Positions 1 through 64,000 of a stretch of 64,000 nt of DNA are shown piece by piece (position 1 is the stretch's first letter; each line of letters begins with the position of its first letter). The translations under genes were made by a program, and so were the position numbers. The notes beneath the pieces were generated by a model, which was not told the origin of the DNA, ran no database searches, and saw only the letters and a list, made by a program, of their open reading frames with translations. Source of the stretch: Bacteroidales bacterium (GTDB taxonomy: Bacteria; Bacteroidota; Bacteroidia; Bacteroidales; UBA932); NCBI GenBank assembly GCA_022653675.1, contig JALCST010000011.1, positions 19,946 to 83,945 on the forward strand. Reading direction: 5' to 3'.

Positions 1-1604
1 GCGTCACAGTATTCCGCCATTTTCATGAAGCGGCGTTTCCACCATATGTAGCCGTCGGAGGCCATCCTTTCCCAATTGTACGTCGGGAAACCCCAGTTCT
101 GCCCCTTGACTGAGAAGTCATCCGGCGGGGCCCCGGCCTGGCAGTCCAGGTTGAAATAGTACGGTTCGGTCCATGCTTCCACGCTGTGGGGGGTAATTCC
201 GATAGGGATGTCTCCCTTTATGGCCACACCGTGTTCGTGCGCATAGGCACAGGATGCCATGAGCTGCTTGTGCAGGTGGTATTGGAGGAAAATATGGTAA
301 CGCATCTCCTTGCCTGCCTTAACTTCTTCGTACATCTTCTTCACTAGCCTTTCGGAATACTTGGTGAATTTGCCCCATTTCGAGAAGTCTGCAGTGCCGA
401 ATCTGTCCCTTAAGGTACAGAATGCAGCATAGGGAAGCAACCATGATACGTTCTTCTTGTAGAAAGTATAGAATTCCGGTTCCGCCGTATCCGCTTCGCC
501 GTCCTGTTCGAATATCGCCCTGAAGTATTTGGTTTTCAATCTCAATACGGCTTCGTAATCCACTGCCGGAAGCGCATTCAGCCTTTTCCTTTCTTCTTCT
601 ATCCCGTCCTGGTCCTTTTTCTTCTTGTTTTTAGGCTCCTTCGGTTTCAACGTACCCATGAGCGAAGGGTTGAGATAGATCGGGTGCAGAGCCATAATGG
701 AGATCCCGCCGTAGGGGTAGGAGTCCGTCCATGTCAATGTTGAAGATGTATCGTTGACCGGGAGTATCTGTACAATGCTCTGTTTTGTTGCTGAAGCCCA
801 GTCTACGAGCTGCTTGAGGTCGGAGAAGTCGCCAATGCCCCAGTCATCCTTAGAGCGAAGGGAGAAAACCGGCACTGCGGTTCCTGCGAAACGGGGTTCC
901 CTGATCCCGAGGTTGCACATGGAGTATTCCATGCTGTATGTCTCGTGTACCTTGATATCAGGTATCTCGAATGTCCTGTTCCGACCCTCTTCCCAGGTTA
1001 TCTCACCGGATTCCGAACGTTTTATGAATTTGAATTCTATAATTTTGCCGATATTCTCGGCCGGAAAATGCTTTTCCCATTTGGCTCCATAGACAGGAAT
1101 CATCTCGACGGCTTTCGACGGGTTCCATGCCCCGAGGTCGTCGGCTGCGCCGCACATCAGGACAACCGAACCTTTTTCCACATTCGGAACCGTGACCCGG
1201 ACGATGAGTTCCCTTGAATAAAGATGCGTGGGTGTCGAACCTTTGCACTGGTGCTGGAAGAATACCCCGGCGAACGGGGTAGAAAGGAAAGGAGCGGTGG
1301 GAGTATTCCCCTGCCATTCGTCGCACAATACTATGTTTTTGGTTATCGTGCTTATGGCCAGAACTCGCGGTTGGCCGACCTCGTACATCGTACCGCCACT
1401 CCCGTTGCGTACCAGATATTTGTATTTTATGATCCTTTCCTGGCGCGACGATATCCTTATCTCTTTTATCCAGTCTCCGTTCTCTATGTATTCCATCTTT
1501 ATGGCGGACTTGGCTTCCCCGTTGCCTAATTCCGGTATAGAACCGCTTATGTAGACTTCCTGCCCAGGAACGGTGTTGAAATTTACTTTAAAAATTATCT
1601 GCAT
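1..1604 (-). CDS. malQ: 4-alpha-glucanotransferase (GH77) with N-terminal starch-binding (CBM20-like) domains; C-terminus runs off the window
   Basis: Reverse-strand translation from ATG at 1604 reads MQIIFKVNFNTVPGQEVYISGSIPELGNG... and continues open to position 1 with SKDDWGIGDFSDLKQLVDWA and DSYPYGGISIMALHPIYLNP, typical of Bacteroidetes amylomaltase. Adjacent to a Sus-like locus. Confidence 0.85.
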   Translation of the reverse strand, partial: MQIIFKVNFNTVPGQEVYISGSIPELGNGEAKSAIKMEYIENGDWIKEIRISSRQERIIKYKYLVRNGSGGTMYEVGQPRVLAISTITKNIVLCDEWQGNTPTAPFLSTPFAGVFFQHQCKGSTPTHLYSRELIVRVTVPNVEKGSVVLMCGAADDLGAWNPSKAVEMIPVYGAKWEKHFPAENIGKIIEFKFIKRSESGEITWEEGRNRTFEIPDIKVHETYSMEYSMCNLGIREPRFAGTAVPVFSLRSKDDWGIGDFSDLKQLVDWASATKQSIVQILPVNDTSSTLTWTDSYPYGGISIMALHPIYLNPSLMGTLKPKEPKNKKKKDQDGIEEERKRLNALPAVDYEAVLRLKTKYFRAIFEQDGEADTAEPEFYTFYKKNVSWLLPYAAFCTLRDRFGTADFSKWGKFTKYSERLVKKMYEEVKAGKEMRYHIFLQYHLHKQLMASCAYAHEHGVAIKGDIPIGITPHSVEAWTEPYYFNLDCQAGAPPDDFSVKGQNWGFPTYNWERMASDGYIWWKRRFMKMAEYCD

Positions 1605-1774
1605 TGGTTGTAGGTTTTGCTTTTTTCACGGCAAAAATATAGAAAAAAATATCGAGATTGATAAATTATCCCTCCGAGCTTTGGAAAAAGGAAAATGAAA
1701 TGGCACTAAAAAGAGCCTAGTTGTTAAATTTTAATATAAATTATATATTTACATTAAATTAATTACAAACCGCC

Positions 1775-2155
1775 ATGTACCTATTCTCCTTGACTATGAA
1801 TAACAGGCTCAATACTGCGAAAGGATTTCTCATAATTCTCCTATTCGCGCTGGCTCATGCCGTTACCTGCTTTCTGACTCACGGCACCAGGCTAGGTGAC
1901 GGCATATGGCTGACGATCCTTACCATTGCCATGGTCTTTTGCCTCATCCGATTTTACCACAGTCCTTTCGACGTCTTTCTCGGGCTCGCATTCATGGCTG
2001 TTTTCGCAGGCTACTTCCTGGGAAGCAGCGGGGCGAGGTGGATGTCTTGTGCCAAGCCAGGATGGGGAATATGGAACAATGTCATCGTCACTTCGGTTAC
2101 CACCATACTTCTAGGCACGGCAGTTTTGCTCGTGGTCCAGAAAAAGAAAAGGTGA
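1775..2155 (+). CDS. small multi-TM membrane protein of unknown function, overlapping the start of the downstream sensor kinase
   Basis: 126-aa hydrophobic ORF; its stop overlaps the ATG of the next ORF (TGATG at 2153-2157). Confidence 0.55.
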   Translation: MYLFSLTMNNRLNTAKGFLIILLFALAHAVTCFLTHGTRLGDGIWLTILTIAMVFCLIRFYHSPFDVFLGLAFMAVFAGYFLGSSGARWMSCAKPGWGIWNNVIVTSVTTILLGTAVLLVVQKKKR

Positions 2156-3195
2156 TGGACAATCCGCTGGAGAAAAAGAGGAATCTGGTCGGCTTTATAG
2201 AAATTTTCATAATAGCCGCCGTAGTCCTGTTGGCTAGGATACTGTTCGAATTCGATGCGCCCAAGGTCTTTTCCGAGGGAGGGGTGACTTTCAGCGCCGT
2301 TCTCCTGAAATTTCTGAACAATTATTCCCTGGTAATACTTGCGGTGCTGTTGGATCTGATACTTATTTATGTCATCACGCGGAATTTAAGCTACGGAGTG
2401 GCTCCCGTTAAGCGTACCCTGATGGAATTCGGAGGAATAGCCATCATTTCCATTATTATTGCGTTCCTTCAGAGAATCATGATGATGAATAAGCCTTTCG
2501 CACTCGACGTATATATGTTGATGTCGCTTATAGTGGCCTTTTTCATAAACACCATTTGCGTGACGCTGGCGGACCTGATATGCTACAACCGATGGAAGAA
2601 CAGGCAGGCTCTCGACCTTGCCGTGAAAATGCGCAGCCAGGCCAACTACAAGTACCAGCTCCTAAAGAACCAGCTTAATCCCCATTTCCTGTTTAACAGT
2701 TTGAATGTTCTTGATTATCTCATACATACCGACCAGAATCGGGCGAGCGACTACGTGAAGAAGATGGCCAATGTTTACCGCTACCTTTTGGCTATGGATG
2801 ACCGCACTACGGCCACTCTCGAAGAGGAGATGGAGTTCGTCAAGCAGTACGTCGACATGATGCACGAGAGGTTCGCCTCCGGATTCGACGTCGATATCGA
2901 CGTCGACCGATATTATTACCATTACAAGGTAGTGCCCTGCTCGGTGCAGACTTTGATAGAGAACGCGGTCAAGCATAATGTGGTGAGTGAGAAGAATCCG
3001 CTCCCGATATCCGTATCGGTAAAGGACGATTACCTTGTGGTGAGTAATCCCCTGCATCCGAAGATAGAAAGTTCCGGGAAGAGTGGGAAGGGGCTGGATA
3101 ACATTAACGAGCAATACAGGATATTGTTCAATGCCGATATAATAGTTGAGAAGGGCGATGCCGATTTTACGGTCAGGCTTCCCCTGTTCAGATAG
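2155..3195 (+). CDS. LytS/YehU-type sensor histidine kinase (His_kinase family)
   Basis: TM N-terminus followed by QLNPHFLFNSLNVLDYLI and ENAVKHNVV motifs. Start placed at MDNPLEKKRN, inside the longer ORF 1906-3195. Confidence 0.87.
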   Translation: MDNPLEKKRNLVGFIEIFIIAAVVLLARILFEFDAPKVFSEGGVTFSAVLLKFLNNYSLVILAVLLDLILIYVITRNLSYGVAPVKRTLMEFGGIAIISIIIAFLQRIMMMNKPFALDVYMLMSLIVAFFINTICVTLADLICYNRWKNRQALDLAVKMRSQANYKYQLLKNQLNPHFLFNSLNVLDYLIHTDQNRASDYVKKMANVYRYLLAMDDRTTATLEEEMEFVKQYVDMMHERFASGFDVDIDVDRYYYHYKVVPCSVQTLIENAVKHNVVSEKNPLPISVSVKDDYLVVSNPLHPKIESSGKSGKGLDNINEQYRILFNADIIVEKGDADFTVRLPLFR

Positions 3196-3211
3196 TTTGA
3201 TATTGTAAAAT

Positions 3212-4000
3212 GTGACCGATGATATGAATGTTCTGATTATTGAAGACGAATTGCCTGCACAACAGCAGATCCTGCGGTTGATGGCAAAACATTATCCGGA
3301 ATTGAAGATCGCCGGGATACTGGATTCCATCACTGATTCCGTAAAATGGTTAAAACTGAATACGCCGGATATCATATTCATGGATGTCGAACTTTCGGAC
3401 GGGAATTGTTTCGAGATTTTCAAGATGGTGGAAGTCAAGTCGATGGTAATAATAACCACGGCATACCAACAGTATGCCCTGAACGCCTTCCATGCCAAGG
3501 CGATCGATTATCTTCTGAAGCCTATCGAGGATACCCAGTTCTGCGAATCGGTGGATCGCTGCATGGAGATGATAAAAATCAGGAAGACTGCTGTACCTGC
3601 TGAAGAAGATGCCGCCCGGCGAGGGAAAGAGGCCTATAAACAACGTTATACGATTACCGTCGGAAACCAGATCGTGGTTATAGATCTTCAAAAAGTTGCT
3701 TACTTCATTTCTGAAAACAAATCCACTTATTTGGTTACATTTGAAAAGAAGCAGTTCATTCTGGACGAAGGGCTCGATACGGTCGAGCAGGAGGTCGATC
3801 CGGCACTTTTCTTCAGGATTTCGCGGAATTGCCTGGCAAGCCTGAATTCCATCGATAGGATATCCAAATACTTCAACCAGAGGCTTAAAGTAACTTTGAA
3901 GCCTGCTTCTAAAGTCGAAATGCTGGTTTCACGCGCCAGGGTCCCGCAACTTATGACCTGGCTGGAAGGAGGGGGTGGTAACCCTAAAAAAATTGAGTAA
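3212..4000 (+). CDS. LytTR-family response regulator
   Basis: Receiver domain (IIEDELPAQQQ, IIFMDVELSDGN, KAIDYLLKP) plus C-terminal LytTR domain (YFISENKSTYLVT...FFRISRNCLASLNSI). GTG start; ATG alternative at 3224. Confidence 0.9.
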   Translation: MTDDMNVLIIEDELPAQQQILRLMAKHYPELKIAGILDSITDSVKWLKLNTPDIIFMDVELSDGNCFEIFKMVEVKSMVIITTAYQQYALNAFHAKAIDYLLKPIEDTQFCESVDRCMEMIKIRKTAVPAEEDAARRGKEAYKQRYTITVGNQIVVIDLQKVAYFISENKSTYLVTFEKKQFILDEGLDTVEQEVDPALFFRISRNCLASLNSIDRISKYFNQRLKVTLKPASKVEMLVSRARVPQLMTWLEGGGGNPKKIE

Positions 4001-4131
4001 CGGTTTATCAGCAATTCATCCACTTTCTGTTAAAATTCGTCAATATTAGTTCAGCTTTATAGATTATATCTTTTTACTTTTATGTTGCTTTTAGTGTAAA
4101 AGCTTAAGCGAAGTTACTAAGATATAGCCTT

Positions 4132-5514
4132 ATGAAGAAACCGAAGATGAGCTTCTGGAGCATCTTCACCATGAGTTTCGGCTTTCTCGGAATTCAGTGT
4201 GGCCTTGCTCTTCAGAATGCCAATGTAAGCCGCATCCTGCAGAATTTCGGGGCGAATGTCGACAACCTCTCTTATTTCTGGTTGGCGGCCCCTCTGACGG
4301 GGATGATAGTGCAACCGATCATCGGGCATTACAGCGACCGCACGTGGTGTAAGCTCGGACGCCGCCGTCCGTATTTCCTGGCCGGGGCCATCCTCGCTTC
4401 CCTCATGCTTTTCCTGATGCCCAACGCATCGTCCCTTTCATCGTTCATGTCCCCCCTGATGATAGGTGCGGGCATACTCATGGTGATGGATGCTTCCATA
4501 AATGTGGCGATGGAACCTTTTCGCGCGCTTGTCGCCGATAAACTTCCTTCCGAGCAGAGAACGCTCGGCTTCTCGCTCCAGACCACTATGATAGGAATCG
4601 GAGCTGTTCTCGGGGCAATGCTGCCTTTCATTCTGAAAAATTGGTTTAACGTCTCGAATACTCCTCCGGTCCTCTCCACGGATGCATCGGGGGCTGCTTC
4701 TTCATGGGGTGCCGCTCCCAACGTGCGCCTCGCTTTTTACATTGGGGCGATAGTTTTGATCAGCAGCGTACTGATTACGATTTTTACCACCAACGAGGAT
4801 CCTCCTGACGGGAAAATCCAGGAGAGCCAGAAGAAAGAAGCCGGATTCCTCCAGATTTTCAAGGATTTCGGGCATATCCCGCGTACGATGATGCAGCTTG
4901 GCATAGTGCAGTTCTTCTCCTGGTTCGCACTTTTCTCGATGTGGGTTTACATGACCCCTGGAGTCGCTGAACATTGCTACGGGGTGACCGACCCTAACTC
5001 AGCCCTATATCAGGAAGCCGGAGATTGGGTGGGAGTATTGCAGGCCGTTTACAACGCCGTCGCCGCAGTTTACGCCTTCGCCCTCCCGTGGATAGCCAAG
5101 AAGATATCTCGCAAGGCAACCCATGCCATTTCACTGCTTTTCGGAGCGTTGGGCTTTTGTTCGTTCATGGTGTTCAGGGATCCGAAGCTCCTTATAATAT
5201 CAATGGTAGGGGTAGGTATTGCCTGGGGTTCCATATTGGCGATGCCTTATGCGATGCTGGCCGGGTGTCTTCCTTCCGGGAAGACCGGAATTTACATGGG
5301 CATCTTCAATTTTTTCATCACGATCCCGCAGATATGCAATGGGCTGCTGGGTGGCGTTATGGTAAAACATCTTTACGGTGGTCATGCGATTTATGCATTG
5401 GTATTCTCCGGTGTCTTGCTCCTGATAGCTTGCATTACGGTTCTTTTCGTCCAGGACAAGGACGATCCGGTACAATTCCTTGCTTTCAAAAAAAAGAATG
5501 TTGTTAGTAATTAA
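4132..5514 (+). CDS. MFS transporter, SLC45/GPH-like sugar permease
   Basis: 12-TM pattern with PLTGMIVQPIIGHYSDRTWCKLGRRRPYFLAGA; located within the starch locus. Confidence 0.87.
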   Translation: MKKPKMSFWSIFTMSFGFLGIQCGLALQNANVSRILQNFGANVDNLSYFWLAAPLTGMIVQPIIGHYSDRTWCKLGRRRPYFLAGAILASLMLFLMPNASSLSSFMSPLMIGAGILMVMDASINVAMEPFRALVADKLPSEQRTLGFSLQTTMIGIGAVLGAMLPFILKNWFNVSNTPPVLSTDASGAASSWGAAPNVRLAFYIGAIVLISSVLITIFTTNEDPPDGKIQESQKKEAGFLQIFKDFGHIPRTMMQLGIVQFFSWFALFSMWVYMTPGVAEHCYGVTDPNSALYQEAGDWVGVLQAVYNAVAAVYAFALPWIAKKISRKATHAISLLFGALGFCSFMVFRDPKLLIISMVGVGIAWGSILAMPYAMLAGCLPSGKTGIYMGIFNFFITIPQICNGLLGGVMVKHLYGGHAIYALVFSGVLLLIACITVLFVQDKDDPVQFLAFKKKNVVSN

Positions 5515-5559
5515 TTATAAACCAAGATATAACCAAAAAACCGATCAAATTCTAACTTT

Positions 5560-8500
5560 ATGAAAAGATTGATTACATTGTTAGCCTCGATTCTGGCTTT
5601 CTCTCTGACGTCCGCTTTTGCGCAGTACACCGTCAAGGGGGTGATCGTCGATAAAAACGGCGATCCGGTCATCGGGGCTGCTGTCCTTCAACAAGGGACA
5701 CAACACGGCACTGAATCTGATCTTGACGGTATGTTTACACTCAATGTTCCGTCATCATCCACAGTGCTTGAAATCAGTTTCATAGGCTATAAGAAGATCA
5801 CTATCCCGGCATCCCAGGCAACCCGTGTCGTCCTCGAAGACGATACGCAGTTCCTGGACGAAGTGGTCGTCATAGGCTATGGTACGGTAAAGAAAAATGA
5901 CCTGACCGGATCCGTTTCCGCAGTCAAGGCGGACGACATCGACAGGGGTGTTGTCACTTCGCCTTCCGATCTGTTGAAAGGTAAATCCGCCGGCATCGTC
6001 GTAACTTCAGGCGACGGCGCTCCGGGATCCGCTGCGACCATCAGAATTCGCGGCGGTTCGTCATTGAACGCCAGCAACGACCCTCTGGTAGTCGTCGACG
6101 GACTTCCCATCACCAATTCTTCGATCGACGGGGTCAGCGATCAGCTCTCGAGCATCAATCCCAACGATATCGAGTCATTCACCGTTTTGAAGGATGCGTC
6201 TGCGACTGCAATCTACGGTTCACGTGCATCTAACGGTGTCATCATCATCACTACGAAGAAAGGCTCTTCAGTCAGCTCAAAGCCGAAATTCAATTTCGAC
6301 TTCACCAGTTCCCTCAGCAAGTTGATCAGAGAGGTGGATGTAATGGATGCAGCCGAAATCAAGGCTGCGATGCTTAAATATGGCGGCAGCGAGGACTACC
6401 CGGGATATGCGGCCCTCGGCGATGCCGATACGGACTGGCAGAGTCTAATTTACCAGCTTGCCAAGTCATACGAAGCCAACGGAAGCGTTTCGGGAAACGT
6501 GAGCCTTGGAGGAAACAATACCCTGCCATACCGCATTTCAGGAGGCTACATAAACGAGACTGGCATCTTGAAGACTTCGGCAATGGACCGCGCGACGGCA
6601 TCCGTCAACCTCAGCCCGAAGTTCTTAGACAATCACCTTACCGTCAATTTGAACGGCAAGGGTATGTACATCCGCAACAGTTTCGCCAACCAGGACGCCA
6701 TAGGACAGGCCGTGGAATATGACCCGACACAGTATCCTCTATATTATACCGGCGACGGGGCGACCTACAACTCCACTTACCGCACCCCGTTTTCCCGTAC
6801 CGAAACTATTTCCGATTTCAACCAGATAATGAGCGCGAAAAAGTATGGCAACTACGGTTATTACGGATGGGGCACCACCAGCTCGCTGAATACTCAGTCT
6901 ACATGCAACCCTATCGCGTCCCTCGACCAGAAAAAAGACTTGTCCCATGCAAAACGTTTCATTGGCAATGCCCAGTTCGATTACAAGGTACACGGTTTCG
7001 AAGATCTTCGCTTCAACCTGAACCTGGGCATTGACTGGTCTGCATCCAAGGGAACGGTCGACGTTCCAGCCGGGGCCGAACAGACGGAGCATTCGCAGAA
7101 ACAAGCTGGTTCCGGGTACCATACGGATTACGTCCAGAACAAACTCGACGAGACCCTCGAATTTTACGGCGACTACAGCCACGTGTTCGACAAGCACTCC
7201 GTCGATCTGATGGCTGGTTACTCCTGGCAGCGTTTCTATTACGACAGCGAAAGCGAACAGGTGAAAGCTACCGATGGAGATCTTCTGGACCATCCGCTCG
7301 GAGCGGGCGAGCTCTATCTTGTTTCATTCTACGGCCGTCTGAACTACAATTACGACGAACGTTATTTCGTTACCGCCACGGTACGTGAAGACGGTACTTC
7401 CCGCTTTGCCAACAACAAATGGGGCTTCTTCCCTTCTGTCGCATTCAGCTGGAATCTGAAAAACGAGGATTTCCTGAAGGATAACGATATACTTTCCCGC
7501 ACGAAACTTCGTCTTAGCTGGGGCCAGACCGGACAACAGGATCTGAATTCCGGTTACTATCCTACGCTTGCCACATACCTTACAAATACCCTCGGCAGCT
7601 ATTACTATTTCGGGGACAAGCTGATAGTCCCAATTACCCCTCAGGGGTACAATGCGGACCTCAAATGGGAGACGACCACCACATATAACGCAGGTATCGA
7701 CCTGGGATTCCTGGACGACCGCATATACGGAAGCATCGACGCCTATTATCGCTTGACAACGGATTTGCTGAACAATACGCAGATCTCCGCAGGAGCGAAC
7801 CTGACCAACTATCTCGACGCCAACATCGGGTCCCTCGTGAACAAGGGAGTCGAATTCGAAGTGAATGCGGTGCCTTACCAGACCAGGGACCTTTACTGGA
7901 ACATCGGGTTCAATGCTACCTATAACAACAACAAGATCACGAAACTGACCACCAACGACAGTTCGGATTACTCAGGAGTTGCGACGGGGGGCATAAACGG
8001 TGGCGTCGGCAACAATATCGAACGTTACATGGTAGGTTATCCGGTAAACAGCTTCTATGTCTACGAACAGATATACGATACCGACGGAAAACCGATACAG
8101 GGAGCTTACGTGGACCGCAACGGAGACGGTACGGTCGACGACAAGGACATGTACTGCTACAAGAAGGCCGCCCCTGATTTCACCTTCGGGTTCAATACCG
8201 TATTCGAATGGAAGAAATGGACGCTGTCCGCTTCCGCCCATGCCAATCTGGGAAACTATGTCTACGACAACATGTCTTCCAAATACGGACTTATGAGCGA
8301 CTTGTGGACCAACAACTTCGTTGCCAACCGTCTGGCCGGTACCCAGGACGCGTTCTTCACGACCGCCCAATACTTTTCAGACTATTACGTCCACAACGCT
8401 TCGTTCCTGAAACTCGACAACGTCACACTCAGTTACATGTTCGACCTTTACAAGGATATGAAGCTGACGGTTTACGGGACGGCCCAGAACGTTTTCTGCA

Positions 8501-8604
8501 TCACCAAGTACAAGGGCATCGACCCAGAGATCTTCAGCGGAATCGACAACAACATGTACCCTCGTCCGCGTACTTTTCTTCTTGGCTTGAAACTTAACTT
8601 CTAA
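5560..8604 (+). CDS. susC: SusC/RagA-family TonB-linked outer membrane receptor
   Basis: Signal peptide, carboxypeptidase-like N-terminal domain (VKGVIVDKNGDPVIGAAVLQQGT), plug (VVIGYGTVKKNDLTGSVSAV), SATAIYGSRASNGVIIITTKKG, C-terminal GLKLNF. Confidence 0.96.
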   Translation: MKRLITLLASILAFSLTSAFAQYTVKGVIVDKNGDPVIGAAVLQQGTQHGTESDLDGMFTLNVPSSSTVLEISFIGYKKITIPASQATRVVLEDDTQFLDEVVVIGYGTVKKNDLTGSVSAVKADDIDRGVVTSPSDLLKGKSAGIVVTSGDGAPGSAATIRIRGGSSLNASNDPLVVVDGLPITNSSIDGVSDQLSSINPNDIESFTVLKDASATAIYGSRASNGVIIITTKKGSSVSSKPKFNFDFTSSLSKLIREVDVMDAAEIKAAMLKYGGSEDYPGYAALGDADTDWQSLIYQLAKSYEANGSVSGNVSLGGNNTLPYRISGGYINETGILKTSAMDRATASVNLSPKFLDNHLTVNLNGKGMYIRNSFANQDAIGQAVEYDPTQYPLYYTGDGATYNSTYRTPFSRTETISDFNQIMSAKKYGNYGYYGWGTTSSLNTQSTCNPIASLDQKKDLSHAKRFIGNAQFDYKVHGFEDLRFNLNLGIDWSASKGTVDVPAGAEQTEHSQKQAGSGYHTDYVQNKLDETLEFYGDYSHVFDKHSVDLMAGYSWQRFYYDSESEQVKATDGDLLDHPLGAGELYLVSFYGRLNYNYDERYFVTATVREDGTSRFANNKWGFFPSVAFSWNLKNEDFLKDNDILSRTKLRLSWGQTGQQDLNSGYYPTLATYLTNTLGSYYYFGDKLIVPITPQGYNADLKWETTTTYNAGIDLGFLDDRIYGSIDAYYRLTTDLLNNTQISAGANLTNYLDANIGSLVNKGVEFEVNAVPYQTRDLYWNIGFNATYNNNKITKLTTNDSSDYSGVATGGINGGVGNNIERYMVGYPVNSFYVYEQIYDTDGKPIQGAYVDRNGDGTVDDKDMYCYKKAAPDFTFGFNTVFEWKKWTLSASAHANLGNYVYDNMSSKYGLMSDLWTNNFVANRLAGTQDAFFTTAQYFSDYYVHNASFLKLDNVTLSYMFDLYKDMKLTVYGTAQNVFCITKYKGIDPEIFSGIDNNMYPRPRTFLLGLKLNF

Positions 8605-8625
8605 TCTTTTAATACGTAAATCATT

Positions 8626-10227
8626 ATGAAGAAATATATATTGCTTTCAGCTGTTGCGGTCGTTGCAGGATTAGTCATGACTTCCTGTGTAAACGACCTT
8701 AACGTTACTCCAATAGACCCGAACCTTTCCCTTCCGGACGAGGTGCTGAACAGCGTCTCGGCCTATGAACAGGTTCTTGCGAAATGCTACCAGGGACTCA
8801 GTTGCAGTGCTTCCAAGGGCCCCGACAGCGACCCGGACATTCAGGGTATCGACGGAGGTTTCGGCCAATACATGCGTGCCTTGTTTTATCTCAACGAACT
8901 TCCTACCGACGAGGCCAGCACTTGCTGGAACGACCAGACCATCCATAGCCTTCACGGACTCAGCTGGAGCACATCCGACGTTTTCGTATCGGCCATGTTC
9001 GCCAGGATCTACTATCAGATCGGCCTGTGCAACGAATTCATCCGTCGCTCTGAGGCTTCCAAATTCGCGGACAACGACACGATGAAGGTTTACATAGCAG
9101 AAGCACGTGCCCTGCGCGCCCTCAGTTACTATCATGCCATAGATATGTTCGGGAACGTTCCTTTCGCAACCGAAAAGAATTCCTTAGGTTCAACCGGTCC
9201 CGAACAGATAAGCCGGAAGAATCTTTACGACTGGCTCGTCGGCGAAATCATAGATTTTACCCCGGACCTCAAGGCTGTCGGGACCAACGAATACGGCCGC
9301 GTAGACCAGGGTTTTGGACACATACTTCTTGCGAAGATGTACCTGAACAGCGAAGTCTATACCGACGGCGAAGAGAAGGATTTCGGCAAATGCGTCACCA
9401 TGTGCAAGCAGGTCATAGGCGAATATCCTGATCTCCAGAAGAATTGGCAGAGCAACTTCATGGCCGACAACAACACCAGCAGCGAAATCATCTTCGCGGC
9501 CGAATCGGACGGCGTCAACACGCAGTCCTACGGCGGAACGAATTTCGTTATAAAGGCTTCCATAGTTTCAGGCAATTCGGAATGGCAGGATGCCCTCGGA
9601 ATGAATGACGGATGGGGAGGGCTTGTAGTCACTCCGGAATTCATCGATTCGTTCGACGACAAGGATTCCCGCAAGATGTTTACCGATGCGAGCGAATTCC
9701 TCGATCCCAATTCGGAAGACTATGACGCCCAGGTACATTCAAAAGACATCATAGACGACAAGCTTTTCACCTCCGGATATTGTTCGATGAAATTCACCAA
9801 CCGCACCAGCGACGGCGGATATGGTTCCGCCCTTAACTTCCCTGATACGGATTACCCTGTTTTTCGTACCGCGGATGCGTATCTGATGCTCCCGGAAGCG
9901 GAAATTCGTGAAAACGGCAGCGTAAGCGCCGACGGTCTCGCGGCATTCAATGCCGTGCATACGCGTGCGGGCCTGACCGCGGTGAATACCGTCACCCTCG
10001 ACCAGATCCTGAAGGAACGCGGACACGAGTTCTATTTCGAAAATTTCCGCCGTTCGGACCTGATAAGATTCGGCAAATTTACCACAAGCGACTATCTCTG
10101 GGAATGGAAAGGCGGAGTCTATGAAGGCGAAGCCGTGGATTCCCATTACAAGTTGTTCCCGATTCCTTCCGGAGAGATCAATGCCAACAGCAATCTCCAA
10201 CAAAACCCTGGATATACTAAGAAATGA
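8626..10227 (+). CDS. susD: SusD/RagB-family starch-binding outer membrane lipoprotein
   Basis: Lipobox VMTSC, AEARALRALSYYHAIDMFGNVPF, LKERGHEFYFENFRRSDLIRFGKF, FPIPSGEINANSNLQQNPGY. Confidence 0.95.
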   Translation: MKKYILLSAVAVVAGLVMTSCVNDLNVTPIDPNLSLPDEVLNSVSAYEQVLAKCYQGLSCSASKGPDSDPDIQGIDGGFGQYMRALFYLNELPTDEASTCWNDQTIHSLHGLSWSTSDVFVSAMFARIYYQIGLCNEFIRRSEASKFADNDTMKVYIAEARALRALSYYHAIDMFGNVPFATEKNSLGSTGPEQISRKNLYDWLVGEIIDFTPDLKAVGTNEYGRVDQGFGHILLAKMYLNSEVYTDGEEKDFGKCVTMCKQVIGEYPDLQKNWQSNFMADNNTSSEIIFAAESDGVNTQSYGGTNFVIKASIVSGNSEWQDALGMNDGWGGLVVTPEFIDSFDDKDSRKMFTDASEFLDPNSEDYDAQVHSKDIIDDKLFTSGYCSMKFTNRTSDGGYGSALNFPDTDYPVFRTADAYLMLPEAEIRENGSVSADGLAAFNAVHTRAGLTAVNTVTLDQILKERGHEFYFENFRRSDLIRFGKFTTSDYLWEWKGGVYEGEAVDSHYKLFPIPSGEINANSNLQQNPGYTKK

Positions 10228-12881
10228 ATAAAATATTTAACATAATGGCGGCATCGCTGCTCGTCTTTGCAGTATCCGCCTGCGTGGATCCTAAGATAGG
10301 ACCATATTACAATCCTGACGATGCGGTCGCGCCGGTACTTTCGTCCCTCGATTCGTCATCGTACACGATGGCCGAAAGCGATACAATGGCGACTTTCGAA
10401 TTCACGGCTGCAGATTGGGGCGTATCTATCGGAACTTCATACAAGCTTTACGCCTGCCTTTCCGGCAACGATTTCGAAAAGGCGTATTCGCTCGGTTCCT
10501 CCACTTCGTCCACAGACGGAATTACGGTGATGGACAAGGATATGAACAATGTGCTTATCTCCCTTGGCTGCGAAGCGGGGGTGGCGGCCGATATCGATTT
10601 CAGAATAGTGGCTACCATGACAGGCACCGAAGCTACAGATTACCAGCTTTTCTCCAACACACTTACGGCCAGCCTCACCGCTTACAACGCCGAGAAGGTA
10701 TACGACAACGTTTATGTTCTCGGTGTGTTCAACAGCTGGTCCCACGATACGGCCCTCCATCTCTACAATTATGCCGAAGACGGCGTCTATTATTCGGGTG
10801 CGGTAGATTTCGGCGAGGACTATGCCACCAATTCGTTCAAGATCACCGGAGCTGCGGGCTGGGACAACAGCACGGGCAACTGGGGAGTCGCAACCGTGAG
10901 CACGGATGTCGATCCGGCATCCACCCAGCTGCTCAACGGTTCAAACGACAACATCACAAACTATACGGGCCACAGGTACTATTCGTTTACCCTTAACAAG
11001 AATTCCCTGCTCCTGACATGCAACCTGGCATTCGACCAGATAGGTGTAGTAGGAATCGACGGTGATTGGGACAACGACGTTGTAATGGCATATTCGTCTT
11101 ACAAACAGCGCTTCTATGTCGATGTGCAAATCGCTTCGGCCACTACATTCAAATTCCGTGCTGACGGAGCCTGGGACAATTGCTGGGGCGGCGACAAGAA
11201 CGGCTTGACCAGCACCGGCGACAACATACCGATTGATTCAGGCAACTACCGAATATATTTCGACCTGAACAACTGGAGTACCCCGACATGCACTATCAGC
11301 GCATCGGCTTACGGTACCGAGGAAGGCGGCGGAAGTTCCGGAGGAGGTAGTACCACCACCGACAACGCATGGTCCGTCATCGGCGTCAACGGCGATTGGA
11401 CGACAGATTACTATATGACCCGGGATGGAAGCGTATGGACGAGTTCCGCACTTACGCTCGATGCCGCCTCCGAGTTCAAGTTGCGTTTCAACAACGACTG
11501 GGGAGATGCGAACGTTACGGGTGCGGCCGCAGATGACGGCACCGTCACCGTCGGGGATTCCATGGCCGTGGCCCATCCGGGCAACAACTTCAAGATAACC
11601 GATGCCGGCGTTTACGTGATCTCATATGACACTACCGCCGAGGCCGTCATCGTGAAATCCATGGGCGACAAATGGTCGGTCATCGGAATGATAGGGGATT
11701 CGGAATGGGATACCGATTATTACATGACCGAATCCGATGGTGTCTGGACAAGCGATGCGATCACCATAAACGGCGAATTCAAGCTCCGCTACAATGGCGG
11801 ATGGGATGAAAACCGTGGTGCCGGCGGAGATTCCACATTGGTCGTCACCTTGGGAGAACCTTTCACTGCGGTATCGGGAGGCCAGAACATTTCGGTACCT
11901 GCCACCGGGGAGGATTACATAGTGGTTTACAACTCAAACGATGAAACGATCACCGTAAGTGCCGCCCTTCCGAGCGATACTTGGTCCCTGATCGGCGATA
12001 TTGCCGGTACCGGCTGGGGCACCGACTTCTTCATGACAGAAAAGTCCTCCGGTATCTGGGTAAGCGATCCGGTAACATTGACAGCCGGAAGCGGCTTCAA
12101 GGTACGTTACAATCACGACTGGACCGTAAACCGCGGTGCCGGCGGGGATGTGGAACCTTACGCCTTATCCGCGGGATCCCCTGTAACGGCCGTCCAGAAC
12201 GGCAAGAACCTGACGGTTTCAGAAGACGGCACATATACCGTGATCTATGATGCGAACGACGAGCAGATATACCTCGCCGGGTGGTCGGCGATAGGAGCTA
12301 TCGAAGGTAGCAGCTGGGATACGGATTTCTTCATGAAGAAGGATTCCGAAGGGATCTGGACGAGCGATCCGATCCTAATCTCCGGCGAATTCAAGATCCG
12401 TTACAACTGCGACTGGAGCGTCAACAAGGGCGGAACAAACAGCCCCGAAGCTCTCACGCCGCTGACCGGTGTCACCGGAGTGGACGGGGGAAGCAATTTC
12501 ACGGCTCCCGAAGAAGGATATTACAGGGTCGTTTACAACGAGAACGACGGAAGCGTAATGATTCAGAGATGTTTCTGGGGCGTGATAGGAGTAGTTGGCA
12601 CATCCAATTGGGATGCCGATTACTTCCTCGTCGAGACCGAGGAAGGCAAGTGGAGCACCGTTTCGCCAGTTACGATCAACGGAGAGTTCAAGATACGCTA
12701 CAAATGCGATTGGACAGTGAACCGCGGCGCCGATGCAGATGCCACTTATACCGTCACTCCCGGTACGGCATTCGGAGTAAAGCAGGACGGTGCCAATATG
12801 GCCGTTCCAGAAACCGGAATGAAGTATAATGTTTCATACGATGCTACTGCCGAACAAGTTACAGTAACTGCCGCAGAATAG
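10224..12881 (+). CDS. SusE/SusF-like surface lipoprotein with about seven tandem starch-binding-like modules
   Basis: Lipobox VSAC; SusE-type N-terminal domain; repeats of the form W(S/G)xIGxxxxxxWxxDYxMxxxxxxWxSxxxxIxGEFKxRYNxxWxxNRG. Start overlaps susD stop (ATGA). Confidence 0.88.
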   Translation: MNKIFNIMAASLLVFAVSACVDPKIGPYYNPDDAVAPVLSSLDSSSYTMAESDTMATFEFTAADWGVSIGTSYKLYACLSGNDFEKAYSLGSSTSSTDGITVMDKDMNNVLISLGCEAGVAADIDFRIVATMTGTEATDYQLFSNTLTASLTAYNAEKVYDNVYVLGVFNSWSHDTALHLYNYAEDGVYYSGAVDFGEDYATNSFKITGAAGWDNSTGNWGVATVSTDVDPASTQLLNGSNDNITNYTGHRYYSFTLNKNSLLLTCNLAFDQIGVVGIDGDWDNDVVMAYSSYKQRFYVDVQIASATTFKFRADGAWDNCWGGDKNGLTSTGDNIPIDSGNYRIYFDLNNWSTPTCTISASAYGTEEGGGSSGGGSTTTDNAWSVIGVNGDWTTDYYMTRDGSVWTSSALTLDAASEFKLRFNNDWGDANVTGAAADDGTVTVGDSMAVAHPGNNFKITDAGVYVISYDTTAEAVIVKSMGDKWSVIGMIGDSEWDTDYYMTESDGVWTSDAITINGEFKLRYNGGWDENRGAGGDSTLVVTLGEPFTAVSGGQNISVPATGEDYIVVYNSNDETITVSAALPSDTWSLIGDIAGTGWGTDFFMTEKSSGIWVSDPVTLTAGSGFKVRYNHDWTVNRGAGGDVEPYALSAGSPVTAVQNGKNLTVSEDGTYTVIYDANDEQIYLAGWSAIGAIEGSSWDTDFFMKKDSEGIWTSDPILISGEFKIRYNCDWSVNKGGTNSPEALTPLTGVTGVDGGSNFTAPEEGYYRVVYNENDGSVMIQRCFWGVIGVVGTSNWDADYFLVETEEGKWSTVSPVTINGEFKIRYKCDWTVNRGADADATYTVTPGTAFGVKQDGANMAVPETGMKYNVSYDATAEQVTVTAAE

Positions 12882-12903
12882 GACGGCATATCTTGGGAAG
12901 AAT

Positions 12904-12937
12904 CGGCGCAGCCGTATTTGCGGACGCGCCGGTTTTT
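12904..12937 (+). terminator. Hairpin plus T-tract after the susE/F-like gene
   Basis: CGGCGC-(inner CCG..CGG)-GCGCCG followed by GTTTTTC, in the gap between the SusE/F-like CDS and the GH13 gene. Confidence 0.7.
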
Positions 12938-12979
12938 CATTAATTTTAAAACCAGTTGAAAACACTAATTTTAAATTAC

Positions 12980-14353
12980 ATGAAACGCTTATCAACCATT
13001 TTACTACTTGCGTCCCTGGCGATCCTTGCCGTCGGTTGCAGCCGTGAAACCAAATATCCCGTAACCGAAGTGTCCCATCCAGAATGGGCGGAAAGCGGGG
13101 TAATTTATGAAGTCAACGTGCGTCAGTATACTCCGGAGGGGACTTTCGCAGCTTTCTCCAAGCATCTGGACCGCCTGAGCGATCTTGGCGTGAAGATATT
13201 GTGGCTCATGCCCATAAATCCAATCGGGGAATACGGAAGAAAGGGATCCCTCGGAAGTTACTATTCCGTAAGGGACTATTATGCCGTAAATCCCGAATTC
13301 GGCAACATGAACGATTTCAAGGCTCTCGTGGATTCCTGCCATGTCAGGGGATTCAAGGTTGTCATGGACTGGGTCGCGAACCATACCTCCAGGGATTGTG
13401 CATGGACTGCCGAGCATCCCAAGTGGTACAAGAGAAGCGGGGATACCTTGGCCGTAGCTTACGACTGGACCGACGTAGCCTTGCTGGACTATGCCAACGA
13501 TTCCGTACGGGATGCCATGATCGATGCGATGTCGTATTGGGTGAAGGAGGGAGGAATAGACGGTTTCCGTTGCGATTTCGCAAGCGGCCCGTCCGTTTCG
13601 TTCTGGAACAAATGTACTAAGGTACTGCGCAGTATAAAGCCCGACATCTTCCTGCTTGCTGAAGCCGAGCAGCCGGACCTTCAGGAAAAGGCGTTCGACG
13701 CCTATTACTCCTGGCAATTGATGAACTGTACCTATGACTTGGCTGCCGGGAAGATAACGGCCGATTCCCTTGCCAATTTCTTTCTGGATTATGAGAACAA
13801 TACCGGCATGCCGTTAAATACCATCCCGATGCATTTCACTACGAATCACGACCAGAATTCCTGGCACGGAACCGATCGCGAGCTTTACGGCGATGCCTTG
13901 AAACAGTTCGCCGTCCTCTCGTTCGTGCTTCCGGGCATGCCTATGATCTATTCCGGCGAAGAGGTCTCGATGGACAGGAGACTCAGGTTCTTCGAGAAGG
14001 ATACCATAGACTGGAGCAACGACGTCGATTCGATGACGGTTTTTTACAGTAATCTCATATCCGAACGCAACGAACACAAATGCCTTTGGGCCATGCCCGA
14101 CGGTGGCAAAATGTACGTGATCACCAACGACAGGCCGAAAAAGGTCTTCTCGATGGAGCGCGAACTTGAAGGCGACATCTGTCTCGCCCTTTTCAATTTC
14201 TCGGATTCGGAAGTAACGTGTACCCTGGGAGAGCATGCCGCTACTGCGGACAGCCTGTTCGATTTGCCTGCGTACGGTTACAGGCTCATCTTCTCTGCCG
14301 GAGATCCGAATGCAGGGGTGCAAAGGGAAAAACCCGGGCTTGAGGTCCAATGA
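12980..14353 (+). CDS. GH13 alpha-amylase family lipoprotein
   Basis: Lipobox AVGC; VIYEVNVRQYTPEGTF, ILWLMPINPIG, VMDWVANHTS, GFRCDFA, LLAEAEQ, FTTNHDQNSW. Start at MKRLSTILLL within the ORF. Confidence 0.92.
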   Translation: MKRLSTILLLASLAILAVGCSRETKYPVTEVSHPEWAESGVIYEVNVRQYTPEGTFAAFSKHLDRLSDLGVKILWLMPINPIGEYGRKGSLGSYYSVRDYYAVNPEFGNMNDFKALVDSCHVRGFKVVMDWVANHTSRDCAWTAEHPKWYKRSGDTLAVAYDWTDVALLDYANDSVRDAMIDAMSYWVKEGGIDGFRCDFASGPSVSFWNKCTKVLRSIKPDIFLLAEAEQPDLQEKAFDAYYSWQLMNCTYDLAAGKITADSLANFFLDYENNTGMPLNTIPMHFTTNHDQNSWHGTDRELYGDALKQFAVLSFVLPGMPMIYSGEEVSMDRRLRFFEKDTIDWSNDVDSMTVFYSNLISERNEHKCLWAMPDGGKMYVITNDRPKKVFSMERELEGDICLALFNFSDSEVTCTLGEHAATADSLFDLPAYGYRLIFSAGDPNAGVQREKPGLEVQ

Positions 14354-16257
14354 AAAAAGGATTATTGACCGTTTTTACGGCTGTAGCAATGTCTGTATCT
14401 AGTTTGGGTGCGGTATCCGCAGCTTCCCCGGTCCCCGCAAGGCAGCGTATCGACAGGGTGGAGCCTCCGTGCTGGTGGATCGGGATGAAGACCCCTCTCC
14501 AACTCATGATCCATGGTTCCGGGTTAAGGGGAGCGAAAGTTGTCCTGTCCGCTCCGGTAAAAGGCGTAGAGGTTAAGGAAGTGCACTATGCCGACAGTCC
14601 GAACTACATTTTCGCTGATATAGGCGTCTCTCCCGATGCCGTTCCGCAGGTCCTTCGTTTCGATGTCATCTGCAGCGGCGGTTTGTCGCTTCAGTTCAGG
14701 TACGAGCTGAAGGCGCGTCGCGAAGGATCAGCCGAACGTAAAGGATTCGATTCGGGAGACCTGGTTTACCTGCTTGTTCCCGACCGTTTCGCCAACGGGG
14801 ATCCGTCAAATGACAATGTGCCCGGATGCGCCGATTCATGTGACCGTTCCAGACCGGGTAAACGTCACGGAGGAGATCTCCAAGGCATCATGGACCATTT
14901 GGATTACCTTTCGGAACTGGGTGTCACCTGCATATGGCCGACCCCGGTTCTGCTCGACAACGAGCCGAAAACCTCGTATCACGGTTATGCCTGTTCGGAT
15001 TATTACAAGGTGGATCCGCGGTTCGGGACCGAAGGAAGTTACAGGGCTCTTGTGGCGGCGGCGCACGGGAAGGGGCTAAAATTCATAATGGACATGGTCC
15101 CGAACCATTGCGCGACTTCCCACTGGTGGATGGACGACCTGCCTTTCCATGACTGGATAAACATTTTTCCCAAATATACCCAGTCCAATTTCGCCATAAG
15201 CACGGTCTCTGACCCTCATGCCACGAAATACGACTATGGCATGAATACCAGGGGGTGGTTCGACCGTACCATGGCCGATATGAATCTTTGCAATCCCTAC
15301 GTGCTCCAGTATTTCAAGCAGTGGGCGGTGTGGTGGATAGAATATGCTGATCTGGACGGACTGCGCGTCGACACATTCCCTTACAGCGACAAGCATGCCA
15401 TCGCCGATTGGACGGGAGCCATCATGAAGGAGTATCCGTCCCTGAACATAGTGGCAGAATGCTGGGTGGATAACAGTGCTACCGTTTCCTACTGGGAAGG
15501 CGCACACGAAAATGCCGACGGATATACTTCCAACCTCCCTTCCGTCATGGACTTCCCGCTTATGGAAGCCATCGTTCCGGCTTTCAACGAAAACGATCCG
15601 CATCCGGCCTGGGGCGAAGGAATAATCAGGATTTACAATGTCATCGCCCGGGATTTCACATATCACGATCCGAATTCCCTTCTCATATTCGCTTCCAACC
15701 ATGACACCAGGCGGCTGGCTTACCAGCTCGGTTACGATTTGAAACGCGTGAAAATGGCCATGGCCCTTCTCGCAACGATGCGTGGTACTCCCGAAATCTA
15801 TTACGGCGACGAAATGATGCTGGCCAGTACCGACGGCCATACCGGAGATATCCACGAAAGGGTCGATTTCCCGGGCGGTTGGGTCAACGACACCATAAAC
15901 CTCTTCGTGGCCCGCAAGGGCCGCAACGCAAAGCAGCGCGAATTGTTCGGCTATGTTTCCAAGCTGTTCAACTACAGGAAGACGTCTCCGGCACTCCGGT
16001 ATGGCTCGCTGTTGCACTGCCGTCCCGAAAACAACAACCTTTACGTCTATTTCCGCAGGCTCGAAGGCTCTCCTACCGTGATGGTGCTGATGAACAATGC
16101 TTCGCGCAGCGTAGAAATAACCGACTGGACCCCTTACGAAGAGGGGCTGAAGGGCGGCACACGTACAGGGACCGACATAGAAACTGGCTTGACTGTAGCT
16201 CTTTCGCCCTCTTTGACCGTGCCGGCGAAATCGGCCATGGTGCTGGAACTGAAATGA
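14350..16257 (+). CDS. susA: SusA-like neopullulanase/alpha-amylase (GH13) with N-terminal Ig-like domain
   Basis: Signal peptide; DLVYLLVPDRFANGDPSND, FIMDMVPNHCA, GLRVDTFPYSDK, IVAECWVD, FASNHDTRR. ATGA overlap with upstream GH13. Confidence 0.92.
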   Translation: MKKGLLTVFTAVAMSVSSLGAVSAASPVPARQRIDRVEPPCWWIGMKTPLQLMIHGSGLRGAKVVLSAPVKGVEVKEVHYADSPNYIFADIGVSPDAVPQVLRFDVICSGGLSLQFRYELKARREGSAERKGFDSGDLVYLLVPDRFANGDPSNDNVPGCADSCDRSRPGKRHGGDLQGIMDHLDYLSELGVTCIWPTPVLLDNEPKTSYHGYACSDYYKVDPRFGTEGSYRALVAAAHGKGLKFIMDMVPNHCATSHWWMDDLPFHDWINIFPKYTQSNFAISTVSDPHATKYDYGMNTRGWFDRTMADMNLCNPYVLQYFKQWAVWWIEYADLDGLRVDTFPYSDKHAIADWTGAIMKEYPSLNIVAECWVDNSATVSYWEGAHENADGYTSNLPSVMDFPLMEAIVPAFNENDPHPAWGEGIIRIYNVIARDFTYHDPNSLLIFASNHDTRRLAYQLGYDLKRVKMAMALLATMRGTPEIYYGDEMMLASTDGHTGDIHERVDFPGGWVNDTINLFVARKGRNAKQRELFGYVSKLFNYRKTSPALRYGSLLHCRPENNNLYVYFRRLEGSPTVMVLMNNASRSVEITDWTPYEEGLKGGTRTGTDIETGLTVALSPSLTVPAKSAMVLELK

Positions 16258-16260
16258 GGG

Positions 16261-17289
16261 TTATGATTTGCTTTCCATCTTCTTCCTTCTAAGACGTGGA
16301 GCTATCAAGTATACATTGATCAGGGAGAGGGCTCCGCATATTATGAACACTACCACTTCCGATTCGTGGTTTAGTGTTGCGAAGACAAGTCCGGTGTCCA
16401 GCGGGATTCCGTAAATCGGGGCCAACGTCTGGCTAACGATGAAATGGTACGCCCCGAATCCACCCTGTACGGGGACTATCCATCCTATCGAACCGACGAT
16501 CGTCAGGAACAGCGCGTCCATGAGATTGAGTCCCCTCATTTCGGGCATCGCAAGGATTATGAACCAGCTCATCGCCCAGTAACAGGCCCAGATTATTAGC
16601 GTATATATTAGGAATGCCCATTTGTGATTCATCGTAAGGCAGGTCTTCAGACCGTCCACGAGTCCCTTCCAGACTTTCTCGAATTTCCTGAAGAGATTGC
16701 TGTGTATCCTGAGCCATTTGCGGTTGAGCCGTATCAGGATGTAGGATATTATGAAGAAAGCTATTATGGCAAGCACTATGAAGAGGGCTGTGGTGTGTCC
16801 GGCGACCGCCGGCCTCCATATCTTTTCTATCAGGAATCCGCCGAAACGGGTGAAGAGCACCATCAATATGAACCCGAGTATGGCGCAGACCAGATCGAGC
16901 GACCTTTCCACCACCATTGTCCCGAGAGCGGATTCGAAGGAGGTTTTTTTCGTCATGGCCACTATGCCGCATTTGCCTACCTCGCCGGCTCTGGGAAGGG
17001 CGAGGTTCACGAGGTATCCTATGGAATAGGCGTCGTAACATTCCAACTTCGTTATGTCCTTGTTCAACGGAAGCAGGAGTAGGCGCCACCGGAATGCGCG
17101 GAACACTATTGCGAGCACTGCCGTGACCATCGCGGCGGCTATCCACCACCAGTTGCATTCCCGCAACCCCTTGACGAAGTCGCCCCACTTTATGCCCCTG
17201 AAGGCGAAATAGAGCATGACCACCGCCAGTACCAATGCGATGGCATAGCCGATTATGTTTTTCGTTTTCTTGGTCATAAGTGCCGGCAA
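16261..17289 (-). CDS. lysylphosphatidylglycerol synthase TM region/UPF0104-family (flippase-like) membrane protein
   Basis: Multi-TM protein with NLALPRAGEVGKCGIVAMTKKTSFESALGTMVVERSLDL and PVQGGFGAYHFIVSQTL. Confidence 0.85.
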   Translation of the reverse strand: MPALMTKKTKNIIGYAIALVLAVVMLYFAFRGIKWGDFVKGLRECNWWWIAAAMVTAVLAIVFRAFRWRLLLLPLNKDITKLECYDAYSIGYLVNLALPRAGEVGKCGIVAMTKKTSFESALGTMVVERSLDLVCAILGFILMVLFTRFGGFLIEKIWRPAVAGHTTALFIVLAIIAFFIISYILIRLNRKWLRIHSNLFRKFEKVWKGLVDGLKTCLTMNHKWAFLIYTLIIWACYWAMSWFIILAMPEMRGLNLMDALFLTIVGSIGWIVPVQGGFGAYHFIVSQTLAPIYGIPLDTGLVFATLNHESEVVVFIICGALSLINVYLIAPRLRRKKMESKS

Positions 17290-17331
17290 AATTAGTTAAA
17301 AATAGTAACTTCGCACGTTAATAATCGATTT

Positions 17332-18327
17332 ATGAAATCTATTCTCGGTATCGGCAATGCGTTGACTGATATTCTGGTCAGATTGCCGAACGACTCGCTC
17401 CTGCATAAATTCCATCTTCCGATCGGCAGCATGCAGCATGTCGACGAGGAAACCGGAGACAAAATATGGAAAACCATAAAGCCGCTCGGCGCCCAATATG
17501 TTGCCGGAGGTTCCGCGGCGAATACCATTTCCGATTGCGCTATTTTCGGCATGCCGGCCGGTTTCATAGGCAAGACGGGGGACGACGAACTCGGTTCGCT
17601 CTTCAAATCCGATATGGAACGCAACGGCGTGAGTCCCAAACTTATGCTCGGCAAGGCTTCTTCGGGGCGTTCCATGGTCTTCATAACCGGGGCCAATGCC
17701 GAACGTACGTTCGCAACCTACCTCGGTGCCGCACTCGAGCTCGGCCCCGATGACCTGCGCCATTCCGACTTCGAAGGGTACGACTATTTCCATATCGAAG
17801 GATATCTTGTACAGAACCAGCCCCTGCTGCGAAAGGCCGTGGAGATGGCGAAGGGCCATGGCATGATAATCTCCATCGATATGGCCAGTTATAACGTGGT
17901 CGATTCCAACAACGCTTTTCTGCACGACATAGTACAGAACTATGTGGACATAGTTTTCGCCAACGAAATGGAGGCGGAGGCTTTTACCCGCAGGAAACCG
18001 CGCGAAGCCCTCGATTCGATCGCCAGGATGTGCAAGGTAGCCGTGGTCAAGATTGGCCGGGACGGTTCCATGATAAAGTGCGGCGAAGACTTCTATCCGA
18101 TAAAGGCCGTACGCGCGCATGCCATCGATGCGACCGGTGCCGGCGACACCTATGCGGCGGGATTCCTTTACGCCCATTCCATGGGAGCCTCCCTGAAGGA
18201 GTGCGGCGAGGTGGGTTCCGTCATTGCGGCCAAGGCCGTGGAGGTGCTCGGTGCCAAGGTCGACGTCCCGCGCTGGAAAAGCGCCAAGCAGGATATCAGG
18301 AGAATACTCGGGATGAGCAATAACTGA
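17332..18327 (+). CDS. PfkB-family carbohydrate/nucleoside kinase (adenosine kinase-like)
   Basis: GNALTDILVRLP, AQYVAGGSAANTISDCA, and the signature DATGAGDTYAAGFLYA. Confidence 0.92.
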   Translation: MKSILGIGNALTDILVRLPNDSLLHKFHLPIGSMQHVDEETGDKIWKTIKPLGAQYVAGGSAANTISDCAIFGMPAGFIGKTGDDELGSLFKSDMERNGVSPKLMLGKASSGRSMVFITGANAERTFATYLGAALELGPDDLRHSDFEGYDYFHIEGYLVQNQPLLRKAVEMAKGHGMIISIDMASYNVVDSNNAFLHDIVQNYVDIVFANEMEAEAFTRRKPREALDSIARMCKVAVVKIGRDGSMIKCGEDFYPIKAVRAHAIDATGAGDTYAAGFLYAHSMGASLKECGEVGSVIAAKAVEVLGAKVDVPRWKSAKQDIRRILGMSNN

Positions 18328-18338
18328 TGACGATTTAT

Positions 18339-18346
18339 TATATTTG
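18339..18346 (+). promoter_or_regulatory. Candidate Bacteroidetes -7 element TATATTTG
   Basis: TAnnTTTG match 19 bp upstream of the ATG at 18365. Confidence 0.5.
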
Positions 18347-18364
18347 CGGAATAAAATTCATGAA

Positions 18365-19282
18365 ATGAAACCTACACTTTTGGTTCTTGCAGCGGGCATG
18401 GGATCCCGTTACGGTTCCCTCAAACAGATGGATCCTATGGGCCCGGGAGGGGAAGCTATTATTGATTATTCCATTTATGATGCCATACGTGCCGGATTCG
18501 GCAAGGTGGTGTTCGTCATACGGCACCAGTTCGAAGAGGATTTCAAGAAAATCTTTTCCGTCAACCGGTTCGGTGGTCGCATAGAGGTGGATTATGCGTT
18601 TCAGGAGCTCGATTATATCCCTTACGGATTCCAGGTTCCCAAGGGGCGTACCAAACCGTGGGGCACCAACCATGCGGTGATGATGGGCCAAAGTTGTATC
18701 AGCGAACCTTTCGCCGTCATAAATTCGGATGATTTCTACGGAAGGGATTCCTATATGGAAGTCGCCGGTTTCCTGCGTGAAAACGAAGGTGGTAAAGGCG
18801 TCTACTGCATGATCGGCTACAAGTTGAAGAATACCCTTTCGGAAAACGGATCCGTTTCCAGGGGAGTCTGCAAAACGGATTCCGAAGGGTATCTGCAGGA
18901 CGTTGTGGAGACGTTGGGAATCAAGAAATACGAAGACGGCAAGGTCGGTTTCGACGACGAAGGCAAAGGCGGCGCCCGCACCGAACTTGATCCGGAATGC
19001 CTGGTCTCGATGAACATCTGGGGCTTCACCCCGGAATATTTCGACCATTCTTCGGAGATCTTCAAGCATTTCCTCACCGCAAACACCGATAATCTGAAGG
19101 CGGAGTTCTATATTCCTTATGTAGTCAACCAATTGATCAAGGCCGGCACCATCAGATTGAAGGTTCTCCCTTGCGAAGCTCGCTGGTTCGGGGTCACCTA
19201 CAAGGAAGATCGCCCCGACGTGGTTTCCAAGATCAACAAGCTGATAGAAGAGGGAGTCTATCCGAAGTACCTTTGGGCATAA
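18365..19282 (+). CDS. sugar-nucleotidyltransferase family protein
   Basis: MKPTLLVLAAGMGSRYGSLKQMDPMGPGGEAIIDYSIYDA nucleotidyltransferase N-terminus. Start set at the internal Met. Confidence 0.88.
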   Translation: MKPTLLVLAAGMGSRYGSLKQMDPMGPGGEAIIDYSIYDAIRAGFGKVVFVIRHQFEEDFKKIFSVNRFGGRIEVDYAFQELDYIPYGFQVPKGRTKPWGTNHAVMMGQSCISEPFAVINSDDFYGRDSYMEVAGFLRENEGGKGVYCMIGYKLKNTLSENGSVSRGVCKTDSEGYLQDVVETLGIKKYEDGKVGFDDEGKGGARTELDPECLVSMNIWGFTPEYFDHSSEIFKHFLTANTDNLKAEFYIPYVVNQLIKAGTIRLKVLPCEARWFGVTYKEDRPDVVSKINKLIEEGVYPKYLWA

Positions 19283-19289
19283 ATGCTGC

Positions 19290-20078
19290 TTACTTGCCGT
19301 TCCTGGAAATCCTATGTATGAGCATGGAAGGATAACCGTACAGAATGGCGGGTATCAGAAGTAATATGTCCAGCAACGTTATGCGCGTCGTATCGGCGAA
19401 TTTGCGATAATGTGTCACACGTATGCCTTTCGGGGCGTAATAGACTTGTACGGGTATGGGAACCGGTTCGATCCCGCGCCATGTGCATCGTAGGAGTATT
19501 TCCAATTCGGCTTCATAACGTGTAGAAAAGAAACGCATCTTTTCCATTCTGCGTATCGGATATGCGCGGTATCCCGTTTGCGTGTCGGGCAGTTTGTGTG
19601 CCGAAAATACGGTGAACCAGAAATTCGAAATTTTGTTGGCTTTGGTGTTTTGGGTTGGCATGTTCTTCTGGCGCAGGTTACGCGAACCGACGATCATACA
19701 TCCGGGGTGTTTGTCCACCGCTTTCGCGAATGCAGGAAGGTCGGAAGGAAAATGCTGTCCGTCCGAGTCTATGGTGACGGCATAATCGAAACCATGTTCC
19801 AATGCGGCTTCGAAACCTTTCCTGAGGGCGTATCCCTTGCCGCGGTTTTTTTCGTATGAAACCATGGTGAAGGTCGCTCCCGTCGTCCCAATGCCGGCAT
19901 TGCCTTCGAGAAGGGCGAGGGTGCCGTCGGTTGAGCCGTCGTTGACTACGAACACGTCGTCGCAATATCCGCAGCATTCAGTTACCACATCCATGACGGT
20001 CCCGGCATTGTTATAGGTGGGGACGATCACGCAACAGCGCTTTTCCCTGAACAGGGTCTTTGTCTCTTCCTCAGTCAT
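19290..20078 (-). CDS. glycosyltransferase family 2 (dolichyl-phosphate-mannose synthase-like)
   Basis: CVIVPTYNNAGTVMDVV, VFVVNDGSTDGT, KGYALRKGFEAAL, YAVTIDSDGQH. Confidence 0.9.
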   Translation of the reverse strand: MTEEETKTLFREKRCCVIVPTYNNAGTVMDVVTECCGYCDDVFVVNDGSTDGTLALLEGNAGIGTTGATFTMVSYEKNRGKGYALRKGFEAALEHGFDYAVTIDSDGQHFPSDLPAFAKAVDKHPGCMIVGSRNLRQKNMPTQNTKANKISNFWFTVFSAHKLPDTQTGYRAYPIRRMEKMRFFSTRYEAELEILLRCTWRGIEPVPIPVQVYYAPKGIRVTHYRKFADTTRITLLDILLLIPAILYGYPSMLIHRISRNGK

Positions 20079-20079
20079 G

Positions 20080-20436
20080 TCACTTGATCACCATGAATAC
20101 CACGCCGGCCATGATAAGGAGCACGCCTACCCATCGGGTAGGGACTATGGTCTCGCGCAGGAACAGTGCGGCGGCGAGCATTCCCCATATATATGCTAGG
20201 CTCTGCAGGGGATATGCTATCGACAGTTCCCAATGCTTCAGTATGTAGAACCACATTATCATCGCTATTATAGCCGACGTCGCGGCACACGCCATAGGCC
20301 AGTTTATCAGCATGTTCTTGAAGTAAGACCACTTCCAGCAGAATTCCCCCGTGCGGCCCATGGCAACCTTGACAGATGTCTGCGAAATTGCCAGAAGCAA
20401 CGTCTGGACTATCTCCATTAATATTAGTTTCAACAT
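20080..20436 (-). CDS. EamA/SMR-type small membrane protein
   Basis: 118-aa 4-TM protein MLKLILMEIVQTLLLAISQTSVK...YPLQSLAYIWGMLAAALFLRETIVPTRWVGVLLIMAGV. The supplied ORF extends upstream without support. Confidence 0.75.
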   Translation of the reverse strand: MLKLILMEIVQTLLLAISQTSVKVAMGRTGEFCWKWSYFKNMLINWPMACAATSAIIAMIMWFYILKHWELSIAYPLQSLAYIWGMLAAALFLRETIVPTRWVGVLLIMAGVVFMVIK

Positions 20437-20487
20437 TATACGCTCTTTATAATTATTGCCGACAAATGTACTAAATATTAAAATAAG

Positions 20488-20495
20488 TATATTTG
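20488..20495 (+). promoter_or_regulatory. Candidate Bacteroidetes -7 element TATATTTG
   Basis: TAnnTTTG match 32 bp upstream of the CDF transporter ATG. Confidence 0.5.
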
Positions 20496-20526
20496 CAGGT
20501 CGTAACTGACTTGCTGAATAATTCAA

Positions 20527-21450
20527 ATGGGAAACGGATCGCATAATCAAGAACATCACCTGAATTCGCTGAACAGGGCTTTCATTACCGGAATCTGTCT
20601 CAACGCCGGCTTCGTCGTGGTCGAATTCGTATTCGGCGTGCTTGGGAATTCCATGGGGTTGTTGTCGGATGCGGGGCACAATCTCAGCGATGTGGCCAGC
20701 CTGGCTCTTTCCATGCTGGCCTTCAAGCTTGCAAAGGTTCCCGGGAACAGCAGGTATACTTATGGATACAAGAAGAGTACTATCCTCGTATCGCTGCTAA
20801 ATGCGGTCATCCTTCTGATAGCAGTCGGCCTGATAGTATCGGAAAGCATCAGAAAACTCATAAAACCCCAGGAAGTCCGGGGATCGACGATAATCATTGT
20901 CGCTGCCGTCGGAGTAGTAGTCAACGCGTTTTCGGCTTTCCTGTTCATGAAGGACAGCAGGAAGGACCTGAATGTCAAGGGGGCTTTCCTTCATCTTATC
21001 GCCGACACCCTGGTATCCGTCGGGGTCGTCATATCGGGTGTGGTCATAATGTTCACGGGATGGTATGTGCTGGACCCGATAATAGGGCTGGTAGTAGCTT
21101 GCGTTATAGTTTATTCCACATGGAGCCTGTTGAGGGAGAGTTTCCGCCTCTCGATGGACGGGGTTCCGGAAGGTATCGATATGGAAGATGTTTGCCGGAA
21201 GATCCGTTCGGCCGGCGGGGTGGTTGACGTGCATCATATACATGTCTGGGCCATAAGTACCACCGAGACGGCCCTTACCGCCCACGTGGTGATCAGGGAT
21301 CCGGAGCGGATGTCGGAAACCAAAGCTGAGATAAAGACCGGGCTTCTCGGACTCGGCATAAATCATGTCACGATAGAGTTCGAGACTGAGTCGGATCATT
21401 GCAGTGAAAAAACTTGTTGTGCTGAAAATGATTTCAATGTCGATCGGTAA
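20527..21450 (+). CDS. cation diffusion facilitator (Zn/Co/Cd efflux) family transporter
   Basis: GNSMGLLSDAGHNLSDVASLALSMLA, HLIADTLVSVGVV, VDVHHIHVWAISTTETALTAHVV. Confidence 0.93.
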   Translation: MGNGSHNQEHHLNSLNRAFITGICLNAGFVVVEFVFGVLGNSMGLLSDAGHNLSDVASLALSMLAFKLAKVPGNSRYTYGYKKSTILVSLLNAVILLIAVGLIVSESIRKLIKPQEVRGSTIIIVAAVGVVVNAFSAFLFMKDSRKDLNVKGAFLHLIADTLVSVGVVISGVVIMFTGWYVLDPIIGLVVACVIVYSTWSLLRESFRLSMDGVPEGIDMEDVCRKIRSAGGVVDVHHIHVWAISTTETALTAHVVIRDPERMSETKAEIKTGLLGLGINHVTIEFETESDHCSEKTCCAENDFNVDR

Positions 21451-23971
21451 GGCTTTTTGGGCAAAGGCCGGCGCATGCCTCGCAGCGGTGCTGTGCCTGT
21501 TTTCGTGCGTACGCGTAAGCGATTATACGGAAGCCGGCGTCAGCCGTAAGTTGGCCGAGAGCCGCGCTTCGGAGATATCGGGCCTGCATTACAGGCTGAG
21601 CTTCAACATACCCGCCGACCGCTCGGTGCCGGTGGACGGGGAAGAGGTGCTTCGCTTTACATTGAACGGGAAAGGCAAGCGTTCCAGAAAGCCTTTCGTA
21701 TTGGATTTCAAAGGGGATTCCGTATCCGAAGTCACGATCGGCGGCAAGGCGGCGGCCTATCGGGTCGCAAACGAGCATATTCTGCTGGACAGGAGCCTGC
21801 TTGCGGAGGGGACTAACAGCATAGGCATAAGGTTCCGATCTTCCGACGGCCCTTTGAACCGCAATGAGGGTTTCATGTACACGCTTCTGGTGCCGGCTAG
21901 GGCGAGGGAGGTCTTTCCCTGCTTCGACCAACCCGACATGAAGGGGCGTTTCCGCCTTACGCTGAAGATACCGGAAGGCTGGGTGGCTATGACCAATGCG
22001 CCGGCGCTTGCGGATTCCACGGCTTCTTTCGAAGAGAGCGATCCGCTTCCCACATATCTTTTCGCATTCGTGGCCGGTGAGTTCCACTCTTATACCGAGA
22101 ACAGGGACGGGTTTCCGATCACGATGTTCCATCGCGAGAACGATCCTTACAAGGTTGCCCAGTGCGGTGAAATAATCGACTTGTATTACAGAGCCATACG
22201 ATGGATGGAGAATTATACGGGAGTGCCTTATCCGTTCGAAAAATACGATTTCGCCGTACTGCCCAACTTCCAGTACGGAGGCATGGAGCATGCCGGAGCT
22301 TCGTTTTTCAACGACGGGAGGATGTTCCTGAATGCCGATGCCGGCCTGAAGGAGCGCATGGCGCGTTTCAGCCTCGTGGCGCACGAAGTGACCCACATAT
22401 GGTTCGGCGACTACGTCACCATGAAATGGTTCGACGACGTATGGACCAAGGAGGTCTTCGCCAATTTCTTTGCGGCTGAAATGTTGAAGGAGGCGTTCCC
22501 CGAAGTCGATGACGGGATTAACTTCGCGCAGTATGCCGGTAAGGCGTACGAGGTGGACAGGACAAGGGGTACGAATGCCATAAGGCAGAATCTTGCGAAC
22601 CTGGATGATGCCGGGCTTCTCTATGGAAACATAATATACGACAAGGCGCCGTTCGTGATGGATATGCTTTACCGCAGATGCGGTGAAGAGGCATTCCACA
22701 AGTCGATCAGACAGTACCTGAAAGCGTTTCCATACGGCAATGCGACATGGGACCAGCTGATAGGGATATTGGACCGCAATTGCAGGGGGGGACTGAAGCG
22801 TTGGAGCAGGATGTGGATCACCAGGGCCGGAATGCCCGAGATCAGGTTCACTTCTTATTCCAATGTTTTGAATATCAAGCAAAATGCAGCTTATCCTCAA
22901 ACATTGGCTCTGAGGGTGGCATTGGCTTCCGAGGATACTTCGGACATAACGGTACGGCTCGACGGCCGGAACAAGGATGTCGTCTTCGATTCCCCGGTGG
23001 AGGCGGTGGTCGCGAATCCGGATGCCCGCTCGTACGGCTGCTTCCTGCTCGACAGCGCATCGCTAGGGCTTGCCCTCGGACCTTACATTTACGGCAGGCC
23101 GGAAACCGAGCGAAGCAGCATTCTCATAACATTGAACGAAAACGTTTGGAGGGGAAACCTCGATCCTGCGCGGTTCGCACGCTTCCTTTTGCGATATATG
23201 GAACGGGAGGACGATCCGATCCTTTTTTCGCAGGCTGCCGGCTGCCTCGACAAGGTATATTTCACCTGTCTCCGGGATTGCGGGACGGCTTTCGCTCCTA
23301 AAGAACTGGAAGAGGAACTTTGGAAGATCATGGATTCGAAGCGGTCCCCGGAGTGCAGGAAAAGCGTCTTCCGTCTGCTCGAAAAAGATTGTTTCGGCGA
23401 TTTCACGACTCGCAAGTTGTACGGTTTCTTCTTCAATCCCGCGAAGGCTCCGGTAAAGTTGTCCGAGAGCGATCTGACGCAACTGGCCTTCGAACTCGCC
23501 GTACGCGGGGAGGAGCGTAAGCTTCCCGAGATGAACGCCTCGGTGGAAACCTTGCTGGATGTCCAGAGAAAGCGTATCTCGCAACCCGACAGATTGAGGA
23601 GGTTCGATTTCGTCTCCGCCGCTGTATCGCCGGATACGCTCGTCAGGGACAGCCTTTTCAACACTTTGCTTTACAGGTCGGGAAGGCCGGCGGAGCCGTG
23701 GGCGTCGGCTGCGCTTTCACTTTTGAACCATCCTCTCAGGGATAGGTATTCCGTCAAATACATCGTGCCGGCTCTCGAGCATATAACGGATATCCAGAGG
23801 ACAAGCGATATTTTCTTCCCGACGGACTGGGTGGATGCCCTGCTTTCCGGACATAAGTCTAAGGAGGCTGCAGAAGCGGCGTGGGGATATCTTGACAAAA
23901 AGGAGTGCTCTTCTAAATTAAGGGGTAAGATCCTTCAAAAAATACCTTCTTGCGGCATTTCGAAGCGATAA
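21428..23971 (+). CDS. M1-family zinc aminopeptidase lipoprotein
   Basis: Lipobox LFSC; GGMEHAGASFF and zinc motif VAHEVTHIWFGDYVTMKWFDDVWTKEVFANFFA. Start overlaps the upstream CDF gene. Confidence 0.92.
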   Translation: MISMSIGKAFWAKAGACLAAVLCLFSCVRVSDYTEAGVSRKLAESRASEISGLHYRLSFNIPADRSVPVDGEEVLRFTLNGKGKRSRKPFVLDFKGDSVSEVTIGGKAAAYRVANEHILLDRSLLAEGTNSIGIRFRSSDGPLNRNEGFMYTLLVPARAREVFPCFDQPDMKGRFRLTLKIPEGWVAMTNAPALADSTASFEESDPLPTYLFAFVAGEFHSYTENRDGFPITMFHRENDPYKVAQCGEIIDLYYRAIRWMENYTGVPYPFEKYDFAVLPNFQYGGMEHAGASFFNDGRMFLNADAGLKERMARFSLVAHEVTHIWFGDYVTMKWFDDVWTKEVFANFFAAEMLKEAFPEVDDGINFAQYAGKAYEVDRTRGTNAIRQNLANLDDAGLLYGNIIYDKAPFVMDMLYRRCGEEAFHKSIRQYLKAFPYGNATWDQLIGILDRNCRGGLKRWSRMWITRAGMPEIRFTSYSNVLNIKQNAAYPQTLALRVALASEDTSDITVRLDGRNKDVVFDSPVEAVVANPDARSYGCFLLDSASLGLALGPYIYGRPETERSSILITLNENVWRGNLDPARFARFLLRYMEREDDPILFSQAAGCLDKVYFTCLRDCGTAFAPKELEEELWKIMDSKRSPECRKSVFRLLEKDCFGDFTTRKLYGFFFNPAKAPVKLSESDLTQLAFELAVRGEERKLPEMNASVETLLDVQRKRISQPDRLRRFDFVSAAVSPDTLVRDSLFNTLLYRSGRPAEPWASAALSLLNHPLRDRYSVKYIVPALEHITDIQRTSDIFFPTDWVDALLSGHKSKEAAEAAWGYLDKKECSSKLRGKILQKIPSCGISKR

Positions 23972-24008
23972 TAGCTAAAAAAATAATTTTGGAATAGGAA
24001 AAAAATAG

Positions 24009-24016
24009 TAACTTTG
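24009..24016 (+). promoter_or_regulatory. Candidate Bacteroidetes -7 element TAACTTTG
   Basis: TAnnTTTG match in the AT-rich region upstream of CDS 24075. Confidence 0.45.
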
Positions 24017-24074
24017 GGCAACCATTCTTATAATGGACTGATTAAAACACGAAAAACCTATAAAATAATTCATA

Positions 24075-25628
24075 ATGAAAACCAGGGAAAAAATCTTTGC
24101 AGCCGTTTTGCTGATGCTTTTCGCATCGGTGAACATCAATGCACAAGAGATTAAGAAACAAGTTGCTAACGAAACATTCTCCGTTACCATAGAGGAGGTT
24201 ATGTTCGAAGACGATGCTCTCGTTATAGATATGAACTTCTTGATTCCTGCCGGAACGGTCGACGATTGCGAAAGCGTGGTATTCACTCCCATACTCGAGA
24301 ATGAGAACACGGACAGATCATTGACGCTTCAGTCCCTTACTGTTTCAGGAGCAAGCAAATATAATGCGAAAGATTGCTACTCTTTCGATTACTGCAATTC
24401 AGATAAGAATGCCTATAACCCTTACAGGGTCGAGAATTATCCGTCGGAAGACCAGAAAGTGCGTTATCAGCTCGTAGTGGATTCACAGCCTTGGATGAAC
24501 GGGGGCAAGCTCATTCTCAAGACCAAGAAATGCTTCTGTCCTTGCGGCGTGGAGGATTTGGGTACGGATGAGTTATGCAATGTCCCAATGTATGAAGAAC
24601 CTTTGGATATAAATCCGGTATGGGCTCCTCTGGATATAGACGACGACGGCCGCTGCTATATCAACCAGGACAAGGGTGAAGGCAGTATTTACATCAAGAG
24701 TAAGAACGACGTGCATGAGAAAGTAAAGATATTCTTCCCTGTCAACGTCACCAGGCGTGTCGATGGCTACTTCGAGAATGCGGACGCCATCGCCAAGATC
24801 GAGCGCCTCGACGAAGACAAGTTCGAAGTCAAGAGCGTTTCCATAGAAGGTGTCGCTTCACCTGAAGCATCGGTAAAATACAATCAGCGCCTGTCCGACC
24901 GCCGTGCAGTTACATTGGAAAAGATCGTGAAAGGGAAGACCGGTTTTGCCGACGAACTTTATTCCACAAAAGGTATAGGCGAATATTGGGACGACGTTAA
25001 GGCTACTGTCGCCAATTCCCAGGAAACGGTTTATGCCGACAATCGCGAAGCTTTGAGCGAATGTGTTAACAGCGAGGAAAATCTCGATGCCAAAGAATCC
25101 GCCCTCAGGAAGATCGCCGGAGGCGCACCTTACCGCAAGCTTTACAAGGATGTATATCCGCGTTCGAGGTTCTCGTTCTGCGATGTGGTTTACAAAGTAC
25201 GTCTGTTCTCCCCGGAAGAGGTTCTCAGATATATGGACAGCCGTCCGGAACTTATCTGCGTAGGCGAATATTACCGTACCCTCAAGACACTCGACGAGAG
25301 TGACGGGAAATATGACGAAGTTCTCGGGATAGCCTTGAAAGAGTATCCTGATTGTCCGGAGCTGAATTATCTTGCAGGCAAGAGCGCTTATGACAAAGGA
25401 AATTACGCTGACGCTGCCTCGTATCTCGAAAAGGCGAAATCACTTCCTGCAATTCAGAACGATTTAGGCTGCGTGAACATAAAAGTCAACAGCCCCGACA
25501 ATGCGGAACGCAATTTGAAGAAGGCTCAGAAGGGCAATGTAAGCGAAGCCGACACCAACCTAAAGGAGGTCAAGAAACTTCGTTTCAACGATCGTTGCTT
25601 CGACGGGTACGATGAAGAAAACAGATAG
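24075..25628 (+). CDS. secreted protein with DUF3868-like N-terminus, OmpA-like segment and C-terminal TPR-like region
   Basis: Signal peptide; VEGVASPEASVKYNQRLSDRRAVTLEKIV resembles OmpA-type peptidoglycan-binding segments; C-terminal LNYLAGKSAYDKGNYADAASYLEKAKSL is TPR-like. DUF assignment is from memory. Confidence 0.55.
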   Translation: MKTREKIFAAVLLMLFASVNINAQEIKKQVANETFSVTIEEVMFEDDALVIDMNFLIPAGTVDDCESVVFTPILENENTDRSLTLQSLTVSGASKYNAKDCYSFDYCNSDKNAYNPYRVENYPSEDQKVRYQLVVDSQPWMNGGKLILKTKKCFCPCGVEDLGTDELCNVPMYEEPLDINPVWAPLDIDDDGRCYINQDKGEGSIYIKSKNDVHEKVKIFFPVNVTRRVDGYFENADAIAKIERLDEDKFEVKSVSIEGVASPEASVKYNQRLSDRRAVTLEKIVKGKTGFADELYSTKGIGEYWDDVKATVANSQETVYADNREALSECVNSEENLDAKESALRKIAGGAPYRKLYKDVYPRSRFSFCDVVYKVRLFSPEEVLRYMDSRPELICVGEYYRTLKTLDESDGKYDEVLGIALKEYPDCPELNYLAGKSAYDKGNYADAASYLEKAKSLPAIQNDLGCVNIKVNSPDNAERNLKKAQKGNVSEADTNLKEVKKLRFNDRCFDGYDEENR

Positions 25629-25682
25629 GTTTTTCAATATGACTTATTGCTGCCCGCTCTGCCAGTGCAAGGCGGGCAGTTT

Positions 25683-25768
25683 GCTCAGATGGTGGAATAG
25701 GTAGACACGCAGGACTTAAAATCCTGTGGACAGAAATGTCCGTACGGGTTCGATCCCCGTTCCGAGCA
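25683..25768 (+). tRNA. tRNA-Leu (anticodon TAA)
   Basis: GCTCAGATGGTGGAATAGGTAGACACGCAGGACTTAAAATCCTG...GGGTTCGATCCCCGTTCCGAGCA; anticodon stem CAGGA/TCCTG with loop CTTAAAA, long variable arm. One mismatch in the acceptor stem. Confidence 0.95.
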
Positions 25769-25777
25769 CAAATATTC

Positions 25778-26713
25778 TTAGGCTACGATTTGATTGGTTT
25801 TGGGGTGTGATGGAAGAACGAATCTGAACGTGGTCCCTTCCCCGACTTTGGAATCGACGGACATCTTTCCTTTCATAAGTGAAACGAGTCCTTTGCAGAG
25901 TGCCAATCCCAATCCGGATCCTCCGTATTTAGTGTAATATTCTGGTAATGAATTGATGAACTCGTCCGAAATCATATCGAGCATGTTTTTGGTGATGCCG
26001 ATTCCCTCGTCGCTTACGAAGAAAGATATGTCCGGTCCGGTTATTTCGTAGCCGAAGCATATTTCCCCTTTCGCAGAGAATTTCAAGGCGTTGTCCAGAA
26101 GAATATCCAGAATTTGTCTTAACCGGTAAGGGTCCGTGACCATTTTGCACGATGACACGCCGGGAGTTTTCATTATAATACGTATGTTGTCCTTTCCCCT
26201 TATTCTTTTCAGACTTTCGAATGAAGCAAGAATCGAAGCGAGAAATTCGTTGAGTTCGACGTCGACATAATTGATTTTCAGATCGCCGGAATTTACCTTG
26301 GCGATTTCCAAGGTGTTCTCCAATACTCTTAGAAACTGCATGGTACAGGTGTTAATAATTTTGACACCTTCTTTTCGGTCTTCTTCTGGGATGTCCTTAT
26401 CCCCTATCAGGTTTGAAAAACCGACTATGCCGTTCAAAGAGGAGCTAAGTTTGTGGTTGACGTTGATGCTTATGTCGTTCCTGTGCTTTTTGTATTTCTC
26501 CGTTTCGTAGATTATGTTTTGCAATTCGTTGTTCAACTCTCTTTGTTTGGCAAGGCCGTTCAATAATATGCCCTTGATGTCCTTCAACTGTACGGCCGGA
26601 TCTTCTGCATTTTCGAAATGTTTGTAAGCTATCATCGTATTTTCTTCAAAGATGTCTTCTTCATCCTTGAATTTCAATAACATGGATAGTATCCCGTTTT
26701 CTTCCCTATACAT
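25778..26713 (-). CDS. soluble histidine-kinase-like protein with atypical H-box
   Basis: HisKA-like NHKLSSSLNGIVGFSNLI; ATPase boxes LLDNALKF, VSDEGIGI, GGSGLGLALCKGLV, GEGTTFRFVLP. Confidence 0.85.
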   Translation of the reverse strand: MYREENGILSMLLKFKDEEDIFEENTMIAYKHFENAEDPAVQLKDIKGILLNGLAKQRELNNELQNIIYETEKYKKHRNDISINVNHKLSSSLNGIVGFSNLIGDKDIPEEDRKEGVKIINTCTMQFLRVLENTLEIAKVNSGDLKINYVDVELNEFLASILASFESLKRIRGKDNIRIIMKTPGVSSCKMVTDPYRLRQILDILLDNALKFSAKGEICFGYEITGPDISFFVSDEGIGITKNMLDMISDEFINSLPEYYTKYGGSGLGLALCKGLVSLMKGKMSVDSKVGEGTTFRFVLPSHPKTNQIVA

Positions 26714-26722
26714 AGAATCTTT

Positions 26723-26923
26723 TCATAATTTTTTGTTTTCGGAAACCAATATGATTTTCTGACCTTCATAATCGTCAATAGCTGCTTGACGTATGTCTTT
26801 TGCCAGTTTAGTATTACTTTTGCCCCTCAATGCCTTGCTTACCATGGCGTCAGTGACATTGAAAAATTTGGCAATCTTCCGTGTTTTCCCATAGGAAACC
26901 ACTATTCGCTTTTGATCTTTCAT
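26723..26923 (-). CDS. small helix-turn-helix-like protein
   Basis: 66 aa: GKTRKIAKFFNVTDAMVSKALRGKSNTKLAKDIRQAA resembles a HTH. Confidence 0.6.
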   Translation of the reverse strand: MKDQKRIVVSYGKTRKIAKFFNVTDAMVSKALRGKSNTKLAKDIRQAAIDDYEGQKIILVSENKKL

Positions 26924-27025
26924 TTGAAAAAACGCGAAAATTTATTTATATCTTTACAGATGTTAAACTTTAACAGCAACAACGATAACAAATATAATTG
27001 AGAAATTTCAATTTCCAAAAAAAAT

Positions 27026-27400
27026 ATGAGAGAAATTTCTACCCTTAAGCATAGAATATTGAAATATCTGGAAACTAAAGGTATCAGCAGATATGAATTC
27101 TATATTGCCACGGGTATATCCAATGGTGTGTTATCCCAATCAAATGGACTGTCTGAGGAGAATTTGTTGAGATTTCTCTCGGCTTACCATGACATAGATC
27201 TGGACTGGCTTTTCACCGGCAAGGGGGAAATGTTGCGTAGAACGGCAGAGGAGCAGGAAAATAAGGTCAAATTCAGTCAGCGTAACAGCAAACCGTCAGC
27301 GTATGACAATAGAAATGAGTTGAAGATGATATGCGAACTCGCTGCGGAAAATGCCCTGTTGAAAAGGGAAAACGAAGAACTTAAAGGGAAACTTGGCTGA
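27026..27400 (+). CDS. XRE-like helix-turn-helix transcriptional regulator with C-terminal coiled coil
   Basis: LKHRILKYLETKGISRYEFYIATGISNGVLSQSNGLSEENLLRFLSAYHDIDLDWLFTGKGEML is a recurring Bacteroidetes small regulator pattern. Confidence 0.8.
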   Translation: MREISTLKHRILKYLETKGISRYEFYIATGISNGVLSQSNGLSEENLLRFLSAYHDIDLDWLFTGKGEMLRRTAEEQENKVKFSQRNSKPSAYDNRNELKMICELAAENALLKRENEELKGKLG

Positions 27401-27422
27401 CGATGTCGAACCTCCGGTCTCT

Positions 27423-28319
27423 TTATTCCCGGCTGAGGACCAGCATCGAGATGATTGCCGAAACTATGCCTGCAATCTGGATGGTAGGAGGAATGGTCTT
27501 GTAGATCACAAGAGAGATTATTACTGTAAGTACCGGCGCGAGTGCGTTGGTGAGAGGGGAAACTACCATAGCCTTGCCGTAGCGCGTGGCATAAACGAGA
27601 TAAAGGGCTCCTACGGCATTTAGGATTTGTATGAGGAACGAAAGGTATGGGCCTGTGAATCCCCAGTTGATCGGTTTGCTGAAATCAGTCATGGCAATGG
27701 CGACAGGTATCAGGGCAACTGCGGTGATTGCCATGTACACGAAAATGCTTTCAGCATCTGGAGTGAAATTATTCGCCACTTTCATCACGAACGCCTGTAT
27801 CCCCCAAGCGAGGAAAATGATCAGTGCGAGGACGATCCATCCGTGCCCCGTAACTGTCGATCCGTCAGCGCTCGAATATGACATGCAGAATATGGATACT
27901 AACGCGAATGCTATTCCCGCCCAGCTCCATCCTTTGACCCGCTCTTTCAAGAAAATCACGCTTAACAGGATGGTTACTATCGGTGAAAGCGAAATTATCG
28001 GGAATATGATGTAGGCCGGTCCTCTTTTCAGCGCTTCGAACAGGACGAGTTGTCCTCCGGCACCGAGGAAGCCTGTAGCAAGTCCCAGCCATACCGACTT
28101 CCTGTGCACATCGAGTTTCCAATTGATGTTCTTCAATGCGACCAGTGCACATGGAATCATGCTTATGGCCCACATCACGTACACCATGGTGCTCGGGAAG
28201 TTGAATTTTTTCACTGGTATTTCCGAGAATGCTCCCCAAATTCCCCAAGTGATTGTCGTGACTATGGCGTAAAAAAGCCAGTTCTTCCTCTTTGTCATAT
28301 TATTATGATCTGATTTCAT
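27423..28319 (-). CDS. EamA/DMT-family transporter
   Basis: 10-TM pattern, TITWGIWGAFSEIPVKKFNFPSTMVYVMWA and PLTNALAPVLTVIISLVIYKTIPPT. Overlaps the start of the DeoR gene by 4 bp. Confidence 0.85.
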   Translation of the reverse strand: MKSDHNNMTKRKNWLFYAIVTTITWGIWGAFSEIPVKKFNFPSTMVYVMWAISMIPCALVALKNINWKLDVHRKSVWLGLATGFLGAGGQLVLFEALKRGPAYIIFPIISLSPIVTILLSVIFLKERVKGWSWAGIAFALVSIFCMSYSSADGSTVTGHGWIVLALIIFLAWGIQAFVMKVANNFTPDAESIFVYMAITAVALIPVAIAMTDFSKPINWGFTGPYLSFLIQILNAVGALYLVYATRYGKAMVVSPLTNALAPVLTVIISLVIYKTIPPTIQIAGIVSAIISMLVLSRE

Positions 28320-29119
28320 TCCGGTTCACCGTTCCCTTCGCCGGCTATTATGAGATTTATGCCCGCATGTTCTATTTTTTCGCGGTATTCTTCCGATATT
28401 CCGTTGTCGGTTATGATCACGTTTATTTTGTCCATTGCCGCAATGAAGGCGAAACTTCGCTTTTCAAGTTTACTGGAATCGAATACGGCTATCACCTCTT
28501 TTGCACAGTCGATCATGGCCCTGTTAAGGCTGGCTTCTTCCGCATTTGGAGTCGAAAGCCCTTTTTCTAGATTGAAGCTGTCTACACCAAGGAAAAGTTT
28601 GTCGACGAAAAAGTTCCTCAGGGTCGATTCTGCCGTCATGCCGACCGTCGAAAGGGATACCGAACGCATGTACCCTCCGAGTACTATTACGGAAAAACGG
28701 TCGTACTGGGCCAATTGCTCGGCTACATTGATACCATTGGTTATTATGGTGAGGTTGTTGAATTTTTCGAGGTTCTTAGCTACTTCCAGGGTCGTGGTTC
28801 CCGAATCTATTATTATGGTTTCGCCCTCTTTTATGAATTCGGATGCTACCTTTCCGATAATGCGTTTCTCATCGCTGTGCGACTGCTGTTTTTTTGTTAT
28901 CGCAATGTCCTCGCTTTCGTTTGCCGTGTTTATGTTCACGGCCCCTCCCTTAACACGCAGCAGAAGCTCTTTTTCTTCAAGGAATTGAAGATCGTTGCGT
29001 ATGGATACTTCGGATACCTGGAACAGGCTCGCCATTTCCGCTACGGTGATTTTCCTTTTATCGCGTAAAATATTCAAAATCTTGCTTCTTCTCTCTTTAG
29101 AGGAACATGTGCGTTTCAT
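28316..29119 (-). CDS. DeoR/GlpR-family transcriptional regulator
   Basis: KRTCSSKERRSKILNILRDKRKITVAEMASLFQVSEVSIRNDLQFLEEKELLLRVKGGAV; DeoR C-terminal IDSGTTTLEVAKNL. Start set at MKRTCSS. Confidence 0.93.
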   Translation of the reverse strand: MKRTCSSKERRSKILNILRDKRKITVAEMASLFQVSEVSIRNDLQFLEEKELLLRVKGGAVNINTANESEDIAITKKQQSHSDEKRIIGKVASEFIKEGETIIIDSGTTTLEVAKNLEKFNNLTIITNGINVAEQLAQYDRFSVIVLGGYMRSVSLSTVGMTAESTLRNFFVDKLFLGVDSFNLEKGLSTPNAEEASLNRAMIDCAKEVIAVFDSSKLEKRSFAFIAAMDKINVIITDNGISEEYREKIEHAGINLIIAGEGNGEPE

Positions 29120-29355
29120 AATGATAATCTTTAAAAAAAATCTGTACAAAAATAAAAAGTTAATCTTTCAAAAGCAAAGGTTTTCTTATTAAAAGTAAAT
29201 TTTTATTTCATTTTGAAAATTAACTTTCTTTTTTCAAGGATTATCTACTGCAAAAGTAGAAAATATTTAATAAATGTAAAAAAATCACATAGAAATTTGC
29301 AAAAAATAAAAAATAGGCATACATTCGCATCGAAAATTAAAAGAAGTGGTTTATT

Positions 29356-30507
29356 ATGCTTTTAAATGATGTGAAAAAAACTGAAAAAGGATTTAATACC
29401 AAACGTGAAATACTCCAGCAACCTGAGATGTGGCGGGAGACATACGATTTGATATCCCAACGGATGGGGGAATTCAAGCGTTTCCTTTCGGACAAGGGGA
29501 TCGGCAAGTCTTCCGAAATTATCTTTTGCGGAGCCGGTTCTTCCGAATTCGTCGCGGATGCCGTCTCGTGCCTCTTCGTAAGTGGGGGGTACTGCAATGC
29601 GCGCAGCGTTGCAACTACTGATCTCGTCACGAATCCCGAATTCTATGTCCATAAGGACGATACTTTGCTCGCCTTTACGTTCGCACGTTCCGGAAACAGC
29701 CCGGAAAGCATAGGGGCGTACAAGATGCTCAACAGGTTCTGTAAAAATGCATATCACGTCATAATAACGTGCAATCGCGACGGTGACATACTCGACGACG
29801 CCGATCCGGAAAAGGATTTCGTATTCGTGCTTCCCGATCCGACCGACGACGTAAGCCTGGTGATGACGAGCAGTTTCTCATCGATGGCCGTTGCCGCCAT
29901 GCTGCTGCGCGATCCGGAAGCCATAACATCCCAGAGGGAGAAGGTGGCGGAGGCTTCCGCATTGGCCGGCAACTTTTTCGCTCCGGAAGTGTTGGATTCC
30001 GTGGCTGACATTGCAAAACGCGATATAAGGAGGGCGGTCGTGCTCGGAGGCGGGCCTCTCAAGGGAATCGCCCGAGAATGCCATCTGAAAATGCAGGAGA
30101 TGACCGACGGAGCCATCATGAGCGCCTACGATTCCTTCATGGGACTCCGCCACGGGCCGAAGGCCGTCATAAAGGACGACACGCTGGTGGTTTACCTGCT
30201 CTCCGATGACGAGTATTCGCGCCTGTACGAATACGACCTGATGCGCCAGATCAATGCCGAACATAACCCGATGGCACAAGTCGCCGTTTCCAAAAAAAGA
30301 GTGGAGGACGAAGGCATAAAGCTGGACATGCAGGTGAATGCCCCGGATTGCAGTCCATTCTCGGCAAATCCTTACACCTATGTCGCTTATGTCATTATAG
30401 GCCAGATACTCGGTTATCATTTTTCGCTCCATCACGGGCTCAATCCGGACAGTCCTTCGGTAAGCGGAGTCATTTCCAGGGTGGTGAGCGGAGTTAAATT
30501 ATATTAA
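29356..30507 (+). CDS. SIS-domain sugar isomerase/deaminase, AgaS-like
   Basis: IIFCGAGSSEFVADAV, AFTFARSGNSPESIGAYKM, LKMQEMTDGAIMSAYDSFMGLRHGPKAVI; positioned next to gatZ and pfkB-like genes. Confidence 0.87.
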   Translation: MLLNDVKKTEKGFNTKREILQQPEMWRETYDLISQRMGEFKRFLSDKGIGKSSEIIFCGAGSSEFVADAVSCLFVSGGYCNARSVATTDLVTNPEFYVHKDDTLLAFTFARSGNSPESIGAYKMLNRFCKNAYHVIITCNRDGDILDDADPEKDFVFVLPDPTDDVSLVMTSSFSSMAVAAMLLRDPEAITSQREKVAEASALAGNFFAPEVLDSVADIAKRDIRRAVVLGGGPLKGIARECHLKMQEMTDGAIMSAYDSFMGLRHGPKAVIKDDTLVVYLLSDDEYSRLYEYDLMRQINAEHNPMAQVAVSKKRVEDEGIKLDMQVNAPDCSPFSANPYTYVAYVIIGQILGYHFSLHHGLNPDSPSVSGVISRVVSGVKLY

Positions 30508-30518
30508 AAACACATGTT

Positions 30519-31754
30519 ATGGAACAAGTGACAAAACTTGAGAAGATACTGGGCCGCATAGGGGAGCTCAATGCCAAGGGATACAAGCCGGTCACGCTTT
30601 TTGCGGCCTGTCCAAATTCCGTTGCGGTAGTCAAGGCCGCCTTCAGGGCCGCCAAAAGGAACAACGCTCCTATCATATTCGCCGCAACGCTGAACCAGAT
30701 CGATTGCGACGGGGGATATACCGGAATGACACAGGAGGATTTCGTCCGCACCGCCCGTGAGGAAGCGGGGCGCTCCGGTTACCAGGGAGACTACATAATA
30801 GCGATAGATCACGGCGGACCTTGGCTCAAGGATATCCAGCGCATCGAAAAATGGCCTTATGAAAAGGCTATGGCGGCAGTGAAGAGGTCCTATGAAGCGG
30901 CGGTAACGGCAGGCTACGATATGATACATGTGGATCCTACGGTAGATATAAATGTTCCGAAGGGGGAAATCATAAAAATCGAAGTGGTTGCGCAACGTAC
31001 AGTAGAATTGATCTCCCATATAGAGAAGTTCCGCAAGTCGAAAGGGTTGCCGCGCATATCGTATGAAGTGGGAACGGAGGAAGTCCATGGCGGGCTGGCA
31101 GACGAGGCCGTATTCGACAGGTTCCTGCATTTGCTCAAGGCCGGCCTCGAAAGGGAGGGCTGCAGCGACGCATGGCCGAAGTTCATCGTCGGCAAGGTAG
31201 GTACCGACCTTCATACCACTTTCTTCGATTCGAAAGTCGCCAGGGATCTCGCCGACAAGGTAAGGCCATACGGCAGCTTTATAAAGGGACATTATACTGA
31301 CGATGTTTCCAATCCGGAAGAGTATCCTCTGGCCGGGATGGGAGCGGCCAATGTCGGCCCGGAATTCACCGTTTGCGAATACGATGCCCTCGAGGAGCTT
31401 GAGAATCGCGAAAAGAAACTTTATGATGAAAACAGGGTGGCCACACTTTCGAAAATGACGGAAGTCCTCGAACGACTGGTAATAGATTCGGGAAGGTGGA
31501 AGAAATGGATATTGCCGGGAGAATCGTCCGACGACTTCTCGAGCATCGGGGCGGAACGCCGCAGGTGGCTTATCCGGACAAGTGCACGCTATATATGGCA
31601 GTCTCCCGAAGCTATGGCGGCCCGCTGGAAACTTTACGGAAACATGGAAGAGAACGGAATCGACGCGGAGCACATCGTATCGTCCGGGATCGAGAAAAAT
31701 ATGGACAAGTACTACCGCGCCTTCAATCTCATAGACCTTAACAATTATCTATAG
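30519..31754 (+). CDS. GatZ/KbaZ-like protein (D-tagatose-1,6-bisphosphate aldolase subunit family, PF08013-type)
   Basis: NDRGGPW-like IAIDHGGPWLKDIQ, MIHVDPTVDINVPKGEIIKIEVVAQRTVELI, ISYEVGTEEVHGGLAD, FIVGKVGTDLHTTFFD. Confidence 0.88.
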   Translation: MEQVTKLEKILGRIGELNAKGYKPVTLFAACPNSVAVVKAAFRAAKRNNAPIIFAATLNQIDCDGGYTGMTQEDFVRTAREEAGRSGYQGDYIIAIDHGGPWLKDIQRIEKWPYEKAMAAVKRSYEAAVTAGYDMIHVDPTVDINVPKGEIIKIEVVAQRTVELISHIEKFRKSKGLPRISYEVGTEEVHGGLADEAVFDRFLHLLKAGLEREGCSDAWPKFIVGKVGTDLHTTFFDSKVARDLADKVRPYGSFIKGHYTDDVSNPEEYPLAGMGAANVGPEFTVCEYDALEELENREKKLYDENRVATLSKMTEVLERLVIDSGRWKKWILPGESSDDFSSIGAERRRWLIRTSARYIWQSPEAMAARWKLYGNMEENGIDAEHIVSSGIEKNMDKYYRAFNLIDLNNYL

Positions 31755-31756
31755 AA

Positions 31757-32710
31757 ATGGACAGGAAATTCGACATAATCGCTTTGGGAGAGCTGAACGT
31801 AGATTTGATCCTCAACCGGATACAGGGATTTCCGGAAATAGGCAAGGAGATTGTCGCCGACGATTTCCTTATGACCCTCGGCAGTTCGACAGCCATATTC
31901 GCAGCAAATGCCGCTTCGTTGGGCAGTTCGGTGGCTTTTCTCGGGATGGTAGGCAATGACGGCTTCGGAAATTACATCGAAGAGTCGCTTCGCAAGCGGC
32001 GCGTGGATACGTCGCTCCTGATCCGTTCCGAAAGATACAATACCGGGGTGACCGTGGTCATGAATTACGATCAGGACCGTGCGAATGTCACATATCCCGG
32101 GGCGATGAACTTCATGGGGTTGGATGAGATATCAGGGGATGCGATCGGACAGGCGAAGCATGTCCATATTTCCTCGCTGTTCCTTCAGGAAAATCTCAGG
32201 AGGGACATTCCCGGAATATTGGAACTCATCAGAAAGTGCGGGGCTACGGTTTCCCTCGACACCCAGTGGGATCCTTCGGAGAAGTGGGACTTCGATTTCC
32301 GAAAGCTGTTGCCGATGATCAACGTATTCATGCCCAACGAAAAGGAACTCATGTGCCTGACACGTTGCAGCGACCTCGACGCCGCAATTGCGGCGGTATC
32401 GGATTATGTCGACATTATGGTCGTGAAAAGGGGAAGCCGCGGAGCTACCTTGGTATTGAAGGGAGGCGAAAGGCACGATATGCCTGCTTTGCTTAACGAG
32501 CATGTGGTGGATGCGATAGGTGCGGGGGACAGCTTCAACGCCGGTTTCGTTTCGGCCTATGTGCGCGGATACCCGATAAACGAATGCCTTTCCGACGGCA
32601 TTCTGGCCGGAGCCATAAATACTACCGCCGCCGGCGGTACCGGGGCCTTCTCTTCGCCCGAATCCATAAGGGTTGCCGCGCGGACTTTCGGTAAGGAGAT
32701 AAAGATATGA
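31757..32710 (+). CDS. PfkB-family carbohydrate kinase
   Basis: ALGELNVDLILNRI, TLGSSTAIFAANAASLG, signature DAIGAGDSFNAGFVSAYV. Confidence 0.92.
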   Translation: MDRKFDIIALGELNVDLILNRIQGFPEIGKEIVADDFLMTLGSSTAIFAANAASLGSSVAFLGMVGNDGFGNYIEESLRKRRVDTSLLIRSERYNTGVTVVMNYDQDRANVTYPGAMNFMGLDEISGDAIGQAKHVHISSLFLQENLRRDIPGILELIRKCGATVSLDTQWDPSEKWDFDFRKLLPMINVFMPNEKELMCLTRCSDLDAAIAAVSDYVDIMVVKRGSRGATLVLKGGERHDMPALLNEHVVDAIGAGDSFNAGFVSAYVRGYPINECLSDGILAGAINTTAAGGTGAFSSPESIRVAARTFGKEIKI

Positions 32711-34503
32711 AAATGAAGAGAGCGATTTGCAATATTGTTTTTGCAGCATTTCTTTCCTTTCTGCTTTATGGATGCGCAGTTAAGGAAACGGAGGGCAATG
32801 ACGTCGAAATACGGCGCATGTCTTTCGTAAACAGGGGGGACACATCCGTTACCGTCGGGGAATGGTGCAGCGATACCGTTTCCATAGTCGCCGGTGAAAA
32901 CGCTTCGCCTGCGTTTTGGGCTTTCATAGGCAGTTCTTCCGAGTCCAGGGAGGATTGGATAAGACCCCTTGACAGGGATACATGCATAGCCAATTATATG
33001 GGTATGAACGATTCGGACTATGGAGGCGGAATTCCTGCCGCCGTCGTCTGGACGGTCGGAAAATCGTTGGCGGTTGGAGCCCTTTCGGGAGTTCCGTTGA
33101 ATTTAAGCATCCCTGTCGAAAAAAGAGGGGACACGGTCAGGATGTACATAAAATGGGTATTCGAAAAACCTCGCGTACTCAAACCGGGCGACAGCCTGAC
33201 ATTGCCTGAAGAGTTCGTATTCCATGGGAAAAGCGACTGTTTCGAACCTCTGAGAAAATATGCAGAGGCTCTTTCCGGATTGGGAGTAAGACCGGCGGAG
33301 AGCGAACCTTCCGCTTTCGATGCGGCCTGGTGCGCTTGGGGATACGGCCGCGGATTCACTGTGAGACAAATTCTCGGCACCCTGCCTGAAGTTAAGAAAC
33401 TTGGCATAAAATGGGTTTCCATAGACGACGGCTACCAGATAGCCGAAGGGGACTGGAACCTGAATCCTAAGACTTTTCCCGGCGGAGATGCGGAGATGAA
33501 AAACCTTGTAGATTCCATACATGCATCCGGCATGAAAGCCATGATATGGTGGGCGCCTCTTGCAGCAGACCCCGGATGCGCATTCCTCAAGAAACATCCC
33601 GATGCCGTTTCCATGGATAGGAAAGGTGAACCTTATGCTATTTCCTACTGGGACAGCTGGTACCTGAGCCCTTCGGATACGGCCGTGATAGCCGAGACGA
33701 AAAGGATTGTGCGCAAATTCATCGTGGAATACGGCTTCGACGGTATGAAACTGGACGGACAACATCTCAATTGTGTACATCCCGACTACAATCCAGTACA
33801 TCATCCCGATGATCCGGAATACGACTGCCGCCATTTGCCAGAATTCTATAAGACGATTTACGAAACCGCACGGGGGCTTAAAAAGGATGCGGTCGTTCAA
33901 CTTTGCCCTTGCGGAGACTGTTTCTCCGTCTTCAACCTTCCTTATGTGAACCAGACTGTTGCATCCGATCCTGAAAGCAGTTATCAGGTAAGGACCAAGG
34001 CGTACGTTTTCCGTTCGCTGGCTCCAGGTACCGCTTATTACGGCGACCATGTCGAACTTACCGACGGAGGGGAGGATTTCGCCAGCCAACTTGGAGTCGG
34101 TGCCGTGCCGGGTACCAAGTTCACATGGCCTGAATACGGCTCGGACCCTGGCCGGAAAAATTTCCTGGATCCGGAAAAGGAAGCCGTTTGGAAGAAAGCC
34201 TTCGGGATATATGACTCCGAAAGAATGTCGGAAGGTGAAATGTTGGGAGGCCTTTACGATATCGGTTATGACAAACCGGAAACTTATGTGATCCGGAAGG
34301 GGGACGGGACCTTCTATTATTCCCTTTTCGCCCCGGAATTCAGCGGCACCATACATTTCAGGGGGCTTGATAAGGGGACGAAATATACGGTTAAGGACCT
34401 TTGGAACGATGCGGTACTAGGTACTGTCTCGTTTGCGGAAGATTCCGCATCCGTCTCCTTCAAACGGTTCGAACTATTGAAACTGAACAAACAAACTAAC
34501 TAA
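32707..34503 (+). CDS. GH36/GH27-like alpha-galactosidase-type lipoprotein
   Basis: Lipobox LLYGC; WCAWGYGRGFTVRQILGTLPEVKKLGIKWVSIDDGYQ, IEYGFDGMKLDGQHLN, VVQLCPCGD. Confidence 0.82.
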   Translation: MKMKRAICNIVFAAFLSFLLYGCAVKETEGNDVEIRRMSFVNRGDTSVTVGEWCSDTVSIVAGENASPAFWAFIGSSSESREDWIRPLDRDTCIANYMGMNDSDYGGGIPAAVVWTVGKSLAVGALSGVPLNLSIPVEKRGDTVRMYIKWVFEKPRVLKPGDSLTLPEEFVFHGKSDCFEPLRKYAEALSGLGVRPAESEPSAFDAAWCAWGYGRGFTVRQILGTLPEVKKLGIKWVSIDDGYQIAEGDWNLNPKTFPGGDAEMKNLVDSIHASGMKAMIWWAPLAADPGCAFLKKHPDAVSMDRKGEPYAISYWDSWYLSPSDTAVIAETKRIVRKFIVEYGFDGMKLDGQHLNCVHPDYNPVHHPDDPEYDCRHLPEFYKTIYETARGLKKDAVVQLCPCGDCFSVFNLPYVNQTVASDPESSYQVRTKAYVFRSLAPGTAYYGDHVELTDGGEDFASQLGVGAVPGTKFTWPEYGSDPGRKNFLDPEKEAVWKKAFGIYDSERMSEGEMLGGLYDIGYDKPETYVIRKGDGTFYYSLFAPEFSGTIHFRGLDKGTKYTVKDLWNDAVLGTVSFAEDSASVSFKRFELLKLNKQTN

Positions 34504-34513
34504 TAAAGTGCTA

Positions 34514-37444
34514 ATGAAAAAGTATTTGATTATCCTCATGCTGTTCGTGACATGTAACCTTAGTGCACAAGTCTCGATCAAGGGAACGGTTACTTCTGCA
34601 ACTGACAAGGAACCGATTCCCGGAGCAAGCGTAGTAATCAAGGGGACCACTATAGGAACCACCACCGACATTGACGGTAGATATTCCATCAAAGCCCCTG
34701 ATGCACAATCCATACTCGTATTTTCATGCATCGGTTACGAAGATGTCCTGATTCCTGCTGACGGAAAGGAACTGATAAACGTGGCGATGAACGAGAAGAT
34801 GGAGAAATTGGATGACGTAGTGGTCATGGGTTACAGCAACAAAACGAAAAACGAAATCACGAGTGCGGTATCCGTGATCTCTTCCGACAAGCTTGTCGAT
34901 GTTACTTCCCAAAACATAGAAAGCATGCTGCAAGGCAAGGTGGCCGGTGTATCGGTAGTCAATTCCAGCGGACAGCCTGGCAGCGAACCTCTCGTTCGCA
35001 TACGTGGGATTTCGTCCATGAATGCCCCTCAGGGACCTTTGTATGTGGTTGATGGCATCATAGGAGGATCCTATGATCCTAACGACATAGAAACATTGAC
35101 GGTCCTGAAAGACGCCGGATCTACCGGCATGTATGGCGCGCAGGCTAACGGCGGCGTTATAGTGATAACGACCAAGAGTGCTAAAAGCAAGAAGATGACT
35201 TTCAATTTCAAAGCCAATGTCGGCTTCACGCGCCCAGATTTCGACCGTCAGAAAAGGATGAATTCGGCTGAGCTTTACAACTATTACCGCGAATATTTCC
35301 GCGATCCGGAGACATATATGGTGGACGATGTGGCATTCAACAATGCCATTCCAAAGTCCGTGCTCAACACCGATACGGACTGGAGGGGACTCGCTTTCAG
35401 GACGGGTACCGTCCAACAGTATTACTTTTCCCTTATGGGCAAATCCGACAGGAATTCCTATTACGACAGCATATCGTATTTCGACGAGGACGGAACCATG
35501 AGAAATACGGGTTACAAGCAGGTAAACGTACGTTCTAACAATACTTTCAATCTCACAGACTGGCTCAAGATAACGAGCAACATCGACATTCACGGAAGTA
35601 CCAGCAGTTCGATGGACAGCAACCTGCTTTATTATCTCGACGAAGCCCTTCCTTGGGACAGCCCTTATGACGAAAACGGCGATCTCCGCAAATTCTCAGA
35701 GTCTACCGGAATATGGATGAGGGACAAAGTGAATCCGCTCCTCGCTTTCGAGGACAACCAACTCGTGAACAACGTTAAGTCCATAGGACTCGATTATGAT
35801 TTTTCCGTCGATGTCAAGATTACCCCATGGCTCTCGTTCAATTCTCAGAACAGGGTTTCCGGTTCGACCGATAAAACTCATTATCATCGTACTACAAATG
35901 TTGAAACTATGGAGTCCGGAGATTTCATACAGGAGTCGCAGACCTTCGTAGTCAGCGGCATAACGACCGATATGTTCAAGGCCAAGTACAACTTCGGTAA
36001 ACATACTGTCAGCGGACTTTTTGGCTATGAGGCGCAGAGGGAATATGGGGAAGAGATGTCCGCTTCCGGCAAGGGCCTGCCTTACGGTCTTTACGTACTC
36101 GACGTGGCCAGCAACACTTATGTCGTCGGAGGATCGAATTATACCAACGGCATGCAGTCTCTGATTTCGCAGGTGAATTACGATTATGGAAACAAGTATT
36201 TCGTTACCGCTTCGTTCCGTGTCGACCAGTCGTCTACTTTCGACAAGGCCAACCGTACGGCAATGTTCCCATCCATATCCGGAAGCTGGGTGGTAGGCAA
36301 TGAGCCGTTCATGGCAGGCAACGATTTGATAAAGGGACTTAAGCTCCGTGCCAGCTGGGGCAAGACCGGAATGAAGGACATAGGGGCTTCGAAATATCTT
36401 GAGAAATTCGCATACAGCACCCAATATGACGATAATACTTCGGCCGTTCCGACACAGATGTCCAATCCGAATCTGAAATGGGAGCAGACGACGCAGTTCA
36501 ACGTCGGAACCAGCTTTTCATTGGCCGACAGGTTGGACATAGACCTCAACTTCTATCGGAATATCACCAACAACCTACTGGTATATCGCGATCTGCCGCC
36601 TTCGGGAGGATTCGACAAGCAATGGCAGAACTTCGGCTCGGTACTGAATACCGGCTTCGAGACCTCATTGGGAGCCCATATACTTAAGGATGGAAAGTTG
36701 AAATGGAATGCCGATTTCTCGATTTCATATAATTACAACAGGCTCTTCGGATTCGGCGATACTGTAATTTATACATCGCATTACGGGGTGATGCAGGTTT
36801 ATAAGGAGGGATGTTCCCTTTATACCTGGTACGTCAAGGATTATGCAGGTATAGATCCGGAAACCGGGCGCAGGCAGTTCATAGACGAAAACGGCGACAA
36901 GACCTTCGATTATGCTTCCGCCCGCTATGTCGAGGCCGGTTCCCCGCTTATTCCGTGGGAAGGTGGGATCAGCACTGACATTTCGTACGGTAATTGGAAA
37001 TTGTGTGCTACGGGCAACTTCGTATGGGGCGATGTCCTGTATGGGCGCCAACGTGCGAGCGATCTCGCCATTTTCGTCGAGAATTCGCTTGAACCGTCGA
37101 GTGAAGACGTGATTTGGAAACAACCGGGCGATATCGCCACCATTGGGCTCCCGGCATATGCGTCTTCGCAGATTTACGATACTGGCATGCTCGTGCGCGG
37201 AGACTATTTCAAGGTACGCAACATAACCCTTTCCTATACTTTCGACAAGTTTCTCCATAGCGACAACAAACTGACTCTCGCTCTTTCATGCGACAACCTT
37301 TGCACCTTTACGAATGTTTGGGGAGCCGATCCGGAAGTGAATATGAGCATCGATTCGGACTTGCTGCCAGGCGAGATATCAACTTGGGAGAACAGGTATC
37401 CAAACAACAAGCAGTATGTGTTCCAGGTCAATCTAACTTTTTAA
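34514..37444 (+). CDS. SusC/RagA-family TonB-linked outer membrane receptor (PUL2)
   Basis: VSIKGTVTSATDKEPIPGASVVIKGTTIGTTTDIDGRYSI, VVMGYSNKTKNEITSAVSVIS, STGMYGAQANGGVIVITTKS. Confidence 0.96.
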   Translation: MKKYLIILMLFVTCNLSAQVSIKGTVTSATDKEPIPGASVVIKGTTIGTTTDIDGRYSIKAPDAQSILVFSCIGYEDVLIPADGKELINVAMNEKMEKLDDVVVMGYSNKTKNEITSAVSVISSDKLVDVTSQNIESMLQGKVAGVSVVNSSGQPGSEPLVRIRGISSMNAPQGPLYVVDGIIGGSYDPNDIETLTVLKDAGSTGMYGAQANGGVIVITTKSAKSKKMTFNFKANVGFTRPDFDRQKRMNSAELYNYYREYFRDPETYMVDDVAFNNAIPKSVLNTDTDWRGLAFRTGTVQQYYFSLMGKSDRNSYYDSISYFDEDGTMRNTGYKQVNVRSNNTFNLTDWLKITSNIDIHGSTSSSMDSNLLYYLDEALPWDSPYDENGDLRKFSESTGIWMRDKVNPLLAFEDNQLVNNVKSIGLDYDFSVDVKITPWLSFNSQNRVSGSTDKTHYHRTTNVETMESGDFIQESQTFVVSGITTDMFKAKYNFGKHTVSGLFGYEAQREYGEEMSASGKGLPYGLYVLDVASNTYVVGGSNYTNGMQSLISQVNYDYGNKYFVTASFRVDQSSTFDKANRTAMFPSISGSWVVGNEPFMAGNDLIKGLKLRASWGKTGMKDIGASKYLEKFAYSTQYDDNTSAVPTQMSNPNLKWEQTTQFNVGTSFSLADRLDIDLNFYRNITNNLLVYRDLPPSGGFDKQWQNFGSVLNTGFETSLGAHILKDGKLKWNADFSISYNYNRLFGFGDTVIYTSHYGVMQVYKEGCSLYTWYVKDYAGIDPETGRRQFIDENGDKTFDYASARYVEAGSPLIPWEGGISTDISYGNWKLCATGNFVWGDVLYGRQRASDLAIFVENSLEPSSEDVIWKQPGDIATIGLPAYASSQIYDTGMLVRGDYFKVRNITLSYTFDKFLHSDNKLTLALSCDNLCTFTNVWGADPEVNMSIDSDLLPGEISTWENRYPNNKQYVFQVNLTF

Positions 37445-37457
37445 CGGGCAACGATAT

Positions 37458-39023
37458 ATGAAAAAGATAAACTGTATACTTTCATTTCTCATTCTTGCTG
37501 CCGGCCTGCTCTCCTTCACCGGCTGCAATCTGGACATAGCACCTTCGAATTCCCTTACGGGGGACCAGATGAGCGAGTCCCCAACTGGTTTGGAGGATAT
37601 AATAAACGGCTGTTATACCATTTTCAAGGATTATCAGGAAGACCAGGAAAGCAACGACTGGTACCTCCGCCAATATTACCAGATGTCCGATTTCTCCTCT
37701 GACGACGTTACGTACGGACACGAAACGGAAGACAATCTCAACATGATTTTCCGTTATCCTGAGCGCACGCCGGCTTTGGATAACATAACGACTTTCTGGA
37801 TAAACAGCTATAAATTGATATATGCGGCCAATGTGGCTTTGAATGTCGCTGACCGGGCCGAGGAAAAGACGGACCTCGTCAAGCATATCGAAGGCGAAGC
37901 CCTTTTCCTGAAAGCGTTCGCCATGCATAACCTGGTACGCCTTTATGCCAAGCCTTACACTCAGGCTGACGTCGATACGGATCCGGGCATAATAATCCGC
38001 GAATCCATGACCGATACCGACAACAAGGGACGTGCTTCCCTCAAGGATACTTACGATTATATCGTAAACTGTTTGCTAGAGGCCGAAACGGACATGGAAG
38101 ACATAGACGTTTCGGAACGGGACAGCAAGGGATTCGCATCTATCGGAGCTGTCAGGGCTCTCCTTTCGCGCGTCTACCTTTATATGGGTGAATGGGACAA
38201 ATCGATAGAATATTCCACCAAGGTCATTGACAGCGGGGATTATACGCTTGAAACAACGGACGACATACCGGATTACATAACGGATACGAAGGATGCTTCC
38301 GAAACCATATGGTGCATAATAATGAATCAGACAGACGATAAGCAGGAGGGTTCCATAGCATCCATGATAATGACCGAAGGCGACGGCTGCTGGGGCGAAG
38401 AGGGCTATTCTCCGTCGATACTTTCCGATATGGGAATCGGAACGGATATGGAGAAGGTCGACGTACGTTTCAGATTCGTCCAGGATCCTGTGATAAAGAA
38501 CGGGCTTACGCTTTATCCATGCTCTAAGTTCAGCGGCCAGGATGGGTCGAAGACAAGCTCTTCGCCTGTGATGTTCCGTTTGTCGGAGATGTATTTCAAC
38601 CGTGCGGAGGCTTATGCACACGAGGGGGACGAACCAGATGCTTTGGATGACATAAATACCGTCCGTGCCCAGAGAATAGATCCTTCCGCCATAGAAGGAT
38701 CGACGGTGGAAGACTTCCTTTACAAAACGTCCGACGTAAACAGTTCCACCACTATACTCGATCTGGTACTTAAGGAAAAAAGGATCGAATTCGCATTCGA
38801 GGCGCAACGCTTTTTCGACCTGAGACGTAACGGCATGGACATAATACGCAATTATTGGGGATTCCATATCCTTACGTATTCCGTAGGACAGGCGGTAAGC
38901 AAAGCTCCGGGCCTTGATGTTGACCAGGTGGTTACCAAGGCTTCCTATTCCCGCCTAGTATTTCCTATACCTTCGCAAGAGGTCAACAATAACCCTTCCT
39001 GTGTACAAAACGAAGGATATTAA
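37458..39023 (+). CDS. SusD/RagB-family outer membrane lipoprotein (PUL2)
   Basis: Lipobox FTGC; EGEALFLKAFAMHNLVRLYAKPYTQ, VLKEKRIEFAFEAQRFFDLRRNGMD, FPIPSQEVNNNPSCVQNEGY. Confidence 0.95.
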   Translation: MKKINCILSFLILAAGLLSFTGCNLDIAPSNSLTGDQMSESPTGLEDIINGCYTIFKDYQEDQESNDWYLRQYYQMSDFSSDDVTYGHETEDNLNMIFRYPERTPALDNITTFWINSYKLIYAANVALNVADRAEEKTDLVKHIEGEALFLKAFAMHNLVRLYAKPYTQADVDTDPGIIIRESMTDTDNKGRASLKDTYDYIVNCLLEAETDMEDIDVSERDSKGFASIGAVRALLSRVYLYMGEWDKSIEYSTKVIDSGDYTLETTDDIPDYITDTKDASETIWCIIMNQTDDKQEGSIASMIMTEGDGCWGEEGYSPSILSDMGIGTDMEKVDVRFRFVQDPVIKNGLTLYPCSKFSGQDGSKTSSSPVMFRLSEMYFNRAEAYAHEGDEPDALDDINTVRAQRIDPSAIEGSTVEDFLYKTSDVNSSTTILDLVLKEKRIEFAFEAQRFFDLRRNGMDIIRNYWGFHILTYSVGQAVSKAPGLDVDQVVTKASYSRLVFPIPSQEVNNNPSCVQNEGY

Positions 39024-39029
39024 TTTAAA

Positions 39030-39935
39030 ATGCATACTGAGATGAATAACATATTTTCAAAAATCACCGCTGCGTTTTCCGTATTCATGCTTTTGGGCGC
39101 TGTTTCATGCATACACCAGGGAGATCTGAACCTCGATCCCGTACCTGATCTGGCCTTTTCATACGAAAGTGACGGATTGACCCTTACATTTACTTCGGAT
39201 ACGGAGGATGCATCCGACATAAGCTGGACTTCCAGCGACGGCGGTACGGGTACGGGCGACACGTTCGTCCATACCTTCGCATCCCCGGATACTTATTGGG
39301 TACAGATGAAAGGCGACTATAACGGCGAAGAACAAACGGTTTCCACCAAGGTTCTCGTTGCGAAAGCCGCCCTCGTAAGCATGAGCGACGGGACATGCGA
39401 TGATTGGGATAATGTCCAATACTCGGATTTCCAATTTACCGGGGAATCGGAAGGATCTCCTGTCATATGCGGCAAGTTCGACTACGATGCCAATTACATA
39501 TACCTTTATTTGGAGTTGGACAACACGGCGAAAGATAACGTTACCAATGACTCGGCCATCATATCGTTCAGTTGCGATGCTGATGACGATGCCACTACCG
39601 GATGCCCGGACGACGGAATCGGTGCCGATTACCTTATGGAAGGGTGCCTTACGACTTCCGAACCTTGTTATGATTTCTATACCGGCAGTACTGACGGCGA
39701 CTGGACCCATATCGACGACGCTACCATTCTCGACAATATAATGGTACTCGGACACGAAGAAACCACTCCTGAAAATGTCACCAAGTTCGAATGGGCATAC
39801 AGCCGAAAAACAATGGAAATAACATCCACTTCCTTCAAGTTCATCCTTTTGATTTACGACGGGGACTGGAATGATGCGGATGCGTTCTATTATAATGGTG
39901 ATAGTGCCATTTCCATCGCTATGGACAAGCAATAG
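39030..39935 (+). CDS. PKD-like surface lipoprotein (SusE-position) of unknown specificity
   Basis: Lipobox AVSC; PKD-like SYESDGLTLTFTSDTEDASDISWTSSDGGTGTGDTFVHTFASPDTYWVQM. Immediately follows susD homologue. Confidence 0.7.
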   Translation: MHTEMNNIFSKITAAFSVFMLLGAVSCIHQGDLNLDPVPDLAFSYESDGLTLTFTSDTEDASDISWTSSDGGTGTGDTFVHTFASPDTYWVQMKGDYNGEEQTVSTKVLVAKAALVSMSDGTCDDWDNVQYSDFQFTGESEGSPVICGKFDYDANYIYLYLELDNTAKDNVTNDSAIISFSCDADDDATTGCPDDGIGADYLMEGCLTTSEPCYDFYTGSTDGDWTHIDDATILDNIMVLGHEETTPENVTKFEWAYSRKTMEITSTSFKFILLIYDGDWNDADAFYYNGDSAISIAMDKQ

Positions 39936-39950
39936 TCATAATTCGGATTA

Positions 39951-41519
39951 TTGATGGATAGACGCGATTTTATCCGGAAGGGGCTGGTGTCGGCAGTTTC
40001 GCTGGCAGTGGCCCCTTACATTTTGAAAGGGGAGACGGCTATTCCGTGGGTACCACAACACAATTGGGAAGGCTATGACTTCGGAAGCGGCCCCGGAGTA
40101 CCTGACAGATTGTATCAGGGGCCATTTCCACAATATAGTCCCGAGGATTTTTTCGGAGGAGAGGTGATTATGCAGACCACACCGGGGGAACAAATAATCA
40201 ACTGTTTCGGTATGGGGCTCACTTCTTATATATCCGGAGACCAAGGATGTCCGCACGTCGACGGTAAAAGTACGGAGGAGGTGATTGACGGCCTATTCCG
40301 TTTTCCCCTGGCGACCAAAGTATATATCCGTCCGACATGGAGACATATCCAAAAGAGAAAAGGAGTGCTTGAACCGGACGACTACTGGAGAATCACCTTC
40401 GAAAAAGCTTCAAAGTATGGCAAGAAGGTAGGTTTCAGAATAATGATGAACGATCCGGATATAATGGCCGATTCCCTTCCTGATTTCGTACTTGACAAAG
40501 TGCCGATGAAGAAACTCAGTGGACGCTGGGGAAGAAAGCCTGGGGACATGGTCAAGCTCAATCTCCAGCCGGATATGGGCAACCCTTATTTCATTGAATA
40601 TTTCGAAGACTTGCAACGTCTTCTTTCAGAACGACTCGATGGGGCGGCAGATGTGGAATATATGGACACCTGCATGTACGGGTTATGGGGGGAAGGCCAT
40701 ACTTGGCCTTACGAAGGCAATCCTTATCCTTCGAGGGAAATTGCTGAATCCGTTATGTTAAGGCTTTTCAACATACAGAAGAAATACTGGACCAAGATAC
40801 CTTTGCTTACCAATACCCAACCCGATTTCAGCCGTGTGGGCAACTCGGAAATAGTGGATCGCACGGTAAGGTCCTGCAACTGGCTTCGTACGGATACCAT
40901 ATTCATTGAGAACGAACAGATAGAAGCTCTTTCCAATCGTCCGGCATGGATTGCCGCCGCCTGTGAGTGTGCCCTTACCGATGGCAGCGAAGCTACCATG
41001 CGTTACGATAATTCCGGGATCCCTTATAACGAAGCTATAATTTCGCATGTCAAGGATGTTGGAGCGAATTATTTTTCCCTGTGGAACTGGCATGACATAA
41101 ATCCCGACCATTTATATGATTACTATAAAAAATATCCGGCAGGCCTTGATGACCTCGCTTCTTCCATAGGATACAGGGTGCGCCCGTCCTGGATATGGAA
41201 TTTCGAAAACGGGATGGACAAAGGGTTGATAATAGGAATGGCCAACGACGGGATAGCCTGTGTTCCGGGCATATTGCGCCTGACGCTTTATGATGCCGAC
41301 GGTTCTCTAAATGTAAGCGGATGTCTTGATCCCGGTTACCCTAAGACTTCCGGCATAAGGCAATGCCTGCTCCCTTTTCCTCCTGGCGTGTCATGGAGTC
41401 CAGGTCGCATGAGATTGAAAGCTGAATTGGAATACAAAGGTGTACGGTACCCGGTACCTTTTGCCTGTGCCCAGAAACTCAATTCCGACGGTTCGCTTAC
41501 CATCGACAAGAATTTGTAA
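39951..41519 (+). CDS. Secreted TIM-barrel glycoside-hydrolase-like protein with Tat-like signal
   Basis: MDRRDFIRKGLVSAVSLAVAPYIL signal; TKVYIRPTWRHIQKRKGVLEPDDYWRITFEKASKYGKKVGFRIMMND resembles GH42/DUF4832-type folds. Confidence 0.65.
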   Translation: MMDRRDFIRKGLVSAVSLAVAPYILKGETAIPWVPQHNWEGYDFGSGPGVPDRLYQGPFPQYSPEDFFGGEVIMQTTPGEQIINCFGMGLTSYISGDQGCPHVDGKSTEEVIDGLFRFPLATKVYIRPTWRHIQKRKGVLEPDDYWRITFEKASKYGKKVGFRIMMNDPDIMADSLPDFVLDKVPMKKLSGRWGRKPGDMVKLNLQPDMGNPYFIEYFEDLQRLLSERLDGAADVEYMDTCMYGLWGEGHTWPYEGNPYPSREIAESVMLRLFNIQKKYWTKIPLLTNTQPDFSRVGNSEIVDRTVRSCNWLRTDTIFIENEQIEALSNRPAWIAAACECALTDGSEATMRYDNSGIPYNEAIISHVKDVGANYFSLWNWHDINPDHLYDYYKKYPAGLDDLASSIGYRVRPSWIWNFENGMDKGLIIGMANDGIACVPGILRLTLYDADGSLNVSGCLDPGYPKTSGIRQCLLPFPPGVSWSPGRMRLKAELEYKGVRYPVPFACAQKLNSDGSLTIDKNL

Positions 41520-41563
41520 TCGTTGTGCTGCTACTGGTGCTGGTGCCAGTGCTTGCGGCCGGG

Positions 41564-41660
41564 TGTCGAACCTCCGGTTTGATTCCCACTTCGAGAGAAT
41601 CGGCCCTGGAGCCCATTCCGGGGCATGTGTGGGAACCGAAGCTCCGGTTGGGCCTCCCGG
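41564..41660. repeat. Dispersed repeat copy (TGTCGAACCTCCGGTTTGATT ... TGTGTGGGAACCGAAGCTCCGGTTGGG)
   Basis: Near-identical blocks recur in the same order at 61771-61866. Confidence 0.75.
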
Positions 41661-41734
41661 ACTGTGAGGTGGAGGAGCGGTGTGGCAGTGACGTGGGGGA
41701 CAAATTCGGAGGCTCTTTGGTTATTCTCTTTTTG

Positions 41735-41742
41735 TATATTTG
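41735..41742 (+). promoter_or_regulatory. Candidate Bacteroidetes -7 element TATATTTG
   Basis: TAnnTTTG match 19 bp upstream of the ATG at 41761. Confidence 0.55.
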
Positions 41743-41760
41743 TAAATTAAATGATGATTT

Positions 41761-42939
41761 ATGAAAAAGATAGCTGAAGATGTTTTCTATGTGGGCGTCA
41801 ACGACAGGGTGAGCCCGCTGTTCGAAAATTACATACCGATTCCGGAAGGAGTGTCATACAACTCGTATTTGATCAAGGATGAGACGGTAGCGTTGGTCGA
41901 TACCGTCGAGGCCGGTTTCGCCCCGGAGTTCTTTTCGAAGCTGGACGACTGCCTCGGGGAGCGCAAGGTGGATTATCTCATAGTCGACCACGTCGAACCG
42001 GACCATTCGGGTTCGATAGTGCAATTGCTCATGAAGTATCCGAAGATGGTGGTCGTAGGGAACGCCAGGACGCTGTCTATGCTGGAGGGATTTTACGGGT
42101 ATCTGGAAAACACTTACGAGGTTAAGGAGGGCGATTATCTCAATCTCGGCAAGCATGTAGTCCGTTTTTACATGGCTCCCATGGTGCATTGGCCCGAGGT
42201 CATGTTCTCCTACGACGAAACTTCCGGAACGCTCTTCTCGGCCGATGCGTTCGGCTCCTTCGGCGCGTTGAACGGCGGGGTGACGGACACCGAGCTGGAC
42301 GTGTCCGGCCTGTATGGGGAAACGCGCCGCTACTACGCGTCCATAATAGGGAAATACGGCACCCAGGTGCGGTTGGCATTGAAAAAGGTCTCCCCTTTGA
42401 AAATCAACATGATCTGCTCGACGCACGGACCGGTGTGGAAAGAGGCGATCCCGAAAATCATGGAACTGTACGACGGATGGAGTTCGTACAATGCTTCGCG
42501 CGGTGCCGTGATAGCTTACGGCTCGATGTACGGGCATACGCGGGAGATGGCGGAAGAGGTGGCGAGAGGGCTGGTCGAAGCCGGCGTCAGGAGCGTATCG
42601 GTGTACGACGTATCGCATACCGACGTATCCTACATATTGTCAGACGTGTTCAGGTACCGTGCGCTTGTCGTGGGCGGGCCTACTTATATGAACGGGATGT
42701 ATCCCTATGTCGAGTCCCTGCTTGAGGCGGTCGCCCACAGGGGTATAAAGAATCACATATTCGGAGCGTTCGGAGAGTTTTCCTGGGGCGGGGTGGTAGG
42801 AAAGACGCTCAGGCAGTTTGCCGCCGACAACGGGATGGCACTCGTAGGGGAGCCGGTGGAATGCAAGCAGGGGCTTACTCCCGGTCTCAGGGAACAGTGC
42901 AGGATGCTCGGAAAAGCTGTGGCCGATGCATTGGCTTAG
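41761..42939 (+). CDS. FprA-type A-type flavoprotein / flavodiiron protein
   Basis: Metallo-beta-lactamase-like VDHVEPDHSGSI, H/D ligands around VHWPEVMF and SADAFGSFG, then flavodoxin domain AYGSMYGHTREMAEEVARGL. Confidence 0.92.
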   Translation: MKKIAEDVFYVGVNDRVSPLFENYIPIPEGVSYNSYLIKDETVALVDTVEAGFAPEFFSKLDDCLGERKVDYLIVDHVEPDHSGSIVQLLMKYPKMVVVGNARTLSMLEGFYGYLENTYEVKEGDYLNLGKHVVRFYMAPMVHWPEVMFSYDETSGTLFSADAFGSFGALNGGVTDTELDVSGLYGETRRYYASIIGKYGTQVRLALKKVSPLKINMICSTHGPVWKEAIPKIMELYDGWSSYNASRGAVIAYGSMYGHTREMAEEVARGLVEAGVRSVSVYDVSHTDVSYILSDVFRYRALVVGGPTYMNGMYPYVESLLEAVAHRGIKNHIFGAFGEFSWGGVVGKTLRQFAADNGMALVGEPVECKQGLTPGLREQCRMLGKAVADALA

Positions 42940-42964
42940 TGCAAATCATTAATACAAAGAATAT

Positions 42965-45049
42965 ATGAAAGTTAAGTTTATTTTGCCGGCGGCAGTAGCA
43001 TTGCTGTTCGCTTTCGGCGCAAGCGCACAGGAAATTACCGAGGCGGCGAAGGAAAGGGCCGCCAGCCTGGTAAAACAGATGACTCTCGACGAGAAGCTGG
43101 AGTACATAGGGGGCTACAACTCGTTCTATATCCGCGCCATCCCGAGGCTCGGGATTCCGGAGATCAAGATGTCCGACGGACCCCAGGGGGTCAGGAACGA
43201 CACGAAGAGTACCCTTTATCCGAGCGGGATCGTAACCGCTTCCACATGGAACAGGGATCTCGCACGCAAGGTGGGGGAACAGATCGGTTCCGACTGCCGG
43301 GCTCGCGGGGTGGGATTCATCCTCGGCCCGGGCGTGAACATGTACCGTTCGCCGCTTTGCGGCCGCAATTTCGAATATTTCGGGGAGGACCCGTACCTGG
43401 CTTCCGAGACCGCCGTCCAATACATCGAGGGCGTACAGGGGAAAGGCGTCATAGCGACCGTCAAACATTTTTGCGGGAACAACGAAGAGTGGGACCGCCA
43501 CAACGTCTCTTCCGAGGTAGACGAGCGTACGCTTCAGGAATTGTACCTGACCACTTTCCGCAAAGCGGTCGAAGAGGCTAAGGTAGGCGCCGTAATGTCG
43601 AGCTACAACATGCTCAACGGACAGCACATGACGGAGAATCCCCATTTGATCCAGGACATAATGCGCGGCCAGTGGGGTTTCCAGGGCATTTATATGTCCG
43701 ATTGGAATGCGACCTATACCGGCATCGCCGCCGCCAACGCCGGACTCGACCTGGAAATGCCTTCCGGCAAATATATGAATCCCGAAGCCCTCAGGAAGGC
43801 CATCGGCGACGGCGTCGTAGACGAAAGGACGATAGACGAGAAAGTGCAACATATACTGCAAACGCTTATCGCCTTCGGCATGTTCGACAGGCCGCAGAAG
43901 GATACAACGATTCCGCTGAACGACCCTAAATCGGACGAAGTGGCCCTCGAAGTCGCACGCGAAGGCATCGTATTGCTGAAGAACGACGACGGCGTGCTCC
44001 CCCTGGGCAAGGGGAAATATGTGGTGATGGGGCCTAACGCAGATCACGTAGCCATCGGAGGAGGCAGCGGCGCTGTTCATCCGATCACTACCGTCACTTT
44101 CGCGCAAGCTTTCGACGCCATGGGGAAGAAATACAAGAGCACCCTGCTCGTTTCCCAGGACGGTGCCAGCCTCGCTTCCGGCGAGTCGCGGAAAGCCATC
44201 GCGTCGGCCGATGCGGTCGTTTATTGCGCCGGCCTGGACAAGTCTATCGAGAGGGAAGGTTCCGACCGCAGTTACGGACTGCCGGCGGAACAGATAGAGA
44301 TGATGGACAGCATCGCCGCCATCAATCCCAACCTGATCGTCGTGATGAATTGCGGCGGGGCGGTGGACTTCGGAGGTTGGGCCTCCAAGGCCAAGGCCAT
44401 AGTTTATGCGATGTATCCGGGCCAGGAAGGAGGAAAGGCGGTCGCCGAAATAATAACGGGCAAGGTCAACCCTTCCGGCAAGCTGGCTTACAGCATAAGC
44501 AAGCGTATCGAGGACGAGCCGTGCTATGATTCCTATCACGAAACGAGCGGCGTGTCTGGATTCCGAAAGACCGACCTCAAGAAGATCCTCTATGCCGAGG
44601 GGCTGTTCACAGGCTACCGCGGCTACGACAGGAACGGAGTCGCCCCACTGTATCCGTTCGGTTACGGAATGTCCTATACCACTTTCGGTTTCTCAAACCT
44701 GAAGGTGAAGAAAGCCGGGAAGAAGGGGAATGCTTATACCATCTCCTTCGACATATCCAATACCGGCAAGACCGATGGGGCCGAAGTGGCCCAGGTCTAT
44801 GTAGGAGCCGTGGATCCGAAAGTCGTCCGCCCCGTAAAGGAGCTGAAGGGATACGAAAAGGTTTACCTCAAGAAAGGCGAGAAGAAAAACGTGAAAATAA
44901 CCCTGAGCGACGAAGCTTTCCATTATTACGACGTCGTGTCCAAGCAATTCGTCGTGGCACCGGGAGATTACCGCATTTTTGTCGGTTCTTCTTCCCGCGA
45001 CACGGAACTCGGTCCTGCCACGGTTACGATTGCACCTTCAGGTAATTAG
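42965..45049 (+). CDS. GH3 beta-glucosidase
   Basis: Signal peptide; MSDGPQGVRND, GVIATVKHFCGNNEEWDRHNVSSEVDERTLQELYLTTF, IYMSDWNATY, C-terminal fibronectin-III-like domain. Confidence 0.94.
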   Translation: MKVKFILPAAVALLFAFGASAQEITEAAKERAASLVKQMTLDEKLEYIGGYNSFYIRAIPRLGIPEIKMSDGPQGVRNDTKSTLYPSGIVTASTWNRDLARKVGEQIGSDCRARGVGFILGPGVNMYRSPLCGRNFEYFGEDPYLASETAVQYIEGVQGKGVIATVKHFCGNNEEWDRHNVSSEVDERTLQELYLTTFRKAVEEAKVGAVMSSYNMLNGQHMTENPHLIQDIMRGQWGFQGIYMSDWNATYTGIAAANAGLDLEMPSGKYMNPEALRKAIGDGVVDERTIDEKVQHILQTLIAFGMFDRPQKDTTIPLNDPKSDEVALEVAREGIVLLKNDDGVLPLGKGKYVVMGPNADHVAIGGGSGAVHPITTVTFAQAFDAMGKKYKSTLLVSQDGASLASGESRKAIASADAVVYCAGLDKSIEREGSDRSYGLPAEQIEMMDSIAAINPNLIVVMNCGGAVDFGGWASKAKAIVYAMYPGQEGGKAVAEIITGKVNPSGKLAYSISKRIEDEPCYDSYHETSGVSGFRKTDLKKILYAEGLFTGYRGYDRNGVAPLYPFGYGMSYTTFGFSNLKVKKAGKKGNAYTISFDISNTGKTDGAEVAQVYVGAVDPKVVRPVKELKGYEKVYLKKGEKKNVKITLSDEAFHYYDVVSKQFVVAPGDYRIFVGSSSRDTELGPATVTIAPSGN

Positions 45050-46308
45050 CCGGAGTTGACGACCAGTATGTCCGACCACTTGGTGGTGTACTGGGGAGAG
45101 AGGTGGTTGCGGTTCATGCGGATTCCTTCGGGATCCTGCGATGCCACGGCCACTTTGTTTTTGCCTTCCTTCGCATTGATGTAGTCCATGGCCTTCATCG
45201 CACGGCCATGCTTGCCGTGGTCCACGGCATCGAAAAGAGCGCTTTGCACGGCTTTTCCGGATGAGATTTCCGAAAGGATGACCCCGGCTTTCTTGTAGCC
45301 GTAACCCTTGCGGAACAATCTCGGCAAAGCCTTCATTATGGCCGCGTTTATTTCCAGCGTACTGTCGGTAGCCACTTGGAAGGTCACCATCTTTTCCTCG
45401 AACTGCTGCGGCAGGTTCTGCCTGTGGCGGTTGGTAAGGACGAAAACCATCGCCTGGTTGCATACGCCGCCCTGCTTTCTCAGCTTTTCGCAGACCATCG
45501 ATACGAATAGGGAGACCTGTTTGCAAAGAGGTTCGAGTTCGTATATTTCCTTTGAGAAGGAACGTGAGGAGCAGATTTGTTGCTTGGCCGGCACTTCGTT
45601 CGTGAAGCCTATGCAAGGTTCGCCGTGCAGTTCCCGCCATGTCCTGAGTCCCGTTATGCTGAACTGCTTTTCCACGAACTCCGGATTCAGGGCGGCGAAA
45701 TCGGCGGCGCTCTTTATGTTCAGCATGGAAAGGAAGGCATTGTGCTTCCTGCCTATGCCCCATACGTCGTTCACCGGAAATTTCTTCAGGACCTTTTCTA
45801 TGTCTTCGGGGCGGTTCATGTAGCAGCCTCCCTGAAGTTTCGGGTAAGTCTTACAGAGCTTCGAGGCGATTTTGGCCAACGTTTTCGTAGGAGCGACTCC
45901 CACAGAAACCGGTATGCCGGTATTCCGCCGGCACGTCTTTGAGATTTTCTTCGCCAGGAGGTCCATGTCGGTGTTTTCCATGCCCCTAAGGTCGAGGAAC
46001 GCCTCGTCTATCGAGTAGATCTCGATGTCCGGAACCATCTGAAGCAGGGTCAGATGCACGCGGTCCGACATGTCCCCGTAAAGGGTGAAGTTCGACGAGA
46101 AAACGGTTATGTGGTTGCGCTCTATCGCGTCCCTTATCTGGTAGACCGGAACGCCCATTTTAACTCCAAGGGCCTTTACTTCGTTGCTTCTCGATATCAC
46201 ACAGCCGTCGTTGTTCGAAAGGACCAGTACCGGACTGCGTTCCAGGTCCGGACGGAAGACCCTCTCGCAACTCACGAAAAAGTTGTTACAGTCGGCCAGT
46301 GCGAACAT
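45046..46308 (-). CDS. umuC: DNA polymerase V catalytic subunit UmuC (Y-family)
   Basis: MFALADCNNFFVSCERVFRPDLERSPVLVLSNNDGCVISRSNEVKALGVKMG; EIYSIDEAFLDL; PVSVGVAPTKTLAKIASKL. Confidence 0.95.
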   Translation of the reverse strand: MFALADCNNFFVSCERVFRPDLERSPVLVLSNNDGCVISRSNEVKALGVKMGVPVYQIRDAIERNHITVFSSNFTLYGDMSDRVHLTLLQMVPDIEIYSIDEAFLDLRGMENTDMDLLAKKISKTCRRNTGIPVSVGVAPTKTLAKIASKLCKTYPKLQGGCYMNRPEDIEKVLKKFPVNDVWGIGRKHNAFLSMLNIKSAADFAALNPEFVEKQFSITGLRTWRELHGEPCIGFTNEVPAKQQICSSRSFSKEIYELEPLCKQVSLFVSMVCEKLRKQGGVCNQAMVFVLTNRHRQNLPQQFEEKMVTFQVATDSTLEINAAIMKALPRLFRKGYGYKKAGVILSEISSGKAVQSALFDAVDHGKHGRAMKAMDYINAKEGKNKVAVASQDPEGIRMNRNHLSPQYTTKWSDILVVNSG

Positions 46309-46312
46309 AGTT

Positions 46313-46738
46313 CTATTTCAGTTTCTTGATGACGTACCTTGCTATTCCCCATATTATGAAGTCCTCGTCCGGGGTCACCTTTATGGGCTTGAATGCCTTG
46401 TTGGCCGGAACCAGCATTATGCAGTCCTTGCGGACTTCGACGTGCTTGAGGGTGAATTCGCCGTCCACGAAACAGATGGCTATGCATCCGTCGTAGGGTT
46501 CGACCGACTTGTCCACCACGAGGATGTCGCCGTCCGCTATGCCGTCGTCTATCATGCTTGTGCCGTTGACCTTTGCATAGAAAGTCGAAGCAGGATTCTT
46601 GACGATTTCCTGCGTTATGTTCAGTGTGCCGTTCTGGAAATCTTCGGCGGGGGAGAGGAAACCTGCCCTCACTCCTTCGCTTAGAGGGAGTTCCGTGTTA
46701 TCCTCGCCCGGCAGGAAAATCTGGATCTTGTCGGCCAT
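46313..46738 (-). CDS. umuD: UmuD-like self-cleaving S24 peptidase subunit
   Basis: Ala-Gly cleavage-type site (VRAGFLSPAEDF), Ser motif NGTSMIDDGIADGDILVVD, Lys in GEFTLKHVEV. Confidence 0.94.
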   Translation of the reverse strand: MADKIQIFLPGEDNTELPLSEGVRAGFLSPAEDFQNGTLNITQEIVKNPASTFYAKVNGTSMIDDGIADGDILVVDKSVEPYDGCIAICFVDGEFTLKHVEVRKDCIMLVPANKAFKPIKVTPDEDFIIWGIARYVIKKLK

Positions 46739-46741
46739 GGT

Positions 46742-48226
46742 TCATCGGCTTTCTATGGTCCATTCGCAGCCGCCGGCGGTGTCTTTCAGTTGTACTCCCA
46801 GATTTTTCAGGTCGCTGCGTATCTTGTCGCTTACGTCCCACCGCTTGTCTTCCTTGGCTGCCTTGCGCTCATCGACGATCATTCCTATAAGGCCGTCTAC
46901 CAGCTTTTGCTGCGATTCCCCGCCACTTTCTTCGTCCTTCATCCCGAGGATTCCACATAGGATGTCGTCGAAGAGGAATTTGATGGTGCCGGTATCCTCC
47001 GCATCCAGGCCGAGCTGGTGCTCTTTCACCTTGTTCACCAAGGCAACGGCATCGAAAAGGCTTGCTATGGCGACCGGGGTGTTCATGTCGTCGCACAGCG
47101 CGTCGCATATCTTTTCCTTCAATGCGGCGACCTCCGCCACAGGCTTGGCTTTTGCGTCCGGCTCGAGCTTTTTTACATCCCTTGCGGCCTGCATCATCCT
47201 CTTCATCCCCTTTTCCGCCGCCTGAAGGGCTTCGTTGCTGAAGTCGAGCGTACTGCGGTAGTGGGCCTGTAGGATGAAGAAACGTATGGTCATCGGGCTA
47301 TAGGCCTGGGTTAGGGTCTTGTTGGTTCCGTGGAACAGTTCGTCGAGAGTGATGAAGTTGCCGAGCGACTTGCCCATCTTCTTGCCGTTTATGGTGACCA
47401 TGTTGTTGTGCATCCAGTAATGGACACCTCCCTGTCCGCGGGAAGCGAAGTTCTGGGCCAGCTCGCATTCGTGGTGCGGGAACAGAAGGTCCATCCCGCC
47501 CCCGTGTATGTCGAATTCCTCTCCGAGATACTTCTCGCTCATGGTGGAGCATTCTATGTGCCACCCCGGAAACCCTACGCTCCATGGCGAAGGCCACTTC
47601 ATTATGTGTTCCGGAGATGCCTTCTTCCAGAGGGAAAAGTCGTAGGAATGGTGCTTGTCCTCCTGACCGTCCAGCGTGCGGGTGTTCTCGACTATTTCGT
47701 CCAGGGAACGTCCCGAAAGGATGCCGTAATGGTATTTCTTATTGTAGGCGTCCACGTCGAAGTAGACGGAACCGTTGCTGACGTATGCGAAGCCGTTGTC
47801 TAGAATCTTCTGTACTGTCTGGATCTGCTCGATTATATGTCCCGAAGCCCTGGGCTCGATGCTCGGGGACTCCGTGTTCAGAAGCCTCATGGCGGTATGG
47901 TAACGCTCGGTGTAATATTGCGCGATTTCCATCGGCTCGAGTTCCTCCAGCCTGGCTTTCTTCTCTATCTTGTCCTCCCCATTGTCCGAGTCGTGTTCGA
48001 GATGCCCTACGTCGGTGATGTTCCTAACGTAACGTACCTTGTATCCGAGATGGCGCAGAAGTCGTACGAGGACGTCGTAGGTTATTCCCGGACGGGCGTG
48101 CCCGAGATGGGGGTCCCCGTAAACCGTCGGTCCGCAGACATACAGGCCCACCCGGCCTTCCGTGATCGGCTTGAAAAGTTCCTTCTTGCGTGTCAGTGTA
48201 TTGTACAGGTAAAAGTTTCTTGACAT
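46742..48226 (-). CDS. cysS: cysteinyl-tRNA synthetase
   Basis: [76 protein letters not shown]. Confidence 0.97.
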
Positions 48227-48306
48227 AACCTTGTGTTTTACAACACAAAGTTACCAAGTTTTTGCGTTCGGGCAACATAAACCGGAGGAGAGGCGCGCAC
48301 ATTCCG

Positions 48307-48657
48307 CTAATCCTCTTTTTCTTCCTCTCCGGCCGGCCTGATCGCATTCGCGCGTATTTCGGAAAAATACCGCGCCTCCCCGTCGGTGGTCAGGTATTTG
48401 GAATTCCGTATGCTGCCGCGTATCAGAAGATAGAGCCCCTTTCTGATCTCTTCGAGGTTCATGATCTTCTCTCCCTCCCAGGCCGAGATGTTATGCCAGG
48501 TGGTTTCCTCCTGGATCTGTCCCTTCCTGTCGTGGAACCGTTCGTTCGTGGCCAATGTGAATCTCGCCATCTTCTTCCCGTCCTTTTCGATGATTTTCGG
48601 GTCCATGCCCACGTGCCCGAGCAGTTCTACCCTGTTGAAAGATTTCTTTTCCATCAT
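48307..48657 (-). CDS. ssb: short single-stranded DNA-binding protein
   Basis: FNRVELLGHVGMDPKI...ARFTLATNERF...TTWHNISAWEGEKI; OB-fold, 116 aa. Confidence 0.87.
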   Translation of the reverse strand: MMEKKSFNRVELLGHVGMDPKIIEKDGKKMARFTLATNERFHDRKGQIQEETTWHNISAWEGEKIMNLEEIRKGLYLLIRGSIRNSKYLTTDGEARYFSEIRANAIRPAGEEEKED

Positions 48658-48912
48658 TTTGGTGTTTTATCGTTTTTCCGCGAAGTAAGTGCGCCGCATC
48701 CTGGCTAACAATACTTCAAGCGTTTGTAAACGTTTAATAAATCCATAATCCGAAATCCGGAATTCGATAAAGGATAAATATTCTTTTGCAAACGATAATT
48801 TTCATCTCCGCACTTGATTCCCGTCCGGCGGTCCGCTAATTTTATCGGCGGGAATGACAATGGTGGTGACCGCGGACAACAGTGAAAAACAGAAAAGGAG
48901 AAAGATCAAACG

Positions 48913-49314
48913 ATGGCGATGGGGGAAGATTATGGAAATGGGAAGATGGATTCGAGGAGTGGAACACAGCCGGCGAGATGCCTGGTCTGCGGCAGGCCGC
49001 TGGCAGGCCGTACTGACAAAAAGTTCTGTTCCGACAGGTGCAGGAACATTTACAATAACGGGAGATACCGCCGCCAGAGAAAACGGCTGTGCGATTTCAA
49101 CCGGACACTCGTGACTAACTATTATCTTCTGCGGCAGATGGTTGCATCCGGCAAGCATAGTTGCCCGAAGGCGGCTCTGCTCAGGAGCGGATTCGACCCG
49201 AAATGTTTTACGGCATCGGTGGAAACCGTGTTTTTCAGGTGGTACAGATGTTTCGACCTGCGTTACCGCGTTGGCCGGAAATTTGTACATTTGAAGGACG
49301 ATGAAAACTACTGA
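48913..49314 (+). CDS. small zinc-ribbon protein of unknown function
   Basis: CLVCGRPLAGRTDKKFCSDRCRNIYNNGRYRRQRKR CxxC...CxxxC pattern. Confidence 0.6.
   Translation: MAMGEDYGNGKMDSRSGTQPARCLVCGRPLAGRTDKKFCSDRCRNIYNNGRYRRQRKRLCDFNRTLVTNYYLLRQMVASGKHSCPKAALLRSGFDPKCFTASVETVFFRWYRCFDLRYRVGRKFVHLKDDENY
49286..49293 (+). promoter_or_regulatory. Candidate Bacteroidetes -7 element TACATTTG inside the upstream CDS
   Basis: TAnnTTTG match ending 7 bp before the ATG at 49301. Confidence 0.35.
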
Positions 49315-51337
49315 CAATCCAATACTGGCTCCTTCCACCAATCCTTTCGGAGCGCCGATGTTCGACAAGATAAAGGATTCCGATTACAAACCCGCATGCG
49401 AGACTGCCCTTGCGGAGGCAAGGGCGCAGATAAAGGCCATAGATGAAAATCCGGAACCGCCGAACTTCCGGAATACCGTCGAGGCTTTGGAATATGCCGG
49501 GCGCGACCTGAACAAGTTCGCGTGCATTTTCTACAATCTCAACGAGGCATGCACGAATCCGACCATGCAGCAGACTGCCGAGGATATCGCTCCTGAAATG
49601 AGCCGGTACGACATGTCGGTCCTGCTGGACCCGGTCCTTTTCGGCCGCATAAAGGACGTTTACGGGCGGCGTGACTCCCTCGGGTTGAACCTGGAACAGT
49701 CTAAATTATTGGAAGAGACTTACAAGGCCTTCAGAAGAAGCGGTGCGGAATTGGAAGCGAAGGACAAGCAAAGGCTTTCCCAAATCGAGGAGGAACTCTC
49801 CGTTTTGGGCCTCAAGTTCGGCAAGAATGTCCTCTCGGCTACCAATGCCTTCGAAATGAATGTTACGGACAAGGCAGACCTTGCCGGCCTTCCCGATTTC
49901 GCCCTGGCCATGGCTGCAGAGGAGGCCAAGTCGAGAAAGGAGGATGGATGGACATTCACCCTTAATATGCCTTCATTAAGCGCTTTCCTGAAATACGGCG
50001 AGGTGCGTCCTCTCCGCGAGAAAATATGGCGCGCATACAATACCCGGTGTACAAGCGGGGAGTTCGACAATACCGATAATATCCGCAAGACCGTGGACCT
50101 TTCGGCCGAAAAGGCCCGTCTGTTGGGTTATGCCAATTATGCCGACTACGTGCTTGAAGACAGGATGGCTAAGAGCTGCGGAAAGGTGGATGCGTTCCTC
50201 GACGATCTGAGGGGCAAGTCGATGCCATACGGCAAGAGGGATGTGGAGCAGGTGCGCACATTTGCCGCAGGGCACGGTTTCAGGGAGGAGATGATGCCTT
50301 GGGATTTCCCGTATTGGGCCGAAAGGCTGAAGGAGGAGAAATATTCCTACAATGAGGAGGACTTGAAACCGTATTTCGAGCTTTCCGAGGTCCAGGATGC
50401 GTTGTTCTCCCTTGCCAACAGGCTATACGGATTGAATTTCAAACGGAACGACGACATTCCGGTCTATCATCCGGATGTCAGGGCGTTCGAGGTCACGGAT
50501 TCTGGCGGCCGCTTCATGGCCCTGCTTTACATAGACTTCTTTCCCCGTGACAACAAGCACGGCGGGGCGTGGATGACCGCCTTCCGCGAAATGGACAAAT
50601 TCGGCGGGGTGGAAGAGAGGCCCTTCGTATCCCTGGTGACCAATTTCACCAAGCCTGCCGCAGGTACGCCTTCACTGCTTACATTCGGGGAGTTCACCAC
50701 CATCCTGCACGAATTCGGCCATGCCCTGCATGCGATGCTCGCCGAGGGGACATACGGTACCCTTACGGGAACCAATGTCAAACGCGATTTCGTGGAATGC
50801 CCTTCGCAGCTCATGGAGAATTGGGCTTACGAAGCCGAATACCTGCAGTCGTTCGCAAAACATTACAGGACGGGCGAGGTCATTCCCAAGGAGTATGTGG
50901 ACAAGGTCGTCGCTTCTAGAAATTACCTCGCCGGCTATAACAGCATAAGGCAGGTGGATTTCGGAACGGTGGACATGGCATGGTATACTTTGGACAAGGC
51001 CCCGGAGATCTCCGTGCCCGATTTCGAGCACAAGGTGTTCGATGCTTCAAGGCTTCTTCCCGAAGTGCCGGGAACCTCCATGTCATCGGCCTTCACTCAT
51101 ATCTTCGCAGGAGGATATGGCGCCGGGTACTACTCTTACAAATGGGCCGAGGTGCTCGAAGCCGACATATTCGGACGTTTCCGTGACAACGGGGTCTTCG
51201 ACCGCGCTACCGCCGAAGATTTTCGCCGCAAGGTCCTCTCCAAGGGCGGTACGGTGGATCCGGATATTTTGTTCCGCGATTTCATGGGCCGCGACCCGCA
51301 GCCCGACGCCCTTCTCAAGAGCCAGGGAATGTGCTGA
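49301..51337 (+). CDS. dcp: M3-family metallopeptidase (peptidyl-dipeptidase Dcp-like)
   Basis: FTTILHEFGHALHAML zinc motif; TNPFGAPMFDKIKDSDYKPA; FAGGYGAGYYSYKWAEVLEADIF. Confidence 0.95.
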   Translation: MKTTDNPILAPSTNPFGAPMFDKIKDSDYKPACETALAEARAQIKAIDENPEPPNFRNTVEALEYAGRDLNKFACIFYNLNEACTNPTMQQTAEDIAPEMSRYDMSVLLDPVLFGRIKDVYGRRDSLGLNLEQSKLLEETYKAFRRSGAELEAKDKQRLSQIEEELSVLGLKFGKNVLSATNAFEMNVTDKADLAGLPDFALAMAAEEAKSRKEDGWTFTLNMPSLSAFLKYGEVRPLREKIWRAYNTRCTSGEFDNTDNIRKTVDLSAEKARLLGYANYADYVLEDRMAKSCGKVDAFLDDLRGKSMPYGKRDVEQVRTFAAGHGFREEMMPWDFPYWAERLKEEKYSYNEEDLKPYFELSEVQDALFSLANRLYGLNFKRNDDIPVYHPDVRAFEVTDSGGRFMALLYIDFFPRDNKHGGAWMTAFREMDKFGGVEERPFVSLVTNFTKPAAGTPSLLTFGEFTTILHEFGHALHAMLAEGTYGTLTGTNVKRDFVECPSQLMENWAYEAEYLQSFAKHYRTGEVIPKEYVDKVVASRNYLAGYNSIRQVDFGTVDMAWYTLDKAPEISVPDFEHKVFDASRLLPEVPGTSMSSAFTHIFAGGYGAGYYSYKWAEVLEADIFGRFRDNGVFDRATAEDFRRKVLSKGGTVDPDILFRDFMGRDPQPDALLKSQGMC

Positions 51338-51365
51338 AACAAAGATTAAAAAACTATATGAAACT

Positions 51366-52013
51366 ATGAAACGATTTACTATTATTACATTGGCTGCAGT
51401 CTGCCTCGCATTTCTGGCAGGATGCAACGAAAACGGTAAGAAAATGCAAAGCAATATTAATCAGACTGTTGAGACCATAATGGCCCGTCGCAGCATTCGC
51501 GCCTTCAAGGCGGACCCCGTCGACCATGCCACGATGGACACTATTCTGAAATGCGCGATAAATGCGCCCAATGCAATGAACGCCCAGTCATGGGCGATCC
51601 GCGTTTCCGACGATTCCGCCTTTCTTGCGGGAATCAACGATACCTTCAGGGAAGCCGGAGCGAAAAGCAAGAATGCGAGGATGGCTGCAATGGCCACCAG
51701 TCCTAATTTCAAGGGGTTATTCTATGGAGCTCCGACCGTGGTTTTCATCGCCACGGACGACGGCCGCTGGTCCGGGTTCGATTGCGGCATGATGTGCGAG
51801 AACCTGATGATCTCGGCGAAATCCTGCGGCGTCGGAACGGTAGCCCTCGGTTCCCCTACGGATGCGCTCCTGTTGCCCGAGGAAGCCGGCTATCTGGCCA
51901 AATTGAATATTCCCGAAGGTTACCATCTGGCTCTTATAATCGCCATGGGTTACCCGCACCAGAGTCCCGAGGCCAAGCCGCGCGACGCCGGAAAGATCCA
52001 ATGGATAAAGTAA
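51366..52013 (+). CDS. nitroreductase-family lipoprotein
   Basis: Lipobox FLAGC; IMARRSIRAFKADPVDHATMDTILKCAINAPNAMNAQSWAIRV; GVGTVALGSP. Start set at 51366; upstream ORF extension overlaps dcp. Confidence 0.87.
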   Translation: MKRFTIITLAAVCLAFLAGCNENGKKMQSNINQTVETIMARRSIRAFKADPVDHATMDTILKCAINAPNAMNAQSWAIRVSDDSAFLAGINDTFREAGAKSKNARMAAMATSPNFKGLFYGAPTVVFIATDDGRWSGFDCGMMCENLMISAKSCGVGTVALGSPTDALLLPEEAGYLAKLNIPEGYHLALIIAMGYPHQSPEAKPRDAGKIQWIK

Positions 52014-52019
52014 AAGACT

Positions 52020-52433
52020 CTATTCCTGGTAGTTGAAGTTTACGGTGACCTTGATCGCCGGGCTTATGCTGCGGCGGACGGGACAGGTATTTGCCGCCGA
52101 TTCTATGAGACGTTTCTGCTGTGCGGTGTAATTCCTGCCTTTAGGGAACGTTATGTCCAGTTTCAGTTCGCTTACGCGGCGCGGCTTCTCGGCCATTATC
52201 TTTTCGGTTTCGACCGTCGTACCCTTTATGTCGAATCCGTAACTCTCAGCCGAGATGCCCATTATGGTTAGCATGCAGCAGCTGAGCGACGATGCGAAAA
52301 GGTCCGTCGGTGAAAATGATTTGCCCAGCCCGTGATTGTCCAGGGGAGCATCGGTGGTGATTTTTGTCCCGGATTGCAGGTGCTCGACTTCGTTGTGCAA
52401 GTTTCCGAGATATATTGTTCTCATTTTAGTCAT
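52020..52433 (-). CDS. OsmC-family protein
   Basis: FSPTDLFASSLSCCMLTIMGISAESYG and NTCPVRRSISPAIKV. Confidence 0.9.
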   Translation of the reverse strand: MTKMRTIYLGNLHNEVEHLQSGTKITTDAPLDNHGLGKSFSPTDLFASSLSCCMLTIMGISAESYGFDIKGTTVETEKIMAEKPRRVSELKLDITFPKGRNYTAQQKRLIESAANTCPVRRSISPAIKVTVNFNYQE

Positions 52434-52439
52434 GATATC

Positions 52440-53774
52440 CTATTTTAAATTGAGGATTTTTCCGATTAATGTCGCCGGCGTGCAGGTTTCCACCATTACG
52501 TCCACGTAATCGCCGGCCTTTCTGCCTTCCGCCGGGAAGACACAGACCCTGTTCTGTGAGGTGCGTCCCGTAAGTTCCGCTTTCGAACGTTTCGACGGTC
52601 CCTCCACCAGAACCTCGAAGGTTTTTCCGATGCATTTCCGGTTTGACTCGAGACTGAGTTCGGACTGGAGGTCTATTATGGCTTGTAGCCTGCGCTCCTT
52701 TTCTTCCGGAGGAACGTCGTCCTTGAAATGCCTCGCGGCCTTGGTATTCGGCCTTTGCGAATAGGCGAACATGAACGCCCAGTCGTAGCCGACCTCCCTG
52801 AAGAGGGACAGCGTTTCCTGGAAATCCTCTTCGGTTTCGCCGCAGAATCCTACTATCACGTCGGTGGTGATCCCGCATCCTGGCATCACCTCGCGGATCT
52901 TGGCTATTCGTTCGAGATATTTCTCTCGGGTGTAGTGGCGGTTCATCCTTTCGAGGACCGCATCGCTTCCGCTCTGCACCGGCAGGTGGATATGCTTGCA
53001 GATGTTCGGATGGGCGGCCATGGCATAAATAAGCTTGTCGGAGATATCCTTCGGATGCGACGTCGAAAAGCGCACCCTCAGCTTAGGGTCCACTCCGGCC
53101 ACCATTTCCAGCAGGTCGGCGAAATCCACCTTGCTGCCTGTCGCATTGTCTTCCCAAATATATGAGTCCACGTTCTGGCCCAGCAGGTTCACTTCGCGGT
53201 AGCCTTTCTCGAACATTCGGCGGGCTTCCCGTACAACGCTGCCGGCATCGCTGCTGCGCTCGCTTCCGCGCACGTAAGGCACTATGCAGTAGGAACATAT
53301 ATTATTGCATCCGCGCATTATCGAAATGAATCCGCTCACCCCGCCGTCGTTCATTCTGGCAGGTGAGATGTCGGCGTATGTTTCAGTGTGCGAAAGAATC
53401 GTGTTTATCCGGCTCCCGCCTTCGGACAGTGCGGAAATCAGTTTCGGGAGGTCCCGGTAGGAGTCCGGCCCGGCCACCAGGTCGACCGCCGGATGTTCCA
53501 GGAGTTTTTCCTTCAGCCTTTCAGCCATGCAGCCGAGCACTCCCACCACGATATGTCCGTCCTTTTTCTTCAGAGACTTGAAATAACCCAGCCGTCCCAT
53601 GACGCGCTGTTCGGCGTTCGCCCTGATGGAGCATGTGTTGACTAAGATTAAGTCGGCATCTTCGGCTTTCCCTACTTGCGAATAACCCTCTTTCCCGAGA
53701 ATAGACAGCACGAGTTCGCTGTCATATACGTTCATCTGGCATCCGTAAGTTTCCAAATAGACTTTCTTTTCCAT
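52440..53774 (-). CDS. miaB: tRNA-2-methylthio-N6-dimethylallyladenosine synthase MiaB
   Basis: VYLETYGCQMNVYDSE, RGCNNICSYCIVPYVRGSERS, HLPVQSGSDAVLERMNRHYTR, TRAM-like C-terminus. Confidence 0.96.
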   Translation of the reverse strand: MEKKVYLETYGCQMNVYDSELVLSILGKEGYSQVGKAEDADLILVNTCSIRANAEQRVMGRLGYFKSLKKKDGHIVVGVLGCMAERLKEKLLEHPAVDLVAGPDSYRDLPKLISALSEGGSRINTILSHTETYADISPARMNDGGVSGFISIMRGCNNICSYCIVPYVRGSERSSDAGSVVREARRMFEKGYREVNLLGQNVDSYIWEDNATGSKVDFADLLEMVAGVDPKLRVRFSTSHPKDISDKLIYAMAAHPNICKHIHLPVQSGSDAVLERMNRHYTREKYLERIAKIREVMPGCGITTDVIVGFCGETEEDFQETLSLFREVGYDWAFMFAYSQRPNTKAARHFKDDVPPEEKERRLQAIIDLQSELSLESNRKCIGKTFEVLVEGPSKRSKAELTGRTSQNRVCVFPAEGRKAGDYVDVMVETCTPATLIGKILNLK

Positions 53775-53813
53775 CTCTCTCCTGACGATTTCCATGCAAA
53801 GATAGAATTTTTA

Positions 53814-53821
53814 TATCTTTG
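53814..53821 (+). promoter_or_regulatory. Candidate Bacteroidetes -7 element TATCTTTG
   Basis: TAnnTTTG match 19 bp before the ATG at 53840, in the miaB divergent intergenic gap. Confidence 0.55.
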
Positions 53822-53839
53822 TCATATAATAGAAACAGG

Positions 53840-54340
53840 ATGAAAAGAAAGCTTATTCCGTTTTTAATGCTCGCCATCTGCGCGATTTTGTTCTGCTCGT
53901 GCAGCAGGAATTATGAAAAGTTGCGCGTCGTGGAGACCAAGGTCACCAATATCAAGTTTCTCGGCTCGTCTAATGTCGAAGTGGACTTTAATGTCAAGGT
54001 GGATAACCCTACGTCGTCTTCGTATACCGTATCCAGCCTTTCGGGAAAGTTTTTCAGGAAAGGCGACGAATTTGCAGACATAATGCTTTTGGAAAAGGCG
54101 AAGATAGCTCCGCGGACGATGAACGAGCTCAGGGTCCCGCTGCAGATAACCATGACAGATCCCTTGGGATTCCTGAACGGCATAAACCTTGATACGTTCA
54201 AGAGCGATGCCTATACGGTGAACCTCGATATGAGGATCCGCGGCGGATGTGGACTTTCAAAACATCTGGTATATGAAAATCTGCCCGCGAAAGCCCTTCT
54301 GGAAGAATTCGGGATAGCCGGAGCAGGCTCTGGTAATTGA
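53840..54340 (+). CDS. LEA type 2 (WHy-like) domain lipoprotein
   Basis: Lipobox FCSC; FLGSSNVEVDFNVKVDNPTSSSYTVSSLSGKFFRKGDEFAD. Confidence 0.75.
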   Translation: MKRKLIPFLMLAICAILFCSCSRNYEKLRVVETKVTNIKFLGSSNVEVDFNVKVDNPTSSSYTVSSLSGKFFRKGDEFADIMLLEKAKIAPRTMNELRVPLQITMTDPLGFLNGINLDTFKSDAYTVNLDMRIRGGCGLSKHLVYENLPAKALLEEFGIAGAGSGN

Positions 54341-54344
54341 CGAA

Positions 54345-54839
54345 ATGAAAAGGAATATTTTGTTGGCGGCCGTCTGCCTGTTCGCCGGTTGTGTGGCTTT
54401 CGCCCAGGAAAGGGATACTAGTTTCGTCGGGCAGCCCGGGGAAGATCATTCAATGGCCGGAAAGGACATCATCGAAGTCCTCCGGACCAATGATCCGGAC
54501 GACGGGAATGTGACTCTGAAGCAGTCCTATATGATCACGCGCGCCCTGCACGACCAGATAGCGGCTAACGCTTCCCGCAAGATCATCGGGTACCGCGTGA
54601 GGATTTTCTTCGACAATAGCCAGGATGCGCGGGACCGGTCATCCGAAATAGAGGATTCCTTTGTAACCACCTATCCATGGATCCCGGCTTACAGGAAGTA
54701 TGAAAATCCTTACTTCAAGGTTTCGGTGGGGGATTTCAGGACAAAGAGCGACGCCTTGCGATTCATGGCGCTGATTAAGAAGGATTACCCTTCCGTCTTT
54801 CTCGTGAAGGAAGATATCAATTATCCCCTTTTCTTCTGA
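54345..54839 (+). CDS. secreted SPOR-like domain protein
   Basis: Signal peptide; IIGYRVRIFFDNSQDARDRSSEIEDSFVTTYP...NPYFKVSVGDFRTKSDALRFMALIKKDYPSVFLVKE. Confidence 0.75.
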   Translation: MKRNILLAAVCLFAGCVAFAQERDTSFVGQPGEDHSMAGKDIIEVLRTNDPDDGNVTLKQSYMITRALHDQIAANASRKIIGYRVRIFFDNSQDARDRSSEIEDSFVTTYPWIPAYRKYENPYFKVSVGDFRTKSDALRFMALIKKDYPSVFLVKEDINYPLFF

Positions 54840-55977
54840 TCCTGAACCTCCAGGATTTCCTTTCGCGCTTCTTTTTCATGCCATCCCTGTCGGATTCCTT
54901 GCCGGAATTCTGGCGGGCGAATTTCCGTGCACGGTTGACTGCCCTTTTCCAGTTCTGGGACCTTTCCTCGGCCGCTCTCTGTATCTTTTCCCTTCTCTTG
55001 AACCAGTCGGACAAAAGCTTGTCGGCCAAGTCTTTCATCGGCTGCACATGCCGTTCGGCCTTTTCCGTCTTTATGTCGGGAATATAAATAAGGATCCCCG
55101 TTTCCTCCACGCCTCCGAAACCGTAATTATTGCACGTCCCGAAAGTCCGCATGGTATCCGAAAGGCTTATGTATGAATTGATTAGAGGTGGCACCTGCTC
55201 TCCGTGGGCACGCACTTCGTGTTGCATCTTATGAAAAGCTTCGTCGACCGGAAGGCCGGCGTACGGTTCGGAGTATATCGGATTGGCTTCGTCAATGTCC
55301 AAAGGCTCTATGCAGGTTACGAGTTTATCCGGGTCAGGAAAATAGATCTTCATGAAGTTTAGGAGAAAGTTTCTCGCAATGACATCGTAGTCCTTGTACA
55401 TCGTCACTTTGCCGAAGAAATATTTGTATTCGGGATACTTGACCATGAGCGCCCCTAGTCCGTCCCAAAGGTTGTCCACGGCGTAGATTCCCTTGCGGCG
55501 CAGGTTAAGTCTCTGGTACATGGGTTGCACGAACGAACGGCCAAGCTCGATCGTGACGGGCATGATTTCGTTCACGAACTTGTCTGAAAAGTTGAAAAGT
55601 TCCCTTGTGGCCATGTTTTCGGGATGTATGCCTTTGCACAGTATGTAGCGGTATCCTCCTATGATCTCCTTTTCTTCCGGGTCCCATACTATGAGCTGTT
55701 TGTAAGGATGTTCCTTGTCGATGTCGAATGCGTCTATGTCGGAAGGAAGGCCGGTGCCTCCGCCTGCTGTGCGGAACGAGATCTCGCGAGTCCTTCCTAT
55801 TTCACGCATCGTATTGGGAGAATTCTCCGAGGTGACTTCGTAGATTTCGTTGCCGCCTCTCCTGGTGGTCCTGACGAATTTGTCATTAGTCAGTTCCTTG
55901 ATTATCAACTCCCGGTCAACACGGTCGATGATCGGTTGCATTTCGGGTTTATCCATTGTATACTTTGTTTCTGACAA
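54817..55977 (-). CDS. glsB: GNAT/hemolysin-family N-acyltransferase, GlsB-like (glycine lipid N-acyltransferase)
   Basis: REIGRTREISFRTAGGGTGLPSDIDAFD, YRYILCKGIHPENMATRELFNFS, ELGRSFVQPMYQ; operon partner is an acyltransferase. Confidence 0.8.
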   Translation of the reverse strand: MSETKYTMDKPEMQPIIDRVDRELIIKELTNDKFVRTTRRGGNEIYEVTSENSPNTMREIGRTREISFRTAGGGTGLPSDIDAFDIDKEHPYKQLIVWDPEEKEIIGGYRYILCKGIHPENMATRELFNFSDKFVNEIMPVTIELGRSFVQPMYQRLNLRRKGIYAVDNLWDGLGALMVKYPEYKYFFGKVTMYKDYDVIARNFLLNFMKIYFPDPDKLVTCIEPLDIDEANPIYSEPYAGLPVDEAFHKMQHEVRAHGEQVPPLINSYISLSDTMRTFGTCNNYGFGGVEETGILIYIPDIKTEKAERHVQPMKDLADKLLSDWFKRREKIQRAAEERSQNWKRAVNRARKFARQNSGKESDRDGMKKKRERKSWRFRIRRKGDN

Positions 55978-56761
55978 ATTCAGTCCACTCCTTGTACGAG
56001 TGGTCTTTGGTGATAGTAGCGATCGGAATAGGTCTCCGGATGTAGAAATCCAGGGAGGCGTTTCTCTGCTTGAACATCTCGTCCGGCAACAGCATCATCT
56101 CGATATTGAACTTGATTCCCAATAGCTTGCGCAGTTTCGCAATCAGGTAAAACTTGTTAGAGTTTCTACCTGCGAAATATATCGGCAGGATATCTCTTCC
56201 GCTTTCGACCGCTTTCTTCACGAAGCTCTTCTTCCATTCGAGATCCGCGATCCGTCCCTTGATTTTTCTGGAGCATAGGCCGGCGGGAAAAGTTAGGAGT
56301 TGTACGTTGGATTGGAATACGTTACCTATCTCCTTTGCAGCTTCATGCCTGACCATCCCGAACTTGTTTATTGGCACGAAGAGAGATTTTATAGGTTTGA
56401 GATTCATCAGAATGTCATTGGTCAATACCTTCAGGCCTTTTCTCGGGAACGCTTTGGAAAGGTAAGATATAAGTATCAGCCCGTCCAGACCGCCCATCGG
56501 GTGGTTCGATACTATCACATAACGTCCTTCCGGATCGAGGTTCACGACGTCGTGAGGAGAATAACTGATGTTCAAAGCATTGAGGGTGTGATCGATGAAT
56601 TCCGCACCTTCCAGGTCGCCTCCGCTGGAAAGTATCTTGTTGATTTCGTCCTGGTGAACTATTTTTTTCAGATAGTTCACCAGAAATTTCGGGACTTTCT
56701 TTCCGGATTTCGCGGTCCTTTCCTTGATTATGCCGTCTATGTCTATTTGCAGAGTGTCCAT
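55949..56761 (-). CDS. glsA: PlsC-like O-acyltransferase, GlsA-like
   Basis: VIVSNHPMGGLDGLILISYLSKAF (NHPxxxxD), VQLLTFPAGLCSRKIKGRIADLEWKKSFVKKAVESGRDILPIYF. Confidence 0.8.
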   Translation of the reverse strand: MDTLQIDIDGIIKERTAKSGKKVPKFLVNYLKKIVHQDEINKILSSGGDLEGAEFIDHTLNALNISYSPHDVVNLDPEGRYVIVSNHPMGGLDGLILISYLSKAFPRKGLKVLTNDILMNLKPIKSLFVPINKFGMVRHEAAKEIGNVFQSNVQLLTFPAGLCSRKIKGRIADLEWKKSFVKKAVESGRDILPIYFAGRNSNKFYLIAKLRKLLGIKFNIEMMLLPDEMFKQRNASLDFYIRRPIPIATITKDHSYKEWTEFVRNKVYNG

Positions 56762-56799
56762 GAAGATTTAAGCTACGGTACAAATTTAGAAAAAAACCG

Positions 56800-56807
56800 T
56801 ATCTTTG
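56800..56807 (+). promoter_or_regulatory. Candidate Bacteroidetes -7 element TATCTTTG
   Basis: TAnnTTTG match 8 bp before the rpoN ATG at 56815. Confidence 0.45.
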
Positions 56808-56814
56808 TAAAGAT

Positions 56815-58239
56815 ATGCTTAAGCAAACAATTCAACAGAAGATCGTTCAGCGGCTTTCTCCTCTTCAGATCCAGACCATAAAGTTGCTCGAATTGCCTAC
56901 GCTTGAGCTTGAACAGAGGATAAAGAAGGAACTTGAGGAGAATCCGGTTCTCGACGACGGATCCGATAACAGCGACGACCAGGACGGAGATTCGGAGGAT
57001 ACGCGCGCCAAGGATGTCTCCCTCAGCGAATACTCCGGGGACGATTCAACTCCTTCGTACAAACTTTATGTCAACAATCAGGGCAAGGATCTGAAACCAG
57101 AGTACAATACGTTTTCCGTAAGGGAAAGTTTCCAGCAAAGCCTGAAGCAGCAGCTAGGATATTACGGTTTGGACGACCGCTCTTACAGGATAGCGGCTTT
57201 CATAATAGGTATGCTCGATGACGACGGATACCTTCGCCGCGATATCGAATCGTTGTGCGACGACATATCGTTCCGCCTCAACATCGAAACCGCTCCCGAA
57301 GAGATAGAGAAACTGCTTAAGATCATCCAGGGGTTTGAACCTGTCGGTGTCGGTGCCAGAAACCTTCAGGAATGCCTGGTACTTCAGATGGAATCGCATA
57401 GCGAAGGACCGGTGAAAACCAATGCGTTGAATGTCCTTAAGAATTATTTTCCGGAATTTACCAAAAAGCATTATCCGAAGATCATAACCAAATCCGGAAT
57501 GTCGGAGCAGGAGTTGAAGGAGGCCATCGAAGAGATCGTGAAACTGAACCCGCGTCCCGGGGGGCAGATCGACGATTCGTATTCCGAACAGGCCCAGCAG
57601 GTCGTTCCCGATTTCATACTTGATAACGACAACGGCAATCTAAGCATAACTATGCCTAAGTTCAATGTTCCGGAACTTCGCGTAAACAAGCGCTATGCGG
57701 ACTTGCTAGTGAAATCAGCGGATGTCAATTCGAAGGAGGGAAAGGAGGCCGCATCGTTCGTGAAGCAGAAGATGGACAGTGCCAAATGGTTCATAGAGGC
57801 CATAAAGCAGCGTCAGAACACCTTGCAGAACACGATGAATGCTATCCTCGATTTCCAGCACGACTATTTCTTAGAAGGAGACGAAACCAAGCTCCGGCCG
57901 ATGGTGCTGAAGAATATCGCCGAAAAAACCGGCCTCGACATTTCGACCATATCTAGAGTGGTGAATTGCAAATATATACAAACCCAGTTCGGCATCTTCC
58001 CTCTTAAATATTTCTTCTCGGAAGGTCTCCTTACCGAATCCGGAGACGAGGTATCTACGCGCGAGATCAAGAATATCCTGGCACGTAGCATAGTAGCGGA
58101 AGACAAGCATAAGCCCCTGACCGACGAGGAGCTGGTTTCGGTATTGAGCAAGAAGGGTTACATTGTCGCCCGCCGCACCGTTGCAAAGTATCGCGAGCAG
58201 CTGAACATACCCATCGCCCGCCTCCGCCGCGAACTGTAG
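56815..58239 (+). CDS. rpoN: RNA polymerase sigma-54 factor
   Basis: QRLSPLQIQTIKLLELPTLELEQRIKKELEENPVLD; C-terminal ARRTVAKYREQLNIPIARLRREL (RpoN box). Confidence 0.97.
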   Translation: MLKQTIQQKIVQRLSPLQIQTIKLLELPTLELEQRIKKELEENPVLDDGSDNSDDQDGDSEDTRAKDVSLSEYSGDDSTPSYKLYVNNQGKDLKPEYNTFSVRESFQQSLKQQLGYYGLDDRSYRIAAFIIGMLDDDGYLRRDIESLCDDISFRLNIETAPEEIEKLLKIIQGFEPVGVGARNLQECLVLQMESHSEGPVKTNALNVLKNYFPEFTKKHYPKIITKSGMSEQELKEAIEEIVKLNPRPGGQIDDSYSEQAQQVVPDFILDNDNGNLSITMPKFNVPELRVNKRYADLLVKSADVNSKEGKEAASFVKQKMDSAKWFIEAIKQRQNTLQNTMNAILDFQHDYFLEGDETKLRPMVLKNIAEKTGLDISTISRVVNCKYIQTQFGIFPLKYFFSEGLLTESGDEVSTREIKNILARSIVAEDKHKPLTDEELVSVLSKKGYIVARRTVAKYREQLNIPIARLRREL

Positions 58240-58531
58240 GGTCCCGCCCGCCTCCGCCTTGGATTCTCGAGAGTCCCTTTACCGCCAATTCGGTCCTTTG
58301 CAAATTTATCCTTCGGATCTTACTCCCATTCGCATTTCAGGATATTTCATATGTTTAATCACTATTTTTTCCCGAGGATTTTTCCTTAGGTCTCTTGATA
58401 TGCGTCGCATTGCCTTGCTCTTTTGCCATTCAAAGGCCAGGTTGGCACGAAGGTTCTTACCGGCACGGGATCCCGCAGGTTCCGTCGCGTCGCATTGGCT
58501 TAGAAGTAAAAATTTAAGGGCTTGCTGAAGT

Positions 58532-59185
58532 TCAGTTCTTGCTGCCGTAGGCGAGGTCGCCGGCGTCACCAAGTCCGGGAACAATGTAGGATTTGTTTGT
58601 CAGCTCTTCGTCGATGGCTCCGACCCAGATCGTCGTGGTTTTGCCTGGAAGCGATTTCTTCAGATAATTCAAACCGGATATGCTTGCTATCGGTGCTACG
58701 ATGTGCAGCTTCGCAGGTGCGCCATCCTGGCTCAAACGATTGTAGGCCAAGTTAATAGAGGCTCCAGTGGCAAGCATTGTGTCGGCGAGTATAAGCGTTT
58801 TCCCATCTATGCCCGGCGAGCTAGCATACTCTACCTGAATAGTGAACTTGTTGTCCTTTCCGTATTTGCGATATGCGGAAACAAAGGAGTTCTCGGCCTT
58901 GTCGTAGTATTTCAAAATTCCGTTGTGGAGGGGCAGCCCGGCGCGAAGGATGGTCCCTATGACAAGTTTTTCCGTCGGAAGCATTATGCTGGCGATTCCC
59001 AAAGGGGTCTCAACGTTTTTGGATGAGTAGTTCAAGGTTTTGCTTATTTCGTAAGCGAAAATTCCGCCTATCCGTTCGAGGTTATAGCGGAAACGGAGAC
59101 TATCCTTTTGGACCACTTTGTCTCGCATTTCGGCAATGAATTGATTAAGAATGGAGTTGGTGTCTGAGAGGTTGACAATCTTCAT
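58532..59185 (-). CDS. upp: uracil phosphoribosyltransferase
   Basis: ILRAGLPLHNGILKYYDKAENSFVSAYRKY, LILADTMLATGASINLAYNRL, YIVPGLGDAGDLAYG. Confidence 0.93.
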   Translation of the reverse strand: MKIVNLSDTNSILNQFIAEMRDKVVQKDSLRFRYNLERIGGIFAYEISKTLNYSSKNVETPLGIASIMLPTEKLVIGTILRAGLPLHNGILKYYDKAENSFVSAYRKYGKDNKFTIQVEYASSPGIDGKTLILADTMLATGASINLAYNRLSQDGAPAKLHIVAPIASISGLNYLKKSLPGKTTTIWVGAIDEELTNKSYIVPGLGDAGDLAYGSKN

Positions 59186-59241
59186 GATTTCGTCAGGAAC
59201 CGGTTAGTGATTCCTGCCAAAACCCAAAGGTAGGCAAAAAA

Positions 59242-60591
59242 TCACAAACCTTCGTCCGAAAAACTGAAGAACTTGTTCCCGGCTATTACCAAATGGTCGA
59301 GAAGTGTTATGCTGAAAAGTGCGGATGCTTTCCTTAGGGCCGACGTCATCGACTTGTCGTATTCTCCCGGGAGGAGGTTTCCGGAAGGGTGGTTGTGGGC
59401 GATTATTATGGAACTCGCCAGCAATTCCACCGCACGTTTGACGATTATCCTGGGATCGAGGGTCGTTGAAGAAACTCCTCCCATGCTGACACGTTCCTTG
59501 GCAATCAGGCCGTTGGCTCTGTTCATATATAACGCCCAGCACTCTTCGTGTTCCAATCCCCGGAAGTCGTTCCTGATCAGTTCGAAAGCCGATTCCGACG
59601 ACTGGACGACGGGTCTTTGATGCGGTGTCTCGCCCATCATCCGCTTGCCGACTTCGAGGACCGTCGCCAGCAGGAAGCTTCGGTATCGCCCGATGTTTTT
59701 GTATCGCATCATATCTTCCGGCTTCTTGTTCCCCAGTTCCGTCAGGCTTCCTCCATTATCCCTCAAAACGGACTCTCCGGTCCCTTTCGGACAGATATAC
59801 CTGCTCCCGGAATTCAATATCAGGTCCAGCAAGTCCCCGTCGGACAATGTGCAAATCTCGTTTTCGGCGACGCTTTGCCGCATCTCATCAAGCCATTCGC
59901 TCCCTTTCGACTTTTCGTTAGTTCCTTCAGAACTTCGGACTGTTCCTACCGGACTTTCGTCTGTTTTCCCCGATCTTCTATCCATTTTTTTTCGATTCAT
60001 GTTTATTCTTTCTTGGTTTCCATTCATTTTCTCAAGGCTTTCGTTCATTCTTTTCGGACCTTCATTTGTTTTCTCAGGTTTTCTATTCATTTCTTTTGGT
60101 TTTTTGTCTGTTTCTTCCGGGCTTCGGTCCGTGCCTTTCGGACTCACGTTCATTCTTTCCTGATTTTCAGTAGTTTTCTCGGGTCTCACGTCCGTTATTC
60201 CCTGATTTTCAGTAGTTTTCTCGGGTCTCACGTCCGTTCTTCCCTGATTTTCGTTAGTTTCCTCCGGTCTCACGTCCGTTCTTCCCTGATTTTCGTTAGT
60301 TTCCTCCGGTCTCACGTCCGTACTTCCCGGCCTTTCGTTAGTTTCCTCCGGTCTCACGTCCGTTCTTCCCTGATTTTCGTTAGTTTCCTCCGGTCTCACG
60401 TCCGTACTTCCCGGCCTTTCGTTAGTTTCCTCGGGGTTTCCGATTCTTTTTCCTTGTTTTTCGTTTGTTCTTGCCTTTTCCTGATCCGTTCTTCCCTGAC
60501 TTTCATTCGTTTTCCCAGAGGTTTCGTCAGTTCTTTCCGATTTTTGCCCCTTTCTTTCCAGACTCTTATTCATTACTCCTGTTTTTTTCAT
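59242..60591 (-). CDS. radC: RadC/UPF0758-family JAB-domain protein with long N-terminal heptapeptide-repeat extension
   Basis: C-terminal half: CTLSDGDLLDLILNSG, YMNRANGLIAKERVSMGGVSSTTLDPRIIVKRAVELLASSIIIAHNHPSGNLLPGEYDKSMT (intact HxHPSG...D). N-terminal about 230 aa is made of 7-aa repeats. Confidence 0.9.
   Translation of the reverse strand: MKKTGVMNKSLERKGQKSERTDETSGKTNESQGRTDQEKARTNEKQGKRIGNPEETNERPGSTDVRPEETNENQGRTDVRPEETNERPGSTDVRPEETNENQGRTDVRPEETNENQGRTDVRPEKTTENQGITDVRPEKTTENQERMNVSPKGTDRSPEETDKKPKEMNRKPEKTNEGPKRMNESLEKMNGNQERINMNRKKMDRRSGKTDESPVGTVRSSEGTNEKSKGSEWLDEMRQSVAENEICTLSDGDLLDLILNSGSRYICPKGTGESVLRDNGGSLTELGNKKPEDMMRYKNIGRYRSFLLATVLEVGKRMMGETPHQRPVVQSSESAFELIRNDFRGLEHEECWALYMNRANGLIAKERVSMGGVSSTTLDPRIIVKRAVELLASSIIIAHNHPSGNLLPGEYDKSMTSALRKASALFSITLLDHLVIAGNKFFSFSDEGL
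59902..60573 (-). repeat. About 32 consecutive 21-bp units (42-bp higher-order) encoding 7-aa repeats in RadC
   Basis: Protein parses as TDETSGK|TNESQGR|TDQEKAR|TNEKQGK|...|TNERPGS|TDVRPEE|TNENQGR|TDVRPEE|... with no insertions or deletions of register; central units nearly identical in DNA. Confidence 0.92.
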
Positions 60592-60961
60592 TTATTCTTC
60601 CCGATTTTGCGTCTATTTTTTCGGTTTTCTATCCATTTTTCTGGCTTTCGTTTGTTCATTCTGAATTCCATTCTTCAGCTCCAATATTTTGTTAGCCAAG
60701 TTCGGTTAAATCTTTTTAAGTATTTTATATCTAAGTGATTGATTCTTGACTTTTAAAAAATAAGTCGAGTATTTCAACTGATCTCGATAGGTCTTTTCAC
60801 TACCGATCAACTTGTTGGAATGGCCAAATATTTTTATGTTTTTTAAAAATTTTTGTAGCTGAGGCAGGTGCTCATTGTCGAACTCTTAGTTGGGACTACC
60901 GATTAAACTTTTGGGCGGGTGTCGAACCTCCATCTGGGGCTTTCTTGGGAGAACTTTGCGA

Positions 60962-61090
60962 GAGCGCAGCACTTTTCTTTCAAACATCTTGTAATCTACC
61001 TTTTATAAGGATACCACATATGTGAATATGGCAGGTTTGTCTTATTTAAATATTTGATTGTCATGGATTAGGAAGAAAAGTGCTGCGCTC
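60962..61090. repeat. 18-bp perfect inverted repeat pair (60962-60979 / 61073-61090)
   Basis: GAGCGCAGCACTTTTCTT versus AAGAAAAGTGCTGCGCTC, separated by 93 bp of non-coding DNA. Confidence 0.85.
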
Positions 61091-61173
61091 GAAATGCTCA
61101 TCGGCCACCCGCCGACAAGAGGAACGCTTGTACATCGGATTGGAATGCTTTTGCCTTTCGTCGGCAAGTCTTT

Positions 61174-61755
61174 ACCGTAGGTAAATCTGGCAAACCTGCC
61201 TCACAGATATCCCACGGGTCGATTTTGGAGAATGCGTCAGACGATAACTGATCGACATATGGCTCCTGAAAGGGCTAACTTACTGACTGCCAACAGCAGT
61301 ACCCAAATTACCTACGATAAAATAGTCCTCGTCTTTAGGGAACGTTTTTCACCGTAGGTAAATCTGGCAAACCTGCCTCACAGATATCTCACGGGTCGAT
61401 TTTGGAGAATGCGTCAGACGATAACTGATCGACATATGGCTCCTGAAAGGGCTAACTTACTGACTGCCAACAGCAGTACCCAATTTACCTACGATAAAAT
61501 AGTTCTCGTCTTTAGGGAACGTTTTTCACCGTAGGTAAATCTGGCAAACCTACCTCACAGATATCTCACGGGTCGATTTTGGAGAATGCGTCAGACGATA
61601 ACTGATCGACATATGGCTCCTGAAAGGGCTAACTTACTGACTGCCAATGGCAGTACCCAATTTACCTACGATAAAATAGTCCTCGTCTTTAGGGAACGTT
61701 TTTCACCGTAGGTAAATCTGGCAAATAGGCTACAAAGATATCTTAAAGGCCGGGT
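61174..61755. repeat. 177-bp tandem repeat array A: three full units (61174, 61351, 61528) plus a degenerating partial fourth (61705)
   Basis: Units start (A)CCGTAGGTAAATCTGGCAAACC..., spacing exactly 177 bp each; units differ at only a few positions. Confidence 0.95.
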
Positions 61756-61770
61756 TGGAAACCTGTATTT

Positions 61771-61902
61771 TGTCGAACCTCCGGTTTGATTTCCTCTTTT
61801 GGGGAATCGGCCATGGAGAGCAGTCTGGGGCGTGTGTGGGAACCGAAGCTCCGGTTGGGTCACCCGGTTTGGGGTCATGCGCTCAGTGTCGAACCTCCGG
61901 TT
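61771..61902. repeat. Two dispersed-repeat copies (TGTCGAACCTCCGGTT at 61771 and 61887, plus TGTGTGGGAACCGAAGCTCCGGTTGGG at 61833)
   Basis: Same blocks and order as 41564-41660. Confidence 0.75.
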
Positions 61903-62021
61903 GGGCTCCCGGTTCGGCCGGACTTCCCAGTGCTCCACGGCAGGGTAGGGTTGCCGATGGTGAAACAGGTTGGCAAGACAATGAGGTGGTCATGTAGTCG
62001 GGGTGTTTCGAGGCCGGATAT

Positions 62022-62050
62022 AAAAAAAGTGGCCGGGAAATCCGGCCACT
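62022..62050 (-). terminator. Rho-independent terminator downstream of rpsT
   Basis: On the minus strand AGTGGCCGG-ATTTC-CCGGCCACT followed by a T-run; 9-bp perfect stem. Confidence 0.92.
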
Positions 62051-62075
62051 CCTAATACGCATTGGTTCTTCTAAA

Positions 62076-62333
62076 CTATTTGGCGAGTTTATTGATATAA
62101 ACCGCAATTCCACTCTTAAGGTTGGCGGCTTTGTTCTTGTGGATGACGTTTGTCTTTGCAAGACGGTCTATCATAGAATAAACTTTCGGTGCCGATGCTT
62201 CTGCAGCGGACTTGTCAGTAGTGTTACGAATCGCCCTGATGGCGTTTCTGGTAGTCTTAGCATAATACTTGTTATGCTCGTTGTGCTTCGCTGTCTGGCG
62301 AATGCACTTTTTTGCTGATGCGTGTTGTGCCAT
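62076..62333 (-). CDS. rpsT: 30S ribosomal protein S20
   Basis: MAQHASAKKCIRQTAKHNEHNKYYAKTTRNAIRAIR...YSMIDRLAKTNVIHKNKAANLKSGIAVYINKLAK. Confidence 0.95.
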   Translation of the reverse strand: MAQHASAKKCIRQTAKHNEHNKYYAKTTRNAIRAIRNTTDKSAAEASAPKVYSMIDRLAKTNVIHKNKAANLKSGIAVYINKLAK

Positions 62334-62356
62334 TGCTTAATTTATAAAATATTAAG

Positions 62357-62428
62357 TAGTGGGTACGGGAATCGAACCCATATGCCAAGAATGAAAATCT
62401 TGTATCCTAACCGTTAGATGAACCCACC
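62357..62428 (-). tRNA. tRNA-Glu (anticodon TTC)
   Basis: Minus strand GGTGGGTTCATCTAACGGTTAGGATACAAGATTTTCATTCTTGGCATATGGGTTCGATTCCCGTACCCACTA; anticodon stem CAAGA/TCTTG. Confidence 0.95.
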
Positions 62429-62952
62429 AAGTCAAATTCCCATCCATAATGGGATTTCCCCTAAGGGGTTGCAAAGATATACACTTTTTCCTCAACCACA
62501 AACAAATTTCTTTACTCTTTTCCCGCAGCCGGTTTCGGGGCCTTGAGGTTTATGGTTGTGGGTAGGAAGTCAATGTTGTCTGGGGCCGGGGCCTTCGGAT
62601 CTGAGATCATAGTTCGAGGGTGCCGCGAGCGCCAGACCAGATTTTGTGAAACCTTCGGTATGCGATTGATTTCATAAACCTGTGGGTTCGCGATCGGGTT
62701 GGGAAGTTTTAATGATCAGATTTCCGCTTACGAAGGTTGTCGTCTACTTTCACGGATGGGCGATCGGTGGATTCCAATGATACGAATGGGGAGATTCGTT
62801 TCAAACAGTAGGATGCTAGAAGATGTGTCCAGGTGGGGGATACTTTCAGCGGGGAGAAAATGAATCCAAGTGGGGGGAATGATTTCAGTATGAGCATATT
62901 GCCGGCTGGGACGATGCTTTCTGCGGAGTATGCCTTCAGGGGGCGTCGGCGT

Positions 62953-63640
62953 TTTTATCGTAGGTAATTTGGGTAAAATGGCCTTGCAGATAAGTCAGAG
63001 GCTTATTTTTAGGTTTCGAGTTGTTGAAGGTGAAGTAGCATTTAGCTCCTGGTGGCGATAACGCATTGATTATCAGCAGCAGTACCCAAATTACCTACGA
63101 TAAAATAGTTCTCGTCTTTAGGGAACGCTTTTCATCGTAGGTAAATCTGGCAAACCTGTCTCACAGATATTTCACGGGTCGATTTTGGAGAATGCGTCAG
63201 ACGATAACTGATCGACATATGGCTCCTGACAGGGCTAACTTATTGACTGCCAATAGCAGTACCCAAATTACCTACGATAAAATAGTTCTCGTCTTTAGGG
63301 AACGCTTTTCACCGTAGGTAAATCTGGCAAACCTGTCTCACAGATATCTCACGGGTCGATTTTGGAGAATGCGTCAGACGATAACTGATCGATATATGGC
63401 TCCTTACAGGGCTAACTTACTAACTGCCAATAGCAGTACCCAAATTACCTACGATAAAATAGTCCTCGTCTTTAGGGAACGCTTTTCACCGTAGGTAAAT
63501 CTGGCAAACCTGTCTCACAGATATTTCACGGGTCGATTTTGGAGAATGCGTCAGACGATAACTGATCGATATATGGCTCCTGACAGGGCTAACTTACTGA
63601 CTGCCAATAGCAGTACCCAAATTACCTGCGATAAAATTTC
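62953..63640. repeat. 177-bp tandem repeat array B: one diverged unit (62957) and three conserved units (63134, 63311, 63488; last truncated)
   Basis: Unit starts spaced exactly 177 bp; same consensus and orientation as array A. First unit diverged internally but conserved at its ends. Confidence 0.95.
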
Positions 63641-64000
63641 AATGTTGAGCTATTGGGAGAGGTGAAGTCAATGTTACGCGATCTGGCTATGTCGCTGCCA
63701 AGCTGTTTTATGGTCCGCAGCGGGAGTGCTTGTCGGGAGCGGAAGATGATGAAATATAGGCAATTGGTTCAAATGAGGCAGGCGGCTGTGACGCCAGACG
63801 TCGGCCATAGGTGTCGACAGCAGAAGTCAGCGTCAGCTGTCGGCTATATGTGATGGTAGCAGGGGTCCACGTCAGATTTCGGTAATCGGTAATGTGTAGC
63901 GATAGCATATATCAATGCCAGATGTCGGCAATGGGTGGCGACAATGGTTGACGATAGTAGGTGCCAGTAGATGGGAATGTTTGATTAGAGTGATACTCAG

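Follow-up and report, generated by a model that had tools for sequence, protein, structure and literature searches.

RAYT-linked repeats have been studied most closely in Proteobacteria. The REPINs of Pseudomonas fluorescens are described as having ends at a perfectly conserved distance and forming tandem clusters that include flanking sequence (PMC3116915), and E. coli BIME-1 carries an IHF site between its REPs (PMC2817692). TIRtrons are RAYT-like genes flanked by TIRs, with accompanying TIR repeat families (PMC3733652). In the published description of TnpA-Y1 subclass 2.6 (Bertels RAYT group 5), the members are mostly from Bacteroidetes and are flanked by atypical secondary structures; these flanking repeats have copies elsewhere in the genome and lack a GT[AG]G foot (PMC6006769).

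We analyzed a 64,000-nucleotide stretch (the window) on contig C11 of a Bacteroidales-type genome (G000; 2.18 Mb, 23 contigs, 85.8% complete) that contains tandem arrays of a non-coding repeat, here called Fam1. Fam1 is very probably a non-autonomous REPIN-like mobile repeat, cognate to a RAYT (TnpA-REP) type Y1/HUH transposase encoded in the same genome. With about 36 dispersed copies, some of them flanking the RAYT gene, it is best viewed as a REPIN/BIME-like member rather than a new class of DNA.

Structure of the arrays

Tandem Repeats Finder placed array A at 61174-61725 (period 177, 3.1 copies, 98% matches, 0 indels, score 1062), confirming the three full units at 177-bp spacing reported in a first-pass annotation of this DNA. 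Each period consists of a 141-bp body and a 36-bp spacer, and the spacer has relatives in Fam1 arrays elsewhere in the genome. The linker was originally given as 27 nt; we count 28 letters in the quoted sequence, and unit bodies are separated by the full 36 bp found here. Each unit body runs from CGTAGGTAA at its start to TTACCTACG at its end. The unit boundaries are inverted repeats, as the same annotation held, with arms longer than stated: the terminal inverted repeat is about 24 bp (TTTTCAYCGTAGGTAAATYKGGYA and its complement) and reaches both outward and inward beyond the CGTAGGTAA and TTACCTACG ends.

Beyond its three full units, array A includes the truncated left portion of a fourth, joined to a repeat of a third family, Fam3. 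This had been described as a decaying fourth unit. The unit is indeed partial, but similar junctions recur at C10:68559, C3:183415, C12:5333, C10:81932, and C6:10922; thus, the junction is mostly inherited and not a product of decay within array A. We detected no coding signal in Fam1, as most copies have stops in every frame and there is no three-base periodicity. This agrees with the earlier statement that no long ORF runs through the units, and coding sequence was rejected on these grounds.

A second array (array B), absent from the first-pass annotation, lies 1.8 kb from array A and comprises four Fam1 units (62959-63630). The Fam2 element beside array A belongs to the same family as the elements that flank the second RAYT gene of the genome. 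Several loci share one composite, in the order Fam3, Fam2 (129 bp), linker, one to three Fam1, truncated Fam1, and Fam3, which resembles a mosaic element.

Table 1. Repeat elements and motifs in the window
Feature	Position	Strand	Details
Fam2 element beside array A	60962..61090	+	129 bp, ends GAGCGCAGCAC...GTGCTGCGCTC
Array A unit 1	61176..61316	+	141-bp Fam1 element
Array A unit 2	61353..61493	+	141 bp
Array A unit 3	61530..61670	+	141 bp
Spacer between array A unit bodies	61317..61352; 61494-61529; 61671-61706		36 bp
Truncated Fam1 unit, array A	61707..61760	+	joined to Fam3
IHF-consensus-like motif, array A unit 1	61276..61288	-	TAACTTACTGACT on + strand; 8/9 informative bases
IHF-consensus-like motif, array A units 2 and 3	61453-61465; 61630-61642	-	same place in unit
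Fam3 repeat	61771..61859	+	~91 bp; part of composite Fam3-Fam2-Fam1-Fam3
Array B unit 1	62959..63099	+	141 bp, 62% identical to array A unit 2
Array B unit 2	63136..63276	+	141 bp
Array B unit 3	63313..63453	+	141 bp
Array B unit 4	63490..63630	+	141 bp

Fam1 across the genome

Searching the unit against its own genome and relatives, as the first-pass annotation had proposed, revealed a dispersed family. The genome search gave 41 matches, and reading the genome stretches around them yielded 36 full Fam1 copies at about 17 places. The inverted ends stand at a conserved distance around a variable interior: 34 of the 36 full copies are 141 bp long and two are 140 bp, while the interiors are a median of 56% identical in pairwise comparison, and as little as 32%. 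Measured against the middle unit of array A, identity is 98-99% for the other array A units and 95-96% for all but one of the four array B units, versus mostly 56-84% for copies at other loci. This high identity within arrays points to local homogenization. Copies are intergenic, occur in both orientations, and number one to four per locus, next to no conserved gene and in no conserved gene orientation. The Fam1 end motifs are found almost only at Fam1 loci.

Among 200 genomes of the same bacterial family, counting this one, no Fam1 copy was found in the others, all of which belong to different genera. The phages and plasmids searched gave no match, and a viral or plasmid origin was therefore rejected; a 15-base pattern hit viral contigs once per contig among the matches listed, an uninformative result. 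A scan of genome contigs for the rpsT neighborhood also returned no Fam1 copy. Integron attC sites, CRISPR, and invertible promoters were dropped on anatomy, given the lack of matching core sites, the homologous interiors, and the shared orientation within an array.

RAYT genes flanked by Fam1 and Fam2

A 290-aa ORF on contig C2 (G000:C2:100422-101294), RAYT-A, encodes a Y1/HUH transposase and has two Fam1 copies on each side (99915 and 100108 upstream, 101531 and 101708 downstream), 56-61% identical to array A. RAYT-A matches NCBIfam NF047646 (REP-associated tyrosine transposase) with E=3.3e-12 and 46.5 bits, below the cut-off of 80, and Pfam Y1_Tnp with E=1.6e-4 and 22.2 bits, just under the cut-off of 23. 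It possesses both the HuH and the YxxxNP motifs: H61 and H63 (HxH) and Y118, N122, and P123 (Y-x3-NP) are invariant in ten aligned RAYT homologues. Fam1 copies also enclose other gene segments (on C3, on C10, and rpsT with tRNA-Glu in the window), and the RAYT gene is thus not the only one to be bracketed.

The other Y1 gene of the genome (C2:61563-62483) is 37% identical to RAYT-A and passes the Pfam Y1_Tnp cut-off (40.1). It is bracketed by Fam2: a single element lies upstream, and downstream there is a tandem run of three with a spacing of 170 bp. Every one of the 19 Fam2 elements in the genome stretches read around copies has the same length. When the whole genome was searched for the exact ends, with lengths free to vary over 31 bp, 16 copies came up, of which 15 measure 129 bp and one 128 bp. 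Each RAYT gene is thus matched by one family of dispersed extragenic copies (about 36 for Fam1, at least 16 for Fam2). Neither RAYT had a relative in a PDB sequence search.

RAYT homologues are present in 105 of the 200 same-family genomes, and all eight that were scanned match NF047646 below its cut-off. An automated screen for inverted repeats (arms of at least 15 bp, span of 90-150 bp) detected an element beside 7 of 23 RAYT loci versus 4 of 266 control blocks; the two RAYT loci of G000, where arms are short or imperfect, were not flagged. End sequences of the flanking elements differ between most loci. Two of these families of flanking elements were counted genome-wide: one has 13 dispersed copies in the related genome G010, mostly of 111 or 120 bp, and the other has four copies in G184 and three in G105, of exactly 104 bp in every case, with unrelated interiors.

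Comparison with described RAYT-linked repeats

Because Fam1 copies bracket a RAYT-type gene, we place the family with the REPIN/BIME/TIR elements, and the first-pass view that the repeat fits no ordinary feature class is not supported. The same annotation had also offered a MITE-like tandem element. Its descriptive part stands, as Fam1 is dispersed, non-coding, bounded by terminal inverted repeats, and clustered in tandem, but the kind to which it belongs is RAYT linked. Fam1 is not a canonical GTAG REP, since GTAG is present (in CGTAGG) with no hairpin at its foot in either Fam1 end.

Judged by the published description, Fam1 and Fam2 are RAYT-linked REPIN/TIR elements of the subclass 2.6 kind. 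They share with that subclass a Bacteroidetes-type host, a RAYT-like Y1 gene, and non-GTAG flanking repeats with dispersed copies. They differ in that the available account of subclass 2.6 mentions atypical secondary structures only, whereas the elements here have fixed lengths of 104-141 bp, inverted-repeat boundaries, and an IHF-like motif inside; in addition, RAYT-A has THIH and YIMYNP where the subclass has NH[LIV]H and YIH[QN]NP (PMC6006769). As portrayed for P. fluorescens, REPINs resemble Fam1 in several ways: inverted ends keep a conserved distance around a variable spacer, each RAYT has a single family, and tandem clusters take in flanking sequence. However, REPIN ends are REP hairpins of GTAG/GTGG type about 71 bp apart, while Fam1 spans 141 bp and has no foot hairpin of its own (PMC3116915). 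The TIRtron/TIRYT account likewise features a RAYT-like gene, TIRs unrelated to GTAG REPs, and moderately abundant clustered families; the GGGGWSAS motif it gives for many TIRs is absent here, and TIRYTs probably belong mostly to subclass 2.1 (PMC3733652).

Fam1 also recalls the published picture of BIMEs in its inverted ends with an IHF site (BIME-1), its tandem clusters (BIME-2), and its mosaic of repeat types, but it lacks GTAG-footed REP hairpins, and the IHF site here is a consensus match only (PMC2817692). Tandem repeats and an inverted-repeat element also occur together in the minisatellite-containing MITE outlined for Porphyromonas gingivalis, likewise from a Bacteroidales genome; its tandem repeat is internal to a single MITE, whereas in Fam1 arrays whole elements are the repeat unit (PMC4596501). 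Given the resemblance to subclass 2.6, TIRtrons, REPINs, and BIME-1 as published, we assign Fam1 to a known, RAYT-linked kind of repeat.

A fixed IHF-consensus-like motif

Every array A unit carries, at the same place, a motif that resembles an IHF binding site (Table 1). The E. coli IHF consensus is WATCARNNNNTTR. The interiors of the G184 and G105 elements share mainly ATCWR-N4-TTA, at positions 31-42 from each end, which is close to WATCARNNNNTTR. We evaluated the motif by permuting interior columns with relatedness preserved. At the right end of Fam1, 8.6 of the 9 informative bases match at offset 29 (p=0.001); the left end is weak (6.1, p=0.03). Both ends of Fam2 reach 7.5 at offset 32 (p=0.002 left, p=0.001 right), the G184/G105 elements 7.6 at offset 30 (p=0.002), and the G010 elements 7.25 at offset 17 in reverse orientation (p=0.002). 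A fixed IHF-consensus-like motif is thus present in four unrelated element families, with p of about 0.001-0.002, at or near the floor set by the permutation number. As Fam1 and G184 prompted the idea, Fam2 provides the more independent test.

The sequence makes the motif a candidate IHF/HU site or, alternatively, a candidate subterminal RAYT site. The genome has at least one HU/IHF-family gene (C13:10542-10808); the consensus used is that of E. coli, and binding is predicted. A protein-binding array, one of the options raised in the first-pass annotation, is therefore possible in that every unit has the fixed site, albeit as a consensus match only. In the portions of the RAYT, REPIN, TIR, and BIME literature compared, a fixed subterminal IHF-like site across RAYT element families is without description.

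Alternative explanations

The ~24-bp terminal inverted repeats, non-coding body, and dispersal of Fam1 would also suit a classical MITE, derived by internal deletion from a DDE-type insertion sequence, with the transposase absent from the incomplete assembly. We consider this improbable, as the end motifs are almost confined to Fam1 loci, Fam1 was seen to bracket a single transposase gene, which is a RAYT, and a second RAYT repeats the arrangement with a different element family. Moreover, decaying MITEs do not hold their length as Fam1 does, with interiors that diverge to 32% identity. That the arrays are a tandem family of structured non-coding RNA, or an RNA element that is transcribed, is very unlikely. 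Fam1 ends are complementary, an inner hairpin keeps 92% standard pairs, and the covariation score exceeds most shuffles, but no Rfam family matched the arrays at E up to 1, and the reverse strand folds no better as RNA than its shuffles do (z -0.81). The outer stem is almost invariant (7 of 9 pairs never vary), pairs changed on both sides number 2 versus 2.5 in shuffles, and on either strand the pairing of the inner hairpin is poor, at different columns. Element interiors in related genera are unrelated, with ends and length fixed. The structured RNA proposed in the first-pass annotation thus finds little support.

A different matter is the reading that selection maintains the arrays as places where a nucleoid protein or gyrase binds, since this is compatible with a mobile origin followed by secondary use, like that of BIME-1 with IHF and BIME-2 with gyrase. 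The predicted site at a fixed offset, the HU/IHF-family gene, and tandem Fam1 clusters at several loci are consistent with it; the varying copy number per locus and the lack of a conserved neighboring gene or orientation argue against it, and we regard such selection as possible but rather doubtful. That the arrays are an assembly artefact or a collapsed repeat is extremely unlikely. The assembly is a draft, and array B ends 0.4 kb from a contig end, but units differ by single-base changes, and arrays of about the same period and different sequence are found on several contigs. The exact copy number of an array may nevertheless be wrong in the assembly.

Proposed mechanism and implications

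We infer the mobility of Fam1 and any host function it may have; no target-site duplication was established, and the genomes compared, all from other genera, showed no empty site. If Fam1 is a REPIN-like element, as we favor, RAYT may act as proposed for E. coli TnpA-REP and Pseudomonas REPINs: it would bind the Fam1 ends as single-stranded DNA, nick an end with its tyrosine, and excise and reinsert the element as single-stranded or hairpin DNA. Arrays A and B would then have grown locally, through unequal recombination or slippage. A protein of the IHF/HU type, sitting about 30 bp in from an end, could bend the DNA and bring the ends close to each other, and the geometry of this bent nucleoprotein complex could set element length. 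Such bending would explain the fixed length of Fam1.

We tentatively suggest, with the odds against it, that Bacteroidales RAYT elements have a distinct architecture: each end would combine a family-specific inverted-repeat tag with an IHF/HU-like site at a fixed distance, and a transposition complex governed by DNA bending and helical phase would fix the length. If true, RAYT mobility would be host-factor dependent. The REPIN length is fixed despite a variable spacer, and a conserved host-factor-like site offers a testable cause. The system provides two full families, each with its transposase, within a single Bacteroidales genome, parallels in related genera, and measurable rules (fixed length, free interior, and a motif about 30 bp inside).

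Other repeats and neighboring genes

Fam3 (61771-61859 and 41563-41656 in the window) is a third repeat family of about 91 bp with 15 matches and inverted-repeat-like ends, for which no cognate RAYT gene was found. A 42-bp (14-codon) tandem repeat at 60139-60432 is a coding minisatellite in the N-terminal part of an apparently RadC-like ORF (59242-60591, minus strand). At the contig end, 63796-64000 has matches of ~94% to repeated pieces in the terminal part of contig C22 (10516-11079), and C11 and C22 probably meet in a tandem repeat. Fam1 lies near tRNA genes at four loci: Glu (window 62356-62428), Ala (C12:4740), Arg (C1:148306), and Lys (C6:10398). Small paralogous lipoprotein genes (MKK..LLCSCDPE..; L270:7843-8933 and L272:11184-11711) sit beside or between Fam1 copies on C3 and C6, with ~75-78% DNA identity. 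Short perfect palindromes of 41-43 bp stand downstream at other RAYT loci (L284:2310-2350; L292:2341-2383 and 2680-2722), a different, more REP-like repeat type.
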